64,000 nucleotides of DNA from Sphingobium sp. WTD-1. GTDB taxonomy: Bacteria; Pseudomonadota; Alphaproteobacteria; Sphingomonadales; Sphingomonadaceae. The stretch covers positions 12,968 through 76,967 of the forward strand of contig NZ_CP119129.1 of NCBI RefSeq assembly GCF_030128825.1. Reading direction: 5' to 3'. The notes under the pieces were generated by a model. That model was not told where the DNA came from. It did not search any database and saw only the letters and a program-made list of their open reading frames with translations. Positions 1 through 64,000 of the stretch are shown one piece after another. The position numbers and the translations under genes are program-made. The number at the start of each line of letters is the position of its first letter. The first letter of the stretch is position 1.

Positions 1-2
1 CC

Positions 3-1100
3 AAGGGCAAGGTCTGGTGCCTCGATCCCTTCGGCGTCTCCGGGCAACCCGCCGCCCGCTATAATCCGCTCGACCGGCTAGACCCGGAAAGCCTCGATCT
101 GGCTGAAGACGCCATGACGCTGGCCGATGCTCTGGTCCACGATTCCGCAGGGCAAGGCGGCGAGGCGCATTGGAACGAGGAAGCCAAGGCGCTGATCGCG
201 GGCCTGATCCTCTATGGCGTGGTCCACGAGGATCGCGAGCGCCGCACCCTGGCGACGGTGCGCGACTATCTCACGCTCGCACCCAAGGATTTTGCCGATC
301 TGCTCGCCCGCATGCAGGACAGCCACGGCGCCGGCGGCCTCATAGCCCGCGCCGCCAACCGCCACCTCGGCAAGTCCGATCGCGAAGCCGCAGGGGTGTT
401 GTCCTCGGCCCAGCGCCATACCCATTTTCTCGACAGCCCCCGCATCGTCGCCAGCACATCGGCCTCTGACTTCACCTTTGCAGGGTTGAAAGAGGGGGTT
501 TCCACGGTGTTTCTCTGTCTGCCCCCCGATCGTCTCGATGCCTATTCGCGCTGGCTGCGCCTGCTGATCGCTCAGGCACTGACCGACATGGCCCGCTCGG
601 CAGTCAAACCGGCGCGGCCCGTCCTTTTCCTGCTCGATGAGTTCGCCGCCCTGGGCAGGCTCGAACCCGTCGAGCGCGCCATGGGGCTGATGGCCGGATA
701 CGGGCTGCAGCTCTGGCCCATCCTGCAGGATATGCACCAGTTGCGCGCCCTCTATGGCGAGCGCGCGGGCACCTTCCTGTCGAATGCCGGGGTGTTGCAG
801 GCGTTCGGGGTGAACGACCACGCGACCGCCGAGCTGCTGTCCAAGTCGATGGGACAGGAAACCCTCGAATTTCGCACGGCGGGGTATTCCGAGACGCATG
901 GCAGCATTTTTGAGCGGGCCAAGCATACCCGCTCGACCAGCACCCAGGTCAGCGCGCGCAACCTCATGAACCCTGACGAAATCATGCGGATGGGGCCGGA
1001 CGAGCAGTTGCTATTGATCCAGGGCAAGGACCCTCTCCGGGTCCAGAAAATCCGATATTACGACCAGCGCGAGTTCGCGGGCAGCTTCGATCAGGCGTAA
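3..1100 (+). CDS. TraG/VirD4-type conjugative coupling protein, 3' part
   Basis: This is the C-terminal part of a type IV secretion coupling ATPase, which links the relaxosome to the mating channel at the inner membrane. The frame is open from the left edge, so the start and Walker A lie outside the window. The first codons read DPFGVSG and then ARYNPLDRLDPES, typical of the TraG/VirD4 family just after the first transmembrane and P-loop part. A Walker B-like VLFLLDEFAALG is near nt 610-655, followed by the GLQLWPILQDMHQL stretch of these ATPases. The stop is TAA at 1098-1100. The family assignment is firm; which TraG subgroup it belongs to cannot be told from this part. Confidence 0.9.
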   Translation, partial: KGKVWCLDPFGVSGQPAARYNPLDRLDPESLDLAEDAMTLADALVHDSAGQGGEAHWNEEAKALIAGLILYGVVHEDRERRTLATVRDYLTLAPKDFADLLARMQDSHGAGGLIARAANRHLGKSDREAAGVLSSAQRHTHFLDSPRIVASTSASDFTFAGLKEGVSTVFLCLPPDRLDAYSRWLRLLIAQALTDMARSAVKPARPVLFLLDEFAALGRLEPVERAMGLMAGYGLQLWPILQDMHQLRALYGERAGTFLSNAGVLQAFGVNDHATAELLSKSMGQETLEFRTAGYSETHGSIFERAKHTRSTSTQVSARNLMNPDEIMRMGPDEQLLLIQGKDPLRVQKIRYYDQREFAGSFDQA

Positions 1101-1112
1101 AATGACGGCGTA

Positions 1113-1143
1113 GAATATATCCGAATATATTCTGGATATATTC
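1113..1143. promoter_or_regulatory. Triple 10-bp palindromic AT-rich site
   Basis: GAATATATCC (1113-1122) and GGATATATTC (1134-1143) are exact inverted repeats. The intervening GAATATATTC (1123-1132) is itself a perfect palindrome. The result is three near-identical decamers in about 31 bp, just after traG and about 280 bp before the MFS gene. This looks like a multi-site operator or a partition-type binding site. The function is inferred and no cognate protein is identified. Confidence 0.5.
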
Positions 1144-1221
1144 TGGCGACAGGCGCGCGAGATCAGTAAAATGACCTCCGGTCGCCAGGGTCTTGGAACG
1201 CCTTATGCACTTAGGGCGACC

Positions 1222-1260
1222 CAAGCGCCCGCTGCGTCGTGGAAGCGCGGCGGGCGCTTG
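1222..1260 (+). terminator. Perfect 11-bp inverted repeat, probable terminator after traG
   Basis: CAAGCGCCCGC at 1222-1232 pairs exactly with GCGGGCGCTTG at 1250-1260 across a 17-nt loop, and a T-rich TTGCCTTTCCTT follows. It lies between traG and the next gene and could end traG transcription. The U tract is interrupted, so it is weaker than a textbook intrinsic terminator. Apart from this and the triple palindrome, nothing coding is apparent in 1101-1421. Confidence 0.5.
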
Positions 1261-1421
1261 TTGCCTTTCCTTCCCGCTACCAAGATCAATTTGGAGTAAG
1301 TGGGTCCACCGGTTAACAGCCCGGCGGACCCGGTGCATGTGATGACCACATACGAAGCCTCATTATCATAGCTGATCGAAGGCCCGTATGCGATGAGATT
1401 CGATCCGGTGCAGGAAACCCG

Positions 1422-2639
1422 ATGGAGAATACACAGGGATCGATAGCCATCGAATTTCGTCAGGGCTGGGGGTGGCTGGTCCTCGCGGCGCTGACGATCT
1501 CGACCATCGGCGATGAAATCACGCTGCTGACGTTGATGTTCCGCACCGCCGAAAGCGCGCGCGCCTATGGCGTGCCGGCGCTGCTGATTGCCGAGTTGCT
1601 TCCGGGCCTGATCGCCGCACCCTGGGCGGGCCGCCTTATCGACCGCAGAGGCGCAGGCCGCGTTCTAGTCGTCGTGTCGGCGCTACAAGCGGCGGCGATC
1701 GCGCTCATCGCCTACTATCCAGCATTCACGCTCGCCGGGGCCGCGCTGCTCAGTGTGCTGTTCACGATCACCAGCGCGGCCACCTTCGCGCTGATCCCGG
1801 TTCTGGCAAGCGCGCTCGGCATGACGCTCGCGCGGGCCAACAGCTTTCTCGAAGTCGTCCGCAGCCTCGGAATGCTCGCCGGTCCTGTCGCCGGCGGCGT
1901 GCTGGTGGGCTGGATGGGATCGACAAACGCCCTCCTGATTGACGCCGCCAGCTTCACCCTGCTGCTGCTCGTAGTCGCGATGAGCGGTCTGCGCCGCGCG
2001 CCGCAGGAGCATGAGACGGAAGAAACCACGTTGCTCGCCGATTATCGGCCGCTGCTCGGCAATCGGCGCGTGATGGTGGTGACCGGCGCGCTCAGTCTTG
2101 AAGTGTTTGCGACCGCCATCGCCGATGTCGCCTTTGTGTTCCTTATCATCATGACCCTGAAAAGCGGCCCTGCCACGTTCGGCGTGCTGACCGCTTTGTG
2201 GGCCGCCGGAATGCTGGTCGGCGCGGCCCTGGCCGAACGGATCATCGGCTGCAGGATCGGCCTGGCTGCGTTCGGAACCGCCGCGATCATGGGCGCGACC
2301 ATGCTGCTGATCGGTCTCGCGCCTGTAAGCCTTGTGATCGTTGGCATCGCCTTCATCGCCGGCGGCGGCGCCAACAGCGTTCACAATGTCGCCGTACGGA
2401 CCCTGCTGCAATCCGAATGCCCGCCCGCCGATCATGGCAAGGTCGCCGCGATCTACGGCGCGGTGACGCGCACCGCTGCGATCGGCGGCTATGTCGTCGG
2501 TGGCTTCTTCGTGCCGCACGACGCGCCGTCTGCCTATCTGGTGGGTGGCCTGCTCGGTGTCGGTGCCGGGATCATCGGGTGGCGAATATTCAACGGCGGA
2601 TGGTCGCTGGCCCATCCGATCAGGCGGGGAGGCGTTTAA
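1422..2639 (+). CDS. MFS transporter, 12-TM exporter type
   Basis: The gene encodes 405 residues rich in hydrophobic helices across the whole length, the size and layout of a major facilitator superfamily exporter. A loop with LIDRRGAGR near residues 75-83 matches the cytoplasmic loop 2-3 signature (G-x-L-x-D-R-x-G-R-R). The N-terminal half (ELLPGLIAAPWAGRLIDR) resembles the EntS/MFS_3 branch of siderophore and drug exporters. The start ATG follows an AGGAAA Shine-Dalgarno-like stretch at about 1410. It stands alone between traG and the origin. The substrate cannot be predicted. Confidence 0.85.
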   Translation: MENTQGSIAIEFRQGWGWLVLAALTISTIGDEITLLTLMFRTAESARAYGVPALLIAELLPGLIAAPWAGRLIDRRGAGRVLVVVSALQAAAIALIAYYPAFTLAGAALLSVLFTITSAATFALIPVLASALGMTLARANSFLEVVRSLGMLAGPVAGGVLVGWMGSTNALLIDAASFTLLLLVVAMSGLRRAPQEHETEETTLLADYRPLLGNRRVMVVTGALSLEVFATAIADVAFVFLIIMTLKSGPATFGVLTALWAAGMLVGAALAERIIGCRIGLAAFGTAAIMGATMLLIGLAPVSLVIVGIAFIAGGGANSVHNVAVRTLLQSECPPADHGKVAAIYGAVTRTAAIGGYVVGGFFVPHDAPSAYLVGGLLGVGAGIIGWRIFNGGWSLAHPIRRGGV

Positions 2640-2913
2640 ACGGACCTCGCTCCGGAAAAATCGGCACGCCCTGGGAGGCTCGTAGAGCGCCGCAGGCGGT
2701 TCCGACGCCCGAAGCCCTATCCGACGCCTGAAATGGAACTAGGCGGCCCGGAAATCGCGCCTGTGGAGACATTTCCGCCTTCCCTGCCCTCCCGATCGCA
2801 GCGCCACCTATCCGCTTGGCTTTTCTGGAAAGCCATTTGCAACGGTTGGTTTAGGCGGTGTGCTGGCGATAGGAGCGCGACGATTGCTATCATCTCCAAA
2901 CAAACAAAAGTGT

Positions 2914-3015
2914 GCCGGCGAAGCCGGCTCCATCTCATGGGGGATGCCGGGTGGGAGGATCGCTTTAGCGATCCGGGGCGGCCAAAGGCCGCGAGCCGGC
3001 GGGGGCGAAGCCCCC
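2914..3015. repeat. Cluster of four tight hairpins next to the origin
   Basis: Four perfect short-loop inverted repeats lie within 102 bp: GCCGGC-gaa-GCCGGC (2914-2928), GGATCGCT-tt-AGCGATCC (2957-2974), GCGGCC-aaa-GGCCGC (2978-2992) and GGGGGC-gaa-GCCCCC (3001-3015). The first and last contain GCGAAGC, the very stable GNA mini-hairpin described from single-strand replication origins. The cluster sits about 50 bp left of the DnaA box. A role in single-strand initiation or origin structure is inferred. The rest of 2640-2913 shows no credible gene. Confidence 0.55.
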
Positions 3016-3066
3016 AAGAGGCGGTGTTACTGTCTTTGTCGCAGGCACACACCGATGGATCTGGAG

Positions 3067-3451
3067 TTATCCACAGGCCGCAGGCGCTGTCGTGGCGTTA
3101 AAGGATTCTGTTAAAATAGGAATCGTTAAGTAAGTTAAGGCGGAAAAACCAAGGTTTTATGATATTCAATTCAATGGCTTATCCATTTCGCCGGTGGGTG
3201 AAACCCCGTGATTCGGTGGGTGAAACCCCGATAGTGGGGTGGGTGAAACCCCGATGGTATGGTGGGTGAAACCCCGACCCTTTTGGCAAGCGACTCAGCG
3301 ACACATTCGAGTCGTCAAATGGTGGGTGAAACCCCGATAATTGCCCTCGCGAGGGGCCGGATTCACAGTTTTGCCGACCCTTTACGACTCGCTGTCCCGA
3401 AATCCGGGGCAGGCTGCCCCTGTTTCTGGGGCAGCGGTGTGTGAAACCACG
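3067..3451. other. Plasmid replication origin (oriV)
   Basis: The region has the parts of an iteron-regulated origin in order. A perfect DnaA box TTATCCACA lies at 3067-3075. An AT-rich stretch at about 3103-3180 is a candidate unwinding element. A set of RepA-type iterons runs from 3193 to 3451. A short GGGGCAG-g-CTGCCCC inverted repeat sits at about 3407-3421. The initiator gene lies directly to the right on the minus strand, so the iterons are downstream of repA rather than in its promoter. Confidence 0.85.
3193..3451. repeat. RepA iterons, 16-bp direct repeats
   Basis: GGTGGGTGAAACCCCG occurs exactly at 3193-3208, 3215-3230, 3238-3253, 3261-3276 and 3321-3336. A degenerate copy (GGTGTGTGAAACCACG) lies at 3436-3451. 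The first four are spaced 22-23 bp, about two helical turns, which puts them on one face of the DNA. The isolated degenerate copy borders the repA stop codon and could be used for handcuffing or copy control; that part is inference. Confidence 0.9.
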
Positions 3452-3455
3452 ATAG

Positions 3456-4415
3456 TTAGCGTGCCCCGCCCCGCGCGAGGCGGTCCATAAGATCGTCCAC
3501 TTCCCCGGCGCGGCGACGATCGGCCTCGTAACGCTCATGGCGCTCGCGTTCGGCCTCTAGTCTAGCGTGCAGCTCGGCTGCCTCGGCCGCGCCGCGCAGC
3601 TCGAACAGTACTGCCGGCGCGCCCTCGACCGTCTTGGTCATGGTCATGGTGTATTCGGGGAGTTGGTCGGCCTCGATGATCTTCCGCAACATGCGGTTGA
3701 ACTCCTTGGGCTGGGCGTCACTCCCGGCCTTCTCTCGCAGCAGTTCGACGCGGCACGTCCATCCGCCCCGCTGACTGCCGGCGTGCTTGCGCGCGATACG
3801 ATACACTGCCCGCTCAAGCCCGCCTGTCAGCAGGAAATAATCGACGTGCATGGTGAGAAGCGACCGCTCGCTGACAATCCCCTCATAGACCCAGTTCGAC
3901 AGGGTGATGGTCATCCCGCGCGGTTGCTCTGTCGCGGGATCGACCTCCAGGCTCCACCCGTCCAGCCACCCGAATTGCGCTTCGGTGCGGCGCTTGGGCG
4001 CGCGCAGCGACGTGCGAATGGAAGTCGTCTCCAGGCGCGACAAAGCCGCCTGCAGCTCGGTATAGTCGCGCCCGCCCGTCCCGCGCCGGATCGCCCGCAA
4101 CAGGTCGTAGGTCGTCGTGGTCAGCGTCCGGGGCAGATCGTTGACGCCCTGCTCCTTCATCCGGTTGAGGACCGACGCGGCCCAAATCAATATGTCGGCG
4201 TCCCATATCGTCGCCATGCCGTAGGCGGGCATCGCCTCGACCTTCACCCACGCCTCGCCGTCCGGGCTGCGATATTCGATCGGCTTGAGGCGCTTACGTT
4301 TCTGGAGCGAGAAAAACGGGCGCTCCATCACCTCCCGCTGATCCTTCAGCGGGAGGTCGTTCATCAGCGGAATGAACAAGTCGAACGTGGGATTGGGATC
4401 GCGGCGCTTGCTCAC
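3456..4415 (-). CDS. repA: Replication initiator protein RepA, RPA family
   Basis: The 319-residue product resembles the alphaproteobacterial plasmid replication initiator RPA family (Pfam Replication initiator protein A). Typical stretches are FDLFIPLMNDLPLKDQREVME near the N terminus, IWDADILIWAASVLN, TTYDLLRAIRRGTGG and the winged-helix part around LLTMHVDYFLLTGGLERAVYRIARKHAG. It should bind the iterons just downstream and open the origin. The ATG overlaps the stop of the ribbon-helix-helix gene (ATGA, 4412-4415), so parA, the small gene and repA form one minus-strand operon. Translation of repA is probably coupled. The C-terminal ~40 residues are charged and low in complexity. Confidence 0.9.
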   Translation of the reverse strand: MSKRRDPNPTFDLFIPLMNDLPLKDQREVMERPFFSLQKRKRLKPIEYRSPDGEAWVKVEAMPAYGMATIWDADILIWAASVLNRMKEQGVNDLPRTLTTTTYDLLRAIRRGTGGRDYTELQAALSRLETTSIRTSLRAPKRRTEAQFGWLDGWSLEVDPATEQPRGMTITLSNWVYEGIVSERSLLTMHVDYFLLTGGLERAVYRIARKHAGSQRGGWTCRVELLREKAGSDAQPKEFNRMLRKIIEADQLPEYTMTMTKTVEGAPAVLFELRGAAEAAELHARLEAERERHERYEADRRRAGEVDDLMDRLARGGAR

Positions 4416-4798
4416 GGGGCGAACCGGGTATGCCCGCGCGTCACGAGATATTGCCGCAAGAGCCGCTCGGTGATGACGGTCAGCGGCTCGCCCCCTTCCT
4501 CGACGCTCAATTGCCGCAAGGTGCGGTGCATGTCCTCGGGGATATGGATCAGCACGGGCTTCTTGCCGGGGTGGCTGCTGCGCCGCGCCGGGCTTTCGCC
4601 GGGATCGCTGCGCGCCCCCTGCCCTCCCCTGCCCCGTTGCTTTGGGACCGCCTCTGCCCTCGTCGGTTTGGAAGATGGCGCTGCTGCCGGCGTCGACGGC
4701 GCTATCGCTTCAGTCGCGGCCTGGGGCACAGGCGGCGGCGCAACCTCGGTTTCCGGATCATCGAAAATCCCGGCCAGGGCAGACGATTTCTTGGCCAT
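4412..4798 (-). CDS. Ribbon-helix-helix partition partner (ParG-like)
   Basis: The protein has 128 residues. The first ~80 are Pro/Ala/Ser-rich and disordered. The C terminus (KPVLIHIPEDMHRTLRQLS, then a second helix EPLTVITERLLRQYL) has the beta-helix-helix pattern of MetJ/Arc/CopG-type DNA binders. Its place between a short ParA and repA, overlapping both by 1 and 4 nt, fits the centromere-binding and autoregulating partner of a type Ib (ParF/ParG) partition system. The octamer arrays at 4809-4848, 5463-5538 and 6547-6586 are its likely binding sites; that link is inferred. Confidence 0.75.
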   Translation of the reverse strand: MAKKSSALAGIFDDPETEVAPPPVPQAATEAIAPSTPAAAPSSKPTRAEAVPKQRGRGGQGARSDPGESPARRSSHPGKKPVLIHIPEDMHRTLRQLSVEEGGEPLTVITERLLRQYLVTRGHTRFAP

Positions 4799-5451
4799 TA
4801 CGCAACCTCGCTTAGTGGCTTATTCGCATAACCGCTTAGTCGCTTAGCTTCGGCGTAAGCCGCGCGCAACTCTGCTGCCGCCTTGCTGTCAGGGTCCAGC
4901 TCGATCGCGGTCTTGCCGATCGGCGTCGCTTTGTAGAAGTCCTTGCGGAAATGCAGCACGCTATCGAACACGGCAACGCCCTTGGCGGCGAAGCCGGCGC
5001 GCGCCTCGTCCCCCTCCCCGCCCTGGTGCGGCACTTGCGTCAGGATCACGGCGAACGGCGTTCCCGCCTGCTGCACCTGCTTGACGGTTTGGAGGACCGA
5101 ATGAACGTCGAGGCCGCGCGGCGCGACCGGGATCACCACGAAATCGGCCTGTTCGGCCGCGAGCATGGCGATGTCCTTCGAGTTCGCCGGCGTGTCGATG
5201 ATGATAAGGTCCACCTTGCCGCTATCGCGGCCGCGTGAGACATGCAGCGGCAGGCCTGCGACGCTGCTATCCTTCACCATGACATCGTCGCTATCCCGCC
5301 GCTCTGACCAGTAGAGCGCGGACCCCTGCCGATCGTCGGCATCGAGGATCACGACCGCCGCCCCTTCGCGGGCGGCCTCGACGGCAAAGGCGGTCGCGAT
5401 GGTCGTCTTCGACTGGCCGCCCTTCTGCGCGATGATAGCCCAAGTTTGCAT
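4798..5451 (-). CDS. parA: ParA-family partition ATPase, short ParF type
   Basis: This 217-residue ATPase has a deviant Walker A near the N terminus (QKGGQSKTT, residues ~9-17), a LDADDRQGSA switch region and a LIIIDTPANSKD Walker B segment. There is no N-terminal helix-turn-helix, so it belongs with the small ParF/type Ib ParAs. It segregates plasmid copies by pattern formation on the nucleoid. It is the first gene of the minus-strand operon with the ribbon-helix-helix gene and repA. The 3' end of its coding sequence carries copies of the same CGCTTAGT octamer found upstream of the gene. Confidence 0.92.
   Translation of the reverse strand: MQTWAIIAQKGGQSKTTIATAFAVEAAREGAAVVILDADDRQGSALYWSERRDSDDVMVKDSSVAGLPLHVSRGRDSGKVDLIIIDTPANSKDIAMLAAEQADFVVIPVAPRGLDVHSVLQTVKQVQQAGTPFAVILTQVPHQGGEGDEARAGFAAKGVAVFDSVLHFRKDFYKATPIGKTAIELDPDSKAAAELRAAYAEAKRLSGYANKPLSEVA
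4809..4848. repeat. CGCTTAGT octamers inside the 3' end of parA
   Basis: Exact CGCTTAGT at 4809-4816 and 4833-4840, one-mismatch CGCTTAGC at 4841-4848 and a degenerate GGCTTATT at 4817-4824 overlap the last codons of parA. They lie just upstream of the ribbon-helix-helix gene start. The spacing in multiples of 8 bp argues against chance. It may be an internal operator; this is inferred from identity to the other two arrays. Confidence 0.6.
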
Positions 5452-5462
5452 GATGGCTCCCT

Positions 5463-5538
5463 ACTAAGCGATTATGCGATCTATATCGCTTAGTCGCTTA
5501 GTAGGCAAGGCACGCCATTAATCGCTTAGTCGCTTAGT
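5463..5538. promoter_or_regulatory. Octamer array upstream of parA, putative operator/parS
   Basis: Four exact CGCTTAGT octamers occur as two tandem pairs (5487-5494/5495-5502 and 5523-5530/5531-5538). One inverted copy, ACTAAGCG, lies at 5463-5470. The array starts 12 bp upstream of the parA start codon and should include its promoter. Tandem short repeats upstream of a ParF/ParG-type operon are what a ribbon-helix-helix repressor binds, and such sites can double as the centromere. Confidence 0.7.
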
Positions 5539-5557
5539 GGTTTATCCGCTTGGTATG

Positions 5558-6202
5558 TCAGGCTTCCGCGTCGCCGCCTTCATCCTCGCTGTCATCATCC
5601 AGCGGTTCATGCTGCATCTGGCCGTGATCCTCGATCGGGCAAAGCGGCGCTCCGGCCTGCTCAAGCCATTTGCGCGCGGTCCTGACGGTATAGCCGCACG
5701 TCGCGCACTCGCATTTGAGCATCCGGGCTTTCTGCTTCTTCGGCGCGGTCGACTCTCCGTCCGTGTCGAGGCGGGCATGGGGGAGGGGGCCGACGCTCTC
5801 CAAAATCGGCGCGATGGCCGCAAGAAACGCCTCGCCGGGGGTGGTGGCGCGCATCGGCCCGACTAGGCCCAGCCCAAGGGCGACTCGTTTAAACGCCTTC
5901 CCATGCCCTGCCGGGATGCCGACTGCGGCATGGACAAGCTCATGCGCGAGGATGGCCGCGATCTGCGCCGGCATCGCGTCGGGCGCGTGCGCCAGGTCCG
6001 GGCGGATGAAGATTTCAAAATGTCCGTCCGCGCTCAAGCGGTTGTCCCAGCACTCGCCGATCGCCTTGCCCTTCGCGCCTCTGCTGGTGAAGCCGATCGC
6101 CACGCGCACGCGGTCGGGCAGGGGGGCGTCCAGCGCCTCGAACAGCGGGGCCACGCCCTGCGCCACCGCATTGAGCCAGCTTTCACGGGTTTGGTGGGTC
6201 AT
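5558..6202 (-). CDS. SprT-like zinc metalloprotease with C-terminal zinc ribbon
   Basis: The 214-residue product has a metallopeptidase motif HELVHAAVG in the middle and a third likely ligand in GHGKAFK, the SprT-like pattern. A zinc ribbon (CECATCGY, then a C in LCP) near the C terminus and an acidic tail follow. I chose ATG at 6202 because it follows a GAAGGGAGTAAGG Shine-Dalgarno stretch; a TTG 18 nt upstream is in frame. SprT-like proteins act on DNA-protein crosslinks in eukaryotes, and plasmid members are often labelled transcription regulators. The exact role here is unknown. It lies upstream of parA's operator and is transcribed toward it. Confidence 0.75.
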   Translation of the reverse strand: MTHQTRESWLNAVAQGVAPLFEALDAPLPDRVRVAIGFTSRGAKGKAIGECWDNRLSADGHFEIFIRPDLAHAPDAMPAQIAAILAHELVHAAVGIPAGHGKAFKRVALGLGLVGPMRATTPGEAFLAAIAPILESVGPLPHARLDTDGESTAPKKQKARMLKCECATCGYTVRTARKWLEQAGAPLCPIEDHGQMQHEPLDDDSEDEGGDAEA

Positions 6203-6406
6203 CGTCCTTACTCCCTTCAAATCGCCTGTCCGGCGATGGCCATGCCATCGGCCGGAACACGGACGGCCAAGAACGCCGGCGAGAGAGGGGGGCAGCGGGA
6301 TTCGACGGGGGTGGAGCGGCCGCAGCGCAGCGAGGCACGGCCCCGTCTAATCCCGTTGCGGGGGAGAGGCGGCCGGGACCGCCTTCCCCCTTCAAACAAA
6401 CATCGA

Positions 6407-6549
6407 CGCCGGCGCACGCCGGCACATCGCCCACGAGATCCGCGCAGCGATCTCGCCCCGCCATGTGGATCGTTACCTTGGGCCAAGACCGCTTGCGGGC
6501 TTGGGGAGCGAAGCGAGTAGAGCCACGGTGCCGCGCCAGCGGCAGGCGC
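6407..6549. repeat. ~140-bp dispersed repeat, copy 1
   Basis: This stretch aligns over about 140 bp with 53166-53309, with few mismatches and a 2-bp gap. The best block reads TGCGGGCTTGGGGAGCG and continues to GGCAGGCGC in both. Both copies keep a CGAGATC/GATCTCG inverted repeat and lie directly upstream of a toxin-antitoxin operon followed by the same histidine phosphatase. No gene is evident in 6203-6662. The repeat may be a promoter-bearing or recombination-prone unit. Confidence 0.8.
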
Positions 6550-6586
6550 TTAATCGCTTAATCGCTTAGTCGCTTAGTCGCTTATT
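6547..6586. repeat. Five tandem CGCTTARt octamers
   Basis: Five head-to-tail 8-bp units occur at 6547-6554 (CGCTTAAT), 6555-6562 (CGCTTAAT), 6563-6570 (CGCTTAGT), 6571-6578 (CGCTTAGT) and 6579-6586 (CGCTTATT). The core matches the arrays at parA. This one lies about 75 bp before the AbrB/PIN antitoxin start, directly after the dispersed repeat. It is the cleanest array of the three and a good candidate for the main centromere, or for Par control of the addiction module (inference). Confidence 0.75.
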
Positions 6587-6618
6587 ATTATTGGCTATCA
6601 GGATTTGGGCCTTGAAAA

Positions 6619-6659
6619 TAATGCGTTTCTGCATTACCTTGCCTTATATGGAGGTAATG
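6619..6659. promoter_or_regulatory. Nested inverted repeats before the AbrB antitoxin
   Basis: TAATGC (6619-6624) pairs with GCATTA (6631-6636), and the overlapping CATTACC (6632-6638) pairs with GGTAATG (6653-6659). The latter overlaps the ribosome-binding site of the antitoxin gene. Such dyads are the usual autoregulatory operators of AbrB/MazE-type antitoxins. Confidence 0.5.
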
Positions 6660-6662
6660 ACC

Positions 6663-6938
6663 ATGACGACATTAAGCGTGACCACGCGGGGCCAGGTGAC
6701 GTTTCGGAAGGATATTCTGAAACATCTCGGCATCCAGCCCGGTGGCAAGATCAGGCTCGACCTGCTGCCCGATGGGCGGGCGGAACTGAAAGCGGACCAG
6801 CCAAAGGGTTCGTGGCGGGCGCTGCACGGGATGCTCAAGGGGAAGGGCGACGGTCCCCGGTTCACGATCGAGGAAATCAACGACGCTATTGCGGAAGCGG
6901 GCGCTGCTGCGGGTGTGGCCGGTCTGGACGGTAAATGA
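6663..6938 (+). CDS. AbrB/MazE-family antitoxin
   Basis: The 91-residue protein begins with a swapped-hairpin AbrB domain: SVTTRGQVTFRKDILKHLGI followed by PGGKIRLDLLPDGR (residues ~4-45). The C-terminal half (helical, EEINDAIAEAG) would neutralise the toxin. The ATG at 6663 is favoured because GGAGG lies 8 nt upstream; in-frame ATGs at 6648 and 6657 are less well placed. Its stop overlaps the PIN-domain toxin start (ATGA at 6935), the usual order and coupling of a type II toxin-antitoxin operon. Confidence 0.88.
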   Translation: MTTLSVTTRGQVTFRKDILKHLGIQPGGKIRLDLLPDGRAELKADQPKGSWRALHGMLKGKGDGPRFTIEEINDAIAEAGAAAGVAGLDGK

Positions 6939-7333
6939 AGATCACGGCCGACACGAACGTCTTGCTGCGCCTGGTGCTGGCGGACGACGAAGCGCAGGGC
7001 CTCGCCGCCGTCGAAGCGATGGAAAGCGCAAGCCACGTTGCCATCAGCGTGCATTCACTGTGCGAACTCGCCTGGGTTCTGGAACGACTCTACAAGAAAA
7101 CCCGGCCCGAAATTGCCGCCGCGATCCGAGGCGTGATCGACGCGGAGAACGTCGTCGTCAATCGCCCTGCGGTGGAAGCGGGCCTGGCTATCCTCGATGC
7201 GGGCGGCGACTTTGCGGACGGGGTGATCGCTTTCGACGGCCGATTCCACGGCGGGGAGACGTTCGTGTCCTTCGACAAAACGGCGGTCAAACTGCTGAAA
7301 GGGCAGGGGGCCGCCGCCCATCTGCTGAAATAG
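6935..7333 (+). CDS. PIN-domain toxin, VapC-like ribonuclease
   Basis: This 132-residue PIN-domain protein starts ITADTNVLLRLV, which supplies the first catalytic Asp. It has an acidic residue in SLCELAWVLER (about residue 50) and ends with ADGVIAFDGR and FVSFDKTAVKLL, giving the remaining metal-binding acids. VapC toxins cleave tRNA or rRNA when freed from the antitoxin. The start codon overlaps the antitoxin stop. A histidine phosphatase gene begins 2 bp after its stop, so it may be the third gene of the operon. Confidence 0.88.
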   Translation: MKITADTNVLLRLVLADDEAQGLAAVEAMESASHVAISVHSLCELAWVLERLYKKTRPEIAAAIRGVIDAENVVVNRPAVEAGLAILDAGGDFADGVIAFDGRFHGGETFVSFDKTAVKLLKGQGAAAHLLK

Positions 7334-7335
7334 CC

Positions 7336-7944
7336 ATGCGAGCGATCTTCATCCGGCATGGGGAAAGCACCGGCAACGCCGGCGTGCCGTGCCATGATCT
7401 CGCGACGATCGAACTGACGGAGCGCGGCCACGAACAGGCGAGTGCGGTCGCGTCGAGCTGGACGCAAGCGCCCGCGCTCATCGTCACGTCGCCCTATACC
7501 CGCACCCGGCAGACGGCCGCGCCGACGATCGCGCGCTTTCCCGGCGTGCCGGTGGAAGTGTGGCCGATCGAAGAGTTCACCTATCTGCAACCGGCGCGCT
7601 GGAACGGCACGCGCAGCGCGGAGCGGATGCCGCACCTCGAACGCTATTGGAACGCGGCCGATCCTGATTATTGCGACGGGGAAGGGGCAGAGAGCTTCGC
7701 CACCCTGCTACGGCGCTGCGAGGCCGCGCTGGCGCGGCTCGCCGCCATGCCGCCCGCCTCGCTGGTCTATGTGTTCGGGCATGGGCAGTTCATTCAGGCC
7801 GCGCGCGCGATCGTCGCTGACGCCCATCTGGACGAACGGGCCAAGATGCGGGCGTTCTGGCGCAAGGGCGAGCCGCCAGCGATCGCCAATGCGCAGCGGG
7901 TAGGGTTTCATTTGCAAGGAAATCGCTGGGCCTGCACAACGTGA
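7336..7944 (+). CDS. Histidine phosphatase (SixA/phosphoglycerate mutase-like), copy 1
   Basis: The 202-residue product has the RHG motif of the histidine phosphatase superfamily at the N terminus (IFIRHGESTGNAG). The second catalytic His is in VYVFGHGQFIQA near residue 148, and a conserved TSPYTRTRQTA gives a phosphate-binding Arg. The substrate is unknown. It starts 2 bp after the vapC-like stop, which implies co-transcription. A second copy at 54046-54666 differs at roughly 27 of about 202 aligned positions by eye. It also follows a toxin-antitoxin pair, of a different family, so the association is not with one toxin type. Confidence 0.85.
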   Translation: MRAIFIRHGESTGNAGVPCHDLATIELTERGHEQASAVASSWTQAPALIVTSPYTRTRQTAAPTIARFPGVPVEVWPIEEFTYLQPARWNGTRSAERMPHLERYWNAADPDYCDGEGAESFATLLRRCEAALARLAAMPPASLVYVFGHGQFIQAARAIVADAHLDERAKMRAFWRKGEPPAIANAQRVGFHLQGNRWACTT

Positions 7945-8013
7945 TAGCCGTTCGCTTGATCGCCCTATATGACTGAATGCAATGCGATAATAGATATTCG
8001 GAGGCTTAGCCTT

Positions 8014-8310
8014 ATGTCTACCCGTCCGCAATTCTCCCGCATCCTACATTTTGTAGGTATGCTCGCTATGAGCGTGACCGGTACTGCTACAATTGCGCAG
8101 GAAGCGCGCCCGCCATTGCAGACAAAGCAGCAGGGCCCCTGTACATTATCGGGACACGGATTCACGGTAGCGGCTCGACAGCGATCGTTTCGGCAGGTTC
8201 CGCCCCGTTGCCGACATTACGGACACGTGTCAGCCTCGCTGAATGGAGACGCAATCAGAAGTAGTGCAAACGGCGACCAATCAGCGGGGCGACAAGCCTC
8301 AAGAGGGTGA
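8014..8310 (+). CDS. Possible small exported protein, unknown
   Basis: An ATG at 8014 follows a strong GGAGG Shine-Dalgarno (8000-8004). The first ~30 residues resemble a signal peptide (ILHFVGMLAMSVTGTATIAQ). The rest (98 residues in all) matches nothing I recognise, and its C-terminal part is low in complexity and overlaps the next gene's upstream region. It could be a frameshifted or truncated exported protein. Confidence 0.35.
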   Translation: MSTRPQFSRILHFVGMLAMSVTGTATIAQEARPPLQTKQQGPCTLSGHGFTVAARQRSFRQVPPRCRHYGHVSASLNGDAIRSSANGDQSAGRQASRG

Positions 8311-8326
8311 CAGGCGCTGGAGCTTG

Positions 8327-8518
8327 ATGCGACGTGCTGATGGCTTCTTCACTCATTACGAAGAGGTATATATCGACCTCTACGATCATGGTGGGGGTGT
8401 GGACGGATATTGGACGCGTTCTCACGCTTCCGGTCTCTTCGACGATGCCGAGGCGGCAATGAAAGATGCGCTTGGATCACTGACGTGGCTTGATGCACGA
8501 GTGGCGCGGATTGAATGA
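8327..8518 (+). CDS. Small hypothetical protein
   Basis: A 63-residue acidic protein with balanced, globular-looking composition (HYEEVYIDLYDHGGG, then a helical DDAEAAMKDALGSL). The ATG at 8327 has CTGGAG about 6 nt upstream; an in-frame ATG at 8243 would add 28 less ordered residues. It ends 11 bp before the IS1182 element's left end. I do not recognise a family. Confidence 0.4.
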   Translation: MRRADGFFTHYEEVYIDLYDHGGGVDGYWTRSHASGLFDDAEAAMKDALGSLTWLDARVARIE

Positions 8519-8529
8519 CCGCTCTCCAC

Positions 8530-10109
8530 CGAGGCTGTGTAAAAACGCATTACCACGCCAGTACGTTGTCGAGATGCCTGTGATGTTGTTTTGGCGAGTT
8601 CGTGTGATCAGGCTCTGATCGCCTGGATCAGAGCCTGCACGCCGAAGATCTGGATCATGCGCTTGATGTTGTAGGCGAGGACCGAGAGGCTGATTTCGGT
8701 TCTGACCTTTTCGAGACCTTTGGTGAGGAGATGGGCGCTACCGATCCATGACTTGAGCGTTCCGAACACATGCTCGACCGTTCGTCGCCGCAGGATCATC
8801 GCATCGGGCATGCGATCGAGCCGGGCCTGCATGGCATCGAGGACGCCTTCATTATCCCAGCGCTTGAGGCGCTTGGTCTTCTCTGGCGTGCAGCGCGGCC
8901 GCAGGGCGCAAGCATGGCAGGCAACCAGATTGCGATAATGGCTTATATCGTCGCGCCTGTCGGATCGCGTGGCGCTCTTGGTCAGCATCGCACCGGCAGG
9001 GCAGCTATAATGGTCCTGCTCGGGATCGTAGATAAAGTCGTGCCGGCTGAACATTCCGGTCTTGATGCCGATCGCGGTGTGGGTCTTGGGGATGCAGGGC
9101 AGCACGCCGGTTCCTTCACAGGCCAGCACCTGATCGCCGTTATAATAGCCGCGATCGGCGATGACGGTGATCTCATTGGCACCCATCGCTTCCTTGGCGC
9201 TCAGCCCCATCGGCACGAGTTGGACACGATCATTGCCTTCGGTGACGACCTCATGAGCGATGATCAGGTGATGCGTCGTATCGACGGCAGCTTGTACATT
9301 ATAGCCCACGATGCCGGTGCCGCGACCGCTGCTGTTCATCGAGCGCGAATCCGGATCGGTGAGCGATACCTGATGATCGGGCGCTGCCGCCACCTGGCTT
9401 TCCATATCTTTGAGGAACTGCATGTGGCGGCGCAGTCCCGCCAGCTTCTCCTCGATCCGGTCGGTTCTGGCCTCGGCGACATCGCCGGGTTCACGATCCG
9501 CCCGGTCGAGAGCAGCAAGGTAACGCTCGATGCTGGCGTCCACCTGCTCGATACGCCTGGCAACCTTGTTCGCCGTGAAGTTGCGATCCCGGTTGTTGAC
9601 CGCCTTGAACTTGCTGCCATCGACCGCGACCACCGCCTGACTGAACAGGCCCAGTGACCGGCACAGCATGACGAACTGGCGGCATACCCCGCGAAGGGCC
9701 GCCCCATTGTCGCGACGGAAGTTGGCGATGGTCTTGAAGTCGGGCGCGAGCCGTCCGGTCAGCCACATCAACTCGATATTGCGCTGCGCCTCACGCTCGA
9801 GCCGTCGGCTCGATTGAACCCGGTTCAGATAGCCGTAAAGGTAGATCTTGAGCATCGTTACAGGATGGTAGGCCGGGCGCCCAGTATCGGCCGGCGTCGC
9901 TCCGGAAAAGCCCAGCGCCTGCAAATCCAGTTCATCAATAAAGGCTTCGACCAACCGGACCGGATTATCCTGCGACACATAATCTTCAAGCGATGCTGGC
10001 AGAAGAAAATCCTGCCGCCGGTCTGCCCCCTCAACGAAACGGCCCATCTCAAAGCCTCCCGAATGTCCGGGGGAAACCTATCATATCATCGCGTTTTTAC
10101 ACAGCCTCG
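8530..10109. mobile_element. IS1182-family insertion sequence, apparently intact
   Basis: Perfect terminal inverted repeats bound the element. GAGGCTGTGTAAAAACGC at 8531-8548 matches the reverse complement of 10091-10108, and the match extends one more base on each side. It carries one full transposase gene on the minus strand. No convincing target-site duplication is visible. It lies just left of a truncated TonB receptor fragment. Confidence 0.85.
8608..10047 (-). CDS. IS1182-family transposase (DDE)
   Basis: The 479-residue transposase matches the IS1182 layout. An N-terminal DUF772-like domain (YHPVTMLKIYLYGYLNRVQSSRRLE) is followed by the first catalytic Asp in VVAVDGSKFKAVNN, a second in TVIADRGYYNGDQ, and a C-terminal region ending RRTVEHVFGTLKSWIG that supplies the Glu. 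A Cys-rich segment (CPAG, CHACALRPRC) is typical of the group. The frame is complete, so the element may be active. Confidence 0.92.
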   Translation of the reverse strand: MGRFVEGADRRQDFLLPASLEDYVSQDNPVRLVEAFIDELDLQALGFSGATPADTGRPAYHPVTMLKIYLYGYLNRVQSSRRLEREAQRNIELMWLTGRLAPDFKTIANFRRDNGAALRGVCRQFVMLCRSLGLFSQAVVAVDGSKFKAVNNRDRNFTANKVARRIEQVDASIERYLAALDRADREPGDVAEARTDRIEEKLAGLRRHMQFLKDMESQVAAAPDHQVSLTDPDSRSMNSSGRGTGIVGYNVQAAVDTTHHLIIAHEVVTEGNDRVQLVPMGLSAKEAMGANEITVIADRGYYNGDQVLACEGTGVLPCIPKTHTAIGIKTGMFSRHDFIYDPEQDHYSCPAGAMLTKSATRSDRRDDISHYRNLVACHACALRPRCTPEKTKRLKRWDNEGVLDAMQARLDRMPDAMILRRRTVEHVFGTLKSWIGSAHLLTKGLEKVRTEISLSVLAYNIKRMIQIFGVQALIQAIRA

Positions 10110-10166
10110 ACCACTTTTTGCCATTCCGGAATGGCCCGCGGCCTTGAGGCGTGCTGCCTTATGTAG

Positions 10167-11417
10167 GTTTTCTGTTCCGTTGCTACTCAACCCCCGGATA
10201 GCGGCGCGCCCACAGTCAACCGCCAGACCGGGCGGTTTACCTATGATGGCACTGTTGGACGTCTCAGCGGTAAGGCATCCTACAAGCTGGACTCAAAAAC
10301 GAGCATTTCAGCACAGCTGGGCGGCGGCGGGCACGATATCGTTACGGACAAGGTCAATTATCTTGCTGTGACCCCGGATTTCTCACCGTTCTCAGAGCAT
10401 CGCCGCCTCAGCAGTGTCGCAAGCTTCGTTACTGGAGAATTGAACCTCGACCACGCGGGCGCGCGAGAAGGTGAAGCTCTCAACGCGGCTGTCCAGTTTT
10501 ACACCAACCCGGGCGTGCACGACGTTACCAATGCCCGGTTCAGTGATGGGCGCCGTTACCGGATCGACCTGCAAAAACCCTCGACGTCGATCGATATGCA
10601 AATCGACTGGAAACATCCCATGGCTCCAGGACAGATCCTTTCGATGGGCAGCGCCTGGCATCTTGACGACACGACGCAGCACTATCGGTTCATCAGTAAC
10701 GACAGCACCGGCTCGTTCGGCTCCGACATGAACGATGCGTACGATGCGCGCAGCGGCACATTTTCCGCCTATGCCTCGTTTCAGCAAACATTTGGCTCCT
10801 TGACGATCGCACCGGGCCTGCGCGGTGAAGCCAACCGGCGCCGAATTTCTAGTCATGGTGCCGACGATATCCGTATCAACCGGGCTAACTTTTTTCCAAG
10901 CTTTCATGCCAGTTACAAGCTCAACAAACAGCTGCAGTTCGGGGCCAGCTTCAGCAAGCGGATAGACAGGGTTCCGCTGGAATATCTGCGGCCCTACGGA
11001 ACGGTCGAGGATGCCTACACCCTCTTCGAAGGGAACCCCCATCTCAAGGACCAGAGCACAAACGCCTATGAGGCCAGTGTGCAGTTTCGGCCCGGCAAGG
11101 TCGAAGCGGGGGCCACCGTCTACTTGCGCGAGACCCGCCAGCTTTGGAGTAAGAATTATCTGGTCAATGCCGCCGGCACCAGCGTTTACAACTACGTAAA
11201 TTCGGGGAATAGCTGGAACAGCGGCGCGCAATTCGACCTCAGCTTCCCTATCGTCCCTCGGCTCAAGGCAAGCACCAGCGCCAATCTTTTCAACGAACGT
11301 ACACCGATCGATACGACAGATGGACGAGGCACCCAGCGGACATTTCGCTACTCGACAAACGCGACGTTCGAATGGAATGGCAAGGATCGAGGCAGTGTAC
11401 CCGGCGATGTGGCGTGA
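10167..11417 (+). pseudogene. TonB-dependent receptor fragment, both ends lost
   Basis: The frame is open from just after a TAG at 10164 to a stop created at the IS3 junction (11415-11417). Residues resemble the outer-membrane beta-barrel of TonB-dependent receptors: alternating aromatic strands, LTIAPGLRGEANRR, FFPSFHASYKLNKQLQFGASFSKRIDRV, then a YLRPYGTVEDAYTLFEGNPHLK segment. No plug domain, signal peptide or C-terminal aromatic strand remains. The last residues (GKDRGSVPGDVA) run into the IS3 end. It is not expected to function. Confidence 0.8.
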
Positions 11418-11799
11418 CCTGCCCCCCGTTGGTCCCGCGGTCATAACGAGAGTCCGCCGGTTTGATATTCGTCCGCGTTCGCCGGCACAAGCGCGTCGGG
11501 GGTGACGCCTCCATCATGCAAGAACGCCCGACGCGCTTGTGCCGGCGTTCGGTTCCCCAATGACGAGTGCGGCCTGACGTGGTTGTAGTCGTAGCGCCAG
11601 ATGGCCAGCTTGCGCCGGGCATCGGCCAGGCTGTCGAACAGTTCCTCGTTGAGCAACTCGTCGCGCAGAGATCCGTTGAACGATTCGATAAAGCCGTTCT
11701 GCTGCGGCTTGCCGGGATCGATATAATGCCACTCGACCTTGTTCTCGCTGGCCCACTTCAGGATCGCCCGGCTGGTGAACTCGGTGCCGTAGCACATTG

Positions 11800-13440
11800 G
11801 GAAGCGGCCCCTCGAAGGGGCGCACTGCCTTGATGAAGGCAAGGGCGCGTAGCGCCCGCAGGCTTCATCAAGGCGGTCATGATCGGCCCGCAGGTCTCTA
11901 AAGTGAAGTTGTCGACTCAACCCTTTGGAGACAGACCGACCATGACCAAGCGTAGCTCTAATCCCACCGACGCCGTGCTGGTAGCCATCGATATGTCCAA
12001 ACACCGCCAGGAGGTCCTGATCGAACGTCCAGAAGGCGGACCCCGACGTCGCATGACGGTGATGGCGACAAAGGCAGATTATGATCGCCTGGCCACGGAT
12101 CTTAGCGACATCGGGCGTCCGATCATCGTCGGCTTCGAGGCTACTGGTAACTACCATCGCACGCTGGCGCATCGCCTGCTGTCCGCCGGCTTCGAGTTGC
12201 GCTTGATCTCGTCCGTTGCCTTGGCTCGAACGCGCGAGGCTCTGCACAATGGCTGGGACAAGAACGATTCCAAGGATGCGCAAGTGATCCTGCACATGCT
12301 GCGGATTGGCGCCACCCAGCGATACGTCGATCCGCTCGCCGCCGGGATCAACGACCTGCAGGAGATGTCGAAGACGCATGAAGCCATATCAAAGGCGAAG
12401 ACCCAGGCCTGGCATAGGATCCTGACCCACTACCTGCCGCTGTATTTCCCGGAGATCGAGCGTTTCGCCGGCAACAGCCGGTCTGACTGGTTCCTGGCGC
12501 TGATCGAACGTTTCCCGACGCCGGGGAGCATCATCTCGATCGGCCGCGAAGCCTTCACTGAACAGGCCTGGCCGTTGATCGGTCGCAAGGTCTCCAAGGC
12601 CCGGGTAGTCAACGATATCTATGAGACCGCCTCTGCATCGATCGCGCTGCCGATTGACGAGGATTCCACTGCGATCACGATGTTCCGCATGGTCGTCGCT
12701 CAGGCTCGTACCCTGATCCAACAACGCAATGAGATTGAGCGGATCGCCCATGACGCGCTGGCCGCGAACCGCGATTATCAGCTTCTGCGGATGATCCCAG
12801 GCATCGGACCGATCAATGCCCTGACGATCCTTGCCGAGGCCGGTGATCTGCGCCGCTTCAGCCATCATCGCCAGTTTCTCAAGTTCTGTGGCCTCGACCT
12901 CGCTACCTGTCAGTCCGGTATGTTCCGCGGTCGGACCAAGCTGTCAAAGTATGGCAATGCCCGGTTGCGGCGTACATTCTGGATGGCGACGCAGGTCGCG
13001 ATCCGCCAGCGCGACAACAGCTTCCGCGATAAGCTGGGGCGCTATGTCGCCGGGTATCCCAACGACCCCGATCGCCGTCGCAAGGCGATGACCGCGCTCA
13101 CCGCCAAAATGGCGCGCGTTGCGCATGCCGTCATCAAGACGGGAACCGAGTACCGTCCGTTCGTCGAACGGGCGGACACCAGATGGAAGGACCCCTCTCT
13201 GTGCAGCCGTGAGGGCGCTACCGCGACCCTGTAGATAATGTTCGGGCCTTCCATCTGGCATCCGTATCTCATTTTAAGGACGGTGAGGACCACGACCCAC
13301 GCGGCTGCTGGATCCTGTGTTTGCTATGGCCGAGAGCGCATTCCTTGACGATGGAAGCCATCTGGATCATAAAAATCATCAGCGCCGATTACACTCGGCG
13401 CAACGAGACCTGCTGGCCTTTGCCCGCTGCTGCTTCCCTA
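11800..13440 (+). mobile_element. IS110-family insertion sequence (ends approximate)
   Basis: An IS110-type transposase gene with flanking non-coding DNA is inserted in the IS3 orfB. IS110 elements usually lack terminal inverted repeats, so the limits are set only by where the IS3 reading frame breaks and resumes and are accurate to a few tens of bases. The ~140 bp before the transposase and ~200 bp after it are non-coding. The upstream or downstream stretch would hold the bridge RNA if this member uses one. Confidence 0.75.
11942..13234 (+). CDS. IS110-family transposase (DEDD)
   Basis: The 430-residue protein has the IS110 architecture. An N-terminal RuvC-like DEDD domain starts [15 protein letters not shown] (first Asp), has [16 protein letters not shown] (Glu) and ends in [13 protein letters not shown] (Asp pair). 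The C-terminal transposase_20 domain carries [22 protein letters not shown] and the catalytic-Ser region [11 protein letters not shown]...[15 protein letters not shown]. The ATG at 11942 has GGAGAC about 10 nt upstream. Recent work shows IS110-type recombinases can be guided by a bridge RNA; no RNA has been modelled here. Confidence 0.92.
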
Positions 13441-13990
13441 CATAGGACGTTATCACTGACGATGCAAGCCGGCTTGCCATAGAGCCGCACCAGCGTGTCG
13501 AGCTCGCGCGCGACCCGCACCCCGGAGATGCTGGTATCGCCCACCAGGCACAGGTTCTCGCGGCAGCAGTCGTCGTTGATCGCCAGGATGCGTAGCCGCC
13601 GCGAGGCACCGAACGTATCCGCAACAAAATCCATAGACCAGCGATCGTTCGGGCGCAGTGGCACGGGCATCGGCGTCCGGCTGCCACGGGCACGCTTGCG
13701 ACCCCGTCGCCGGCGTACCGACAGTCCTTCCTCTTGGTACAGCCGGTAGAGCTTCTTGTGGTTCATGATGTACCCCTTTCGTTCGAGCATCACGCCGACG
13801 CGCCGATAGCCGAACCGGCGACGCGTGGCGGCGATCTCGCGCATCGCCTCGCGGATCTCGGCATGGTCGGGCGGACGTTCTCGCCGGACCGTCTTCGGGT
13901 CGACGCCGATCAGCACGCAGGCACGGCGCTGCGAGATCTGGTAATCCCGCATCACGCCGAGCGCCGCGTCCCGTCGCTGGCCTGGCGTCG

Positions 13991-14254
13991 TCAGACTTTT
14001 CCCAACAGGTCCTTCAGGATCGCGTTATCCAGCACGCTCTCGGCCAAAAGCCGCTTGAGCTTGCCGTTCTCGTCCTCCAGCTGCCGAAGGCGCCGGGCAT
14101 CGGACACCTCCATCCCGCCGTACTTCGCCTTCAGCTTGTAAAACGTCGCCGGGCTCAGCCCGTGCTTGCGACATACCTCGACCGTCGGCAGGCCCACCTC
14201 TTGCTCCTTGATCATCCCGATGATCTGCTCCTCGGTAAAACGGCTCTTCCTCAT
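13991..14254 (-). CDS. IS3-family orfA
   Basis: The 87-residue protein has the helix-turn-helix of IS3 OrfA (RFTEEQIIGMIKEQEVGLPT, VCRKHGLSPATFYKLKAKYGG). A leucine-zipper-like helix (LRQLEDENGKLKRLLAE) mediates oligomerisation. It lies upstream of, and in another frame from, orfB; normally the two are joined by programmed frameshifting. The gene is intact but its partner is disrupted. Confidence 0.9.
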   Translation of the reverse strand: MRKSRFTEEQIIGMIKEQEVGLPTVEVCRKHGLSPATFYKLKAKYGGMEVSDARRLRQLEDENGKLKRLLAESVLDNAILKDLLGKV

Positions 14255-14318
14255 TCGGCTGCTCCTTCGTTGGGGCAGACTCTACATCAGATCGAGGGAG
14301 CCAACGGGGGGCAGGTCA

Positions 14319-14461
14319 CTTGGGGACGACGCACCCGCCGCAATGAGGGCGCGTTCCAACGTGAAGGGAGGTGATGAACTTGGCGGCAATGGCGCCGTCT
14401 GCGCGTGCGCGATAGTCGCGCAAGACGCCACGGCCAGCAGGGCCGCAATGACACGATGCAT
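14319..14461 (-). pseudogene. CzcC/TolC-type outer-membrane efflux protein, N-terminal stub
   Basis: From ATG at 14461, with AGGAGCT upstream, the frame gives a signal peptide (HRVIAALLAVASCATIAHAQ). PPFTLERALIAAGASSPS follows, the start typical of CzcC/CusC outer-membrane factors of metal RND pumps. After about 48 codons the frame runs straight into the IS3 terminal repeat, so the rest of the gene, and any czcB/czcA, is lost on this side. The preceding His-rich gene is its likely operon partner. Confidence 0.7.
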
Positions 14462-14518
14462 GAATGAGAGCTCCTGACAATTCCGGGAGGCCGCGAACGT
14501 TGCGGCGAAGGCGGAATA

Positions 14519-14854
14519 TCAGGCTATTGGAGGTCGCAGCGCGGGGTCAGCTGTAGCGAGCGGGAGGTACTGGAAACCGAAAAGCGGTGACGGGTTGTCC
14601 ATGCCAAAAGCGATTGGCAGCACTTCGCTTTTCACAGCATCGCAAACTTGGTGGCTGTGACAGCCCCCATGGTGATGCGTGAATCCCTTATTTGCATCGG
14701 AAGGAACCTGGTCCCCATCACCGTTGCTGTGTCCCATGCTGGCGGCTGTTGCACTGTCCACGCAGGAAATCGGCTCCATGGCGTGTGCAATTGATCCGCC
14801 AGTCAGAGACAGGCTGACATAAAGCGCTGCAAAAATGAGCAGGACACGCCGCAT
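14519..14854 (-). CDS. Small periplasmic His-rich protein ahead of the czcC remnant
   Basis: The 111-residue protein starts with a signal peptide (RRVLLIFAALYVSLSLTGGSIAHA). It contains FTHHHGGCHSHQVC, a likely metal-binding patch, and ends with a hydrophobic YLPLATADPALRPP tail. Proteins of this kind precede czcCBA-type operons and may bind metal in the periplasm. The ATG at 14854 was chosen because the signal peptide begins there; a longer in-frame extension has no such feature. With czcC truncated it is probably an orphan. Confidence 0.6.
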   Translation of the reverse strand: MRRVLLIFAALYVSLSLTGGSIAHAMEPISCVDSATAASMGHSNGDGDQVPSDANKGFTHHHGGCHSHQVCDAVKSEVLPIAFGMDNPSPLFGFQYLPLATADPALRPPIA

Positions 14855-15426
14855 GATAGACGCGGATAGCACGATGAGACCACTTCTGAAAGGAATTCCT
14901 TCAGTGTTATTGGGATGGCGTCGCCTAGGGGGTAGAAGCACTCCTCTGAGCCGGGCGGCGGCCGGCTATCAAGGTCGATTACGAACGTCTCGCAGCCAAT
15001 CGGGCCAATTTGGCTGGAGGGTGGTCATCGTCGGTGCGTCTGGATGAGGCGGTGGTTCTCAACCTCACAGAATTATCTGGTGAACTTCAGGACTGGCGTT
15101 TCATGTAAGTGTGACGTGCAGGTTTCGACCGAGGGCGCCTTCGCAAGCACCGCTCTGGATCGACCCTGACCTTTTGAAGTTCGGAGGCGATACAGATCAA
15201 GGCGACTATCTACCAAAAAACCTGTTCGTGTGACCCGCCAGTCGTTTAATGCGCCGTCGTTGCGTCGCCATGGTGTCAATCTGGTGTTGTTCTAACGCAG
15301 TCTTGAAGGAGGGTCCGTTGCGAATCCCGCTTTCGTCGCTTCTATTTGTCGAAGTGGCGTCCCCATGTTGGCTGCCGTTCGTCGAAATCCGCGGCTGCGA
15401 TGCAAGATAGATTGCCGGCGAGCGCC
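14855..15426. other. Intergenic region without a clear gene
   Basis: No full gene is supported. A short plus-strand frame ending at the TAA at 15106-15108 reads VDYERLAANRANLAGGW and then VRLDEAVVLNLTELSGELQDW. It looks protein-like but has no start codon and no family I recognise, so it may be a gene remnant. The part 15110-15345 shows nothing recognisable. Confidence 0.4.
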
Positions 15427-16689
15427 ATGATCGATTCGCAAACCTTCTCCGCCACTTTCCCCTTCGCGGCTGCCATGCCTTCATGGCTGGAGGCGATGCT
15501 TGGGGTCGCCCTGCTGTTTGCGATTGCGGTCTTCGTCAACTGGATCGTCAAGCAGGTGATCCTTAAGTTCGCCTTGCAGCTGTTGCCCAAGGACGGTCCG
15601 ACTCCCGCACCTATCGTCGCGCGGCTCGCCAATATCGTGCCTGCGCTCATCCTCGCCCGCGGCGTCGGACTAGTCGTGCATCTGCCAGCTGGTTTGGCGA
15701 CGGCGATCCATAATGTCGCGAATGCTTTCATCATCCTGACGATCATCCTGGCGATGAACGCCGCGCTCAATCTTGCAAATCGGCTCTATCAGCGCCGGCC
15801 CGATGCCGCCCATCGTCCCATCAAGGGATATGTCCAGGTCCTCAAAATCCTGCTGTTTCTTGCCGGCGCGGTGCTGGTGATTGCGGTGGTGATGGAACAG
15901 TCGCCGCTGCTACTGCTCTCGGGACTGGGCGCGCTGGCGGCAGTGCTCATGCTGGTGTTCAAGGATACGATCCTGTCGCTGGTCGCGTCGGTGCAGCTCA
16001 CCTCCAACGACATGCTCCGGGTCGGGGACTGGATCGAGATGCCCGCGCTCAATGCTGATGGAGACGTGATCGATATTGCCTTGCACACGATCAAAGTGCA
16101 GAACTTCGACAAGACGATCACGAGCATACCCACCTATCGGCTTATCTCCGACAGCTTCAAGAACTGGCGCGGCATGCAGGACGTCGGTGTGCGACGGATC
16201 AAGCGATCCCTCTTCATCGACCAGAGCAGCATCCGCTTTCTGGGCGAAGAGGACGAACTGAGCGTGCGCCGTTTCGCGCTGATCGACGATTATCTAATCC
16301 GCAAACAGGGCGAACTGGCGCAATCGAACGATCACCTCGTCGAGCATGGCGGGGATGTCGTGAACGGACGGCGCCTTACCAACATCGGCACGTTTCGCGC
16401 CTATGTCATCGCGTATCTTCGCGCACAAACGCGTGTGTCGGGCGATATGGCCCTGCTCGTGCGTCAGCTCCAACCTACCGCGCAGGGATTGCCGCTGGAG
16501 ATCTACTGCTTCACCGCGACGACGATCTGGTCGGAATATGAAACCATCCAGGCCGATATTTTCGATCACTTGCTCGCGATCCTGCCTGAATTCGACCTGC
16601 GCCTCTATCAGGCACCGAGCGGCCATGACGTTCAACGGATGTCATTGGGCGAGAATGCGAAGAAATTGATCGGGGTGGGAGATGGCTGA
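15427..16689 (+). CDS. MscS-family mechanosensitive channel, YbdG-like
   Basis: About 420 residues with several N-terminal transmembrane helices. The MscS core follows: a glycine/alanine-rich pore helix (LLLSGLGALAAVLMLVFKDTILSLVASVQL) and the beta-domain start DMLRVGDWIEMP. The segment HTIKVQNFDKTITSIPTYRLIS, then FKNWRGMQDVGVRRIKRSL, is characteristic of the YbdG/MscM branch. The inner-membrane protein releases solutes on hypo-osmotic shock. The start is uncertain: ATG 15427 is taken because the first hydrophobic helix begins soon after; in-frame ATGs at 15400 and 15346 exist. Confidence 0.85.
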   Translation: MIDSQTFSATFPFAAAMPSWLEAMLGVALLFAIAVFVNWIVKQVILKFALQLLPKDGPTPAPIVARLANIVPALILARGVGLVVHLPAGLATAIHNVANAFIILTIILAMNAALNLANRLYQRRPDAAHRPIKGYVQVLKILLFLAGAVLVIAVVMEQSPLLLLSGLGALAAVLMLVFKDTILSLVASVQLTSNDMLRVGDWIEMPALNADGDVIDIALHTIKVQNFDKTITSIPTYRLISDSFKNWRGMQDVGVRRIKRSLFIDQSSIRFLGEEDELSVRRFALIDDYLIRKQGELAQSNDHLVEHGGDVVNGRRLTNIGTFRAYVIAYLRAQTRVSGDMALLVRQLQPTAQGLPLEIYCFTATTIWSEYETIQADIFDHLLAILPEFDLRLYQAPSGHDVQRMSLGENAKKLIGVGDG

Positions 16690-16737
16690 GCGTTGTCAAG
16701 CCGTCCAAGCGCTCGAGTTCCGTTGTGTCACCATGCT

Positions 16738-17169
16738 TCAATGGCGCCCTCGGACATAGAAACGGCCAATCAGGGACAAGCCGATAGGCAAAATGGCTAA
16801 TACGGCCATGCCGATTACCCAGATGACCACGACGGCGCCCTTTCCGGTGCTCTTTAGCATCCCCAGCAATTGTCCGGGCAGGCTGCTGGTATCGAGCGCG
16901 GCCAGTATGTCGCCGGCAGATTTGTTGCCCAGCGTTTTCGCGGTATCCTGTCCGCGATCCACAACGAGATCGAGCGAGGTGGCGAGCCAGGCGAGCACGG
17001 GATCGGTAAAGCTGTAGAGAAGCCAGGAGAGAAGCGACCAGACCAGCATCGCGAGGCCGATCAGAATCCAGGCGAAAGGCCGCAATTTCCCGCTTCGGAT
17101 CCGCGTGGCTCCCTCCTGAGGAAAGCCTTCGATCGATTGGTTTTTCCAGCGTCGCGAGCCATGTGACAA
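16738..17169 (-). CDS. Small membrane protein, unknown
   Basis: The 143-residue protein has a polar N terminus, then a hydrophobic helix (FAWILIGLAMLVWSLLSWLLYSF). A central polar segment contains DRGQDTAKTLGNKSAGDIL, and a second hydrophobic stretch (AVVVIWVIGMAVLAILPIGLSLI) is followed by a basic end. It is convergent with the MscS-like gene, 48 bp apart. No family was recognised; similar proteins are found beside mechanosensitive channels and PHA genes in sphingomonads (recollection, not checked). Confidence 0.6.
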   Translation of the reverse strand: MSHGSRRWKNQSIEGFPQEGATRIRSGKLRPFAWILIGLAMLVWSLLSWLLYSFTDPVLAWLATSLDLVVDRGQDTAKTLGNKSAGDILAALDTSSLPGQLLGMLKSTGKGAVVVIWVIGMAVLAILPIGLSLIGRFYVRGRH

Positions 17170-17389
17170 AGCGAATTCCCTTCATATTAGCCCGATGCGG
17201 GGTCTGGCCAAACGACCCAGCGGCCATCTTCACCCGTACGCAACAAAGACACCATAGGGAATGTCCCTATAGCGCGTTTGTGACCGAACATAGGAAAGGC
17301 GTGCCTTGATTGTGCTGCTCCGCTCCCGAGTCTCGGGGTCATGCGCGGAAGGCTTAGGAATTGGCCCGTTCATGGAAGGTTTGAAGATC

Positions 17390-19147
17390 ATGGTCGAAGC
17401 TCAGACCCCCGGCGTGGGTGATCCGCTCGATGGCCTGGCGGAGACCATGGACCGCGCCGCAGGTGCCATGATTGCTCAGGCAACCTTCGGCTTGTCGCCG
17501 GCCACGCTGGCCCAGGCCGTCTCCGACTGGATGCTGCACCTTGCCGCCTCGCCGGGCAAGCAGACGCAGCTCGCTGCCAAGGCGCTGCGCAAAATGACGC
17601 GACTGGGAGACTATGCCATGCGTAGCGCGACGGACGCGCAGGCGGGGCGCGCGATCGAGCCGCTGCCGCAGGATCGGCGCTTTGCCGATCCAGCTTGGGC
17701 GACGGCGCCGTTCAACCTCGTCTCGCAGGCCTTTCTGCTCAACCAGCAATGGTGGCACGCGGCAACGACCGGGATCACGGGCGTTACCGCGCATCATGAG
17801 GAGATGGTGGCTTTCGCCGTCCGCCAGTGGCTGGACATGGCGGCGCCCACCAATTTCCTCCCCACGAACCCCGTCCTGCAGCAGCGTATCCTGGAGACCG
17901 GCGGACAGTGCTTGGCCGACGGCCTGCGAAATTGGATGACCGACGTCGAGGCGCTGATGCGCGGCCTGCCGCCGGCCGGTACGGAAACGTTCCAGGTCGG
18001 CGAAACCCTCGCAACCGCCGAAGGCAAAGTCGTGTACCGGAACCGGCTAATGGAATTGATCCAATATGCGCCGACGACGGAGCAAGTCCGGCCCGAGCCG
18101 ATCCTGATCGTGCCCGCCTGGATCATGAAATATTACATCCTCGACCTGTCGCCGGAGAATTCATTGGTCCAGTGGCTCACCGCGCAGGGCTTCACCGTGT
18201 TCATGATCTCCTGGCATAATCCCGGCAGCACCGATCGCGACCTCGACATGGCCGATTATCTGCAGCTTGGACCGATGGCCGCACTCGACGCCGTCGCCGC
18301 GATCACCGGCGGCGCTTCGGTCCATGCGGCGGGTTATTGCCTCGGCGGGACGCTGCTTGCGATCGCGGCGGCGGCCATGGCGCGCGATGGCGACGACCGG
18401 CTGGCCAGCCTCACGCTGCTCGCGGCCCAGACCGAGTTCTGCGAGCCTGGCGAACTGGGCCTGTTCATCGACGAAGGACAGCTTAGCCTACTCGAGAACA
18501 TGATGTGGGGTCGAGGCTATCTCGACAGCGCTCAGATGGGCGGCGCGTTTCAGATGCTGCGCTCGAACGATCTGGTCTGGTCGCGCGTGCTCACCACTTA
18601 TCTCATGGGCGAGCGCGAGCCGATGAATGATCTCATGGCCTGGAACGCGGACGGCACGCGGATGCCCTATGCCATGCACAGCCAGTATCTGCGCCGGCTG
18701 TTCCTCAAGGACGATCTCGCCGAAGGACGCTTCCAGGTCAATGGACGCCCGATCGCCCTGTCGGCGTTGCGCCGGCCGATGTTCGTGGTCGGCACGGAGC
18801 GCGATCATGTCGCGCCTTGGCGTTCGGTCTTCAAGATTCACCGGCTGACCGGGGCGCCGATCGACTTCGTGCTGACCAGCGGCGGCCATAATGCCGGGAT
18901 CGTCTCGGAGCCGGGGCATCCAGGCCGGTCCTATCGTCTGCTTACTCGCGAGGCGGATGGAGCCGCGCTCGACCCCGACGCATGGCTGGATGCCGCGACG
19001 CGTCACGAAGGCAGCTGGTGGACCGCGTGGAGCGATTGGCTCGCAAAATTGTCGGGCAAAGCGGGCACGCCGCCGCCGATGGGCGCACCGGACAAGGGCT
19101 ATGCGCCGCTCGCAGAGGCACCCGGCCATTATGTGCTGGAGCGCTGA
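17390..19147 (+). CDS. phaC: Poly(3-hydroxyalkanoate) synthase, class I/II PhaC type
   Basis: The protein polymerises hydroxyacyl-CoA into polyhydroxyalkanoate granules. The ~585 residues have the PhaC N-terminal domain (PFNLVSQAFLLNQQWW, then NFLPTNPVLQQ) and an alpha/beta hydrolase core. The lipase-like box HAAGYCLGGTL holds the catalytic Cys. The FMISWHNPGSTDRDLDMADY segment is typical, and the catalytic Asp and His lie in VVGTERDHVAPW and TSGGHNAGIV. ATG 17390 is preceded by GGAAGG at 10 nt; in-frame ATGs at 17372 and 17306 are possible. It heads an operon with the MaoC-Pta fusion and ackA. Confidence 0.92.
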   Translation: MVEAQTPGVGDPLDGLAETMDRAAGAMIAQATFGLSPATLAQAVSDWMLHLAASPGKQTQLAAKALRKMTRLGDYAMRSATDAQAGRAIEPLPQDRRFADPAWATAPFNLVSQAFLLNQQWWHAATTGITGVTAHHEEMVAFAVRQWLDMAAPTNFLPTNPVLQQRILETGGQCLADGLRNWMTDVEALMRGLPPAGTETFQVGETLATAEGKVVYRNRLMELIQYAPTTEQVRPEPILIVPAWIMKYYILDLSPENSLVQWLTAQGFTVFMISWHNPGSTDRDLDMADYLQLGPMAALDAVAAITGGASVHAAGYCLGGTLLAIAAAAMARDGDDRLASLTLLAAQTEFCEPGELGLFIDEGQLSLLENMMWGRGYLDSAQMGGAFQMLRSNDLVWSRVLTTYLMGEREPMNDLMAWNADGTRMPYAMHSQYLRRLFLKDDLAEGRFQVNGRPIALSALRRPMFVVGTERDHVAPWRSVFKIHRLTGAPIDFVLTSGGHNAGIVSEPGHPGRSYRLLTREADGAALDPDAWLDAATRHEGSWWTAWSDWLAKLSGKAGTPPPMGAPDKGYAPLAEAPGHYVLER

Positions 19148-19150
19148 GCG

Positions 19151-20569
19151 ATGAATGACGAACCAATGATCGAGAACCGCACCTTCGACGAGATCGCGGT
19201 GGGTGATACGGCGAGCCTGGCGCGAACACTGCGCGAGGAGGACATCCAGCTCTTCGCGCTGGTCTCGGGCGACGTCAATCCCGCGCACGTCGATCCCGAC
19301 TATGCCGCGACTGACCTGTTCCGCCGCGTGATCGCGCATGGCATGTGGGGTGGCGGGCTGATATCGGCGGTGCTCGGCACCGAACTTCCGGGTCCCGGCG
19401 CCATCTATCTCAGCCAGTCGCTGCGCTTCTCGCGTCCGGTCGGCCTTGGCGATACGATCACCGCCAGCGTAACGGTGGCCGAGAAGCAGACGGAACACAG
19501 CATCGTGATATTCGACTGCCGCTGCGTCAACCAGGACGGCGAGGAGGTGATCTCAGGCCGCGCGGAGGTCAAGGCGCCGAACGAGAAAGTGCGCCGCCCG
19601 CGCATTGCCCTGCCGGACGTCCATCTTGCCGAACGTCATGGTTATCGTCGATTGATGGAAAAAGTGGCTGGGCTCGCGCCGGTGCCGACCGCGGTAGCCC
19701 ATCCGTGCAGCGCGTCGGCGATCGTGGCGGTCGTGGAGGCAGCCGAGCAGGGCCTGATCGCCCCCATCCTGGTCGGCCCGGAGGCGAAAATCCGCATCGC
19801 GGCCGAGGAGGCCGGGAAGGACATCACGGGCTTTCCGATCGAGTCTGCCGGCCATAGCCATGACGCGGCGGCCAGGGCGGTCGCACTCGTGCATGAGGGC
19901 AAGGCCAGACTGCTGATGAAGGGCTCGCTCCACACCGACGAACTGATGGGCGCTGTCGTTGCGTCCGGCACGGGCCTGCGGACGGAGCGGCGGATCAGCC
20001 ATGCCTATGTGATGGATGTGGCGGACCACCTGGGACCTCTCATCATCACCGATGCGGCGATCAACATCGCCCCGAGCCTGGAGGAGAAGGCGGATATCAT
20101 CCGCAACGCCATCGATCTCGCGCATGTGATCGGGATCGAGGAGCCGAAGGTCGCGATCCTCTCCGCGGTTGAGACGGTCAATCCGGCAATGGTCTCCACG
20201 CTCGACGCGGCAGCGCTCTGCAAGATGGCGGATCGCGGGCAGATCACCGGCGGACTGCTCGACGGGCCGCTCGCATTCGACAACGCGATCAGCCCTGATG
20301 CGGCGCGCGAGAAAGGCATCGTCTCGCCGGTCGCGGGACGGGCGGACATCCTCGTCGTACCCGATATCGAATCCGGCAACATGCTGGCCAAGCAATTGAC
20401 CTTTCTGGGTGATGCGGATGCCGCCGGTGTCGTTCTCGGGGCGCGCGTGCCGATCATCCTGACCAGCCGTGCCGACAGCCTGCGGACCCGGTTGGCTTCG
20501 TGCGCGGTCGCTGTGCTTATGGCCCATGCGGCGACAAAGGCCGCGCCGGGGATGGCGACGCGCGCATGA
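19151..20569 (+). CDS. Bifunctional MaoC-like hydratase / phosphate acetyltransferase
   Basis: The 472-residue protein has an N-terminal MaoC hot-dog domain (ENRTFDEIAVGD, then SGDVNPAHVDPDYA with the catalytic Asp/His pair). Its C-terminal phosphate acetyl/butyryl transferase domain starts at about residue 165 (APVPTAVAHPCSASAIVAVVEAAEQG, RLLMKGSLHTDELM). It should hydrate enoyl-CoA and interconvert acyl-CoA and acyl phosphate. It begins 3 bp after phaC and overlaps ackA by 4 bp. The operon can therefore link acyl-CoA, acyl-P and ATP. The natural acyl chain is unknown. Confidence 0.9.
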   Translation: MNDEPMIENRTFDEIAVGDTASLARTLREEDIQLFALVSGDVNPAHVDPDYAATDLFRRVIAHGMWGGGLISAVLGTELPGPGAIYLSQSLRFSRPVGLGDTITASVTVAEKQTEHSIVIFDCRCVNQDGEEVISGRAEVKAPNEKVRRPRIALPDVHLAERHGYRRLMEKVAGLAPVPTAVAHPCSASAIVAVVEAAEQGLIAPILVGPEAKIRIAAEEAGKDITGFPIESAGHSHDAAARAVALVHEGKARLLMKGSLHTDELMGAVVASGTGLRTERRISHAYVMDVADHLGPLIITDAAINIAPSLEEKADIIRNAIDLAHVIGIEEPKVAILSAVETVNPAMVSTLDAAALCKMADRGQITGGLLDGPLAFDNAISPDAAREKGIVSPVAGRADILVVPDIESGNMLAKQLTFLGDADAAGVVLGARVPIILTSRADSLRTRLASCAVAVLMAHAATKAAPGMATRA

Positions 20570-21759
20570 AGGCCGTCGTCAGTCTCAATTCCGGATCATC
20601 GAGCATCAAGTTCGCGCTCTATACGCTCGGCAATCCTGACAGCCTCACCTTGTCGGCAAGCGGCAAGATCGAAAAGATCGGTATTGCACCCGCTCTCCGC
20701 ATCCGCTCCGTCGAGGGTGAAGTCCTGATAGACCGCGACTGGCCGGATGGGGCGTCGCTGACCCATGCCGATCTGCTCGAAGATCTGTTTGCATGGGCCA
20801 CGGACCATCTTGGTGACCGGCAGGTCGTCGCGATCGGCCACCGGGTCGTTCACGGCGGCACCCGCTTTGCCGCGCCGCAACGGGTCGACGCGGTCCTGCT
20901 CGACGCCCTGGAGGCGCTTTGCCCTCTCGCGCCGCTCCACCAGCCCCACAATCTCGCCGCTATCCGCGCCATTGCCCGGATCAACCCCGATCTTCCTCAG
21001 GTCGTCTGCTTCGACACGGCCTTCCACCATGACAAGCCGATGGTCGCCTCCCGGCTCGCCATCCCCCGCTTCCTCCACGATCAGGGTATCCGCCGCTACG
21101 GCTTTCATGGTCTTTCTTATGAATATATCGCACGGCGTCTGGGCAAGATCGATCCGGCGCTCGCGGGCGGGCGTGTGATTGCCGCGCACCTCGGCAACGG
21201 CGCCAGCCTGTGCGCAATGCAGAGCGGGCGCAGCATCGACACGACGATGGGTTTCACCGCCCTCGACGGGCTTGTCATGGGCACGCGCTGCGGCAGCATC
21301 GATCCCGGCGTCGTGCTGCATCTCCAGTCACAGCTAAGCATGCCGGTGGCCGAGGTCGAGGACCTGCTTTACCGCAAATCCGGTCTTCTCGGCGTATCGA
21401 ACATCTCGAGCGACATGCGTGCGCTGTCGGAAGACGGGAGCGTCGAGGCGGAAGAGGCGATCGATCTCTTCTGCTGGCGGGTGGCGCGCGAGGCCGGCGG
21501 GCTTATCTCTTCACTTGGCGGACTGGATGCGTTCGTGTTCACCGCCGGGATCGGTGAAAATCACGCCGATGTGCGGCGGCGCATCTGTACCCGGTTGGCT
21601 TGGGCGGGTCTCGAGATCGACGACGACGCCAATGCGGACAACGCGCTTCGCATTTCGCGGGCCGGCGAAAGCCGCATCGACGTTCTCGTCATTCCGACCG
21701 ACGAGGAGCGGATGATCGCGCTTCACACCCTGGCCCTTTTAGAAGCATTGCAATCATGA
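20566..21759 (+). CDS. ackA: Acetate (short-chain acid) kinase
   Basis: The 397-residue protein has the acetate kinase signatures. It begins VVSLNSGSSSIKFALY, has GHRVVHGG, CFDTAFH, YGFHGLSYEYIA, AHLGNGASL and the CGSIDPGVV region, and ends with VFTAGIGENHADVR. It forms ATP from acyl phosphate and ADP, the next step after the upstream phosphotransacetylase. The start overlaps the MaoC-Pta stop (ATGA 20566-20569), and its own stop overlaps the fabI remnant start the same way, so the original operon had four tightly coupled genes. Confidence 0.93.
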   Translation: MKAVVSLNSGSSSIKFALYTLGNPDSLTLSASGKIEKIGIAPALRIRSVEGEVLIDRDWPDGASLTHADLLEDLFAWATDHLGDRQVVAIGHRVVHGGTRFAAPQRVDAVLLDALEALCPLAPLHQPHNLAAIRAIARINPDLPQVVCFDTAFHHDKPMVASRLAIPRFLHDQGIRRYGFHGLSYEYIARRLGKIDPALAGGRVIAAHLGNGASLCAMQSGRSIDTTMGFTALDGLVMGTRCGSIDPGVVLHLQSQLSMPVAEVEDLLYRKSGLLGVSNISSDMRALSEDGSVEAEEAIDLFCWRVAREAGGLISSLGGLDAFVFTAGIGENHADVRRRICTRLAWAGLEIDDDANADNALRISRAGESRIDVLVIPTDEERMIALHTLALLEALQS

Positions 21760-21914
21760 CGTCACTTGTCGATCTTGACGGCAAACGCGGCCTGATTGTG
21801 GGCATCGCCAACGAGCACAGCATCGCGGCGGGTTGCGCAGAGGCGTTCACGCGGTCGCGCAGCGCCAATTTTCATCTTGATCAGGCACGATCTGCCAAGC
21901 GTCGCAGTTTGTGA
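21756..21914 (+). pseudogene. fabI (enoyl-ACP reductase) 5' remnant
   Basis: The ATG overlaps the ackA stop. The first ~32 codons give LVDLDGKRGLIVGIANEHSIAAGCAEAFT, the NAD-binding start of the FabI short-chain reductase. The frame then loses similarity near nt 21850 and stops at 21914 after 52 codons, instead of about 260. The 3' part is absent from the window, so a deletion or insertion border lies at about 21850. From 21915 to 22065 there is no recognisable gene. Confidence 0.8.
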
Positions 21915-22065
21915 CCATTTTCAACGTGCTGGCCGCACTGCTATGCCGGGGGACGGGCGGTATCGCCGTTGCGAACTGCTCCGGGGTTGCGGCGCCTTAT
22001 CCTCGCAAATTGCTGGTGCGATCATCGCTGCTAATATACTGTCGCCTGTGGGCGAAGGAGAAGTG

Positions 22066-23241
22066 ATGAAGCCGACGATCATTGGATCCAACCCGGGCAG
22101 GAGCTCCGTCGAACTTCAGCAGTCGGCGGCTTCTCCCATACCGCTTGAAACCGGCGCCATCATCCTTCGTCCTGAGCAGCTGCCCGAGGCGGAGAAGCAG
22201 CTCGCGCAGCTTGACTTCGCCACCATGCGTTCCGGCGATGTGATCCGTATCGGCCTCGAAGCCGAACAAGCGCTGCAAAGCACGCTCGACGGCTTTCTTC
22301 AGCGGCTCGACAAGAACAGTGCTGCGGCGGTGTTCGCGCTGTTTGGGCGGCTGGAGAAAGGGGTCGAGGACGCTGACCTGCCTGCCATCCTTGATAAAAT
22401 GCAGAACGGCGAGAAGCCGGGCTTCCTCGGCCGCCTGCTCGGGCGGTTGCGCGGTAAGCGGCCAGACCAGCTGATCGACGAGATGTTGACCGCGATCGGC
22501 GACCTGATCGCGGGGCGGACCAAGACGCTTGCAGACGAGATGGCCCGGCTGGAGGGTGAGCTCAGCAAGGAGATGCAGAAGCTGTTCGCCGAGCTCCAGA
22601 ACCTCGATCAGCTGAAGAAAAGCTACGGCAACCACTTCGGCGAGTTCGCCGTCGCCGCCGGGGTGGCGCGCGCATTGCTCAACAAGGCGCAGGCCTATGT
22701 CGCAAATGAGGAGGCGGCGCTCGACCCGGCCGACCCGGTGGCACAGGCTCGGCTGACGGAGCTGAAGGACAAATTGCGCTTGCTCGAAAGCCGCGCGCTG
22801 GCGCTGGAGGGGAGCTACACCCGTCTTCCAGCCGACCAGCTGGTGATCCAGCAGATCGAGCAGGCCGGGGTCGCCACCCTGCAGGAAACCGCGACCACCG
22901 TCGCGTCGCGTTTCGCCTCGATTAAGATGACGCTGCTGTCGATCCACGGCGCGTTTGCGGTAAGAAGCGTGCAGCAAATCGCCGGCCGACAAGCCAAGCT
23001 CGATCGCCAGTTGACCGAGCTGCGCGGCCGCGCGCTGAAGGACGTGGCGGTGACTGCGGCGATCGCACCCGGCGATAACCGGGTCGCGCAGGCTCAGCAG
23101 ATCGAGACGATCATTGCCACCACCAAGGAAATCCACGGACTGGTCGAAGTTGCGCGCAAGACTACCGACGAGAAGTTCGAGATAGCCCGCCGCAAGTTCG
23201 CGGACGCGCGGCGGGAACTCGCCACGCTTGCTCCCAATTGA
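22066..23241 (+). CDS. Toxic anion resistance protein, TelA/KlaA family
   Basis: The ~391-residue, mostly helical protein resembles TelA/YaaN. It has FLGRLLGRLRGKRPDQLIDEM, a coiled-coil middle, and the C-terminal ALKDVAVTAAIAPGDNRVAQAQQ to TTKEIHGLVEVARKTTDEKFEIAR part. TelA proteins are linked to tellurite and other stress resistance through an unknown mechanism. ATG 22066 has AAGGAG 5-10 nt upstream. It is first of a four-gene cluster with terD, an unknown gene and a VWA gene, spaced 20, 4 and 13 bp. Confidence 0.85.
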   Translation: MKPTIIGSNPGRSSVELQQSAASPIPLETGAIILRPEQLPEAEKQLAQLDFATMRSGDVIRIGLEAEQALQSTLDGFLQRLDKNSAAAVFALFGRLEKGVEDADLPAILDKMQNGEKPGFLGRLLGRLRGKRPDQLIDEMLTAIGDLIAGRTKTLADEMARLEGELSKEMQKLFAELQNLDQLKKSYGNHFGEFAVAAGVARALLNKAQAYVANEEAALDPADPVAQARLTELKDKLRLLESRALALEGSYTRLPADQLVIQQIEQAGVATLQETATTVASRFASIKMTLLSIHGAFAVRSVQQIAGRQAKLDRQLTELRGRALKDVAVTAAIAPGDNRVAQAQQIETIIATTKEIHGLVEVARKTTDEKFEIARRKFADARRELATLAPN

Positions 23242-23261
23242 AACGAAGGACCTGATCAACA

Positions 23262-23915
23262 ATGCTCACCCTGTCGCTCGAGAAGCCCGGCGTCGCGGTG
23301 CCTAAGCTGCAACTTTCGCTGAATAAGGGCGCGCGCTTCACCGCCAAGGTGGAGTGGCGCTGCGACGCCGACCATGCGGACGACGTCGACGTCCACGCGC
23401 TTGAGGCGCGCAACGACGGCAATGGCGCCAAGGTGACCGAGCTGGTGAGTGTGCTCTCGACCTACAACACCACGCGGATGAACCCGCAGGGCGGCGCGCT
23501 GGCGTCTAACACGGACGGCTCGTTTGCCACCCCGAGCGGGGGCTTGTCGCACAGCGGCGACCTTCGCGTGCAGAACAGCAGCGAATCAATCATCATCGAC
23601 GGATCGAAGTTGCCTGCGGGGGTCAATGAGATCCCTATTTTGGTAACGGTCCACGAGGCGGATCATGGCGGAGGGCATGAAGAGGGCGATGCCGATGAGG
23701 ATGAGCCGGCGTTCGGCGACATCGACTTGTGCACGATCACGCTGACCGATGGCAGCGGACGCGAGCTCGGCGCGTACCAGCTGTCGTCCGAGTTCAAGGA
23801 GTTCAACGTGGTCCAGCTCGGCAGCCTACTGCTTGGCCCTGAAGGCTGGGAATATGCCGCGGTGGGACGTGGCTTCAACGGGACATTTAACGACGTGCTC
23901 GCTCATTTCTCCTGA
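23262..23915 (+). CDS. TerD-family stress protein
   Basis: The 217-residue protein has two TerD-type beta-sandwich features: an N-terminal LTLSLEKPG with LQLSLNKGARFTAKVEWRC, and acidic loops (CDADHADDVDVHA, EEGDADEDEPAFGD) able to bind calcium. It ends with LGAYQLSSEFKEFNVVQLGSLL and GWEYAAVGRGFNGTFNDVL. TerD proteins belong to a metal-sensing, membrane-associated stress complex. It follows telA by 20 bp. Confidence 0.85.
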   Translation: MLTLSLEKPGVAVPKLQLSLNKGARFTAKVEWRCDADHADDVDVHALEARNDGNGAKVTELVSVLSTYNTTRMNPQGGALASNTDGSFATPSGGLSHSGDLRVQNSSESIIIDGSKLPAGVNEIPILVTVHEADHGGGHEEGDADEDEPAFGDIDLCTITLTDGSGRELGAYQLSSEFKEFNVVQLGSLLLGPEGWEYAAVGRGFNGTFNDVLAHFS

Positions 23916-23919
23916 GCTG

Positions 23920-24903
23920 GTGCCCGACGACGCGCCTCCCAACCGCGGGCCGACCCGGCTGCGCCCGACGGTCATCGGTCCGATCGCGCCCGGCCAAAAG
24001 ACTTCGCGCCGCCCCGCCGACCGCGCGTCGCCGCCCGTGTCCGAGCATGCGACCCGCCCTGTCGTAGCTCCCACCGCTATTCCCGGCGTCGAACGCAGGC
24101 GCATCGCCGTCACCGTCGCCGATATCGCCCGGCTGTCGCCCGGCGTCGCCCCCGCCGTCGCCGCCACCGCGGTACGGCTCGTCGAGGGTTTCGTGGTCGA
24201 GGGGGCGCGCGACCGCACCATCACCCTGTGGGGCCACGGCGCGCAACAGGAGTACGCCGACCTTGTCGCGCGGACGCTTGACCTGGCGCGGGCTGACGAA
24301 CTGGGCCGGGTTCGGGCGTATGTGACGCGGATGATCGACTTGCTCGGTGCGATTGATCTGCCGGTGATCTGCGGCACCGGCCGGCCGGCCGGGGTGTTCG
24401 ATCGGCTGTTCGGCGGAACGGGCCGGATCGATACACTCTGTGCGCTGGAAGACGCACGGGCTGAACTCGACCAGCTGGTGAGGCTGACGGCCGCCGCACT
24501 CGATCCCCTGCTGCGGCTGCGCGACCGGCTGAGCGAACAGTCGCGCCGGATTGAGGCCACCGGCGGCGACATCGAGGCCGCGGCGCTGGCGGCCGGGTTC
24601 CTGGCCGACCATCTTTCGATCGCGCAGCCAGCGCTGTCGCAGCGGTTCCTGGAGCGCGCGATGAGCCTGACCCGCTCAGTCGCACAGCTTCGCGGCGACG
24701 ATCCGCTCCGCGCCGCGCAGGCAGAGCAGCCGCTGCACCTGATCGCTGCGGTCCAGGAAGCGGTGCTGGTGGCAATGCCCGCCTGGCTCTCCACCATAGC
24801 TGCATTGACCGCCACTGCGAGTGGGGTGCGCTCGCCCAACCCGACCGAGGCCGGCGAACTCCAATACCGCCTCCAAACTATTTTGCAGCAGCTCAAGACA
24901 TGA
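23920..24903 (+). CDS. Uncharacterised helical protein in the telA-terD cluster
   Basis: About 327 residues from a GTG at 23920, 4 bp after the terD stop. The first ~80 residues are Pro/Arg-rich and probably disordered. The rest is alpha-helical (APAVAATAVRLVEGFVVEGARDR, then RVRAYVTRMIDLLGAIDLP and a long Leu/Ala/Arg-rich region). I know no family for it. The middle may distantly resemble TelA helices, but that is only a composition-level impression. No ATG lies at the start of the frame, so the start is uncertain. Position argues for a role in the same stress complex. Confidence 0.65.
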   Translation: MPDDAPPNRGPTRLRPTVIGPIAPGQKTSRRPADRASPPVSEHATRPVVAPTAIPGVERRRIAVTVADIARLSPGVAPAVAATAVRLVEGFVVEGARDRTITLWGHGAQQEYADLVARTLDLARADELGRVRAYVTRMIDLLGAIDLPVICGTGRPAGVFDRLFGGTGRIDTLCALEDARAELDQLVRLTAAALDPLLRLRDRLSEQSRRIEATGGDIEAAALAAGFLADHLSIAQPALSQRFLERAMSLTRSVAQLRGDDPLRAAQAEQPLHLIAAVQEAVLVAMPAWLSTIAALTATASGVRSPNPTEAGELQYRLQTILQQLKT

Positions 24904-24916
24904 AGGGCCCAAGACC

Positions 24917-25663
24917 ATGACGCTCCAGCTCGACCTCCAGAAATCCGCCCGTACCCTGCGCGTCTCGCTCGAGAAGGCCGGTGTTGCCGCTGACGTCAAG
25001 GCCGAGCTGATCTTCGATATGGACGTATCGGGCTCGTTCGAGCACGAGCATGAGGAGGGCACCACCAGCCGGCTTATCGAGCGGCTGGTGCCGTACGGCA
25101 TGGAGCTTGATCCAGACGGGCGGATGGACGTCTTCACCTTCAGCGACGGGAAACGTAGCGTGCACCACGTTGGTACAGTCGCGCCTGACGATTGCCGAGG
25201 GTATATTGTCCGCAACGTAGTAAAGCGCGTGCCTGGCTGGAACGGCGGCACAACCTACAGCTACGTGCTCGAACGGAATCTCCAGCACTTTGGTTGGCTG
25301 CCAGCTGAGGCGGGGGGCGGGTTCCTTAGTCGCTTCTTCGGGCTCGGCCAGGAGCCAGAGTTTCGTACAAAGAAGCGTTCGATCGTCATCTTCGTAACCG
25401 ATGGGGAGAACGACCCATCCGACCATGGCCGCACGATTCAAATCCTGGAGGAATCGGAACGGCGGGGCGATCAGGTTTATTTCCTGTTCGTCGGCGCATG
25501 CGAGCACGACGTCGATTTCGGTTTCCTGCGCCACATCGCCGCCCGCTTCCGTAACACGGGCGTTGTCATCATCCGCGATCTCGACGCCTTCGTCGAATTG
25601 TCCGACGAACAGCTCAACACTCAGCTGCTCGGCTCAGAACTGCTCGACTGGCTTAAATCCTAG
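24917..25663 (+). CDS. VWA-domain protein, TerF/TerY-like
   Basis: The 248-residue protein has an N-terminal TerD-like strand (LQLDLQKSARTLRVSLEKAG), then a von Willebrand A domain with a canonical MIDAS, DMDVSGSFE (DxSxS). A conserved Thr lies in NGGTTYSYVLE and an Asp in IFVTDGENDPSD. Together these resemble C-terminal TerF. It would bind a metal ion and protein partners. It starts 13 bp after the unknown gene and closes the cluster. Confidence 0.85.
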   Translation: MTLQLDLQKSARTLRVSLEKAGVAADVKAELIFDMDVSGSFEHEHEEGTTSRLIERLVPYGMELDPDGRMDVFTFSDGKRSVHHVGTVAPDDCRGYIVRNVVKRVPGWNGGTTYSYVLERNLQHFGWLPAEAGGGFLSRFFGLGQEPEFRTKKRSIVIFVTDGENDPSDHGRTIQILEESERRGDQVYFLFVGACEHDVDFGFLRHIAARFRNTGVVIIRDLDAFVELSDEQLNTQLLGSELLDWLKS

Positions 25664-25780
25664 GCGGTCATTTTACAATCAAATCACTTGGCAATTGATC
25701 GTAGCGTTATGACGTGGGATATCGCTGAGCCTCATCGGTCACAGCACGCTATTCTCCCGGGCGCGCGAAGATCGAAAGGC

Positions 25781-27070
25781 CTACCGCATCACGCTGAGCA
25801 GATCCTCGACGCCCGCTACGGCGAACGCGGAATATTCGTCGGCGACGGCGTAGGGCAGCAGCACACGCCGCCGGTGAAGCAGCGCGCCGCAGCTGTAGGT
25901 GACGTTCGGCACGTAGCCGCCATGCTCCTCGCCGCTCGGGAACAAAAGCGGAGAGGGTGTCCGCGCAAGCACCTTCGTAGGATCGTCCCGGTCGAGCAGA
26001 CAGGCGCCGATGCAGTAGCCGCGGACCAGTCCCACACCGTGGGTGAACACCAGCCAGCCTTCGTCGATCTCGATCGGCGAGCCGCAATTGCCGATCTGGA
26101 CGAACTCCCACGGGTAACGAGGCGCCATGATGGGCACGCCTTCTTCCCATCGCTCAAGCGTGTCGGATTGTAGAAGCCACAAGCTCTCACTATCCTGCCG
26201 TCCGAGCATTGTGTATCGCCCCTCGATGCGCCGCGGGAACAGGGCCATGCCCTTGTATCCCGCCATGGCGCCGATGAGCGGACGCATTTCATACGTGCGC
26301 AGATCGACACCGCGCAAGAGCTCGGCGCGCGCCGTGCTGCCGTCGAAAGCCGTGTAGGTGCCGATTACGCTTTGCGCACCATCATGATCTGTAAAGCGGA
26401 CCAATCGCAAATCTTCCACGCCCTGCCGCTGGCTGGGCAGGATGGGAAAGATAACCGTTTCCGAAATATCCTCGCTGTCATCGGACCGCAGTCGGACCCA
26501 TCCTTCCTCCTGGCGCTCTATTCGCGGTGACACGCCTTGGCCGCTCGGCGTATCGATGACGAGGCCTTCGCCGCCGTCCCAGCTTCCGGAGCGGAAGGTG
26601 ACCGACGAGACATGACCCTCGCCAACCCCGCGCAACGAAAGGAGGAAGCGTATGCTGCCGTCGCCCGGGTCGCGATGGGGAATCTCGACGATGCTGGGGT
26701 TGAACAGCGCCGCGCTTTCGAAGGCGTATTCCTGGCTGAAATAGGCGCCGACGAGCAGCCGATCGTCTTGGTCGACCACGGTGATCCCAAGCCCGCCTTT
26801 GATCTCCTCGAAGCGGCGCAGGAACACATCGTCGACGCGTCGATGACGCCTTTGCATCGCGCGGCGCAGCAACGTCAGCATCCGCCGCCGATAGGCAGGA
26901 TCGAGCGCCATCAGCCGGGCCGCAACCGCTTCGCTCCTCGGCGGCCGGCCCGCTGCAAACGCCGCAGGATAGTCGAAACCGAAAGGGCGGATGACCGTCC
27001 GGGAGGGATCGGGCATCAGCTTAATGTCGAGCTTGGTAAAGACATCGGCTGCGTTGAGGGTGTCGGTCAC
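25781..27070 (-). CDS. Glycoside hydrolase family 130 protein (mannoside phosphorylase-like)
   Basis: The 429-residue protein has the five-bladed propeller motifs of GH130: ESAALFNPSIV, RFLLSLRGVGEGHVSSVTFRSG, GAMAGYKGMALFPRRI, QIGNCGSPIEIDEGWLVFTHGVG and a C-terminal SCGALLHRRRVLLPYAVAD. GH130 enzymes phosphorolyse or hydrolyse beta-mannosides. A phosphomannomutase-like HAD protein lies 4 kb away, though not in the same operon. The substrate is not predictable. Confidence 0.85.
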   Translation of the reverse strand: MTDTLNAADVFTKLDIKLMPDPSRTVIRPFGFDYPAAFAAGRPPRSEAVAARLMALDPAYRRRMLTLLRRAMQRRHRRVDDVFLRRFEEIKGGLGITVVDQDDRLLVGAYFSQEYAFESAALFNPSIVEIPHRDPGDGSIRFLLSLRGVGEGHVSSVTFRSGSWDGGEGLVIDTPSGQGVSPRIERQEEGWVRLRSDDSEDISETVIFPILPSQRQGVEDLRLVRFTDHDGAQSVIGTYTAFDGSTARAELLRGVDLRTYEMRPLIGAMAGYKGMALFPRRIEGRYTMLGRQDSESLWLLQSDTLERWEEGVPIMAPRYPWEFVQIGNCGSPIEIDEGWLVFTHGVGLVRGYCIGACLLDRDDPTKVLARTPSPLLFPSGEEHGGYVPNVTYSCGALLHRRRVLLPYAVADEYSAFAVAGVEDLLSVMR

Positions 27071-27161
27071 TGTGTCATCCCGCGAGCTTTAGACGCAGCT
27101 GCGCACGCGCGTACATCATGTCGGCTTCGCCCAGATAAGGGCGCTGTGATGCGAAGAGAAG

Positions 27162-27368
27162 TCAACGCCATTTTCCCCGGTTGTAACGCCAGGCCGCAAA
27201 GCCCGCGCGATAGAGCGCGGCTGCTCGGAAGCTGAGGTAGAGCGCGAGACGTGGGTGGATCAAACCAAGTCGCCGCGTCCGGCTTGAGGTAGCCATCATC
27301 GCTCGTGCGGCAAGCAGCCAAACGCCAGCCGGCAACAGCGCAACAAAAATCGATGGTCGCTTTCTCAT
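27162..27368 (-). CDS. Possible small membrane-associated protein
   Basis: A 68-residue frame starting at ATG 27368. It has a basic N terminus, a hydrophobic helix (IFVALLPAGVWLLAARAMM), a second amphipathic, aromatic segment (LALYLSFRAAALYRAGFAAW) and a basic end. It lies 91 bp upstream of the GH130 gene on the same strand and might be co-transcribed. No family recognised and no strong Shine-Dalgarno, so it is tentative. Confidence 0.35.
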   Translation of the reverse strand: MRKRPSIFVALLPAGVWLLAARAMMATSSRTRRLGLIHPRLALYLSFRAAALYRAGFAAWRYNRGKWR

Positions 27369-27470
27369 TCGAGTGCATCTTCCGAGTTCGTCATCTCGCT
27401 TGGCCGTCGACGTGCCGCCCGCTACTGCCGCGTGAAGTGACGTTGATATCGAAATCAGGCGGAGATTCCC

Positions 27471-28439
27471 ATGAGCGTTGTGGCCGCACGGGTTTATCGG
27501 GATGGCGTGGTCGCCAAGAAGTTCGCATCGGATGCACTGGGCGAAGTTGAGGTCGGCGACGACGAGTTCATCTGGATTGGCCTGGTTGAGCCGACGCCGG
27601 AAGAAATGTCGCTCCTCGAAGCGCGTTTTTCCCTGCACCCTCTCGCGGTGGAGGACGCGCTCAAGGCTCATCAGCTGCCCAAGGTGGACGTCTATGGGGA
27701 CCAGCTTTTTGTCGTGGCGCGAACCATCGAGCGCACCGATCGCCAGGTGACGTTCGGGGAAACCCATATCTTTGTGGGCGTTCGCCATATCGTCACGGTC
27801 CGCCATGGCATCAAAGAGGGATACCTCGACCTTCGAGAGAGGCTGGAAGAAGCGCCCGAACTGCTGAAGCATGGGGTCGACTATGTGCTGCACGCCATAC
27901 TCGACCATATCGTCGACGACTATAAACCGGTGGTCAGCGAGATAGAGCATGAGGTGTTCGACCTCGAGGCGCGCGCCCTGGAGAGTTTCCTGGAGCGGGA
28001 CGACATTGCACGGATTTTCGCGCTCAGGCGCGATCTGATGAAATGCACCACGTTCCTCGCACCTATGGCCGACGTGGCGGGAAAGCTCAAGCACAGCGAT
28101 AGCCCGTGCATCGATGACAATGTTCGGCCCTATTTCGGCGACGTTCTCGACCATGTCCGGGTGGTCATGTCGATGGCGGGGGGCCTGCGCGACCTTCTGT
28201 CGTCGATTTTCGAGGTAAGTGCGCTTCTCGAACAGCAGCGCCTTGGCTCGACAACGCGCAAGCTTGCTGCCTGGGCGGCCTTGCTGGCGGTTCCGACCGC
28301 GATTGCGGGAATATACGGCATGAATTTCGAACATATGCCCGAGCTCAAGTGGCAATATGGCTACCCGATGGTCCTTGGCGTCATTGCGACCATTTGCGGG
28401 ATTCTCTTCATCCGCTTCAAGCGGGCGCGGTGGATTTGA
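27471..28439 (+). CDS. corA: CorA-family magnesium/cobalt channel
   Basis: The 322-residue protein has an N-terminal cytoplasmic funnel domain (FIWIGLVEPTPEEMSLLE, HPLAVEDALKAHQLPKVDVYGDQLF). A long stalk helix and two C-terminal transmembrane helices follow, with the selectivity signature in AGIYGMNFEHMPELKW. This is the normal CorA arrangement and GMN is intact. A second CorA-like gene without GMN follows after 2 bp. Confidence 0.93.
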   Translation: MSVVAARVYRDGVVAKKFASDALGEVEVGDDEFIWIGLVEPTPEEMSLLEARFSLHPLAVEDALKAHQLPKVDVYGDQLFVVARTIERTDRQVTFGETHIFVGVRHIVTVRHGIKEGYLDLRERLEEAPELLKHGVDYVLHAILDHIVDDYKPVVSEIEHEVFDLEARALESFLERDDIARIFALRRDLMKCTTFLAPMADVAGKLKHSDSPCIDDNVRPYFGDVLDHVRVVMSMAGGLRDLLSSIFEVSALLEQQRLGSTTRKLAAWAALLAVPTAIAGIYGMNFEHMPELKWQYGYPMVLGVIATICGILFIRFKRARWI

Positions 28440-28441
28440 GC

Positions 28442-29407
28442 ATGTCGCTCGAGTCTTCCGGAGGGCACTGCCGCATCTATGAAGCCGGCAGGTTCGTTCG
28501 CGAGGGTCGGATCGCGGATCTCGGCCAAGGAGAAATTGATCACGGAGATTTCGTCTGGGTGGCGATCGTCTCCGGGCACGACACGCATCTGGACGCGGCG
28601 GCCTCACGTCTTGGTTTTCAATCTGTCGTCGAAGCGGCGCGCAACGGTTCCCCCGGACGCCTGATCGACAGAGACGCGCGCCTGGGAATGGTGCTGAGCG
28701 ACATCTCCGACACCGACGGAAAGCCGATCTATGGCAACATGACCATCTTTCTCGGCAGGCAATTCGTCGTCTCGGTGACGGGCCGGCCCGAGGCGCGGCG
28801 GGAGGGCGATCAGATCGAAGCAAACCCTGGCTTGCTCGCGCGGGGTCCGGCCTATTTCCTGTCCGGCCTGTTGGCTCCAGTGGCGAGCGATTTCCTGTCG
28901 GTGGCGCTGGCGCTCGAAGCGCGTGCCGCTGAGTTGGAGCGCCAGGCGTCGGCCGGAAGGCTGCGCCGTGAAGATCTTTACGATGTCCTGCGCTTCCAGC
29001 ATGACCTTTTCGATTTCAAGCGCGGCCTGGCCGCCAATCTCGGCGTGATCGAGGCATTGACCGCGGAGCGCTACGATGCGATCGATCCGGGCGCCCGGCC
29101 GTATCTGCGCGACGTTCTGGAGACACTCCAAGGCTCCGAGCGGCTTGCGCTCGCCAGCCAACGCGTCATCGCGGGCCTGATGTCACTGAGCACGGTCCCG
29201 GCGAGCGAAATCGAACGGACGGTGCGTACATTGTCGGCATGGGCGGTCATGTTCGCGCTTCTGACATCGGCCACAGCGCTTTCCAGTGTGAATTTTCCCG
29301 GCATTGTCGGTGTGTCGGCGAGGTTCGGCTACGGCATTTTTCTTCTCGCCATGGGCAGCCTCTGCGCGGCGATCTATCTGCGTCTTCGCCGACAACGCTG
29401 GGTGTAG
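28442..29407 (+). CDS. CorA-like protein lacking the GMN signature
   Basis: The 321-residue protein has CorA length and order: an N-terminal FVWVAIVSGHDTHLDAAA, a stalk with FQHDLFDFKRGLAANL, and two C-terminal hydrophobic helices. At the place of Y-GMN-F it reads SATALSSVNFPGIVGV, so Gly and Met of GMN are replaced while Asn and the next Phe remain. GMN mutations abolish Mg2+ transport in studied CorA channels. It may be a different-selectivity member, a ZntB-like exporter or a regulatory subunit. ATG 28442 lies 2 bp after corA. Confidence 0.8.
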   Translation: MSLESSGGHCRIYEAGRFVREGRIADLGQGEIDHGDFVWVAIVSGHDTHLDAAASRLGFQSVVEAARNGSPGRLIDRDARLGMVLSDISDTDGKPIYGNMTIFLGRQFVVSVTGRPEARREGDQIEANPGLLARGPAYFLSGLLAPVASDFLSVALALEARAAELERQASAGRLRREDLYDVLRFQHDLFDFKRGLAANLGVIEALTAERYDAIDPGARPYLRDVLETLQGSERLALASQRVIAGLMSLSTVPASEIERTVRTLSAWAVMFALLTSATALSSVNFPGIVGVSARFGYGIFLLAMGSLCAAIYLRLRRQRWV

Positions 29408-29429
29408 CGTTTGAGAGAGCGGTCGGCGA

Positions 29430-29759
29430 TCACACCTCTTCATTGTCCCCGCCACCGGCACCTTTAGGCCGCGCCGGCCGGACCGGTGGTGGCAGGTTGG
29501 CCGACAGGCGCAGCTTTGCGATCGTGATTTCCCTTTGGAGCCGGGCGTTGTCTGCCCGGATCGAACGGAAGGTCGAAATGGCATAGAAAAGGGTGAACAG
29601 CGACAGTAGTGAACTCGCGATCAAACAGGCGCGCGGATACAGGCCCAGAGAACCCAAGACCATGATCGTGCCAGCGGCCGCCAGTCCCAACACCGTGACG
29701 ATGATCGAGCGGCGTCGGAATGCGGCGCGGCGGGCCTGCGAACTCGTCTCTTCCTTCAT
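29430..29759 (-). CDS. Small two-helix membrane protein
   Basis: The 109-residue protein has a basic, charged N terminus. Two hydrophobic helices follow (SIIVTVLGLAAAGTIMVLGSL and ACLIASSLLSLFTLFYAISTF), then a coiled-coil-like IRADNARLQREITIAKLRL and a Pro-rich tail. It lies 44 bp downstream of the Nramp-like gene on the same strand. No known family recognised. Accessory function to the transporter is possible but unsupported. Confidence 0.55.
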   Translation of the reverse strand: MKEETSSQARRAAFRRRSIIVTVLGLAAAGTIMVLGSLGLYPRACLIASSLLSLFTLFYAISTFRSIRADNARLQREITIAKLRLSANLPPPVRPARPKGAGGGDNEEV

Positions 29760-29803
29760 GAGGCTTGATCCTCAAGTTATAACACGGCAGGTGTTTGCGG
29801 GCG

Positions 29804-31105
29804 CTACGGCAGGAGCACGGACGCGAGCGCCGCGCCGGCCATGACAATCGTTGCGAGCCAGCCAAGCACCAGAAGCGGACGCGAGGCCGTGAAATTGCCA
29901 AGCACCGATCGGCGATAGGCGATGGTCATCATCGTCGCCATGATGGGGACGGCGACAAAGCCGTTGATGACCGCGCTGTAGACAAGCGCATGCATCGGAT
30001 CGATCGGTGACCAGCTGATCGCGAGCCCTACCAGTGTCGCAAGGCCGATGATGGTGTAGAAGCCCACCGCATGCCAGGGCTTTTCTTCGAGGCCGCATTT
30101 CCAGCCGCGGCTCTCACCCACGGCATAGGCGGCCGATCCCGCCAACACCGGAACCGCCAGCATGCCGGTGCCGATGATGCCGAGGGCGAAGAGCGCCAGG
30201 GCGAACTTCCCCGCGACCGGCTCGAGTGCCTTTGCGGCATCGGTCGCGGTCTGGATCGATGTCTGACCGGCGGCATTCAAGGTCGCGGCCGTGCCGATCA
30301 TGATCGCAAGGGCCACCACAACCGAAATCGCCATGCCGGCGAAGGTGTCGATGCGGATGCGCTGAAACTCGCGCCGCGCCTGGCCGGGCGCCTCTTTCAA
30401 AGGTTTTGCATCAGGGTCCTGGGAGACTTGCTCGACCTCTTGCGCGGACTGCCAGAAGAACAGATAGGGACTGATCGTGGTCCCGAGGACGGCGACGATC
30501 ATCGTCCAGGCACCGACGCCGGCCACCTTGGGCCAGACGAGGCCTACCAACACGGCGGACCAATCGATCTTGACCAGGAAGAGGACGGCAACATAGGCAA
30601 GCAGGCTCAGGGTCACCCATTTTAGCAAGGCAGCATAGCGCTTGTAAGGGACGAACAGCTGCAAGGTCAGTGAAACCAATGCCAGGCCAACGGTCAGAAT
30701 TTTGCCATCGAAGCCGACGATGAGCCCCGCCGCCTGACCCATAGCGGCGAGGTCGGCGCCGATATTGATCGTGTTGGCGATAAACAGCAGTGCCACGAGG
30801 CCCGCGACAAGCCATTTGGGCAAGGCGTTGCTCATATTCTTGGCAAGACCGCAACCGGTGACACGACCGATATGGGCGCTGATGAGCTGGATCGCGGTCA
30901 TCAGCGGATAGACGAGGACCATGACCCAGAGGAGCTGGAAGCCGAAGCGCGCGCCGACCTGCGAGTAGGTGGCGATCCCGCTCGGGTCGTCGTCGGCCGC
31001 GCCGGTGACGAGCCCGGGGCCGAGCTGTTCAAACAGCGCCACCGATCGCAAGCGGCGATGGAACTTCTGCAGGGGTTTTGGGCGTGACCGCTGGAGGTCG
31101 TGCAT
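29804..31105 (-). CDS. Nramp-superfamily transporter with altered metal-site motifs
   Basis: The 433-residue protein has ~11 hydrophobic helices and the Nramp fold signatures. Helix 1 reads AADDDPSGIATYSQVG instead of the DPGN of Mn/Fe Nramps, and helix 6 reads VLGTTISPYLFFWQ instead of the A-x-x-M-P motif, so the selective Met is missing. These changes recall the Nramp-related magnesium transporters (NRMT), which accept hydrated Mg2+. Two CorA-type genes lie just upstream on the other strand. Mg2+ transport is my inference; Mn2+ or another ion is possible. Confidence 0.8.
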   Translation of the reverse strand: MHDLQRSRPKPLQKFHRRLRSVALFEQLGPGLVTGAADDDPSGIATYSQVGARFGFQLLWVMVLVYPLMTAIQLISAHIGRVTGCGLAKNMSNALPKWLVAGLVALLFIANTINIGADLAAMGQAAGLIVGFDGKILTVGLALVSLTLQLFVPYKRYAALLKWVTLSLLAYVAVLFLVKIDWSAVLVGLVWPKVAGVGAWTMIVAVLGTTISPYLFFWQSAQEVEQVSQDPDAKPLKEAPGQARREFQRIRIDTFAGMAISVVVALAIMIGTAATLNAAGQTSIQTATDAAKALEPVAGKFALALFALGIIGTGMLAVPVLAGSAAYAVGESRGWKCGLEEKPWHAVGFYTIIGLATLVGLAISWSPIDPMHALVYSAVINGFVAVPIMATMMTIAYRRSVLGNFTASRPLLVLGWLATIVMAGAALASVLLP

Positions 31106-31515
31106 TTGGACCGACTCAATCTTTCCGAGCTAGGTCGAAAATCGCCACCGTCGCGCTCGATCAAGCCAGTGGAAACTCAAGGAATCACTAAAACTACTGC
31201 GTGGGTTGCTTCATTTCGCCCATTGCGTCCACGGCATTCTTCCCGCCGTGCGCGACCGCATTGGTGTTGCAGTGCTGCATAGGATCAGCGCCCGCTGCGC
31301 CGTGTACGGCTTTGTCGATATGTCGAATGGAATTGCATACGTCGAATAACTGCTAACTGAGCCCAGAGAGCCCCGAATAAACCGCGAACGGGCCGCCGCA
31401 ACGGTGGCACCTTGGACGGTCTGGTGCATTCCACCAACTTTGGGTGCGCGCGAAGCGGCTAACCGACCCGGTCGACGGGAGATGAGCGCGCGGCTAGACA
31501 GAGGAAGGATGTGGC
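31106..31515. other. Intergenic region without a clear gene
   Basis: The 410 bp separate the divergent Nramp-like and HAD genes and should hold both promoters. A minus-strand frame at about 31203-31350 reads HIDKAVHGAAGADPMQHC and continues, but it has no usable start codon and no recognised family. It is treated as a remnant or chance frame. Confidence 0.4.
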
Positions 31516-32265
31516 ATGAAGCGACTGATTGCGTTCGATTTGGACGGCACGCTGGCGGAAAGCAAACAGCCTTTGTCCCAAGAGATGGGCGCCGCGCTAT
31601 CGAGCCTTCTGGAGGTCGCGGATGTGGCGGTGATCTCGGGCGGTGACTGGCCGCAGTTCGACAAGCAGGTTGCATTGCGCTTGCCGGCCGACGCTAAGCG
31701 AGAGCGGCTCTGGCTGATGCCGACGACCGGCACCAAACTCTATCGGTTCGACGGGAGCGCGTGGCAAACGATCTATGCGGACCTGTTCGAAAAAGAGGAG
31801 AAGGCAAAGATCCGCGCAGCTTTCGACCGGGCGCTGGCGGAGGCCAATTTGACCGATGAACGCATCTGGGGAGACCGGCTCGAAGACCGCGGCAGCCAGT
31901 TCACCTTTTCGGGGCTCGGTCAGCAAGCGCCGCTCGAAGCCAAGGAGGCATGGGATCCGGATCGCGCCAAGCGGACGGCGCTGCAGGCCGTTCTTCGCGA
32001 AGCGCTACCCGGTCTTTCGATCAACCTCGGCGGCACTACGTCGATCGACGTCACGCGCGCAGGCGTGGACAAGGGCTACGGACTCAAGCGGTTGAGCGCG
32101 GAAAGCGGCATCGGGCTGGATGAAATGCTGTTTTTGGGCGATGCGATCTATCCGGGTGGTAACGACTATCCGGCGGCCGAGATTGGTCTCGACACCGTAA
32201 GGGTTCGTGACGTCGCGGAGACGGTCTCGGTGATCACCGCGATCGTCGCTTGCCTGAAACGATGA
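31516..32265 (+). CDS. HAD-IIB phosphatase / phosphomannomutase-like
   Basis: The 249-residue protein starts LIAFDLDGTLAESKQPL (HAD motif I, DxDGT) and has VISGGDWPQFDKQV. It ends its core with VDKGYGLKRLSAES and MLFLGDAIYPGGNDYPA (motifs III/IV), matching the eukaryotic-type phosphomannomutase branch of HAD-IIB. It could convert mannose-6-P and mannose-1-P or dephosphorylate a sugar phosphate. It has a DedA gene 62 bp downstream on the same strand. Confidence 0.85.
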   Translation: MKRLIAFDLDGTLAESKQPLSQEMGAALSSLLEVADVAVISGGDWPQFDKQVALRLPADAKRERLWLMPTTGTKLYRFDGSAWQTIYADLFEKEEKAKIRAAFDRALAEANLTDERIWGDRLEDRGSQFTFSGLGQQAPLEAKEAWDPDRAKRTALQAVLREALPGLSINLGGTTSIDVTRAGVDKGYGLKRLSAESGIGLDEMLFLGDAIYPGGNDYPAAEIGLDTVRVRDVAETVSVITAIVACLKR

Positions 32266-32327
32266 TCGCGCGGAGGGATTGTTGATGGAAGTAACCGACA
32301 CGGCAACGCTCGCTTGGAGAAAGAAGA

Positions 32328-32930
32328 ATGTATGACGCGATCGTCGTGCTGATCTCCAAGCTGGGTGGCCTTGGCGTATTTCTGCTCATGTTTGGGGAGA
32401 ATCTTTTCCCGCCGATCCCGTCCGAGGTCATCCTGCCGCTGGCCGGCTATACGGCAGCGCAGGGGCGCGGCTCGCTGCCGGTCGTGATCATGGCCGGCAC
32501 GCTGGGGTCGGTCGCTGGTGCCACCCTCTGGTATTATGTGGGGCGCTGGATCGGGATCGAGCGGCTCAAGCGGTTTGCCGCGGATCATGGCCGCTGGCTG
32601 ACGTTGACACCCGAAGAAATCGATCGGGTGGACAAATGGTTCGATCGCTATGGTCGCTGGGCGGTGCTGTTCGGCAGGCTGTTGCCGGGCATCCGCACGC
32701 TGATTTCGGTGCCGGCTGGTGTCACCGGCATGGCGCTGGGGCCATTTTTGGCATGGACCACCATCGGATCGGCGGCATGGACGGCCATGCTGGCCATCGC
32801 AGGCTATGAGTTGGGCGAGCGCTACGGCCAGATCGCCACGATTGTCGAGCCGGTCAGCAATGCCGTACTGGCGTTGGCAGGAATCTGGTATCTTTGGCGC
32901 GTTGCGATCTTCGGTCGGAAGCATCGCTAA
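32328..32930 (+). CDS. DedA-family membrane protein
   Basis: The 200-residue inner-membrane protein has the DedA/VTT signatures: FLLMFGENLFPPIPSEVILPLAGY, then WYYVGRWIGIERL, the RYGRWAVLFGRLLPGIRTLISVPAGV motif with the essential Arg residues, and a last hydrophobic helix. DedA proteins flip phospholipids or undecaprenyl phosphate and affect stress resistance. It follows the HAD gene and may share its promoter. Confidence 0.9.
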   Translation: MYDAIVVLISKLGGLGVFLLMFGENLFPPIPSEVILPLAGYTAAQGRGSLPVVIMAGTLGSVAGATLWYYVGRWIGIERLKRFAADHGRWLTLTPEEIDRVDKWFDRYGRWAVLFGRLLPGIRTLISVPAGVTGMALGPFLAWTTIGSAAWTAMLAIAGYELGERYGQIATIVEPVSNAVLALAGIWYLWRVAIFGRKHR

Positions 32931-33011
32931 GGCGGACCGGCGTAATCGGGCATTGGGTGCGAGCAGGCCGGTGTCTCACCGGTGAGCGCTAAGCATTGAA
33001 GCCATAGCGCC

Positions 33012-33437
33012 TCAAATCGACATGTTCATTATGTCCTTATAAGCTGTGAGCAGTTTGTTGCGCACCTGCAGAGTCGCTTCGAACTGAATGGACGCCTGCT
33101 GCTGAGTGAGCATGACGCTTGCGATGTCGGTTGTTTCTCCGCGCTCATAGGCTTCCGCCGCGGTGTCCTCGGCCTCCAGTCCGGTATTGACCCGGGCCAG
33201 CAGGCTTGAAAGCGTCGAGGCGAAACCGGGCACGGGACCCGCGGTGTCGGATGGAGGAGTGCCGCCTATGCTCGTTGCACGAAGGGTAGAAGGAGCGTTT
33301 TGGGCATTCACCAATGCCGTAGCGAATTGTGCGCCTCGTTGGGCATCGACCGGTGAACGCTGCACCGCGGCACGCAGGGCGGCATTGCCCTGGATGATCG
33401 CGTTGCGCGCGGCCATGATGCTGCCGATGTCGCTCAT
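33012..33437 (-). CDS. fliE: Flagellar hook-basal body protein FliE
   Basis: The 141-residue protein matches FliE most clearly in its C-terminal half: YERGETTDIASVMLTQQQ, ASIQFEATLQVRNKLLTAYKDIMNMS. FliE joins the MS ring to the proximal rod. No other flagellar gene is present nearby, so this is a solitary copy. It might add to a chromosomal flagellar system or be a leftover. The frame is intact and a GGAGCAGG-like site precedes the ATG. Confidence 0.85.
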   Translation of the reverse strand: MSDIGSIMAARNAIIQGNAALRAAVQRSPVDAQRGAQFATALVNAQNAPSTLRATSIGGTPPSDTAGPVPGFASTLSSLLARVNTGLEAEDTAAEAYERGETTDIASVMLTQQQASIQFEATLQVRNKLLTAYKDIMNMSI

Positions 33438-33553
33438 TCGTCCTGCTCCTTGAGGCGAGAGAATTGTCCTTGATTAAGGTTAACAAGTAGTGAAGGACTG
33501 CCCATTGCCTATCTGGGAACGGGCTTTCAAGATGAGCGATAGTTGGCGAAAGT

Positions 33554-33865
33554 TTACCGACTCCCGTATGGTGAGCCTGAACGTTTTTTAGAGCCGTTAC
33601 GGGCCTCTCGGTCGGTAGGTGTGGGCTTTGCCGGATCAGCACGGGGGGAGAGATAGGGCGTCCGACGCGGGTAGCGTTCGGTCGTAGTGGGGGTGGAATT
33701 GCCCTTGTAGTCGACGCCCGAGTAGGGGTGGCCTCCGTCCCAGTTGACGCCGCCATGTGACCCGGTCCAATTCACGCCGCCGCCATGCTGTCCGGCAAGT
33801 GCCGGCGCGGCCAGAAAGAGAGCCGCTGCCGATCCGGCCAATAGCGACAAAGCACGCCTGTTCAC
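33554..33865 (-). CDS. Small secreted Gly/Pro-rich protein
   Basis: The 103-residue protein has a clear signal peptide (RRALSLLAGSAAALFLAAPALA, cleaved near residue 24). A short tandem repeat follows (VNWTGSHGG / VNWDGGHPYSG), then a basic, Pro/Arg-rich tail. It is probably periplasmic and unstructured. Function unknown; small His/Gly-rich secreted proteins at 34047 and 49429 share the style but not the sequence. Confidence 0.55.
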   Translation of the reverse strand: MNRRALSLLAGSAAALFLAAPALAGQHGGGVNWTGSHGGVNWDGGHPYSGVDYKGNSTPTTTERYPRRTPYLSPRADPAKPTPTDREARNGSKKRSGSPYGSR

Positions 33866-34046
33866 GACAACCTCCTGACTTTAGTCAACCGTGGGCGAGC
33901 AGCGTGGCATCCTTTGGTTGAATTGGCGGTGAATGACGCTGACGCCCCGTAAAGCCAGCACGCTGCGCAGTTTGCTATGCGAAGGAGGTTCTGTGGTGTA
34001 ACGTGAACATGCGATCCTCGGGGAGGCACGCCGGAAGGAAAGAACA

Positions 34047-34466
34047 ATGTTGCTCACGAGATCGAGGCGTGCGGGAGTTGGTTTGTTGGCCGTACTCGCT
34101 TTGAGCGGATGCGCTACTACGCCGCGCGGACCAGGGTACGTCTATTACCGCGTGCCCTGCACGACCCCAGGTTCGATAGCTGCGGAGCCGATTGCACCCG
34201 TCACCAGATCGCCGTCGCCGCCTCCCGCCACCCCGACTGAAGAAGGTGTGAAGGCGGCGCCGACCTGCCTGCTTGTCCTCTCTCCGGCGGTAGCCTCGCG
34301 CGGCTATTACCCCGCCGGTTATTACGGCCAACCCTATTTTGGCGCCTTCGGCTACGGATCTGCGTTCGTTGGCCTCGGGTATCGATCGATCGGTCACGGA
34401 TCACGCGGCCATCACCGCATAAGCGGTGGCCATCATAATTCCGGACACGGCTCAGGCCACCATTGA
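34047..34466 (+). CDS. Small lipoprotein with Tyr/Gly- and His-rich C terminus
   Basis: The 139-residue product has a lipobox (LLAVLALSGCATT, Cys about residue 22) and a Pro/Ser linker. An aromatic Gly-rich stretch (SRGYYPAGYYGQPYFGAFGYG) ends in a HHRISGGHHNSGHGSGHH tail. The His tail may bind metal ions at the outer membrane. ATG 34047 has GGAAGG upstream. No family recognised. Confidence 0.6.
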   Translation: MLLTRSRRAGVGLLAVLALSGCATTPRGPGYVYYRVPCTTPGSIAAEPIAPVTRSPSPPPATPTEEGVKAAPTCLLVLSPAVASRGYYPAGYYGQPYFGAFGYGSAFVGLGYRSIGHGSRGHHRISGGHHNSGHGSGHH

Positions 34467-34517
34467 CAATTCCCGGCGCTAATCCTCTGCGCGGTGCCGT
34501 GCAATGATCGCAAAGCA

Positions 34518-34643
34518 CTACTCTTCCGGCAGATCTTCGACGCTTTCCCGGCCATCGTCATCCGGCTGCGGAAGTTGTTCCGGGGCCTGGTCGGGGCCAC
34601 GGGGCGGCGAGTCGGGATGAGAATCGGGTGGTGCGCTGGCCAT
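34518..34643 (-). CDS. Small acidic protein, 41 residues
   Basis: From ATG 34643 the frame encodes a 41-residue acidic, Pro-rich peptide (begins ASAPPDSHPDSPPRGPDQ; ends GRESVEDLPEE). A strong AAGGAG Shine-Dalgarno lies 6 nt upstream, which makes translation likely. It is too short for usual gene callers. Composition suggests an intrinsically disordered protein; function unknown. Confidence 0.5.
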   Translation of the reverse strand: MASAPPDSHPDSPPRGPDQAPEQLPQPDDDGRESVEDLPEE

Positions 34644-34722
34644 GCTATCTCCTTGGTTATCAGAACCGTCGAGAACGCCTGATAGTTCCTGAAGGCGTTT
34701 GAGGGCCGGCGTACCATTTATT

Positions 34723-36276
34723 CTACCAGCTTTTCAGAGCACGCAGTTGCGGCGTCTTCTTGTGCTGGTGCTCGCCCATGCGCCCGAGCAGGGTGTCGAG
34801 AACCTCGATCGCCTCGAGGACATGTGGGCCCTTGTTCAGCATCACGCATTCGGCGCGCGCGGCCATCGCCGCGTCGGTCATCTCACCACGAGAAGGCCGG
34901 CCCTTCTTGACGAGGTTCTCCAAGACCTGCGTCGCCCAGATCACCGGCACGTGAGCAGCCTCGGCCAGCCACAGGATTTCCTCCTGCATCTCGGCCATGC
35001 GAGCAAAGCCGATCTCAACGGCAAGGTCGCCCCGCGCGATCATCACGGCGGTGGGCTGTCGACTGGCGGCGTGGACCATGATCTCCGGCAGATTGTCGAT
35101 CGCCCGGATGGTCTCCACCTTCAGCACAAGGGCGAGTTTCTGCCAGTCGTCGCGCAGTTCCGCCAACGCCTCCTGCAGCTGCATCACGTCGGCGGCGGAT
35201 TGGACGAACGAGTATTGGACGCCGTCGGCATGGGCGGCAATGAACTTCAGGTCGCGGCGGTCCTTTTTCGTGAGCGCGGCGATGCCGAGATCGGCATCGG
35301 GGAAGTTCAGGCCCTTTTCGGGTTTTAGCCTGGCACCCTTCTCCGGAGCCTGTTCAATATGCACCAGCAGTCCGTCGTCGCCCGCTTCCTCGATCACGCC
35401 GCCGAGCTTGCCGTCGTTATAGAAGACATGGTCGCCGGTCCGGCTGCCGCGCACCGCTTCCCCGAGCGTGCATTCGACCGCCGTCACCGCCTCATCCGTC
35501 TTGTGGGCACCCAGCGCACCGGCTTCGACGATCCGCAGGCGGTCGCCCACGTGCAGACGCCCCCCACCGCCTTCCATGTTGCCGGTGCGGATCTTCGGAC
35601 CGGCCAGATCCATGAAGATGCGCATCCTGTGGCCGGTCTCTTGCTCGGCAACACGGGCGTGTTCGATCATCCGCAACCATCTGCGCGGACCGTCATGCGC
35701 GCAGTTGATGCGCAGTGCTTCGATCCTGCGGTCGGCGAGGTCTCGCATGAACGCAGGATCTTCCGCGGCTTCGCTCGGACACGTCACCATGATCGCGGTC
35801 GCGCGCAGATCGCCGGTCGCGCCGAACAGGGCCTGCCGCCGCTCGGTGAGGCAGCGCTCGCCGGCGAAGAATGCTTCCGATGGCGGCCGCTCGTCCGGTT
35901 GCCTGCCGACAATCGCCGCGAGCGCCGCGCGGGTCGCCTGAAGCGCGGGGAGGACGTGCCCCTCCGATCGCCCCAACGAGGACAGGCCGAGCATCGTCAG
36001 CCCGCGCTGGATCGGCCGCAGATCGTGTCCGCGCAGGGCAAGATAGTCCGCCAGGTTGGCGGCGCAGGAGGCCAAGCCAGGCACATCTCCAATGTTCCAT
36101 CGGGCAAACTTCTCCACACCTTCCCGCCGCACCTCGGTCGTGAGCGCGTCCAGGCGGTCGAGAAGCGCCGATGGTTCGGTGATCGCGGCGTCCGGCTGCG
36201 GCTGCTGCCGCGCCTTCGGCCCGAGATGCCGATGGCGGCGCGCATCGCCCGCCGAGGGATGCCTCGAGCTTTTCAT
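34723..36276 (-). CDS. Pyruvate kinase-like protein with N-terminal extension and no C-domain
   Basis: The 517-residue protein carries the catalytic A and B domains after a ~150-residue helical extension of unknown role. Motifs: DLAGPKIRTG, FYNDGKLGG, GLNFPDADLGIAALTKKDRRDL, LVLKVETIRAIDNLPEI (catalytic Lys), ARGDLAVEIG and WATQVLENLVKKGRPSRGEMTDAA. The usual R-L-N-F-S-H-G is RINCAHDG. The ~120-residue allosteric C-terminal domain is absent. It is probably an unregulated or divergent pyruvate kinase. Its ATG overlaps the stop of the CDF gene. Confidence 0.8.
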   Translation of the reverse strand: MKSSRHPSAGDARRHRHLGPKARQQPQPDAAITEPSALLDRLDALTTEVRREGVEKFARWNIGDVPGLASCAANLADYLALRGHDLRPIQRGLTMLGLSSLGRSEGHVLPALQATRAALAAIVGRQPDERPPSEAFFAGERCLTERRQALFGATGDLRATAIMVTCPSEAAEDPAFMRDLADRRIEALRINCAHDGPRRWLRMIEHARVAEQETGHRMRIFMDLAGPKIRTGNMEGGGGRLHVGDRLRIVEAGALGAHKTDEAVTAVECTLGEAVRGSRTGDHVFYNDGKLGGVIEEAGDDGLLVHIEQAPEKGARLKPEKGLNFPDADLGIAALTKKDRRDLKFIAAHADGVQYSFVQSAADVMQLQEALAELRDDWQKLALVLKVETIRAIDNLPEIMVHAASRQPTAVMIARGDLAVEIGFARMAEMQEEILWLAEAAHVPVIWATQVLENLVKKGRPSRGEMTDAAMAARAECVMLNKGPHVLEAIEVLDTLLGRMGEHQHKKTPQLRALKSW

Positions 36277-36878
36277 GCGCTCGCCCTTTTTGCTTCACGT
36301 GCCTCGCACCGGGCGTCGCGCAGAATCTCGATGCCGCCCTTGATCGCGATCACCGCGGTGAGAAAACCGACCAGCAGATCGGGCCAGTTGGTCCCCAGCC
36401 ACCAGACCAGAACACCGGCGACGAGAATCCCGCCATTCGAGATGAAGTCGTTGAAGCTGAAAGTGGTCGCGGCGCGCAGGTTGACGTCGGGCTCTCGCAG
36501 CCGTTGCAGCAGCCTAAGGCAGACGAAGTTTACCACGGCCGCAATGGCCGACATCGTCATCATCGTGACGCCGATCGGCTCGCTTCCCTGAAGATAGCGG
36601 CGGCCGACGTCGAGCAGGATACCGCCGGCGAAGATCAGGAGCATGAAGCCCGAAACTGTCGCCGCCCGCGTCTTCCATTTCGCCCCCCGGCTGAGAGCGA
36701 TCAGGCTCAATGCGTAGACCGCCGCGTCCGACAGGTTGTCGAGTCCGTTGGCGAGGAGTGCACTGGAATCTCCGCTGATACCTGCGATCAGGAAGGCGAT
36801 AGCGATCGCGAGGTTGAGCACCAGGACGATCCACAGCGTGCGTCTCTCGTCTGGCCCTTCCGGCGCTCTGTCGTTCAT
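36273..36878 (-). CDS. Cation diffusion facilitator, short form
   Basis: About 201 residues with the six-helix CDF core and no cytoplasmic C-terminal domain. The helix 2 metal site is ANGLDNLSDAAVYALSL (DxxxD) and helix 5 has SFNDFISNGGILVAG. DxxxD is found in several CDF groups, so the metal (Mn, Fe, Zn, Co) is open. ATG 36878 is preceded by GAAAGG; an in-frame ATG at 36908 would add ten basic residues. The stop overlaps the pyruvate kinase-like start (ATGA), an unusual pairing. Confidence 0.8.
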   Translation of the reverse strand: MNDRAPEGPDERRTLWIVLVLNLAIAIAFLIAGISGDSSALLANGLDNLSDAAVYALSLIALSRGAKWKTRAATVSGFMLLIFAGGILLDVGRRYLQGSEPIGVTMMTMSAIAAVVNFVCLRLLQRLREPDVNLRAATTFSFNDFISNGGILVAGVLVWWLGTNWPDLLVGFLTAVIAIKGGIEILRDARCEAREAKRASA

Positions 36879-37033
36879 GCGGCGCCTTTCGGATCGCTTG
36901 TTGGTCATGCGCGAGATGGAGCGCTTTGGGTGTTACGATCGGCACGCACCGTAGTTCCCCCGCGCTACGCTCCAGCAGGGTAGGCCATAGTCTCGTGGCG
37001 GGAACCTCCGAAGACGCTTATTGTTGCAGCCTC

Positions 37034-37747
37034 ATGCGATTTCCACCGATTCCCTATTGCGGTTCTGCTCCGCTTCCCGTCGATATCTGGACGCGTTGGA
37101 ATCCGGATCCGCTGGCCATTGCGCTGGTGATCAGTCTCTTTTTGATCGGCCGCGCACTCCGGGCACAGCCTCTCCCGCTAGCCGCAGGCTGCGCCATTCT
37201 CCTTCTGCTGTTCGTATCGCCGTTCTGTGCGTTGAGTTCGGCGCTGTTCTCGGCACGCGCGGCGCATCATATCTTGCTGACGGCCGTCGCAGCGCCGCTG
37301 TTGGCGATGGCATTGCCAGCCGTTCGGGGCAGGCCGGCTGCATGGGCCTGTGTCCATGCCTTGATCTTCTGGTTGTGGCACGCACCGGTCGCCTATACCT
37401 TCGCGCTTGCCAGCGACGGTGCCTACTGGCTCATGGAGTTGACCCTGCTCGCCTCTGCGATCGGCCTCTGGCGCAGCGTGCTGGCCGCAACCGCACCCAT
37501 CGGCGTCGCGGTCCTGCTGGCGACGATGGTCCAGATGGGCTTACTCGGCGCCCTGCTCACCTTCGCGTCCACGCCGCTGTACGCCTGGCACTGGATCACG
37601 ACGCAGCCCTGGGGCCTCAGCCCGGTGGAGGACCAGCAGCTTGCCGGCCTGCTGATGTGGATCGTGGGCGGAGCGATTTATCTCGTCGCCGCGCTCAGGC
37701 TGGCAGGCAATTGGCTCACCGAGCGACAGCGGATGGCGATCGCATGA
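37034..37747 (+). CDS. ctaG: Cytochrome c oxidase assembly protein, CtaG (caa3) family
   Basis: The ~237-residue protein has about six or seven hydrophobic helices and the family's conserved His pattern: ARAAHHILLTAVAAPLLAMALP, FWLWHAPVAYTFAL, and a LYAWHWITTQPWGLSPVEDQQLAGLLMWIVGG end. It assists metal insertion into caa3-type oxidases. ATG 37034 is chosen where the family homology begins. It overlaps the cytochrome b561 gene by 4 bp, and the oxidase genes follow. Confidence 0.82.
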   Translation: MRFPPIPYCGSAPLPVDIWTRWNPDPLAIALVISLFLIGRALRAQPLPLAAGCAILLLLFVSPFCALSSALFSARAAHHILLTAVAAPLLAMALPAVRGRPAAWACVHALIFWLWHAPVAYTFALASDGAYWLMELTLLASAIGLWRSVLAATAPIGVAVLLATMVQMGLLGALLTFASTPLYAWHWITTQPWGLSPVEDQQLAGLLMWIVGGAIYLVAALRLAGNWLTERQRMAIA

Positions 37748-38412
37748 TCGCGGCGATCCGCGAATGGGCGGCGCGGCATACCGCCGATCGGCGCTATTCC
37801 CCGGTCGGCGTCGCCTTCCACTGGATCATGGCGGCGCTCCTCTCCTTTCAGCTCTATTGGGGTTGGTATATGAGCCGCATGCCGGTGGGCGGCGACAAGC
37901 TGGATGCCTACAAGCTGCATTCCGAGCTGGGCCTCGGCATGCTCGTGCTGGCGACGCTGCGTTTCCTGTGGCGCACGATCGTGCCGGGACCGATCAACGA
38001 TGCGGACAAGCTCGGCTGGCAGACGAAGCTGGCCTATTTGACCCACGCGCTGTTCTATATTTGCTTTTTCGGCCTGCCGCTGTCGGGCTGGGCGATGTGG
38101 TCGGCGCTGGGCGATGGCCCTAGGCTAGATCTGCTCGGTGCCGCATGGCCGCAACTGCCGTTCCACGATATTCCGGTCGCGGCGCAGTGGACCATCCTCG
38201 GCTGGGCCGACGGCATCCACACCCTGCTGATCCTGCTCCTCGTCGCGCTCATTCCCATGCATATCGGCGCGGCCCTCAAGCATCATTTCTGGAACCGGCA
38301 CGATGTGCTCATCGGGATGCTGCCGGAGTTGAAGGAGGACGAACCGGCAGAGACGGATCCCCGTCACGGCTTGCCAGGATCGCAAGCTCCGCCGGCGCCA
38401 ATGCGCGGCTGA
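37744..38412 (+). CDS. Cytochrome b561-type protein
   Basis: The 222-residue, four-helix membrane protein has the heme b ligand pattern of prokaryotic b561: VAFHWIMAALLSFQLYWGWYM, YKLHSELGLGMLVLATLRFLWR, YLTHALFYICFFGLPLSGW and ADGIHTLLILLLVALIPMHIGAALKHHFW. It would pass electrons between quinol and a periplasmic acceptor. The last ~35 codons overlap the oppositely oriented cytochrome c gene by 104 bp. Confidence 0.88.
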   Translation: MIAAIREWAARHTADRRYSPVGVAFHWIMAALLSFQLYWGWYMSRMPVGGDKLDAYKLHSELGLGMLVLATLRFLWRTIVPGPINDADKLGWQTKLAYLTHALFYICFFGLPLSGWAMWSALGDGPRLDLLGAAWPQLPFHDIPVAAQWTILGWADGIHTLLILLLVALIPMHIGAALKHHFWNRHDVLIGMLPELKEDEPAETDPRHGLPGSQAPPAPMRG

Positions 38413-38944
38413 CCGCCAGCATCGTGCCCGTGGGATCATGCCGTTGCCCCGAGCGCCAGGCCTCGATCTGTACCACGACATAGGTCGGCGACTGCCCGGC
38501 GAGCGGCGGGTTGCCGGGACCGCGTCCTTCGCCGCTCCCGCCGTGGCAGCTGGCGCACTTGCTGGCGTAAAGGGACGTTGTGCGCAATGTGGATGCTGGG
38601 GCTGGCAGCGCGGCATAGTAGGCCGAGACCTTGACGCGATCCTCGCTATCCAGTCGCCGGGCGATCGTGCGCATCGCGACATGCCTGCGCCGCCCGTTGG
38701 CGTAATCATCGAGTTGGCGAACCAGATAACCCGCATCGAGCCCAGCGAGGCGCGGGGTCAGGCGGCCATCGCCTTCGCCTTTCAAGCCATGGCATGTCGC
38801 GCAGGCGCTCGTCGGGCCACCGTTGCCGCCACTGAACGCGATAACCTCGCCGGTCCTGCGAAAGGCCGGGTTGCCGCCCGTCTCGTTGCATGCCGTCAGA
38901 TACAGCGGACCCAGCAGGCCGAGGCGCAGAAAATATCGCGTCAT
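38309..38944 (-). CDS. Diheme cytochrome c4-like lipoprotein
   Basis: The 211-residue protein starts with a lipoprotein-like signal (FLRLGLLGPLYLTACNE) and has two class I heme sites, CATCHGLKGEGDGR and CASCHGGSGEGRG. Each is followed by a LAGL/LAGQSPTYV segment and a likely axial Met, as in cytochrome c4. It probably feeds electrons to the caa3 oxidase encoded just downstream on the other strand. The start ATG 38944 is set by the signal peptide. It is divergent from the next cytochrome gene with 57 bp between starts. Confidence 0.85.
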   Translation of the reverse strand: MTRYFLRLGLLGPLYLTACNETGGNPAFRRTGEVIAFSGGNGGPTSACATCHGLKGEGDGRLTPRLAGLDAGYLVRQLDDYANGRRRHVAMRTIARRLDSEDRVKVSAYYAALPAPASTLRTTSLYASKCASCHGGSGEGRGPGNPPLAGQSPTYVVVQIEAWRSGQRHDPTGTMLAVSRALAPAELAILASRDGDPSLPVRPPSTPAASR

Positions 38945-39001
38945 CGCACGGGGAACCGAGTGCGAGGCGGTCGGTTCCCCATCGGGGAAGGAAGATCTCA
39001 T

Positions 39002-39346
39002 TTGGGGGCACGCATTCTCTTGACCGCCGTTCTGCTGCTCGCCGCCTGCGACAAGGCCGAGATCGCTCCAAATGCCACGCTCGGCGAGGCGGCGGCGCGC
39101 GGGAAGGCGGCGGCGGCGCGTCTTGGCTGCGGGGCCTGCCACGCCATGTCGGGCATCTGGCCGCAGGGCAAGACCGGCCCTTCGCTTGTAAGGTTCGCAG
39201 AGCGGGGCACGATCGCGGGCCGCTATTCCAATCGCCCCGATAATCTGGCTGCCTTCCTGCGCGATTCTTCCGGCACGGCGATGCCGACGGTTCCCATGAC
39301 CGCGGCGCAGGCCGACGACATCGCGGCGTTCCTGCATGAGCAATAG
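39002..39346 (+). CDS. Monoheme class I cytochrome c lipoprotein
   Basis: The 114-residue protein appears to use a TTG start at 39002, 9-11 nt after GGAAGGAAGA; no ATG lies before the signal sequence. It begins ARILLTAVLLLAACDKAE (lipobox Cys), has one heme site RLGCGACHAMSGI and ends with a C-terminal helix (ADDIAAFLHEQ). It overlaps the oxidase subunit II gene by 11 bp and is first of the oxidase operon. Its likely role is electron donor to the CuA/heme c subunit. Confidence 0.75.
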   Translation: MGARILLTAVLLLAACDKAEIAPNATLGEAAARGKAAAARLGCGACHAMSGIWPQGKTGPSLVRFAERGTIAGRYSNRPDNLAAFLRDSSGTAMPTVPMTAAQADDIAAFLHEQ

Positions 39347-40295
39347 CGCGACTCCGCAGGCCGCGCTCGGCGGCTGGCCGCCGGCGGTTCTCGATCCGGC
39401 CGGCCCCTATGCCGAGCCCGTCACCCGGCTTGCCTGGGCGCTGCTGATGGGCGGCGCGGGCGTATTGCTGATCGTCCTCGCCGCACTGGCGATAGCGCTT
39501 TGGGGCAGACCTGTCCTTCGCCAGCGGCTGGGCGGCGACCGGGCGATCTGGATCGGCGGCGTGGCCTTTCCGGGCGTCGTGCTGACGGCTCTGCTGGTCT
39601 GGGGTCTGTGGCTGACCGGCAGCCTGCAGGCGACGGCAGCACAACCGGGCGAGATGCGCGTCAGGGTTACGGGCGAAATGTGGTGGTGGCGCGTGACATA
39701 TCTCGGCGAAGGCGGCGAGCCCGTTATCCGCGATGCCAACGAATTGCATGTTCCCGTCGGGCAACCGGTCCTGCTGGAACTGGAATCGGCGGACGTGCTC
39801 CACAGCCTCTGGGTGCCCCGGCTCGCCGGCAAGATGGACATGATCCCCGGTCGTCGGAACCTGCTGCGCATTCGCGCCGATCGCCCGGGCACTTACGGCG
39901 GGCAGTGCGCGGAATATTGCGGCGGCGCCCACGCGTTGATGGGCTTGGTCGTCGTCGCGCATACGCCGGAAAGCTTCGCCCGCTGGCGTGCCGAACGCCT
40001 TGCACCGCCGCGTCCCGCTTCGGGGCGAGGGCCCGAACTGTTCCTCGCCAGCGGCTGTGCTGGCTGCCACACCGTGCGCGGCACGCCCGCCAACGGCACC
40101 GCCGGTCCCGACCTCACCCATGTCGGCGCAAGGCGATCGCTGGGCGCGGGCATCCTGCCCAACAATCGCGGCACGCTGGCAGGCTGGATCGCCGACAGCC
40201 AGACGATCAAGCCCGGCAACCGCATGCCCAACTACAAGCAGTTCAGCCCGGACGATCTGAACGCGCTGGCCGACTATATGGAAAGCCTCAAATGA
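39336..40295 (+). CDS. ctaC: Cytochrome c oxidase subunit II with fused cytochrome c (caa3 type)
   Basis: The 319-residue protein has two N-terminal transmembrane helices, then the cupredoxin domain with the CuA site: ADVLHSLWVPRLAGKMD, and GGQCAEYCGGAHALMG. A C-terminal class I cytochrome c domain (FLASGCAGCHTVRGT, with KPGNRMPNY giving the Met ligand) makes it a caa3-type subunit II. It overlaps the subunit I gene start (ATGA 40292-40295). Confidence 0.93.
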   Translation: MSNSATPQAALGGWPPAVLDPAGPYAEPVTRLAWALLMGGAGVLLIVLAALAIALWGRPVLRQRLGGDRAIWIGGVAFPGVVLTALLVWGLWLTGSLQATAAQPGEMRVRVTGEMWWWRVTYLGEGGEPVIRDANELHVPVGQPVLLELESADVLHSLWVPRLAGKMDMIPGRRNLLRIRADRPGTYGGQCAEYCGGAHALMGLVVVAHTPESFARWRAERLAPPRPASGRGPELFLASGCAGCHTVRGTPANGTAGPDLTHVGARRSLGAGILPNNRGTLAGWIADSQTIKPGNRMPNYKQFSPDDLNALADYMESLK

Positions 40296-42814
40296 GGTCG
40301 GAGACTGGGTTCGACCCCGATCTCTACCAGCGGTTCCCGACGCAGGAGGAACGCCCGCCCGAAGAAGAGGAGGAACTGCGCCGTATCTGGTGCGCGCCGC
40401 GCGGCTGGGAATATCTGACCGTCGTCAACAACAATTATGTCGGCATCTTCTATCTCGGCACCGCCTTCCTGTTTTTCCTGCTGGCAGGCGTGCTGGCGCT
40501 GCTGATGCGGGTGCAACTGTCAGCGCCGCTGATGGAGGTGCTGCCGCAGGCGACCTACAACCAGGTCTTCACCATGCACGGCACGGTGATGATGTTCCTG
40601 TTCGCGGTGCCGATGGTCGAGGCGGCGGGCGTGCTGCTGCTGCCGCAGATGCTGGCCGCGCGCGATCTGCCCTTCCCGCGCCTATCGGCCTACGCCTTCT
40701 GGGCCTATGCTGTGGGTGGCCTGGCCTTTTTCGCCTCGCTGTTCGTCGGCCTCGCCCCCGACGGCGGCTGGTTCATGTACCCGCCCTTTACGTCCAAGGC
40801 CTATTCGCCCGGCATCAACGCCGACTTCTGGCTGCTGGGTATCGGCTTCATCGAGATTTCGGCGATCGCCGGCGCGATCGAGATCATCGTCGGCGTCCTG
40901 CGCACCCGCGCGCCGGGCATGAGCCTCGACAGGATGCCGATCTTCGCCTGGGCCATGCTGGTCTTCGCGGTGATGATCATCATCGCCTTTCCCAGCGTGA
41001 TCCTGGCGACGCTGCTGCTGGAGATCGAGCGCGCCTTCAACTGGCCCTTCTTCGACGCGGCGCGAGGCGGCGATCCGGTGCTATGGCAGCATCTGTTCTG
41101 GTTCTTCGGCCATCCGGAGGTCTACATCATCTTCCTGCCCGCCGCCGGCATGATGAGCATGATCGTGCCCACCGTCGCGAAGGCGGAACTGGTCGGCTAC
41201 CGCCTGATCGTGCTGGCCATGATCGCCACGGGGTTCATCAGCTTCGGCGTCTGGGCGCATCACATGTTTACCGTCGGCCTGCCGCCGATGACGACGGGCT
41301 TCTTCTCCGCCGCGTCGATGGCGGTCAGCCTGCCGGCGTGCATCCAGGTGTTCTCGTGGATCGCGACGCTGGCGATCGGCAGGCCGCGCTTCAATGCGCC
41401 GGGGCTGTTCGTGCTCGGCAGCATCGTAATCTTCGTGACCGGCGGGCTGACCGGTGTCATGGTCGCGCTGGTGCCGTTCGACTGGCAGGCGCACGACACC
41501 TATTTCATCGTCGCGCACCTGCACTATGTGCTGATCGGCGGTATGGTGTTTCCGCTGTTCGCGGCGATGTACTACTGGATTCCGATGGTCAGCAGCCGCG
41601 CGATGAGCGAGCGGCTGGCGAAATGGGTGTTCGGCCTGATGTTCACCGGCATGAATGTCGCCTTCATGCCGATGCACCTCGTCGGCCTGATGGGCATGCC
41701 GCGCCGCGTCTACACCTATCTGCCCGGCAGCGGCTGGGACATGCTGAACCTCATCTCGACGATCGGGGCTTTCCTGTTCGCCTTCGGCGTCCTGCTGTTC
41801 CTGATCGACCTGGTGCGAAATTTCCGCATGGCGCCGGGCGGCGGCAATGCCGGCAACGTCTATGGCGCTGGCTCGCTCGAATGGCTGCCGACCGAGCTTT
41901 ATTCGACGCGCTCGATCCCGGTGGTGAAGAGCCGCGAGCCGCTATGGGACGATCCGAAGATTTCCGACGATGTCGAGCAGGGCCGCTATTTCCTGCCGCG
42001 CTCGGCCACCGGCCTGCGCGAGACGATCGTCACGAGCCCGCTGCTGGCCGAGCCGCAATATGTCCAGATCATGCCCGGTCCCTCGGTCTGGCCGCTTGTG
42101 GCGGCGATCTTCACAGCCTTTTTCTTCCTCGCACTGACGGTGCAGGCCTATATGTTCGGCCTCGCCAGCGGCGTCATCACCATCATGGCCATGCTGCGCT
42201 GGCTGTCCGAAACCGATCGGCCGATCGCGCAGGGCGAGGTTGACATCGGCGCGGGCATCATGGTGCCGACCTATATGACCGGCCCGCGCAGTCATGGCTG
42301 GTGGGCGATGGTCATCCTGATGATCGTCATGGCCATGATCTCCGCCATGGCGATGTTCGGGCTCGCCTTCCTGTGGAGCAACCAGCCGGCCTTCTGGACC
42401 TCGCCGGCATCGCTGGGCGGAGGCGCGCCCATCGCGCTGGGCTACGGACTCGTCGTGGCCGCGGCCGCGGCGTCCCGCTGGCTGCATCGCATCGGCAAAG
42501 GCTGGGCGGTCGTACCGGTTCTGTTGGCGGGAGTCGCGACGCCGCTGCTGACCTTGCTCGATATCCGTCTGTGGAGTGCCGTGCTGGCCCCCGACGCCAG
42601 CGGCCAGGGCGCGGCGGTGTTCGCGATCCTTTCGCTGCAGGGCACCGTCGCCGCGATCGGCCTGCTGTTCGCCGCCTATCTGGGCTGGCGGGCGCTGCGT
42701 GGGCTCATCACGCCGACGCGCAACAGCACGCTGGACCTCGCCTGCCTGTTCATCGGCTATTGCGGTGCGCAGGGACTGGTCGGCACGCTCTTCACCCGAG
42801 CCGTCGGCGCGTGA
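40292..42814 (+). CDS. ctaD: Cytochrome c oxidase subunit I/III fusion
   Basis: The 840-residue protein joins a heme-copper subunit I (about residues 40-560) to a subunit III-like region with several helices. Heme a ligands lie in FTMHGTVMM (H96) and AHLHYVLIGG (H409/H411), and CuB ligands in GHPEVY (H274, Tyr278) and AHHMFTVG (H323/H324). Glu276 of the D-pathway end is present. At the K-pathway the usual PTGIKIFSW reads PACIQVFSW, so the conserved Lys is Gln352 (codon 41345-41347). The last stop overlaps the following GTG-started gene. Confidence 0.93.
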   Translation: MRSETGFDPDLYQRFPTQEERPPEEEEELRRIWCAPRGWEYLTVVNNNYVGIFYLGTAFLFFLLAGVLALLMRVQLSAPLMEVLPQATYNQVFTMHGTVMMFLFAVPMVEAAGVLLLPQMLAARDLPFPRLSAYAFWAYAVGGLAFFASLFVGLAPDGGWFMYPPFTSKAYSPGINADFWLLGIGFIEISAIAGAIEIIVGVLRTRAPGMSLDRMPIFAWAMLVFAVMIIIAFPSVILATLLLEIERAFNWPFFDAARGGDPVLWQHLFWFFGHPEVYIIFLPAAGMMSMIVPTVAKAELVGYRLIVLAMIATGFISFGVWAHHMFTVGLPPMTTGFFSAASMAVSLPACIQVFSWIATLAIGRPRFNAPGLFVLGSIVIFVTGGLTGVMVALVPFDWQAHDTYFIVAHLHYVLIGGMVFPLFAAMYYWIPMVSSRAMSERLAKWVFGLMFTGMNVAFMPMHLVGLMGMPRRVYTYLPGSGWDMLNLISTIGAFLFAFGVLLFLIDLVRNFRMAPGGGNAGNVYGAGSLEWLPTELYSTRSIPVVKSREPLWDDPKISDDVEQGRYFLPRSATGLRETIVTSPLLAEPQYVQIMPGPSVWPLVAAIFTAFFFLALTVQAYMFGLASGVITIMAMLRWLSETDRPIAQGEVDIGAGIMVPTYMTGPRSHGWWAMVILMIVMAMISAMAMFGLAFLWSNQPAFWTSPASLGGGAPIALGYGLVVAAAAASRWLHRIGKGWAVVPVLLAGVATPLLTLLDIRLWSAVLAPDASGQGAAVFAILSLQGTVAAIGLLFAAYLGWRALRGLITPTRNSTLDLACLFIGYCGAQGLVGTLFTRAVGA

Positions 42815-43083
42815 GAAGCTGGCTCATCCTGCTCGGCGGGTTCCTCGTCTGGACCGTCCATTTTTTCGGTCTCTATCTGATCGCGGAGTTCGCGCCGGCG
42901 GCAACGCTCGTTATCGCGCTGACCATTCTCTGCATCATCGCCGACCTATGGCTGCTGCGCTGGCTTCGCGGGATACCATGCTCTGAGGCCTTCGCGCAGT
43001 GGCGGCGGTCGGTTGGCATGGCTGGCGCTGTGCTGAGCCTCCTCGCTGTGCTTTGGCAGGGGTTGCCCATCATGCTTGCCTGA
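42811..43083 (+). CDS. Small membrane protein of the oxidase operon
   Basis: A 90-residue protein with a GTG start inside the ctaD stop (GTGA). It has about three hydrophobic helices (SWLILLGGFLVWTVHFFGLYLIAEF, ALTILCIIADLWLLRWL, GMAGAVLSLLAVLWQGLP). Position and coupling suggest a small oxidase subunit or assembly factor, comparable in place to subunit IV. Sequence alone does not name it. Confidence 0.65.
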   Translation: MRSWLILLGGFLVWTVHFFGLYLIAEFAPAATLVIALTILCIIADLWLLRWLRGIPCSEAFAQWRRSVGMAGAVLSLLAVLWQGLPIMLA

Positions 43084-43188
43084 CGCTCGCAGTCAAGAAG
43101 AACCATCAGACACCGATGCTTTCTGCCCCTCTTCGCATTTCACCATCGATACCTGCACATCATGTTTGCAATAACCCGGCATCTCTAT

Positions 43189-43868
43189 TCAGGACATCAG
43201 TTCTTCGATCGCCAGCAGTCCCAGAGACCCAACGAAGAACATCGCGCTGATCAGCGAGTTGTCGGGCCGCGCATGTGCCTGTACTAGCAACTCTTTAGTG
43301 ACGAGATAGAGAAGCGCCATAAGTCCGAAGCTGAGAAAGCCGACGATGACCGGTGCCGGGAGTGTCGCAACCGGCAGCGCGATCGCAGCGCCCAGCGGAA
43401 GCAGCAAGCCGAGTCCGAACACGGTCGCGATGACGCGCAGCTTCGATTCCATGGCCTCGTTGAGCTCGGCCGTGACCGTCAGGCTCAAAAAGAGCACTTC
43501 CAGCGTCAAGGCGACAGTCAGGAGGACGCCCGCCTTTTCGCCTGCGACAAAAGCCAGACCGAGAACGAGGCCATCAACCAGTATGTGGATGTCCACTGCA
43601 CTTAGGTTGGCCACCGGACTGTCCCGCGCCCTTCACCTTCCTTCAGAAGCAGCATGACGCCTACGCCGACGGCACCGTCGACGAGTGTGGCGAAGGGCGA
43701 GGCATCATGCTTGATCTGCGACAGGATCTCGGTCGCAGCCGCGGCGAACACGACGCCGGACGCCAGATGCTGTACTGCGCTGACGAACCCAGCGCTCGGA
43801 CGTCTGACCACGGAAAGGACCGCGCCTGGGAGAACCGCCGCAAGCGGAATTGACGTATAAGTATTGCC
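43189..43868 (-). pseudogene. ZIP-family metal transporter, frameshifted
   Basis: Two overlapping frames together make a ZIP protein. The upstream one (about 43868 to 43602) has AVLPGAVLSVVRRP, AVQHLASGVVFAAAATEIL and VGVGVMLLLKEGEG. The downstream one (43614 to 43189) has LSAVDIHILVDGLVLGLAFVAGEKAG, the helix IV metal-site region (His-Ile-Leu-Val-Asp-Gly), and SFGLMALLYLVTKELL. The frame shifts near 43602-43640, and the upstream part has no convincing ATG or GTG. Either it is a decayed Zn/Fe transporter or the sequence has an error at that spot. Confidence 0.65.
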
Positions 43869-43894
43869 GACCTCGCCGGCCTTTGATCCTAACG

Positions 43895-44419
43895 CTATCC
43901 GAGCCCCTGCACGATGCCGATGAAGACGGCGATGATGACCAGAATGCTGATCAGGAGCGGTCTTTTCAGACGCGGGTCGGCGACATTGCCGATTCGCGCC
44001 GCTACTTGCCATGCCGGGCGAAGCGGAACGCGGCAGGAGCCGGAAGCGATCCGGTCGAACTGCGCGTCCGAAAGACCGAAGAACGCTTTCATCGCGCCGC
44101 GGGATCGGCCCTTCAGACCTGTGACCCGAAATACGGGATCGGCCCACGCGATATCGATGGCGCTCGGGTTCGATACCATCGGTATGACTTCACGACCTGA
44201 CGCCCATGAAGGCCGCAAGAGCCCGATAAGCTGAAAGGGATTGCGGTCGAATAACGCGGCCCAGCGCTCCAGCCGCGCCCGCCGGCCATAAGGTTCGAGC
44301 GCGGGATCAGAGGTGGTGCGGCTGGCGCGCGCAGGAAAGTGATGTTTCAGGCGTCTCGTCGACGACGCATCGTCGCTCACGGCGGCGTGGCTTCGCCGGG
44401 AATGGCCGCGCCGACCCAC
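43895..44419 (-). CDS. Hypothetical protein with C-terminal membrane anchor
   Basis: Up to 174 residues (start uncertain). The middle reads LERWAALFDRNPFQLIGLL, IDIAWADPVFRVTGLKG and GAMKAFFGLSDAQFDRIASGSCR. It ends with one hydrophobic helix (PLLISILVIIAVFIGIVQGL). It resembles small conserved proteins of unknown function but I cannot name the family. It lies just upstream of the broken ZIP gene on the same strand. Confidence 0.45.
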   Translation of the reverse strand: MGRRGHSRRSHAAVSDDASSTRRLKHHFPARASRTTSDPALEPYGRRARLERWAALFDRNPFQLIGLLRPSWASGREVIPMVSNPSAIDIAWADPVFRVTGLKGRSRGAMKAFFGLSDAQFDRIASGSCRVPLRPAWQVAARIGNVADPRLKRPLLISILVIIAVFIGIVQGLG

Positions 44420-44425
44420 GGGCTT

Positions 44426-44743
44426 TCAGTCGAACAATTCGCTCAAGAAGCTCTTGCGGCGACCACGATGGCCACGCTCGTAGCCATGCTTCCCTCCATG
44501 ATCGCCATGGCCGCGACGGTCATCGAACACGCCTGCGCGCCCTCCGCCGGACCACTCGTCGCCAGTCGGGCGCGCTACGACATCGCCCATATTGCGCTCG
44601 ATGATCTTATCGAGTTCGCCCCGGTCGAGCCAGACCCCGCGACATTGCGGGCAATAGTCGATCTCGATGCCCTGGCGCTCACTCATGACCAGGTCGACCC
44701 GGCAGGTGGGACACAGGAGACCTGGCGCTGCACGGTTTTCCAT
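44426..44743 (-). CDS. TFIIB-type zinc-ribbon protein
   Basis: The ~105-residue protein starts at ATG 44743, 9 nt after GAAGGA. It has a zinc ribbon CPTCRVDL...YCPQCRGVWLDRGELDKIIER (four Cys), the zf-TFIIB family signature. A flexible, His/Gly/Arg-rich tail and a FLSELFD end motif follow. Such proteins are common in proteobacteria but their role is not established. It ends 6 bp before the preceding frame's putative start. Confidence 0.75.
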   Translation of the reverse strand: MENRAAPGLLCPTCRVDLVMSERQGIEIDYCPQCRGVWLDRGELDKIIERNMGDVVARPTGDEWSGGGRAGVFDDRRGHGDHGGKHGYERGHRGRRKSFLSELFD

Positions 44744-44944
44744 TATGGCAAATCCTTCTCTCTTGCTCAGATCGAGCACAATTGCGCGCATCCTCATATA
44801 GCCTTGATAGCAGGCTTCCTCTCTAACAAATCGCAGATTCGGGTGGGGCCTTATGCGCCAACATGAAAGATCGTCGGAAGGATCGCAGCGTGCGGCTTGC
44901 ACGGGGCCGGCTGCGCTTCTCTCGACCCACGGTTCGCGTGCGTT

Positions 44945-45880
44945 TCAATGACCGCCTTTCGCTGCAGTGGTCTGTCCGTCCCTGTTTCGCAAGTCATTGT
45001 GCATGGCCGTGGCCGCGACTGCTGCATGGCCCATGGCCACGCTGATCTGATCCAGCGCCATTACGATATCGCCAGCGGCATAGACACCCTCCATGGATGC
45101 GCGCTGCTTGGTATCGACGACGATGCAGCGATCGTCGCTCAGTTCGATATCAAGATGCCTCGCGAGCGCATTGTTGGTGTCGGAGCCGAGCGCCGGATAG
45201 ATCGTGTCGAACCGCAATTCGGTGTCATCGATCAGATGCACCACCACCTGATCGCCGGAGAAATCCAGCCGGTCGAGCGTGCTCGACGCAACTACAATAC
45301 CCGCATGGCTCAGACTTTCCCGGTCGCTGTCGTCGAGCTCGGTGGATTGATGCGCGAGCAGCGTGATCCGATCCGAAAAGGTTCGCAGGAACAAGGCTTC
45401 CGCCACCCCATGCGTATCAGCGCCGATGACCCCGATCGACTGGTCGCTTGCCTCGAAGCCGTCGCAGACAGGGCAATAGCGCAGAAGCCCCCGATCGAGG
45501 GCGTCCCGATGGGTGTCCTCGTTCATTTCCGGACGCCGGTTCTCCACGCCCGTCGCAATCAGGATCTGGCGCGCGGAAATGCTCAGCCCCTCACCGCGAG
45601 CGGTGAACGCATCCGCGGACCCTTCGATCACGTCTACGCGGCCGGCCCTGATCGTCGCGCCATAGCGTTCGGCCTGGGCACGCATGCGAAGGAGAAGAGC
45701 CTCACCGCCGATGCCGTCCGGGAAACCGGCATGGTTGTGCGAAAGCGGGATCCACTTCGCGCGGCTATGGCCTTCATCCACCACGATGACCCGGCGGCGA
45801 TAGCGCGCGAGATAGATGGCGGCGGTCAGCCCTGCCGGACCGCCGCCGATAACCAGAGCGTCATAACAATCTTGCGTCAT
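44945..45880 (-). CDS. Thioredoxin reductase-like FAD/NAD(P)H oxidoreductase
   Basis: The 311-residue protein has the FAD site [20 protein letters not shown], a redox pair in [12 protein letters not shown], a second nucleotide fold at [15 protein letters not shown] and the C-terminal FAD motif [23 protein letters not shown]. The second fold lacks the full GxGxxA/G pattern (GADTHG), so NAD(P)H preference is unclear. It lies 57 bp downstream of the persulfide dioxygenase-like gene on the same strand, suggesting joint thiol or sulfane-sulfur chemistry. Confidence 0.88.
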
Positions 45881-45937
45881 ATTGTCCGCGGCTTCCTTTT
45901 CGAGCGGCCCGGGCGTTTGGTTTCCGAGCCCACCGGA

Positions 45938-46687
45938 TCAACCCTGTAGTGCACGGCAAGATGGATCACGGGCGGCGGTGTCCTCATCCGGGCAGTCGCC
46001 GCACAGGCGGTTGGCCGGAACGGCGACATCGATCTGCTTGGGGTAAGGCAGGTCGAGGTTCGCCATGATCTCGATAAACTGTTCAAGTGTCTTGCCGCCG
46101 CCTACGCGAGGGTTTCGCTCGCGCTCCTGGGCCACGGTCGTGACGTGGCAATGCTTGTAATCATGCGCGGGGTATACGAGCGTGTCGTCGGGAAGAGTGA
46201 ATAGCTTCTCGTGGATCGACCGATACAATGTGCCCGCATCGCCGTTCTGAAAGTCGGTCCGCCCGCACCCGTCGATCAGGAGAGCATCGCCAGTGAACAC
46301 CCTGCTCGCATCGGGCCGGTCGATCAGGTAGCTGTGATGCGCGTCGGTGTGACCCGGGGTGAACAAGGGTCGCAAGATCAGGCTGCCCACGCTGAGCGGG
46401 TTCATTTCATTCACGGCGATGTCGGCACAGGCCAGGCCGTCCATCTCCGGATAGGCGATCTTGCATCCCGTTAGGCTCCGAAGCCGACAGGCCGAGGTGA
46501 CATGGTCCGCGTGAATGTGTGTTTCGAGCGTATACGCAAGGGTCAAGCCGTGCTGCTGCAGGACGGACAGGTCGCGATCGACCATCTCGCATACCGGGTC
46601 GATCAGCACGGCCAGTCCGCTATCCCGACATCCGATCAGATAGGTGTAGGTGCCCGACTCCGGCTCGAAGAGCTGACGGAAAATCAT
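45938..46687 (-). CDS. Metallo-beta-lactamase fold protein, persulfide dioxygenase (ETHE1)-like
   Basis: The 249-residue protein carries the metal-binding motifs THIHADHVTSA, LFTPGHTDAHHSYLID, FTGDALLIDGCGRTDFQNGD and VYPAHDYKHCHVTT. The GRTDFQ-x-G-D and PAHDY combination is typical of ETHE1/Blh persulfide dioxygenases, which oxidise glutathione persulfide to sulfite. A C-terminal extension (VPANRLCGDCPDEDTA) contains two extra Cys. It forms a likely operon with the thioredoxin reductase-like gene. Confidence 0.88.
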   Translation of the reverse strand: MIFRQLFEPESGTYTYLIGCRDSGLAVLIDPVCEMVDRDLSVLQQHGLTLAYTLETHIHADHVTSACRLRSLTGCKIAYPEMDGLACADIAVNEMNPLSVGSLILRPLFTPGHTDAHHSYLIDRPDASRVFTGDALLIDGCGRTDFQNGDAGTLYRSIHEKLFTLPDDTLVYPAHDYKHCHVTTVAQERERNPRVGGGKTLEQFIEIMANLDLPYPKQIDVAVPANRLCGDCPDEDTAARDPSCRALQG

Positions 46688-46896
46688 AACGCTCGGCAGG
46701 CGCCAGACACTGGCGCGCCTCGCTCAGTTATGCAGCAAGGCCGCCACGGCTGCATCGCTACAGAACGCGCTATGAGCTGAAAAGTTGTCGGGATGTCCCG
46801 ACATCGCATGTTCGGCTTCAGAGCAGCGCTTGAATTAGATGATGTCATCTCCAACCATATCCCATTCCCAAAAGGTGTCATCTCACTCAAGGTCTG

Positions 46897-47328
46897 TTAC
46901 TCGATGGCGTAGACCTTGGTGCCCGCAGGTCCGAAGCTGAGGACCTTGAAAGGCGCAGTCTTCGGCCCGGCCATACCGGGAGAACCAGACGGCATTCCAG
47001 GCAGTGCAATCCCGCGAATGGCCGGCTTCTCGCGCAGCATGCGCTGCACCACATTGACCGGCACATGTCCTTCGACGGCATAGCCGCCGACTATCGTAGT
47101 GTGGCAGCCCCGAAGCGCTTCGGGCACGGCCCTGCGCGCCTGGACCGAAACATCATTGCCGGTCGGGACCACCGCGATGTCCATTCCTGCACGTCGCAGC
47201 GCGGCGGCGTGACCGTCGCAGCACCCGCAGCCGGGATCCTTGTACATCACACCGCCGATGGTCCCAGCCTCGGCAGGCGCGGCCACAATTGCCCCGAGGA
47301 GGGCCAGCATCGCGACTTTTCTCAGCAT
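46897..47328 (-). CDS. DUF411 metal-binding exported protein
   Basis: The ~143-residue protein starts at ATG 47328, 7 nt after AAGGAG. It has a signal peptide (LRKVAMLALLGAIVAAPAEA), then VMYKDPGCGCCDGHAAALRRAG with the CGCC motif of DUF411 proteins (periplasmic Cu/Ag binding). GCHTTIVGGYAVEGHVPVNVVQRML and IRGIALPGMPSGSPGM follow. It lies 28 bp downstream of the CDF transporter on the same strand. Confidence 0.85.
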   Translation of the reverse strand: MLRKVAMLALLGAIVAAPAEAGTIGGVMYKDPGCGCCDGHAAALRRAGMDIAVVPTGNDVSVQARRAVPEALRGCHTTIVGGYAVEGHVPVNVVQRMLREKPAIRGIALPGMPSGSPGMAGPKTAPFKVLSFGPAGTKVYAIE

Positions 47329-47356
47329 AGGTAGCTCCTTCATCCGCACCGTCCGT

Positions 47357-48244
47357 TCAATCCAACGGCACCGCAACGGCCGGACGGACCGCCCTGAATT
47401 GTGGCCAGGCCTGGCGCAGCACGCGTATCGCGGAGCGGAAGAACAGGATCGCGATGATCACGCCCACAAGAATATCGGGCCAGGCGGCATCTGTCGCATA
47501 GACGCCCGCTGCCGCAATAAGCACGCCCGTATTGGCGATGACGTCGTTGCGCGAGCATTCGAACGTGCTCGACAGGTTCACGTCGCGGTGACGAAACCGG
47601 TAGAGCAGCGCGAGACAGGTGAGATTTGCGGCAAGCGCGATCAGGCCGAACAGAACCATTGTCCCGGCCACCGGAGTCACACCGTTCACCAGCTTCGATG
47701 CGGCCTCGAACATCACCCAAATGCCGAAAGCAGCGATGATCCCGCCCTTCGCGAGGGCCGCCCCCGCACGCCACCGCAAGCTGCGCTGAAGAGCATAGAG
47801 GCTCAGGATATACACCAGCGCATCGCCGAGCATGTCGACGGAATCGGCCATCAACGCGGTGGAATTGGCCAGAAGGCCCGCAGTGAACTCGGCGACGAAC
47901 ATGGCGAGGTTGATGGCGAGTACGATCTGCAGCACGCGCTTGACGTCCGAATGAGCCCCTAGCGCAGCAATCTCCTGCTCTTTGGCGGAACAGCAGTCGT
48001 CACCACTGAAATGCCCGCCTGCTTCATCAGGCACGCGCGGCGCCTCGCAGGTGGACGCAGCTTTGTCGTCTTCAGCCGGTTCCGGGCAGCAAGGGCTGGA
48101 TGCCTTTGTCAATGCCGGGCCCGACGACGAGCATGCCGGCAAGGCTGTTCCAGGCGTCGCCACAGGCTTGTCGCAGGCCGACACCTTCGGATCTTTACCA
48201 CCCCCTTCGCAGCACTCTTTCATGACACGCTCTTCGGTTTTCAA
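47357..48244 (-). CDS. CDF cation transporter with Cys-rich N-terminal extension
   Basis: The 295-residue protein has a ~95-residue cytoplasmic extension rich in Cys (KECCEGGG, SACDK, SPCCPEP, DDCCSAKEQE), likely metal binding. A six-helix CDF core follows. Helix 2 reads LMADSVDMLGDALVYILSL (DxxxD), and helix 5 has FECSRNDVIANTGVLIAAAG. It exports divalent metal, perhaps Zn, Cd or Co. A MerR-type regulator is divergent, and its operator lies just upstream of the start, so metal-induced expression is likely. Confidence 0.88.
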   Translation of the reverse strand: MKTEERVMKECCEGGGKDPKVSACDKPVATPGTALPACSSSGPALTKASSPCCPEPAEDDKAASTCEAPRVPDEAGGHFSGDDCCSAKEQEIAALGAHSDVKRVLQIVLAINLAMFVAEFTAGLLANSTALMADSVDMLGDALVYILSLYALQRSLRWRAGAALAKGGIIAAFGIWVMFEAASKLVNGVTPVAGTMVLFGLIALAANLTCLALLYRFRHRDVNLSSTFECSRNDVIANTGVLIAAAGVYATDAAWPDILVGVIIAILFFRSAIRVLRQAWPQFRAVRPAVAVPLD

Positions 48245-48259
48245 TGAGACCTCGATTGC

Positions 48260-48290
48260 TACTTAAGTCCTATAGCTGCTATAGGTTCAA
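48260..48290 (-). promoter_or_regulatory. MerR-type operator/promoter for the CDF gene
   Basis: On the minus strand, TTGAAC (48285-48290) and TAAGTA (48260-48265) make -35 and -10 boxes separated by 19 bp, the long spacer that MerR activators untwist. The spacer contains the dyad CCTATAGCTGCTATAGG (48269-48285), very like ZntR/CadR/PbrR operators. It controls the CDF-DUF411 operon and, on the other strand, probably the regulator itself. Confidence 0.85.
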
Positions 48291-48294
48291 GGCC

Positions 48295-48720
48295 ATGCGA
48301 CAGAATCTTTCCATCGGGGCCTTGGCTACCGTCACCGGATGCAAGGTCGTCACAATCCGCTACTACGAGAAAATCGGGCTGCTCGCCGAACCCGGCCGAA
48401 ACCGGGGCGGGCATCGGATCTATGATCGGCGGCATCTCGAACGGCTCGTTTTCATCCGGAAAGCTCGTGAACTCGGCTTCCCGCTTGGCACCGTGCGCGA
48501 ACTCCTGTCCCTGTCGGCACGACCGGTGGAAGCTCCGTGCTCCGAGGTGGATTCCATAGCAATCGCGCGCCTTGCCGAAGTCAGGGGGAAGATCGCCGAT
48601 CTCAAGGCGCTTGAAGCCACGCTCTCGCGCCTCTTGACGCAGTGCGGTCACACTACGCTCGACGACTGCCGCATTCTGGACGCCTTTCGCGCCGATCCGG
48701 ATATGACAGTGTCGGGATGA
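48295..48720 (+). CDS. MerR-family metal-responsive regulator (CadR/ZntR-like)
   Basis: The 141-residue protein has a MerR helix-turn-helix (LSIGALATVTGCKVVTIRYYEKIGLL) and coupling helix. Its metal-site Cys residues are placed as in the ZntR/CadR group: Cys in EAPCSEVDSIA and the pair in LLTQCGHTTLDDCRILDAF. It should bind the 17-bp dyad just upstream and activate the divergent CDF gene on binding Zn, Cd or Pb. ATG 48295 starts 4 bp after the promoter region; an upstream in-frame ATG would overlap the operator. Confidence 0.9.
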   Translation: MRQNLSIGALATVTGCKVVTIRYYEKIGLLAEPGRNRGGHRIYDRRHLERLVFIRKARELGFPLGTVRELLSLSARPVEAPCSEVDSIAIARLAEVRGKIADLKALEATLSRLLTQCGHTTLDDCRILDAFRADPDMTVSG

Positions 48721-48757
48721 GGCGATCGCCCATCGCGCCGCTCTTGCGGGCCCGAGC

Positions 48758-48970
48758 CTAATCCTGCGGTTGCGGCGTGATTCTCAGATAGGGCTTGAGT
48801 GTCCGCCATCCCTTGGGAAACTTGCCTCGAGCCTCATCGTCGCTGAGCGATGGCACGATGATGACGTCTTCGCCCTGACGCCAGTTCACGGGCGTCGCCA
48901 CGCTATGCTTGGCGGTCAGTTGCAGGGAATCGATTACCCTGAGGATTTCCTCGAAATTGCGGCCAGCCAT
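48758..48970 (-). pseudogene. 1-Cys peroxiredoxin, C-terminal remnant
   Basis: The 70 codons match the C-terminal part of Prx6-like 1-Cys peroxiredoxins: NFEEILRVIDSLQLTAKHSVATPVNW, then DVIIVPSLSDDEARGKFPKGW and a TLKPYLRITPQP end. The thioredoxin-fold half with the peroxidatic Cys is missing upstream. The similarity ends at about 48970, marking another recombination border. Confidence 0.8.
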
Positions 48971-49428
48971 GGCCGGGTTGTAACGTCATGTTCAATTCCT
49001 CGCGTTTTTTGCGAAGCAACTTGCCGACGCGATCTCTTCGGTCGCACATGGGCCATGGTCGGCCGACGAAGGTTCAAAGGGTGCCAGATTGGCCGCTCAC
49101 TTCCATCTTAGGGTGGGAATTATAGGCCGAGAAAGGGGTGTCGAGATGACAAAGGCCGATCCGGAGCGCGCGTCCGCATCGCGAGCAATGCGCAGTGGCT
49201 ATAGACCAAACCAGCTTGCGAGATCAGGGCACTGGTCGCCCCAATTCCACCATCGGCTATTGACGCGCAGAGCCTGATAACCGTGGATCTAAAGTATCCT
49301 GAGACACGAAATTTCCTCGCGTTGGTAGATGAACGGCCGTTCGCTGATGCGTTCCGGCTAGGTTCAGCCTGATCACTCCATCACATGACGCATGGCGTGA
49401 AGCCAATGTTCGATTGAGGAGATGGTCG
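48971..49428. other. Intergenic region without a clear gene
   Basis: Nothing was recognised in these 458 bp. A 43-codon frame from ATG 49146, with GAAAGGGG upstream, is basic and low in complexity and not convincing. The region may contain the lost 5' part of the peroxiredoxin locus after degradation. Confidence 0.35.
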
Positions 49429-49716
49429 ATGAAACGCGTTTTTCTGGCAGCGGCTGCGGCGATGTTGTCGCTGCTTGCCGCGCCGGTCGCGATGGCGCAA
49501 GGGCACGGCGGTAATCGTGGCGGGCATGAGGCCCCTCGTCACGGTTCAGGACATGGTTCGTATAACAGCTACGGCTCCTATGGGTACGGGAACTATGATC
49601 GCCACCAGCAAAGCTGGAACGTCCCGCGCTACGATCGCCATGCCTATCGCGACAATTACCGCCGAGACCGTCACGAGCGACGCGGGCACGATCGCCCTCG
49701 CCGTCATCACCGATAG
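49429..49716 (+). CDS. Small secreted Arg/His/Tyr-rich protein
   Basis: The ~95-residue protein has a signal peptide (KRVFLAAAAAMLSLLAAPVAMAQ) and then a low-complexity region rich in Gly, Ser, Tyr, Arg and His (HGSYNSYGSYGYGNYDRH, ending RRGHDRPRRHHR). ATG 49429 has GAGGAG 9-15 nt upstream. It resembles RcnB-like or other basic periplasmic peptides only in composition. Function unknown. Confidence 0.55.
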   Translation: MKRVFLAAAAAMLSLLAAPVAMAQGHGGNRGGHEAPRHGSGHGSYNSYGSYGYGNYDRHQQSWNVPRYDRHAYRDNYRRDRHERRGHDRPRRHHR

Positions 49717-49847
49717 TCAGGGATGACCCCACGATCCGCCCCATTGGCTGGCTGAGCATGCGATGGTGCGAATGTCGATGGGCGGCTGAGGGGAGCATCA
49801 GCGATCGTTAACAGATTGTTGGGTGCTCTGGCCGAATTGGCTGTTTG

Positions 49848-51270
49848 TCAAAATGCGCGACGAGAGAAACTCGCGGCATCGGCCTGCTTCCACCATTTCG
49901 CGAGACGCTCGTCGCGTGCACCGTCAATCATCTCGCCCGCCGCGACGAAATGATAGACCTCATCCATCGTGCGCATCTCCATCGCGCTGATGCGCTGCCT
50001 GAAATTGTCCGGACTGAACTCGTCGGGTGATTCGAGGCCGCAGGCCACGACGATGTCGTGCAGGGCGTTGAGCGTTGCCTTCTGAAACCGTGCGACGCGC
50101 GCCGCCTTGTCTTCGACGACCAAGCCGCGCTGGCGGGCGGGTGACTGTGTCGCCACGCCTGTCGGACATGTGTCGGTATGGCAGCGCAGTGACTGAACGC
50201 AACCGAGCGCGAACATGAAGGCGCGTGCGGCGTTGCACCAGTCCGCCCCAAGCGCCGCGTTCATCGCGATCGACGCACCGGAATTGACCTTGCCGGAAGC
50301 CGCCAGCCTGATCACCGGCTTGAGGTTTGCGCCGACGAGCGCGTTGCGCGCGAGGATCAGGCCCTCGCGGAGGGGCATACCCACCCTGTCCGAAAGTTCG
50401 ATCGGTGCTGAACCGGTGCCGCCTTCAGCCCCATCGACGACGAGGTAATCGACCAGAATGCCAGTCTCCAGCATGGCTTTGACGATCGCGAACAACTCGT
50501 GCGGATGGCCGATGCAGAGCTTGAGGCCGACCGGCTTGCCGCCGGACAGCTCGCGCATCTTCGCGGCGAACTCGACCAGTTCGATCGGGGTTGAGAAGGC
50601 CGTATGGTAGGCGGGCGACGCACAGTCTTGCCCCGCGGGGACATCGCGCACTGTGGCGATCTCGTCGGTCACTTTCGCAGCGGGCAAGAAGCCGCCATAG
50701 CCCGGTTTCGCGCCCTGGCTGAGCTTGATCTCGGTCATCACGACCTCATCGCGGCGGGCGGCATCTCGAAAAGCGAGCGGATCGAAACGCCCTTCTCGGT
50801 CGCGGCATCCGAAATAGCCCGATCCGATCTCCCAGACGACATGGCCTCCATGCTTGAGATGATGGTCGGAAAGGCCGCCTTCGCCGGTGTCGTGATAAAA
50901 GCCGCCGATCTTTGCCCCGAGGTTGAGGGCTTCGATCGCCCTGCCACCGAGCGATCCGAAGCTCATCGCCGAGATGTTGAGCCGCGCCGCCAAATAAGGC
51001 CGGCTGCATTGATCGGTGCCAACCGCAACGCGGGTACAGCCTTGCGCCTCTCGCGACGGCGCGATCGAATGGGCGAGCCATTTGTACTCGCGGCCATAGA
51101 CGTCGAGTTCCGTGCCGAAGGGATGGCTGGAATTGTCGCCTTTGGCCCGAGCATAAACCAGCGCGCGCTCATCGTGGCTGAAGGGCCGCCCGTCGAGGTC
51201 GCTTTCGACCAGGTAGGCCCAGTCGGCCCGAAGCTGCGATTTTGGCCAGGTTGAAGAACGAACACTGAAC
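49848..51270 (-). pseudogene. Glutamate synthase-family (GltB-like) FMN protein, 5' end lost
   Basis: About 460 residues of the FMN-binding glutamate synthase domain remain: ARLNISAMSFGSLGGRAIEALN, HDTGEGGLSDHH, TEIKLSQGAKPGYGG, LVVDGAEGGTGSAPIELSDR and CHTDTCPTGVATQ. The N-terminal membrane or start region is replaced at about 51250-51285 by the 3' end of a serine recombinase gene. The frame continues open into the recombinase sequence but is not meaningful there. It is therefore 5'-truncated and probably not expressed. Confidence 0.8.
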
Positions 51271-51282
51271 GCTTGATTGATT

Positions 51283-52155
51283 CTACCAGGACCGTTGCTG
51301 ACCACCGACCTCGTAGATATCGGCTTCCATGGAGCAATTGTAGCTCTCTGCGATGTTGAACATCTCGGAGAGGAGGCTTTGGATTTCCTCATCAAGGGAA
51401 ATGCCATCCGGATCGGGGTCATAGGCGACGGTCAGTTTGTAATCACAATTGCCGTTTTTTACCATGGCGTAGTCGCGTTCCAGCATCGCCTCAATCCGCT
51501 CCCGAGCGGGTTTTCTACCTCTTCCACGCTTGTTGAAGTTCTCGATAATCAGATGCAGGGCGATGCTGGCAGTGGGCGGCTTTTCCGGCAGTTTGGTCTT
51601 TGACGGAATAATGTCGAGCGCCCGATAGACGGTCATTCGTGAGACCTTCAGGTCGCGGGCAACGCGGGCCTTGCTGGCGCCGGCGGCAAGGCGACGGCGG
51701 ATTTCATCGTCATCGACGTTCTTCTTCCGGCCTTTGTAAACGCCTTCGGCGCGCGCCGCTTCGATCCCGGCGCGCTGACGATCCTTGATGAACTTCAGCT
51801 CCATATCGGCGACCATGCCGAGTATGGTGATGACCATTCGCCCCATGTCGCCCGCCGTCGTCACCTCTGGCTCAAGGATGCGCAGCGAAGCTCCCTTTTC
51901 ATCAAGCTCATGCACCAGGTTCAGGACATCGCGCGTGGAGCGGCCGAGCCGGTCGAGCCGCAGCACGACCAGCTCGTCGCCGGTGTGCATAAACTGCATG
52001 ATCGTTTCCAGTTCCGTGCGCCCGCTCCGCGAGGCCCCCGATCCGGTCTCGGAACGGATAATTTCGCAACCTGCATTCTTGAGGCGGCCAATCTGGATAT
52101 CCAGATCCTGGTCCGTGGTGCTGACGCGGGCATATCCGATACGAGCCAAGTGCAA
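51283..52155 (-). CDS. Serine recombinase (resolvase) with C-terminal extension
   Basis: The 290-residue protein begins with a resolvase catalytic domain: IGYARVSTTDQDL (active-site Ser), SGASRSGRTELE, LVVLRLDRLGRSTRDVLNLV. The E helix and a DNA-binding helix-turn-helix (ARVARDLKVSRMTVYRAL) end at about residue 185. The last ~105 residues (IALHLIIENFNKRGRGRKP, later YDPDPDGISLDEEIQSLLSEMF) are not part of a normal ~185-200-residue Tn3 resolvase. It is divergent from a Tn3 transposase remnant, as in Tn3-family transposons. Confidence 0.88.
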   Translation of the reverse strand: MHLARIGYARVSTTDQDLDIQIGRLKNAGCEIIRSETGSGASRSGRTELETIMQFMHTGDELVVLRLDRLGRSTRDVLNLVHELDEKGASLRILEPEVTTAGDMGRMVITILGMVADMELKFIKDRQRAGIEAARAEGVYKGRKKNVDDDEIRRRLAAGASKARVARDLKVSRMTVYRALDIIPSKTKLPEKPPTASIALHLIIENFNKRGRGRKPARERIEAMLERDYAMVKNGNCDYKLTVAYDPDPDGISLDEEIQSLLSEMFNIAESYNCSMEADIYEVGGQQRSW

Positions 52156-52258
52156 AATCCGTCACATTAGGGTGGCTCTTGCAGTGTATCGTCACATTGA
52201 GCGCAAACCCACCCTTTTGTGACAGACGAATGGTGTCACTCGGCCCTATCACTCTGGG
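52156..52258. promoter_or_regulatory. Putative res/recombination site
   Basis: Between the resolvase start and the Tn3 remnant there are repeated CGTCACATT motifs (about 52160-52168 and 52190-52198) and an inverted TGTGACAG (about 52217-52224). This arrangement suits resolvase subsites. The assignment rests on position and repeats only. Confidence 0.45.
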
Positions 52259-52477
52259 GTGTACCCAAATGTTATAGGCCGATCAGCCGCCTCACGCTGC
52301 AAGCCGTCCAAAATCAATCCGGTCGTTCAGGTCGAGGTCGAAGCGGCCATAAAGGTAGCCGACTGGCTCAAATATATCGAAAATGGCGCGGCAAAATCGG
52401 GCACCGCCGATCCGATGGGCACCTATGACTTTACATGGATGTGGGAAGAACTGGGGCTTAGCGACCTCCGGCGGTAA
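52259..52477 (+). CDS. Uncertain small protein between recombinase and Tn3 remnant
   Basis: A 72-residue frame with a plausible globular composition (INPVVQVEVEAAIKVADWLKY, then GTYDFTWMWEELGLSDLRR). No Shine-Dalgarno is obvious and I do not recognise a family. It may be a gene fragment carried with the recombinase. Confidence 0.3.
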   Translation: MYPNVIGRSAASRCKPSKINPVVQVEVEAAIKVADWLKYIENGAAKSGTADPMGTYDFTWMWEELGLSDLRR

Positions 52478-52494
52478 CGGCCATCATACGGTTC

Positions 52495-53133
52495 TTGAAA
52501 TGTTCTCGCTTAGCGTTGTCTGGCGTACCTTCCACGCGATGCCCTCTCCCTCAGAAAAGACTCTATGCCTTCACGCCCAACGCGACGCCGGCCAATGTGC
52601 GAGCGCTGGTCGGAGGTAAGATCAATGAACCGCTCATCGAGCGCAACTGGCCCGACATCCTGCGCATCATGGCGACGATCGCAGCGGGGATCGTCGCCCC
52701 CAGCCAGATTCTTCGCAAGCTCGCCTCTTACCCGCGCCAGAATGAGCTGGCCCTCGCATTGCGAGAGGTGGGCCGCATCGAGCGAACCCTGTTCATGATC
52801 GACTGGATTCTTGATGCCGGCCTCCAGCGCCAGGCTCAGATCGGCCTCAACAAGGGTGAGGCCCACCACGCCCTAAAGCGCGCCATCAGCTTCCACCGCC
52901 GAGGTGAAATCCGGGATCGATCCGGCGAAGGCCAGCACTATCGCATCGCCGGAATGAACCTGCTCGCCGCCATCATCATATTCTGGAACACCATGAAGCT
53001 CGGCGAGGTCGTCAATACCCGGGCCGCCAGCGGTACCCATATCGCGCCTGATCTACTCGCCCACGTCTCGCCGTTGGGATGGGAACACATCAATCTAACC
53101 GGGGAATATCGCTGGCCCAAATCCTTAGCGTAG
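52495..53133 (+). pseudogene. Tn3-family transposase, C-terminal remnant
   Basis: From about nt 52555 the frame matches the last ~190 residues of a Tn3-type TnpA: GGKINEPLIERNWPDILRIMATIAAG, RKLASYPRQNELALALREVGRIERTLF, GEAHHALKRAISFHRRGEIRDRS, HVSPLGWEHINLTGEYRWP. The first ~800 residues, including most of the DDE core, are absent. The 5' junction lies between 52500 and 52555. No convincing 38-bp terminal repeat was found after the stop. Confidence 0.85.
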
Positions 53134-53165
53134 GATTCCGCCCCCTCCCGCAAACGCCCCCAACC

Positions 53166-53309
53166 TGCCGGCGCGCCGGCACCCTTGTCCCCGAGATCCG
53201 CGCACGCGATCTCGCCCGCCATGTGGATCGTCACCGAATGGCCAAGACCGTGTGCGGGCTTGGGGAGCGCAGCGACTCGAGCCACGGTGCCGCGCAAGCG
53301 GCAGGCGCA
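53166..53309. repeat. ~140-bp dispersed repeat, copy 2
   Basis: Aligns with 6407-6549. It keeps the CGAGATC/GATCTCG inverted repeat and has a GCCGGCGCGCCGGC palindrome at its left end, where copy 1 has a 2-bp insertion. It ends right before the promoter of the RelB/YafQ operon, as copy 1 does before the AbrB/PIN operon. Confidence 0.8.
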
Positions 53310-53327
53310 GGATGGTTGTAACTGTTG

Positions 53328-53339
53328 CTCAGTTGAGCT
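53328..53339. promoter_or_regulatory. Palindromic operator before the RelB-like antitoxin
   Basis: GCTCA-gt-TGAGC is a perfect dyad about 30 bp before the antitoxin start. It overlaps a likely promoter (TTGTAA upstream and TACAAT at 53340-53345). It is the expected autoregulatory operator for a RelB/DinJ antitoxin. Confidence 0.5.
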
Positions 53340-53368
53340 ACAATGAAGACGGATCACAGGAGGTTCTT

Positions 53369-53650
53369 ATGGCCGCTACCGCTTTCGTGCGCGCGCGCAT
53401 CGACGAAACATTGAAGGATGAAGCCGCCGCCGTCCTGGCCGAACTGGGACTGACCGTATCCGATGTGGTCCGCATGACGCTCACCCGGATCGCGAAGGAT
53501 CACGCCTTGCCTTTCGAGCTAAAGGTGCCGAACGCCGAAACGCGGGCAGCCATCGAAGCCTCTCGCGCAACGATGAAGTCCCGCCGCGCCCGCTTCACCG
53601 ATCCTCAGGAATTGTTTGATGCCCTCGACCAAGAAGCCCGCCAGCAGTAA
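53369..53650 (+). CDS. RelB/DinJ-family antitoxin
   Basis: The 93-residue ribbon-helix-helix protein (ATAFVRARIDETLKDEAAAVLAELGLTVSDVVRMTLTRIA) has the DinJ/RelB N-terminal fold. Its flexible C-terminal part (TMKSRRARFTDPQELFDALD) binds the toxin. ATG 53369 follows CAGGAGG with 5-nt spacing. The gene overlaps the toxin gene by 32 bp. Confidence 0.9.
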   Translation: MAATAFVRARIDETLKDEAAAVLAELGLTVSDVVRMTLTRIAKDHALPFELKVPNAETRAAIEASRATMKSRRARFTDPQELFDALDQEARQQ

Positions 53651-53939
53651 GCGTGCTTCGCTCCCTCGAGAGGCCTCCTACGAAAAGAAGTTCGTGAAGG
53701 ATTGGGAGCGGTTGTCGCGCAGCGGGCGCTACAACATGAAGCAGCTCAAGGAAGCGATGATGCTCCTTATCGCCAATGACGCGCCGCTTGGCCCGGAATG
53801 GCTGGACCATGCCCTCAAAGGCGACTGGAGCGACCATCGCGAGTGCCATATCGGCGGCGACTTCCTGCTCATCTACACGATCGAGGGAAACCTGGTGAAC
53901 TTCGTGCGCGCCGGCACGCATTCGGAGTTGTTCGAATAG
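53619..53939 (+). CDS. YafQ-family mRNA interferase toxin
   Basis: The 106-residue protein has the YafQ/RelE fold features: SYEKKFVKDWERLSRSGRY, MKQLKEAMMLLIANDAPLGPEWLDHAL, GDWSDHRECHIGGDFLLIY. His residues in this last block match the catalytic His of YafQ. It cleaves mRNA on the ribosome in known members. ATG 53619 is one codon after an in-frame TTG. The histidine phosphatase copy 2 begins 106 bp downstream. Confidence 0.9.
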   Translation: MPSTKKPASSKRASLPREASYEKKFVKDWERLSRSGRYNMKQLKEAMMLLIANDAPLGPEWLDHALKGDWSDHRECHIGGDFLLIYTIEGNLVNFVRAGTHSELFE

Positions 53940-54045
53940 CCTGCCGCTTCCTTGCGGATACAAGCATAAATATGCGCAACGCTATAACATAGCTATCTTT
54001 TGTATATCGCCTAGATAGCAATCTGCCCGCAATGAAGGGGAAGCC

Positions 54046-54666
54046 ATGAGGGCCATATTCATCCGCCACGGTGAAAGCACTGGCAATGCCGGCATCCCTT
54101 GCCATGATTTGGCGACGATCGAGCTGACGGAGCGGGGCCAGGAACAGGCGCATCATGTCGCGGCGAGTTGGACCGAAGCGCCGGCGCTCATCGTCACGTC
54201 GCCCTATACCCGCACCCGGCAAACGGCCGCGCCTACCATCGCGCGTTTCCCCGATACGCCGGTGGAAGTGTGGCCGATCGAAGAGTTCACCTATCTGCAA
54301 CCGGCGCGCTGGAACGGCACGCGGAGCGCCGAGCGGATGCCTCATCTCGAACGCTATTGGAGCGAGGCCGATCCTGATTATTGCGACGGGGAGGGGGCGG
54401 AGAGCTTCGCCACCCTGCTCCGGCGCGGCGGCGCGGCCCTAGCCCGCCTCGCCGCCATGCCTGCGGGATCGCTGGTCTATGTGTTCGGGCATGGGCAGTT
54501 CATCCAGGCCGCGCACGCGATCGTCGCCGACGCCCATCTGGACGATCGAGGCAAGATGCTTGGGTTCTGGCGCAAAGGCGAGCCGCCCGCGATCGGCAAC
54601 GCGCAACGGGTCGGGTTTCAATGGCGGGGGGGCCGCTGGGAATGTGCGCCGCCGGTCGCCGCCTAG
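54046..54666 (+). CDS. Histidine phosphatase, copy 2
   Basis: The 206-residue paralogue of the protein at 7336 has the same RHGESTGNAG, TSPYTRTRQTA and VFGHGQFIQA motifs and a slightly longer C terminus (ECAPPVAA). The region before it holds a GCTATCT/AGATAGC inverted repeat (53992-53998 and 54013-54019), a possible operator, so unlike copy 1 it probably has its own promoter. It overlaps the convergent integrase gene by 4 bp at its stop. Confidence 0.85.
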   Translation: MRAIFIRHGESTGNAGIPCHDLATIELTERGQEQAHHVAASWTEAPALIVTSPYTRTRQTAAPTIARFPDTPVEVWPIEEFTYLQPARWNGTRSAERMPHLERYWSEADPDYCDGEGAESFATLLRRGGAALARLAAMPAGSLVYVFGHGQFIQAAHAIVADAHLDDRGKMLGFWRKGEPPAIGNAQRVGFQWRGGRWECAPPVAA

Positions 54667-55625
54667 ATCAACACCCGCTCTACCTCGTCGAGTGTCACGT
54701 CATCGGGCCGGCGATCGTAGAGCTGGGTAGTGCGGGTCGAACTGTGGTTCGCCATCGTCGCGGCTGTCTCCAGCGTGCCGCCGTTCTTCAAATAGGTGGT
54801 GATCCCCGTAGCGCGGAACGAATGGTTGCCGATCGCCGTCTCGATCTCGGCCGCGACGGCGCGACGGCGCACCATCGCGAAGGCATTGGCCTGGGGCAGG
54901 GGGGTGTCGCTTAAGCGCTTGGTCCCGCGCGCGATCGTACGGAACAGCGGCCCTTTGCGGTCCTCGCGCAAGTCGCAGCCATCGAGATATTCGGCCAAAT
55001 AATGCTCAAGGTTGTGATGACAGGGCATTTCGTGGCGCTTGCCGCCCTTTTCGTGCAGCCGCACCCATAGTCGCCGATTCTGCACGAACACATCCTCCAC
55101 GCGCATCGCCAGCGCCGCGCCGATCCGGGCAAACGAATAGACCATCAACCCGATCAGCGCCCGATCGCGCAAACCTGCCGGCGTCGTCGCATCGATCACA
55201 TCCAGCAGTCGCCGCGCTTCGTCGGCGGCCAGCACCGGCGTCTTGCCGCGCCGGACGCTGTGCGCCGGCCCGCGCACCGACGCGGCCGGGTTCGTCGGCA
55301 TGACCTGGCCTGTCACCAGCCAGTCGAACAGGTGGCGCACGGCCGCGAGCTGCTGCTTGACGGTGGGCGCGCTCACCTCGCGTCCCAGCGCCTCGATCCA
55401 GGCCGCGACATGAAGCGGCTGCAAGCCGGCGAGCGATGTGATGCCGCGCGCCGCTACCCAAGCCAAAAACTCGCCCGCTGCGCGCGCATAGGCACGGCGC
55501 GTATGGGGATTGCGGATGGTGACGGCGAAGAACTCGAGGAAGCGCAGCCGCGCCCGCTCATCGGCCGACGCGATGAGCGCGGGCAGCGCTAAGCTGGGTG
55601 ACGGGAGAGGGGCGAGCTGGTTCAT
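54663..55625 (-). CDS. Tyrosine recombinase (integrase)
   Basis: The 320-residue protein has an N-terminal core-binding domain (RRAYARAAGEFLAWVAARG, APTVKQQLAAVRHLFDWLV) and a catalytic domain. The RKHRH-Y residues are seen as VYSFARIGAALAM (Arg), EKGGKRHEMP (Lys), IGNHSFRATGITTYLKN (His-x-x-Arg), ATMANHSSTRTTQLYDR (His and Tyr nucleophile). It overlaps the bactofilin-like gene by 4 bp (ATGA), so the two are translated together. No tRNA or obvious attachment site is adjacent. Confidence 0.9.
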   Translation of the reverse strand: MNQLAPLPSPSLALPALIASADERARLRFLEFFAVTIRNPHTRRAYARAAGEFLAWVAARGITSLAGLQPLHVAAWIEALGREVSAPTVKQQLAAVRHLFDWLVTGQVMPTNPAASVRGPAHSVRRGKTPVLAADEARRLLDVIDATTPAGLRDRALIGLMVYSFARIGAALAMRVEDVFVQNRRLWVRLHEKGGKRHEMPCHHNLEHYLAEYLDGCDLREDRKGPLFRTIARGTKRLSDTPLPQANAFAMVRRRAVAAEIETAIGNHSFRATGITTYLKNGGTLETAATMANHSSTRTTQLYDRRPDDVTLDEVERVLI

Positions 55626-55927
55626 CGCCGACCGCGAACATGGGCGGCGGTGTCGATGACCGTTACGGCGTCCGGGGAAAGGTCTTCGACGCCATCAACA
55701 AAGCCGAATATCTCGGCTCGCCCGCCCTCGTTGCAAATACGCCCGGCGACTGTGCCGTGGATGATGGCGCGCGCTCCTGGCTCAAGGATCAGGTCGCCGG
55801 CGATTGTGCCATGCAGGATCAGCTTGATGCCGCTGCGCAGCGTCGCACTGCCGATCACCATGCCGTACAGAGCTAGATCCTCCTCGATCGCGAATGGGCC
55901 TTCTATCTTGTCGTGAACCGCCTTCAT
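55622..55927 (-). CDS. Bactofilin-like (polymer-forming) protein
   Basis: The 101-residue protein consists mainly of short beta-helix turns (LALYGMVIGSATLRSGIKLILHGTIAGDLILEPGARAIIHGTVAGRICNEGG in pattern, each turn ~17 residues) as in bactofilins. Here they would be very short compared with the usual 130-200 residues. Its stop overlaps the integrase start, an unexpected pairing. It may bind or scaffold; function unknown. Confidence 0.65.
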   Translation of the reverse strand: MKAVHDKIEGPFAIEEDLALYGMVIGSATLRSGIKLILHGTIAGDLILEPGARAIIHGTVAGRICNEGGRAEIFGFVDGVEDLSPDAVTVIDTAAHVRGRR

Positions 55928-55939
55928 GTCCGCCCCGCA

Positions 55940-56098
55940 TTAGTATGTGATAAAGGACATTATCACATATAGAGAGCCAAAGGAATCGACTTTGAGGATG
56001 AACGGGTAGCTCGTTGGTGCAACGGTCGCTGCGAACGATGGGCTTGCCAGGGCAAGCGTCGCCAATGCGACAAGCATGGCGCGAACCGCCATTTTCAT
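55940..56098 (-). pseudogene. Signal-peptide gene start, truncated
   Basis: From ATG 56098, with AAGGAG 6 nt upstream, the frame encodes a textbook signal peptide (KMAVRAMLVALATLALASPSFA). About 15 more residues then run into the inverted repeat above and stop at 55940. A 52-residue product is too short for a periplasmic protein, so the gene body was probably lost where the integrase/bactofilin segment was joined (about 55970-56000). No gene was seen in 56099-56282. Confidence 0.5.
55944..55969. promoter_or_regulatory. 10-bp perfect inverted repeat upstream of the bactofilin-integrase operon
   Basis: TATGTGATAA (55944-55953) and TTATCACATA (55960-55969) are exact inverted repeats with a 6-bp spacer, 17-42 bp upstream of the bactofilin start. 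The spacing is right for an operator overlapping the promoter. The half-site resembles TGTGA but the spacing rules out a standard CRP/FNR site. Confidence 0.6.
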
Positions 56099-56282
56099 GG
56101 ATCTCTCCTTTTCAGGTCGTGGGGCCGGTCCTCACGGTTATCCGGCTCCCGTTAGCGGGGTCATTGCCCGCCCCTGAAAAGTAGCCCCAAGGATGGGGAC
56201 GACGCCAATCAACTTGTCGTGGTCGCTCGGTTGCGGTCGCTGGCGCTCAAGCTCATATTCTGGCGATTGGTGAGGAAAACGT

Positions 56283-56621
56283 ATGGGTATACTGGCAAAT
56301 TCAGTGAAGATAGGCGTGCTGCTCTCAGCAGCAGGGCCGGTTGCCGCGCAGTCTGCGAGAGAACAGCCGCGTGTCGTCACCATGCCAGATGGCCGAACCG
56401 TGTATGTCGTGCCAGCGCAGCGAGGAGATACCCGCACGAAGCAGCCGCCGGTGCGTACCGTGGTCGCGCCGGATGGTCGCACCATTTACGTGGTAGAAGA
56501 GCAGCCCAAGGACACGCGCACGCAAAGGCAGCGCTGTCTGGATGAGGAAGTAGCGGCCGAAGGCGGATCGCCTTCACAACTAGCAATGGGCGCGATCGAC
56601 CTAAAATGCAGCCAGCGTTGA
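56283..56621 (+). CDS. Small exported protein with internal repeat
   Basis: The 112-residue protein has a probable signal peptide (VKIGVLLSAAGPVAAQ). Two copies of a motif follow, MPDGRTVYVVPAQRGDTRT and APDGRTIYVVEEQPKDTRT, about 30 residues apart. The C terminus has a pair of Cys (RCLDEEV, DLKCSQR) that may form a disulfide. GAGGAAA precedes ATG 56283. Family unknown. Confidence 0.55.
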   Translation: MGILANSVKIGVLLSAAGPVAAQSAREQPRVVTMPDGRTVYVVPAQRGDTRTKQPPVRTVVAPDGRTIYVVEEQPKDTRTQRQRCLDEEVAAEGGSPSQLAMGAIDLKCSQR

Positions 56622-56659
56622 AAAGTAGTAGGTGATGAGCATGGCCATGCTCCTGGACC

Positions 56660-56899
56660 TCAGGCGTCGTTCGCTAGCTCGTCCTGCCCCTGATAGTCAT
56701 CCGGGTCGAACCCGAGCTTCTCGCGCATCAACTCTGCAGCCTTCTCGACTGGATCGAAACCAAGGCGATCTATCGCGCGCTGTCGGGCCTCGGGGTCTCT
56801 CATGAGATGCAGGAGGTACTTTGCAGCTGCCAAGCGGCGCGCGGTGGCATTGCCTTCAAGGCTTCCATCGTCATCATTGGAAGGCGGCGGGCGGTCCAT
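56660..56899 (-). CDS. Small hypothetical protein
   Basis: A 79-residue acidic, helical protein (ATARRLAAAKYLLHLMRDPEARQRAIDRLGFDPVEKAAELMREKLGFDPDD in outline). It has a repeated GFDP motif and a disordered N terminus. Start and function uncertain; no neighbours are clearly co-transcribed. Confidence 0.5.
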   Translation of the reverse strand: MDRPPPSNDDDGSLEGNATARRLAAAKYLLHLMRDPEARQRAIDRLGFDPVEKAAELMREKLGFDPDDYQGQDELANDA

Positions 56900-57096
56900 C
56901 CCGTCACGCTATCGCATACCTCATCTGCTGGCAAAGGCCAGAGGCTGCGAGCAAAGAGCCGAAACCTTTAAGCGGCACGCCGTAGACCGCACCGAGATCA
57001 TTGGTCTTTGCCAACGGGCGACAGGCCCTAGCGCCAGAGCGCAGCAAAGCGGCGGAACTATTCCCTAGCGCTTGGGTTTTTGATATAGGTTCGGCA

Positions 57097-57345
57097 ATGC
57101 CGACTGTCCTGCGCATAGATGGCCTGCGGGTCGTGATCTATCCGAACGATCATCGTCCCGCTCATGTCCATGTTAAAGGGGCGGACGGCGAGGCGGTTTT
57201 CATCCTGCATTGCACCGATGGTCCGCCGGAGTTGCGGGAGAGCTACGGTTTCAAACTGCCGGCGCTAGGCGGCATCAAGGATGCCCTACAGGCGGCGCTG
57301 GCAGCCCTGTGCGCGGAATGGAGTGCTATTCATGGCAGTTACTGA
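57097..57345 (+). CDS. DUF4160 protein
   Basis: The 82-residue protein shows the DUF4160 signature: PTVLRIDGLRVVIYPNDHRPAHVHVKG with the conserved D/N-H-x-P-x-H-x-H. An FILH strand and a short helical end follow. It overlaps the DUF2442 gene by 14 bp. DUF4160/DUF2442 pairs are widespread on mobile elements and have been proposed to be toxin-antitoxin-like; the activity is not proven. Confidence 0.82.
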   Translation: MPTVLRIDGLRVVIYPNDHRPAHVHVKGADGEAVFILHCTDGPPELRESYGFKLPALGGIKDALQAALAALCAEWSAIHGSY

Positions 57346-57745
57346 ACAGGAGTTCGATCAGGCCGAAAAGCGCATGACTGAACTGCGCGCCGCTGGCCAT
57401 GCCGTCTCGGCGCGCTACGATCGCCGCCGCGCGCGCGTAGTGGTGGCGCTGAATACGGGTGTCGAGCTGACATTTCCGGCGCGGCTCGCCGAAGGCTTGG
57501 CCGACGCTCCCCCCGATGCGCTGACCGACATTGAGGTTAGCGCTGCCGGGTTGGGCCTGCATTGGCCCAAGCTCGACACCGATCTCTACGTACCCGCACT
57601 GTTGCAAGGCGTTTTCGGCTCGAAGCAATGGATGGCGCAGCAGCTAGGCGCGCAAGGCGGCCGATCGCGCACTGCGGCCAAGGTCGCGGCTGCGCGGGCG
57701 AACGGCCGCAAGGGCGGCCGCCCGAAGAAGTCGGCCAACGGCTGA
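57332..57745 (+). CDS. DUF2442 protein with AT-hook-like tail
   Basis: The 137-residue protein has a DUF2442 core (RVVVALNTGVELTFPARLAEGL, LTDIEVSAAGLGLHWPKLDTDLYVPALLQGVFG). A basic C-terminal tail reads RANGRKGGRPKK, like an AT-hook, which could bind DNA. ATG 57332 lies inside the 3' end of the DUF4160 gene. Confidence 0.82.
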   Translation: MAVTEQEFDQAEKRMTELRAAGHAVSARYDRRRARVVVALNTGVELTFPARLAEGLADAPPDALTDIEVSAAGLGLHWPKLDTDLYVPALLQGVFGSKQWMAQQLGAQGGRSRTAAKVAAARANGRKGGRPKKSANG

Positions 57746-57821
57746 CGGAATCACCCGTGCGGCCGCGCGGACCCTGGGACGCGCCGCCGCTTTCGCCCTT
57801 GTCAGACCCTCCAAACAACAT

Positions 57822-57847
57822 CGGCCCCGCCTGTCAGGGCGGGGCCG
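57822..57847. terminator. GC-rich hairpin after the DUF2442 gene
   Basis: CGGCCCCGCC (57822-57831) pairs perfectly with GGCGGGGCCG (57838-57847) over a 6-nt loop, about 75 bp after the DUF2442 stop. There is no U tract on the plus strand, so it may work with Rho or only protect the transcript end. Confidence 0.5.
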
Positions 57848-57858
57848 TCGATTCGGGA

Positions 57859-57981
57859 TCAGAAGACAAAGGCCCGCTGTCGGCCAAGCTGTGACCATTG
57901 CAAATGGCCGGAACGGTCATGGCTAAACCATCCGTCCTCGATGCCGATAATCATGCCCTGAGTCTCGTCATCGGCGCACAT
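57859..57981 (-). CDS. Possible 40-residue protein
   Basis: A 40-residue minus-strand frame (begins CADDETQGMIIGIEDGWFSH; ends LGRQRAFVF) downstream of the response regulator. Composition is protein-like with Trp/Gly/Asp. A weak GAAG precedes the ATG. It could be a fifth gene of the GGDEF operon but support is limited. Confidence 0.35.
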   Translation of the reverse strand: MCADDETQGMIIGIEDGWFSHDRSGHLQWSQLGRQRAFVF

Positions 57982-58012
57982 CCGCTTCAAAACTTGATTG
58001 CCGTTGCGAGCT

Positions 58013-58396
58013 TCAGCGCGCCACCAGCTCGGCAAGCTGACCTATCAACGCGTCGGCTTTGTAGGGTTTGGCGATGAAAGCAGCGCCAGCAGGCAGCGTG
58101 CCGGGATCGGGCTGAATCCGTCCGGAGGTTACGAGAATGGCGATCTCCGGCCAACCCTCGGTGATCACGCCCGCGAGCGCCAGGCCGGTCATTCCCGACA
58201 TCTCGATATCGGTGAATACCGTTCCAATGTCGTCACGGCCTTCAAGAATGGTGAGCGCGTCGGCCGCTTCGCACGCCTCGAACACGCGATAGCCCGCGTC
58301 CATGAGAATATCGGCCGCAAAGGCTCGCACAAGCGGTCCGTCCTCGACTATCAGAACGGCCGCCTCATGGCTGACCCTCGTGCCCGGTGATGTCAT
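58013..58396 (-). CDS. Single-domain response regulator
   Basis: The 127-residue receiver domain has acidic residues in VLIVEDGPLVR, the phospho-acceptor Asp in TVFTDIEMSGMTGLAL, Ser/Thr in ILVTSGR and Lys in FIAKPYKADALI. There is no output domain. The start overlaps the upstream 113-residue gene by 4 bp. It resembles the short receivers linked to HWE-type kinases in alphaproteobacteria. Confidence 0.9.
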   Translation of the reverse strand: MTSPGTRVSHEAAVLIVEDGPLVRAFAADILMDAGYRVFEACEAADALTILEGRDDIGTVFTDIEMSGMTGLALAGVITEGWPEIAILVTSGRIQPDPGTLPAGAAFIAKPYKADALIGQLAELVAR

Positions 58397-58734
58397 TGCG
58401 CTTGATCTCCCTGCTGATCCCCTCCCTTGTTGGTCGACTCGACACTTATCCCTTCCGCCGCGTCACGCAGCATTCCGGCCCAGCAGCCGAGTATGAGCGC
58501 CTCGTCAGGCGCGATTTCGTCAGTCAATACCGCATAAATGCCAAGAAGGTTGGCGGTTTCCTCAAGGGACTCGATCCCCTTTCGCGCCATCAACGTAGCG
58601 AACACCGTCAACGCGCCGCCGATTGCCCGCACAAGGGCGGGGTCGGCCGTTATGCGAAGGGGATCGGGATCGCTGCCATGTGTCGCGCTCTGCTCCATTT
58701 CAGGCACCCCATGCACTGTCAGGAAGTGGGACAA
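58393..58734 (-). CDS. Unknown helical protein in the GGDEF operon
   Basis: The 113-residue protein, likely all-helical (LVRAIGGALTVFATLMARKGIESLEETANLLGIYAVL), has a disordered, Gln/Asp-rich end. No family recognised. It overlaps the neighbours on both sides (35 bp with the 75-residue gene, 4 bp with the response regulator), which supports translation. The helical core could be a histidine-phosphotransfer-like or binding partner, but no clear phospho-His motif is seen. Confidence 0.6.
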   Translation of the reverse strand: MSHFLTVHGVPEMEQSATHGSDPDPLRITADPALVRAIGGALTVFATLMARKGIESLEETANLLGIYAVLTDEIAPDEALILGCWAGMLRDAAEGISVESTNKGGDQQGDQAQ

Positions 58735-58927
58735 CCATAAGGGCGAGGGGCGGCCTACCGGCCTCGTTGCCCCTCACCCGCCCCGCCAGCGCCATCTTGT
58801 CGTATAGCTGGCGGAGACCGGACCGGCCTGACGCTTCGTGAGGGCAAGTGTCGTCAAGCCACATCCGGCTTTGACCCGGAATCCATTTGGTTTCTTCATC
58901 CCGGCCGATGAGGGCGAGATCGATCAT
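58700..58927 (-). CDS. Small unknown protein in the GGDEF operon
   Basis: A 75-residue frame whose ATG overlaps the GGDEF gene stop (ATGA, 58924-58927). It reads IDLALIGRDEETKWIPGQSRMWLDD, then a Gly/Arg-rich end. Coupling to the neighbours is the main support. Composition is not distinctive and no family was recognised. Confidence 0.45.
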   Translation of the reverse strand: MIDLALIGRDEETKWIPGQSRMWLDDTCPHEASGRSGLRQLYDKMALAGRVRGNEAGRPPLALMVVPLPDSAWGA

Positions 58928-59841
58928 GCAACCCCCTCCCGGCGCTGCATGGCAATGGGGAGGATTGCGGCCCCCTGAGGCTCGGTGCCATCATCGATTT
59001 CGACCGCATTCTTGCCGCCGCGCTTGGCGCGATACATGGCCTGGTCGGCCGCGTGGATCAGCTCGCTTATGGTGCGCGGCACTTCGGGCGGAATCAGCAA
59101 CGCGCCCATGCTACATGTCACCGGATAGCGCGATTGCGCCAGCACGGCCGACAGGCGGGCGTGAATATCGCGGGCAATGCCCTGGCCCTCCGCGATCGAC
59201 GGCACGCGCACCAGCAATGCAAATTCATCGCCGCCAATACGGCCGATCAAATCTTCGCGGCGCATGATCGCGGATACCCCCTTGGCGAAAGCACGCAGGA
59301 TTTCGTCGCCGGCAAGGTGGCCGGCACGGTCGTTCGCCGCCTTGAAATCATCGAGGTCGAGAAGCACGAGCAGGAGCGTTCGGCGTGTATGCCTCGCATC
59401 CTCGATCGCCTGCGCGCAGCGGCGGTGAAAAACCTCCTTATTGAGCGTGCCGGTCATGCGGTCGCGGTGCGCGTTGAACAATTCGCGGTCATAGGATCGC
59501 CGGAAACTGGTGACAGCGGCGGCGATGAACAGGAAGGCGGCGACGGGGACCGCGACGCGCAGCGCCAGCAGCGCGGGCGGAAGCTCGGGCGGGGCGTGCA
59601 GCGCCGGAACGGCTGTCAGGAACGCCGTGACGGTCGCCACGAAATAGCCCTCGCGCGCACCCAGCGCCCAGCAGGCTCCACAAATGACCGGCATGTAAAG
59701 CGGGGCAAAACCGATCGCCGGGAAGGAGAAATTCGCGGCAGCAACCCCTGTCGTCGCAGCGACGATCGCGAACCAGGCGCGTTCTCTCGACAGGGATTCA
59801 AGATGCTCGGCCAGTCGGCCGACAGGGAGGTGGCTGTTCAT
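58924..59841 (-). CDS. Membrane diguanylate cyclase (GGDEF)
   Basis: The 305-residue protein has ~4 N-terminal hydrophobic helices (about residues 20-115) and a GGDEF domain with DALxxD-like LLDLDDFKAANDRAGHLAGDE and RREDLIGRIGGDEFALL. The active site GGDEF is intact, and an RxxD inhibitory site lies five residues before it, so the enzyme should make cyclic di-GMP with product inhibition. It heads the four-gene overlapping operon ending in the response regulator. It borders the Tn7-like element. Confidence 0.9.
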   Translation of the reverse strand: MNSHLPVGRLAEHLESLSRERAWFAIVAATTGVAAANFSFPAIGFAPLYMPVICGACWALGAREGYFVATVTAFLTAVPALHAPPELPPALLALRVAVPVAAFLFIAAAVTSFRRSYDRELFNAHRDRMTGTLNKEVFHRRCAQAIEDARHTRRTLLLVLLDLDDFKAANDRAGHLAGDEILRAFAKGVSAIMRREDLIGRIGGDEFALLVRVPSIAEGQGIARDIHARLSAVLAQSRYPVTCSMGALLIPPEVPRTISELIHAADQAMYRAKRGGKNAVEIDDGTEPQGAAILPIAMQRREGVA

Positions 59842-59949
59842 GCGCTGCGACCGCGCTTTAGCTTATGCAAGCGACGAATAATGAAGATGTGTGATTTCTG
59901 TGGCTTATCGACATAGATGGTATCCCTTCCATGTGGATCAGCCGCATGA

Positions 59950-60141
59950 TGTGCCATTATGGCTGAACCGGTTCCCTCTCACGGCCCCGGACCGCGCTTC
60001 ATGACACGTCATCATGTTGTCGGTGTTCCATCTTTCGTGAATCGGCGCGATCCAGAAACTGAGTCGGAACAATGATTTGAGTCTATTGGCTTTGTTCCAT
60101 CTCTGTGAACTGCCCCAAAAATGTGCCATCAATGTGAACGG
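59950..60141. repeat. Four transposase-binding-type repeats at the transposon left end
   Basis: The consensus TGTKCCAT-N5/6-TGAAYSG occurs at 59950-59971, 60024-60045, 60093-60112 and 60122-60141, all in the same orientation. The distances are 74, 69 and 29 bp. Irregularly spaced direct repeats of about 22 bp next to the tnsA gene are what TnsB/TniA-type transposases bind in Tn7-like ends. Otherwise 59842-60154 holds no gene. Confidence 0.75.
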
Positions 60142-60154
60142 AGTCGCGTCCCAA

Positions 60155-60778
60155 ATGGAGGCCAAGCTGCGCCGCATCCCGCTCAGTCGCCGATCGCATG
60201 TGATCGGCTCGCAATCCCTGGACACGGGCGTGGCGGAGCATGAGAGTGCGCTAGAACGGGATTTTGTGACGCTGGCGAGCTTCGCCGATCCCGGCGCAGT
60301 GGTAACGGCGCAGCCGGTGACGATACGGTTCAGACAGGGCGAACAATCGCGGCGATACACACCGGACTTCCGTGTCGACTGGAGCACAGGTTCCACTGAC
60401 TTTGTGGAGGTCAAGTATCGTGCCGACCTGCGCGCAAGTTGGTCGAACCTGCGGCCGGCGTTTGCTGCGGCTAGACGGTGGGCGCAGGAGCATGGTGCGC
60501 GGTTCCGGATCGCAACCGATTGCGGCATCCGCAGCGCAAGGCTCGAAGCCGCGAAGAGGCTTCTTCCCCTCAGGAACGCGCCTGTCGATCCAGCACTTGC
60601 CGAGTTGGCGGTAGCGAAGGCCCGGACGGAGAAGATGGACTTCATAGGTCTGGTCGATGCGCTACCGGCTTCGCGCGAAGTGGCGCTGGGCGTGGTCTGG
60701 CGCCTGATCGCGCGTGGGGCTCTGAGCGTCGACCTGACGGCACCGATCCTTCCCGGCTCATCCGTGAGGGCGGCGTGA
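60155..60778 (+). CDS. TnsA-like endonuclease
   Basis: The ~207-residue protein has the TnsA nuclease pattern: an acidic residue in GVAEHESALERDF, then RYTPDFRV and STDFVEVKYRADL (E-x-K), giving a PD-(D/E)xK-type active site. The C-terminal part (FRIATDCGIRSARLEAAKRL) matches the TnsA C-terminal helical region. It would cut the 5' ends of the transposon, allowing cut-and-paste movement. ATG 60155 is preferred; an in-frame TTG at 60077 would add 26 residues overlapping the repeats. Its stop overlaps the TniA start (GTGA). Confidence 0.8.
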   Translation: MEAKLRRIPLSRRSHVIGSQSLDTGVAEHESALERDFVTLASFADPGAVVTAQPVTIRFRQGEQSRRYTPDFRVDWSTGSTDFVEVKYRADLRASWSNLRPAFAAARRWAQEHGARFRIATDCGIRSARLEAAKRLLPLRNAPVDPALAELAVAKARTEKMDFIGLVDALPASREVALGVVWRLIARGALSVDLTAPILPGSSVRAA

Positions 60779-62442
60779 CTGCCCCGGAACTTACGAAGGT
60801 TCCGGAAGCTGCGTGGGAGGAGGCACGCCGTTGCTTGCCGGTGATCCGGCGCCTTGCGGAAAGCTCCGACCGAACGCGGGCCGAGGTTAAAGCCGCGGCA
60901 GCGGAACTGGGATATGGGCCGACGCATGTTTACAGCCTGATACGCAGCTATACGGCCGACCCGCGGCTGACGAGCCTGCTGCCGAGCAAGCGAGGTCGGG
61001 CGTTCGGCTACTCCAAGCTCGACAGCGAGGTCGAGGCGATCATTAACGACGTGATCGACAGCCTGTATCTCACGCGACAGAAGCCGAAGATCGTCGATCT
61101 TGTCGCGGAAGTGCAGCGACGTTGCATCGCGCGAGGGTTGGAAGCACCTGGCCGCAAGGGTGTTACTGCCCGGTTGCGGGCGCGGCCGGCGCAAGAGGTG
61201 GTCGCCAAGCGTGAGGGCCGCAAGGCGGCCCGCGACCGTTACGCGCCGGCGATAGGATCGCTGGAAGCGCACTGGCCGTTGTCGCTGATCCAGATCGATC
61301 ACACGCTGGTCGACGTGATCGTCGTCGACAGCGAGACGCGGGCGCCGATCCAGCGGCCTTGGCTGACGCTTGCGATCGATGTCTGCACGCGCTGCGTTGC
61401 CGGCTTCCATCTCTCGCTGGAGCCGCCGTCGGCGACGTCGGTTGCGCTTTGCCTCGCCCATGCCGCGCTCGGCAAGGAAAGCTGGCTGGCAGAGCGCGGT
61501 ATCGATGCGGTCTGGCCGGTGCGCGGCGTGCCGGAGCGGCTGCATCTCGACAATGCCAAGGAGTTCCGGTCCGAGGCGCTGAAACGGGGCTGCGAGCAAT
61601 ATGGTATCGCCATCGACCATAGGCCGGTGCGAACGCCCCACTACGGCGGGCATATCGAACGGCTGATCGGGACGATGATGGGCAAGGTCCATCTGCTGCC
61701 CGGAACGACCTTCTCGAATATCCGGGAGAAAGGCGATCTCAATCCCGAGAAAAGTGCAGCGATGACGCTGGACGAGGTGGAGCGCTGGCTCGGTCACGCG
61801 ATCGCCGGCGTCTATCATCGCGATCTGCATCGCGGGATAGGCATGACGCCGGTTGCGGCCTGGGAACGCGGTATCGCTGGCGACGGTCGCACGCTTGGCC
61901 GGGGCGAACCAACGCCGGTTGCCGATCCGCGCCGCTTCCTGATCGACTTCCTCCCAATCGAACGGCGCCTGGTGCGCCGGGAGGGCGTATCGCTGCACTC
62001 GATCCACTACTGGGCCGATATGCTCGCGGCCTGGGTCGGCCACCCGGAGCGCATGATCGTGCGCTATGATCCGCGCGACCTCAGCCGCATCCATCTGCTC
62101 GGCCCCGACGGGGCCTATTACGACCTTAGCTACCGCGATCTGCGTCGTCCGCCGATCAGCTTGTGGGAGCATCGCCTGGCGCTGAAACGGCTGCGTGAGG
62201 ACGGCCGCGCGCAGGTCGACGAGGCCGCAATCTTCCGCACCATCGAGATCATGCGCGGCATCGCCGACGAGGCGGTGCGGGCGAGCAAGACTGCGCGGCG
62301 CCAGCGGGAACGGCGGTTGCGCGTCATCCAGGGCGGGTCGAACGCGCCGGTGGTGTCCGCAGCTCAGTCTTCTATCGAAGCCGAGTCCCTGGATGGCAGG
62401 CAACCCCACGAGAACATGCTGCCGTTCGAGGAATGGGGTTGA
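60775..62442 (+). CDS. TniA/TnsB-like DDE transposase
   Basis: The 555-residue protein starts with GTG 60775 in the tnsA stop. It has N-terminal helix-turn-helix segments and a retroviral-integrase fold: first Asp in LIQIDHTLVDVIVVD, second in RLHLDNAKEFRSEAL, Glu in HYGGHIERLIGTMMG. A beta-barrel (Mu-type) domain follows (RRLVRREGVSLHSIHYWADML). It catalyses strand transfer and binds the end repeats. Confidence 0.93.
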   Translation: MTAPELTKVPEAAWEEARRCLPVIRRLAESSDRTRAEVKAAAAELGYGPTHVYSLIRSYTADPRLTSLLPSKRGRAFGYSKLDSEVEAIINDVIDSLYLTRQKPKIVDLVAEVQRRCIARGLEAPGRKGVTARLRARPAQEVVAKREGRKAARDRYAPAIGSLEAHWPLSLIQIDHTLVDVIVVDSETRAPIQRPWLTLAIDVCTRCVAGFHLSLEPPSATSVALCLAHAALGKESWLAERGIDAVWPVRGVPERLHLDNAKEFRSEALKRGCEQYGIAIDHRPVRTPHYGGHIERLIGTMMGKVHLLPGTTFSNIREKGDLNPEKSAAMTLDEVERWLGHAIAGVYHRDLHRGIGMTPVAAWERGIAGDGRTLGRGEPTPVADPRRFLIDFLPIERRLVRREGVSLHSIHYWADMLAAWVGHPERMIVRYDPRDLSRIHLLGPDGAYYDLSYRDLRRPPISLWEHRLALKRLREDGRAQVDEAAIFRTIEIMRGIADEAVRASKTARRQRERRLRVIQGGSNAPVVSAAQSSIEAESLDGRQPHENMLPFEEWG

Positions 62443-63335
62443 GCACCGAATACCCGCATCTTCATCCATCGGCCCGCGCATGGGCCGATGAGGATGCCGC
62501 CTCGCGGATACGGCGCGTTCGCACGGATCGGTGGATCGGCTATGCACGGGCGGAAGCCGCCCTGGCGGCACTCGACGATGTGCTCTCGTTCCCGAAACGG
62601 ACGCGGATGCCGAACCTGCTCATCGTCGGGCAAACCAACAACGGCAAGACGATGATCGTCGAGAAGTTCCGGCGGAGCCACCCGCTGTCAGCCGCGACCG
62701 ATACGAATGACGGCGTGGCCTGCGTGCCTGTGCTGAAGATCCAGATGCCTTCGGGACCGGATGAGCGCCGGTTCTTCGGCGCGATCCTGGAAGAGCTGGG
62801 CATGGGCCAATGGCCGCGGGACAATCTTGCGGCCCGGCAAAGTGATGCGGTGCGGCTGATGCGGCTGACCGACGTGCGGATGCTCATCATCGACGAACTG
62901 CACAATATCCTGTCCGGCTCACGCACCCAGCAGCGCCGCCTGCTCAACTTGCTCCGTTGGCTCGGTAACGAGTTGCAGATCCCGCTGGTCGGCGTCGGCA
63001 CGGCCGAGGCGTTGCACGCAATCCGTAGCGACGATCAGCTCGCCAATCGGTTCGAGCCCGTGCCATTGCCGTTGTGGACCGAAGGGCCGGAATATCTGCG
63101 GCTGCTCAGCACGCTGGAAGCCCTGTTGCCGCTCCGCAAACCCTCCGGCCTTGCCGGGCCGGTTCTGGCGGGCACGATCTTCACCCGTTCAGAGGGCGTT
63201 CTCGGCGAGATCGTCGCGATCGTCATCCGAGCTGCGGTTGAAGCCATATCTTCCGGCACCGAGGCGATCACGCCGCGCATCATTGAACGCTCCCGGTTCA
63301 CATCGCCCTCGGACCGACGACGTGTGGAGATCTGA
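62433..63335 (+). CDS. TniB/TnsC-like AAA+ ATPase
   Basis: The 300-residue protein has Walker A VGQTNNGKTMIVEKF and Walker B VRMLIIDELHNILSG, with sensor regions in LVGVGTAEALHAIRSDDQLANRFEP. TniB/TnsC proteins select target DNA and activate the transposase. It overlaps tniA by 10 bp and tniQ by 14 bp. Confidence 0.93.
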   Translation: MGLSTEYPHLHPSARAWADEDAASRIRRVRTDRWIGYARAEAALAALDDVLSFPKRTRMPNLLIVGQTNNGKTMIVEKFRRSHPLSAATDTNDGVACVPVLKIQMPSGPDERRFFGAILEELGMGQWPRDNLAARQSDAVRLMRLTDVRMLIIDELHNILSGSRTQQRRLLNLLRWLGNELQIPLVGVGTAEALHAIRSDDQLANRFEPVPLPLWTEGPEYLRLLSTLEALLPLRKPSGLAGPVLAGTIFTRSEGVLGEIVAIVIRAAVEAISSGTEAITPRIIERSRFTSPSDRRRVEI

Positions 63336-64000
63336 ACTCTACGCGACGGAGGTCCACGAAAAGCTCGTCACACCGAACTACGCCCTGCCTGTTTATACAG
63401 CGCCGATCGCCGGCGAAGCCCTCTTGTCCTGGCTGTGCAGGCTGGCGGCGATGACCGGCCAATCGCCGCTGGCGTTCGCCCGGCAGGCGTTCGGAATAGA
63501 CAGCGTCCGCCAGCCCGAATGGTGGCGGCGTCCTTCGGCGGACCAGCGCAGCGTGTTGCTGGCCATCAGCGGGCTTCCGCCCGAGCAGTTCGACGATATG
63601 ACGCTGGAGCGCTGGTCGACCGCTCGCAACGATGAGAATGATCGGCGGTTCAGCCCGATCCGTATGATCTATCCGAAGCAGCGCGAGAGAGCAGCCCGGA
63701 CCCTGTTCGCTTGCGCCGCCTGTCTCGCAGAGGACGAGACACCCTATCTCCGGCGCGAGTGGCTGATCGGTTGGCAGGCTGTCTGCGCGCGGCATCGAAC
63801 CGTTCTTATGCGGCGCTGTCCTCATTGCCGCTGGAAGCTCAGCTCCCAGTGGCTTCGCGACAAGGAGCCGGTTGACCTGCACCGCTGTAAACGATGCGGC
63901 GGACTGTTGGCCGGGGCCAATGGGCCGCCCGCGATCGATGGCGCCATCGACCTTCAGGCTGCGATGCTCGGCGTCAAACGTCGCGGTAGCGGCGAGATCC
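63322..64000 (+). CDS. TniQ/TnsD-family target-selection protein, 5' part
   Basis: From GTG 63322 the frame stays open to the right edge (226 codons). It has the TniQ N-terminal motif PIAGEALLSWLCRLA and a zinc-finger part CAACLAEDETPYLRREWLIGWQAVCARHRTVLMRRCPHC, with a second Cys cluster HRCKRCGG. TniQ proteins direct insertion to specific sites. The remaining length decides between a short TniQ and a longer TnsD. Confidence 0.85.
   Translation, partial: MWRSELYATEVHEKLVTPNYALPVYTAPIAGEALLSWLCRLAAMTGQSPLAFARQAFGIDSVRQPEWWRRPSADQRSVLLAISGLPPEQFDDMTLERWSTARNDENDRRFSPIRMIYPKQRERAARTLFACAACLAEDETPYLRREWLIGWQAVCARHRTVLMRRCPHCRWKLSSQWLRDKEPVDLHRCKRCGGLLAGANGPPAIDGAIDLQAAMLGVKRRGSGEI

Follow-up and report, generated by a model that had tools for sequence, protein, structure and literature searches.

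A cargo-free, TnsA-bearing Tn7-like transposon related to Tn5053/Tn402 in Sphingobium sp. WTD-1 and the insertion sites of its relatives

The window, that is, the whole analysed stretch of 64,000 nucleotides, covers C3:12968-76967 of the Sphingobium sp. WTD-1 genome, and its right edge coincides with the end of contig C3. The left part of a transposon lies at this edge. When C3 (76,967 bp) is read as a circle, the element extends from window position 60018 through 64000 and on over C3:1-876, 4,859 bp in all. A second copy in the same genome, C2:319535-324393, matches it at 100% identity along this whole length; hence C3 most simply appears to be a circular plasmid opened inside tniQ. The features are the following, in window coordinates unless C2 or C3 is named.

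59952-59968, plus strand: end-repeat-like sequence outside the element, the first of the left-end repeats in the earlier note; already present in element-free plasmids
60013-60017, no strand: left copy of the target duplication CATGT (right copy C3:877-881; a single CATGT in the empty plasmid pSYA3-1)
60018-64000, plus strand: transposon, left 3,983 bp (100% identity to C2:319535-324393; the last 876 bp are C3:1-876, past the window)
60018-60042, plus strand: left terminal repeat TGTCGGTGTTCCATCTTTCGTGAAT (20 of 25 positions agree with the right end)
60026-60042, plus strand: left end repeat 1, where TniA presumably binds (by repeat pattern)
60095-60110, plus strand: left end repeat 2 (by repeat pattern)
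60124-60139, plus strand: left end repeat 3 (by repeat pattern)
60155-60778, plus strand: tnsA, TnsA-like endonuclease, 207 aa (PF08722, 50.6 bits, cut-off 26.5)
60775-62442, plus strand: tniA, TnsB/TniA-type DDE transposase, 555 aa (Mu-transpos_C, 53.8 bits; structure matches to Tn6677 and Tn7 TnsB)
62433-63335, plus strand: tniB, TnsC/TniB-type AAA+ regulator, 300 aa (PF05621, 229.3 bits)
63322-64000, plus strand: tniQ, 5' part of a 490-aa gene with its stop at C3:794 (PF06527, 69.3 bits)

The genes tnsA, tniA, tniB and tniQ, in this order, fill the element, with non-genic ends of 137 bp from the left tip to tnsA and 82 bp from the tniQ stop to the right tip. The unseen cargo expected by the earlier note does not exist, as tniQ stops 82 bp before the right tip; reading of the same-strand ORFs yielded no cargo, resolvase or cas gene among the four. 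The TnsA-type nuclease gene coupled to tniA, also proposed there, is borne out by the PF08722 score; it overlaps tniA by 4 bp, the ATG start of tnsA being picked by comparison with relatives. The Mu-transpos_C, TniB and TniQ profiles score above their cut-offs, and the rve profile of TniA (24.9 bits) is under its own. TniQ has the TniQ domain at the N-terminus and, by weak matches, helix-turn-helix-like units in its C-terminal part. The candidate active-site residues of TnsA, the lack of which had been named beforehand as counting against the reading, are present in the alignment (E30/E34, D71, E85-x-K87): D71, E85 and K87 are invariant across 13 aligned rows, E30 and E34 nearly so. We take these residues to be catalytic on the model of Tn7. 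A TnsB-like DDE transposase, a TnsC-like AAA+ protein and a TniQ-domain protein are encoded in one operon, as is characteristic of Tn7-like elements.

The element begins with TGTCGGTGTTCC, and its right tip is an imperfect inverted copy (20 of 25 positions). Each end has three repeats of the form TKCCRTC-N3/4-GYGAAY, those of the right end at 9, 29 and 48 bp from the tip. A matching right end, the absence of which had been named beforehand as grounds for abandoning the reading, is thus found at C3:876. Out of the four left-end repeats claimed earlier, three (60026, 60095, 60124) stand, and the one at 59952 falls 66 bp outside the element. It is kept in the uninterrupted flank of element-free plasmids, so it is native to the target plasmid. 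These four positions are the only matches of the relaxed repeat pattern on both strands of the whole window, the pattern having been relaxed so as to take in 59952, where the match may be due to chance. This stretch (59952-59968) is either such a coincidence or a remnant of another element.

The 5-bp target duplication that was to be sought is CATGT around the C3 copy and GAGGC around the C2 copy. The exact empty site is observed in plasmid pSYA3-1 of Sphingobium yanoikuyae, where the C3 flanks are joined without the element at one CATGT; in a plasmid of Sphingobium sp. TKS the same flanks overlap by 5 bp. The C2 flanks are situated near each other without the element in five sphingomonad plasmids, and the one that was aligned, L011, shows 91% identity and has gaps close to the joint. 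The TGT...ACA ends, the several internal repeats and the 5-bp duplication are those typical of Tn7-like elements.

For TniB the identity is 52.1% with two Tn402/Tn5053-type elements, compared with 35.0-37.1% for six other elements that bear TnsA. The lead is narrow for TniA, 42.6-44.5% versus 32.5-43.6% for seven others. In the TniA tree (24 rows) fifteen family members form one branch (support 100/100), joining two Tn402/Tn5053-type elements and one element of Sphingomonas MM-1 at 100/97; the tool warns of very long branches in several reference rows, and the rows include no Tn7, Tn5469 or CAST. Because of these long branches, in a small tree, we term the family a probable sister of Tn402/Tn5053 and not a member. 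The suggestion of a Tn5053-like core plus TnsA is hence supported by TniB and, less sharply, by TniA, subject to the long-branch warning. The best solved-structure match of TniA is Tn6677 TnsB. The idea that such elements are parents of CRISPR-guided transposons finds no support in an element of four genes with no cas gene, nor in a tree lacking a CAST row.

The family is alphaproteobacterial, with members of about 4.7-5.3 kb in up to six copies per genome. A scan of species genomes for TnsA relatives produced 18 loci; both ends are visible in 14 of them (4,906-5,281 bp), and each has relatives of all four proteins. The tniQ gene of L020 has an apparent frameshift near its end, and L024 has about 0.5 kb of DNA following tniQ. 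Six of these contigs, plus L129 and L130, which were found later and counted by their ends and not by gene content, consist of the element alone within 0-2 bp, and are therefore read as collapsed multicopy repeats. Judged by the number of ends, Pseudochelatococcus contaminans has six copies, P. lubricantis has three, and Mesorhizobium YC-39 and Bradyrhizobium manausense have two each. The family is rare: by searches with different cut-offs it occurs in 2 of 385 genomes from the class, in 2 of 397 from the taxonomic family of the window (the own genome being counted in both) and in 6 of 391 from the family of a Bradyrhizobium host. The 5-bp duplication is seen in 14 of the 15 copies having both flanks on one contig; a matching duplication is missing in L022, both flanks of which are known, and in one P. 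lubricantis copy. Mesorhizobium carmichaelinearum has deleted derivatives of 292 bp and about 2.1 kb. The former (L088, G011:C59:36362-36653) is MITE-like, retaining both ends, with the duplication AGAGC, and is situated at a repA end. Of the three copies in Sphingobium baderi, one has an IS21-family element (L114:8154-10468) between tniB and tniQ.

Several lineages show a pattern of strong targeting to the 3' end of repA in ICE-type modules. Seventeen of 30 right flanks, from nine genomes, are at this place with the right end toward repA: six in P. contaminans, three in P. lubricantis, two in B. manausense and one each in L014, L016, L017, L022, L025 and L029. All 17 match RepA by tblastn, and repA points to the transposon and ends close to it. 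The PF10134 search found a match at every one of these places, and the domain was confirmed on four of the RepA proteins. DUF2840 and/or parA is located on the left side in 14 of the 17 rows, given that two P. lubricantis rows share the left flank L079 and another left end, carrying CCACG, has no partner right end, that Pcon_L073 and L074 have identical duplications and so could not be paired, and that Bman_L132 has no left match. According to the available part of PMC8627217, genes for a replication initiator and for DUF2840 are located between rdfS and traF on the Mesorhizobium ICEs other than the symbiosis ICEs of that study and one more.

Twelve of the 17 repA sites have a 24-position motif, at +34 in nine cases and at +33, +36 or +30 in the others; scoreable left flanks reach at most 13 of the 24 positions and shuffles at most 17. 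In these 12 sites the motif encodes a LESNxESN-like RepA tail, and the repA frame stays open into the insertion; the remaining five lack the main motif, and their repA 3' regions are of a second type. GTTAGA repeats were considered as iterons, but this was dropped, as in 12 of the 17 sites they code for the RepA C-terminus (frame analysis, which has no row for the other five). In P. contaminans the copies of the transposon fall into a single contig, but the flanking repA genes differ, with 52-80% identity to one of their number; these are therefore separate insertions. Among ten hosts, all selected as carriers of the element, 18 of 22 PF10134 (repA) genes carry an insertion, one of which is the 292-bp derivative (6/6, 3/3, 2/2, 1/1 in four hosts, 1/2, 1/2 and 1/3). 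In two hosts of other lineages the occupancy is 0/6 (own genome) and 0/3, and one further host has no repA. Targeting of repA was not found in the publications searched; the strings "repA" and "replication initiat" are absent from the available part of PMC10293859.

In one Mesorhizobium sublineage a different target is used, a pattern based on few cases. All four insertions, namely the two YC-39 copies (L013), L015 and a deleted copy of M. carmichaelinearum, are situated 31-35 bp from AGTCGCATAA-N6-TTATGGAACT. L015 and one YC-39 copy occupy the same locus in two species, hence there are three loci in all. Homology between otherwise unlike flanks starts exactly at this site, like a recombination core. 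We call the site dif-like, since its shape recalls E. coli dif and the flank homology starts there; a role of Xer is putative. Eight exact sites exist in the six genomes searched, four adjoining an insertion and four unoccupied. The E. coli-like dif pattern had no match with fewer than two mismatches in seven genomes, and two poor ones with two. Insertion at a fixed distance from the recognised site, as in other Tn7-like elements, holds for the repA lineages and for the dif-like sublineage. The L014 and L015 elements are 93% alike in DNA. Comparison of two repA-targeting and two dif-like-targeting full elements shows one fixed difference in TnsA, 38 in TniA (19 of which fall within residues 475-542), 16 in TniB and none in TniQ; with four elements, the effect of the target is inseparable from descent.

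Within the lineage of the window's element four insertion sites are known, namely own C3, own C2, Rhizorhabdus p2 and the Rhizorhabdus chromosome (duplication TTCGG); L024 is a more distant relative. The own C2 and C3 copies, though identical, stand at different sequences, neither at repA. Target choice, which the earlier note assigned to TniQ, is supported as specific and positionally fixed for the relatives. In three cases (own C3, L024 and the copy on the Rhizorhabdus chromosome) the right end points to a small HTH_3 gene whose start lies 68-97 bp further on; the Rhizorhabdus match is only just above the cut-off. A dyad upstream of the HTH gene in the C3 flank is conserved in a Bradyrhizobium plasmid; the palindrome common to own C2 and Rhizorhabdus p2 is of a different kind. 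As a lead, the lineage may aim at control regions of small HTH regulator genes on plasmids or ICEs. The window's plasmid also has a PF10134 replication initiator gene at about 3645-4346 (C3:16612-17313), without an insertion.

Judged against 60 simple shuffles, a dyad scores 0.03 or less in 11 of the 31 right flanks and in 3 of the 28 left ones. As a rule for all targets the dyad was rejected, the S. baderi, Rose and dif-like sites having none by that score. GTTC-N7-GTTC, which we take to be the alphaproteobacterial LexA box, is present at two of the three S. baderi sites; a LexA-type box as the S. baderi target rule was set aside, as it covers these two only. Two copies of a Roseiarcaceae element (L021), L086 and L087, lie beside similar target sequences of about 75 bp.

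The nearest precedent in layout is Tn5469, a cyanobacterial Tn7-like element without cargo genes, with a single TniQ and apparently untargeted, as described in the available part of PMC11406308. The likeness, by description and not by sequence, is in the absence of cargo and the one TniQ; the relatives of the present element, in contrast, are strongly targeted. Tn5053/Tn402 (tniABQR) have the closest TniB and, narrowly, the closest TniA among those compared, and share the 5-bp duplication, the single TniQ and the preference for sites of mobile DNA. Unlike them, the present element has tnsA, has no resolvase gene (tniR) among its four genes and is cargo-free. Tn5053/Tn402 elements insert into res sites; the contexts noted in the flanks seen here are of other kinds. 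With Tn7 and Tn6022 (TnsABC plus TnsD or TniQ+TnsF) the element has in common TnsA, TnsB-like, TnsC-like and TniQ proteins and, in relatives, insertion in one orientation at a set distance from the gene sequence that is recognised. However, it has one TniQ, no TnsE or TnsF gene and no cargo, and the target gene in those relatives belongs to conjugative elements instead of being chromosomal glmS or comM. CRISPR-associated transposons resemble it in the Tn7-like core and the Tn6677 TnsB match, but the present element has no cas gene, and its long TniQ carries its own C-terminal extension.

We consider it highly probable that the element is a Tn7-like transposon, complete, of insertion-sequence size and free of cargo, that bears TnsA, is related to Tn5053/Tn402, moves by cut-and-paste and is site-directed in its relatives. 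TnsA and TniA would cut the element out, the cutting by TnsA being conjectured, and paste it with a 5-bp duplication; the ends, the duplication and the empty site are the observed basis for the pasting step. By analogy with Tn7, TniB would connect the transposase with a TniQ-based target complex. Insertion would occur at a fixed distance from the recognised site, with the right end toward it, the site probably being the repA 3' end in several relatives, the dif-like site in one sublineage and perhaps the control region of an HTH gene in the own lineage. The likely benefit would be travel on conjugative elements. Several relatives hit fixed points in conjugative-element genes, and they appear built to hitchhike on mobile DNA.

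We infer cut-and-paste, as the earlier note had proposed, because the TnsA residues are kept, no resolvase is found among the four genes and the insertions are simple, with an exact empty site. The same observations argue against replicative (cointegrate) transposition as in Tn5053 with an inactive TnsA, which we regard as quite improbable even though TniB and TniA are nearest to Tn402/Tn5053. Still less probable is untargeted, IS-like transposition of the kind suggested for Tn5469, the shared flanks being old insertions inherited within spreading ICEs. It would agree with the lack of cargo, the single TniQ, the multicopy state, the different sequences at own C2 and C3, and the 13 of 30 right flanks away from repA. 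However, the 17 repA insertions all lie on one side and are oriented alike, 12 cluster to within a few bp, their duplications differ, and the flanking repA genes are as little as 52% identical. For the repA lineages this explanation is already strongly disfavoured.

How the target is chosen is a separate matter. A simple model in which TniQ reads the sequence fits poorly, because four Mesorhizobium elements without fixed TniQ differences use two targets. It is possible, if doubtful, that the element senses sites already bound by a protein, such as a replication initiator, a Xer recombinase or an HTH repressor, and does not find DNA through TniQ alone. The title of a paper on Tn5053 and res sites reportedly speaks of occupied-site finding. 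The variety of targets (repA end, dif-like core, HTH-gene dyad, long palindrome, GTTC-N7-GTTC), the unlike dyads at the identical own C2 and C3 copies, and the two targets of one TniQ in Mesorhizobium point in this direction. On the other hand, the motif at repA is part of a coding sequence and its distance hardly varies, as direct sequence reading predicts; to our knowledge no protein binds this motif; and a strong dyad by shuffling is found in only 4 of 13 non-repA sites (own C3, own C2, Rhizorhabdus p2, L024). A broader conjecture, which we think rather unlikely, is that an IS-sized Tn7-like family hunts control points of conjugative elements, such as the end of a replication-initiator gene, a Xer/dif-like core or regulator operators, its target class shifting without fixed TniQ change and tracking TniB and the TniA tail, or else host DNA-bound proteins. 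If true, TnsC/TniB, or an occupied site, would be a target chooser in its own right. The Mesorhizobium pair, with one TniQ and two targets, makes the question directly testable by gene swaps.

Returning to the preferred reading, of a cargo-free cut-and-paste element, what is new is a cargo-free, TnsA-bearing variant near Tn5053 whose relatives are sharply targeted to conjugative elements. Cargo is carried by 96% of 6,549 Tn7-like transposons, as given in the available part of PMC8649781. A natural four-gene element of 4.9 kb with an intact-looking TnsA, clean ends and several target sites would be a near-minimal protein-guided cut-and-paste Tn7 system. Targeting of ICEs at the repA end would be a strategy like that of attTn7, aimed at mobile DNA and not at the chromosome.

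Other elements were seen in passing. The match at C2:394295 (66% DNA identity over 524 bp) was considered as a TnsA-bearing relative and rejected, being a Tn402-type element. L007:5631-15519, on C2 of the own genome, is a Tn402/Tn5053-type element with tniA, tniB, tniQ and a resolvase-like ORF, flanked by GAACA (from the ORF list); another resolvase-like ORF lies just beyond its left end, and its ORFs resemble, by the ORF list only, a beta-lactamase and resistance-type acetyltransferases. On a Pseudomonas fulva plasmid (L177:1142-6142) a Tn5053-type tniABQ set stands beside a recombinase gene, with a separate tnsA adjoining on the other strand.
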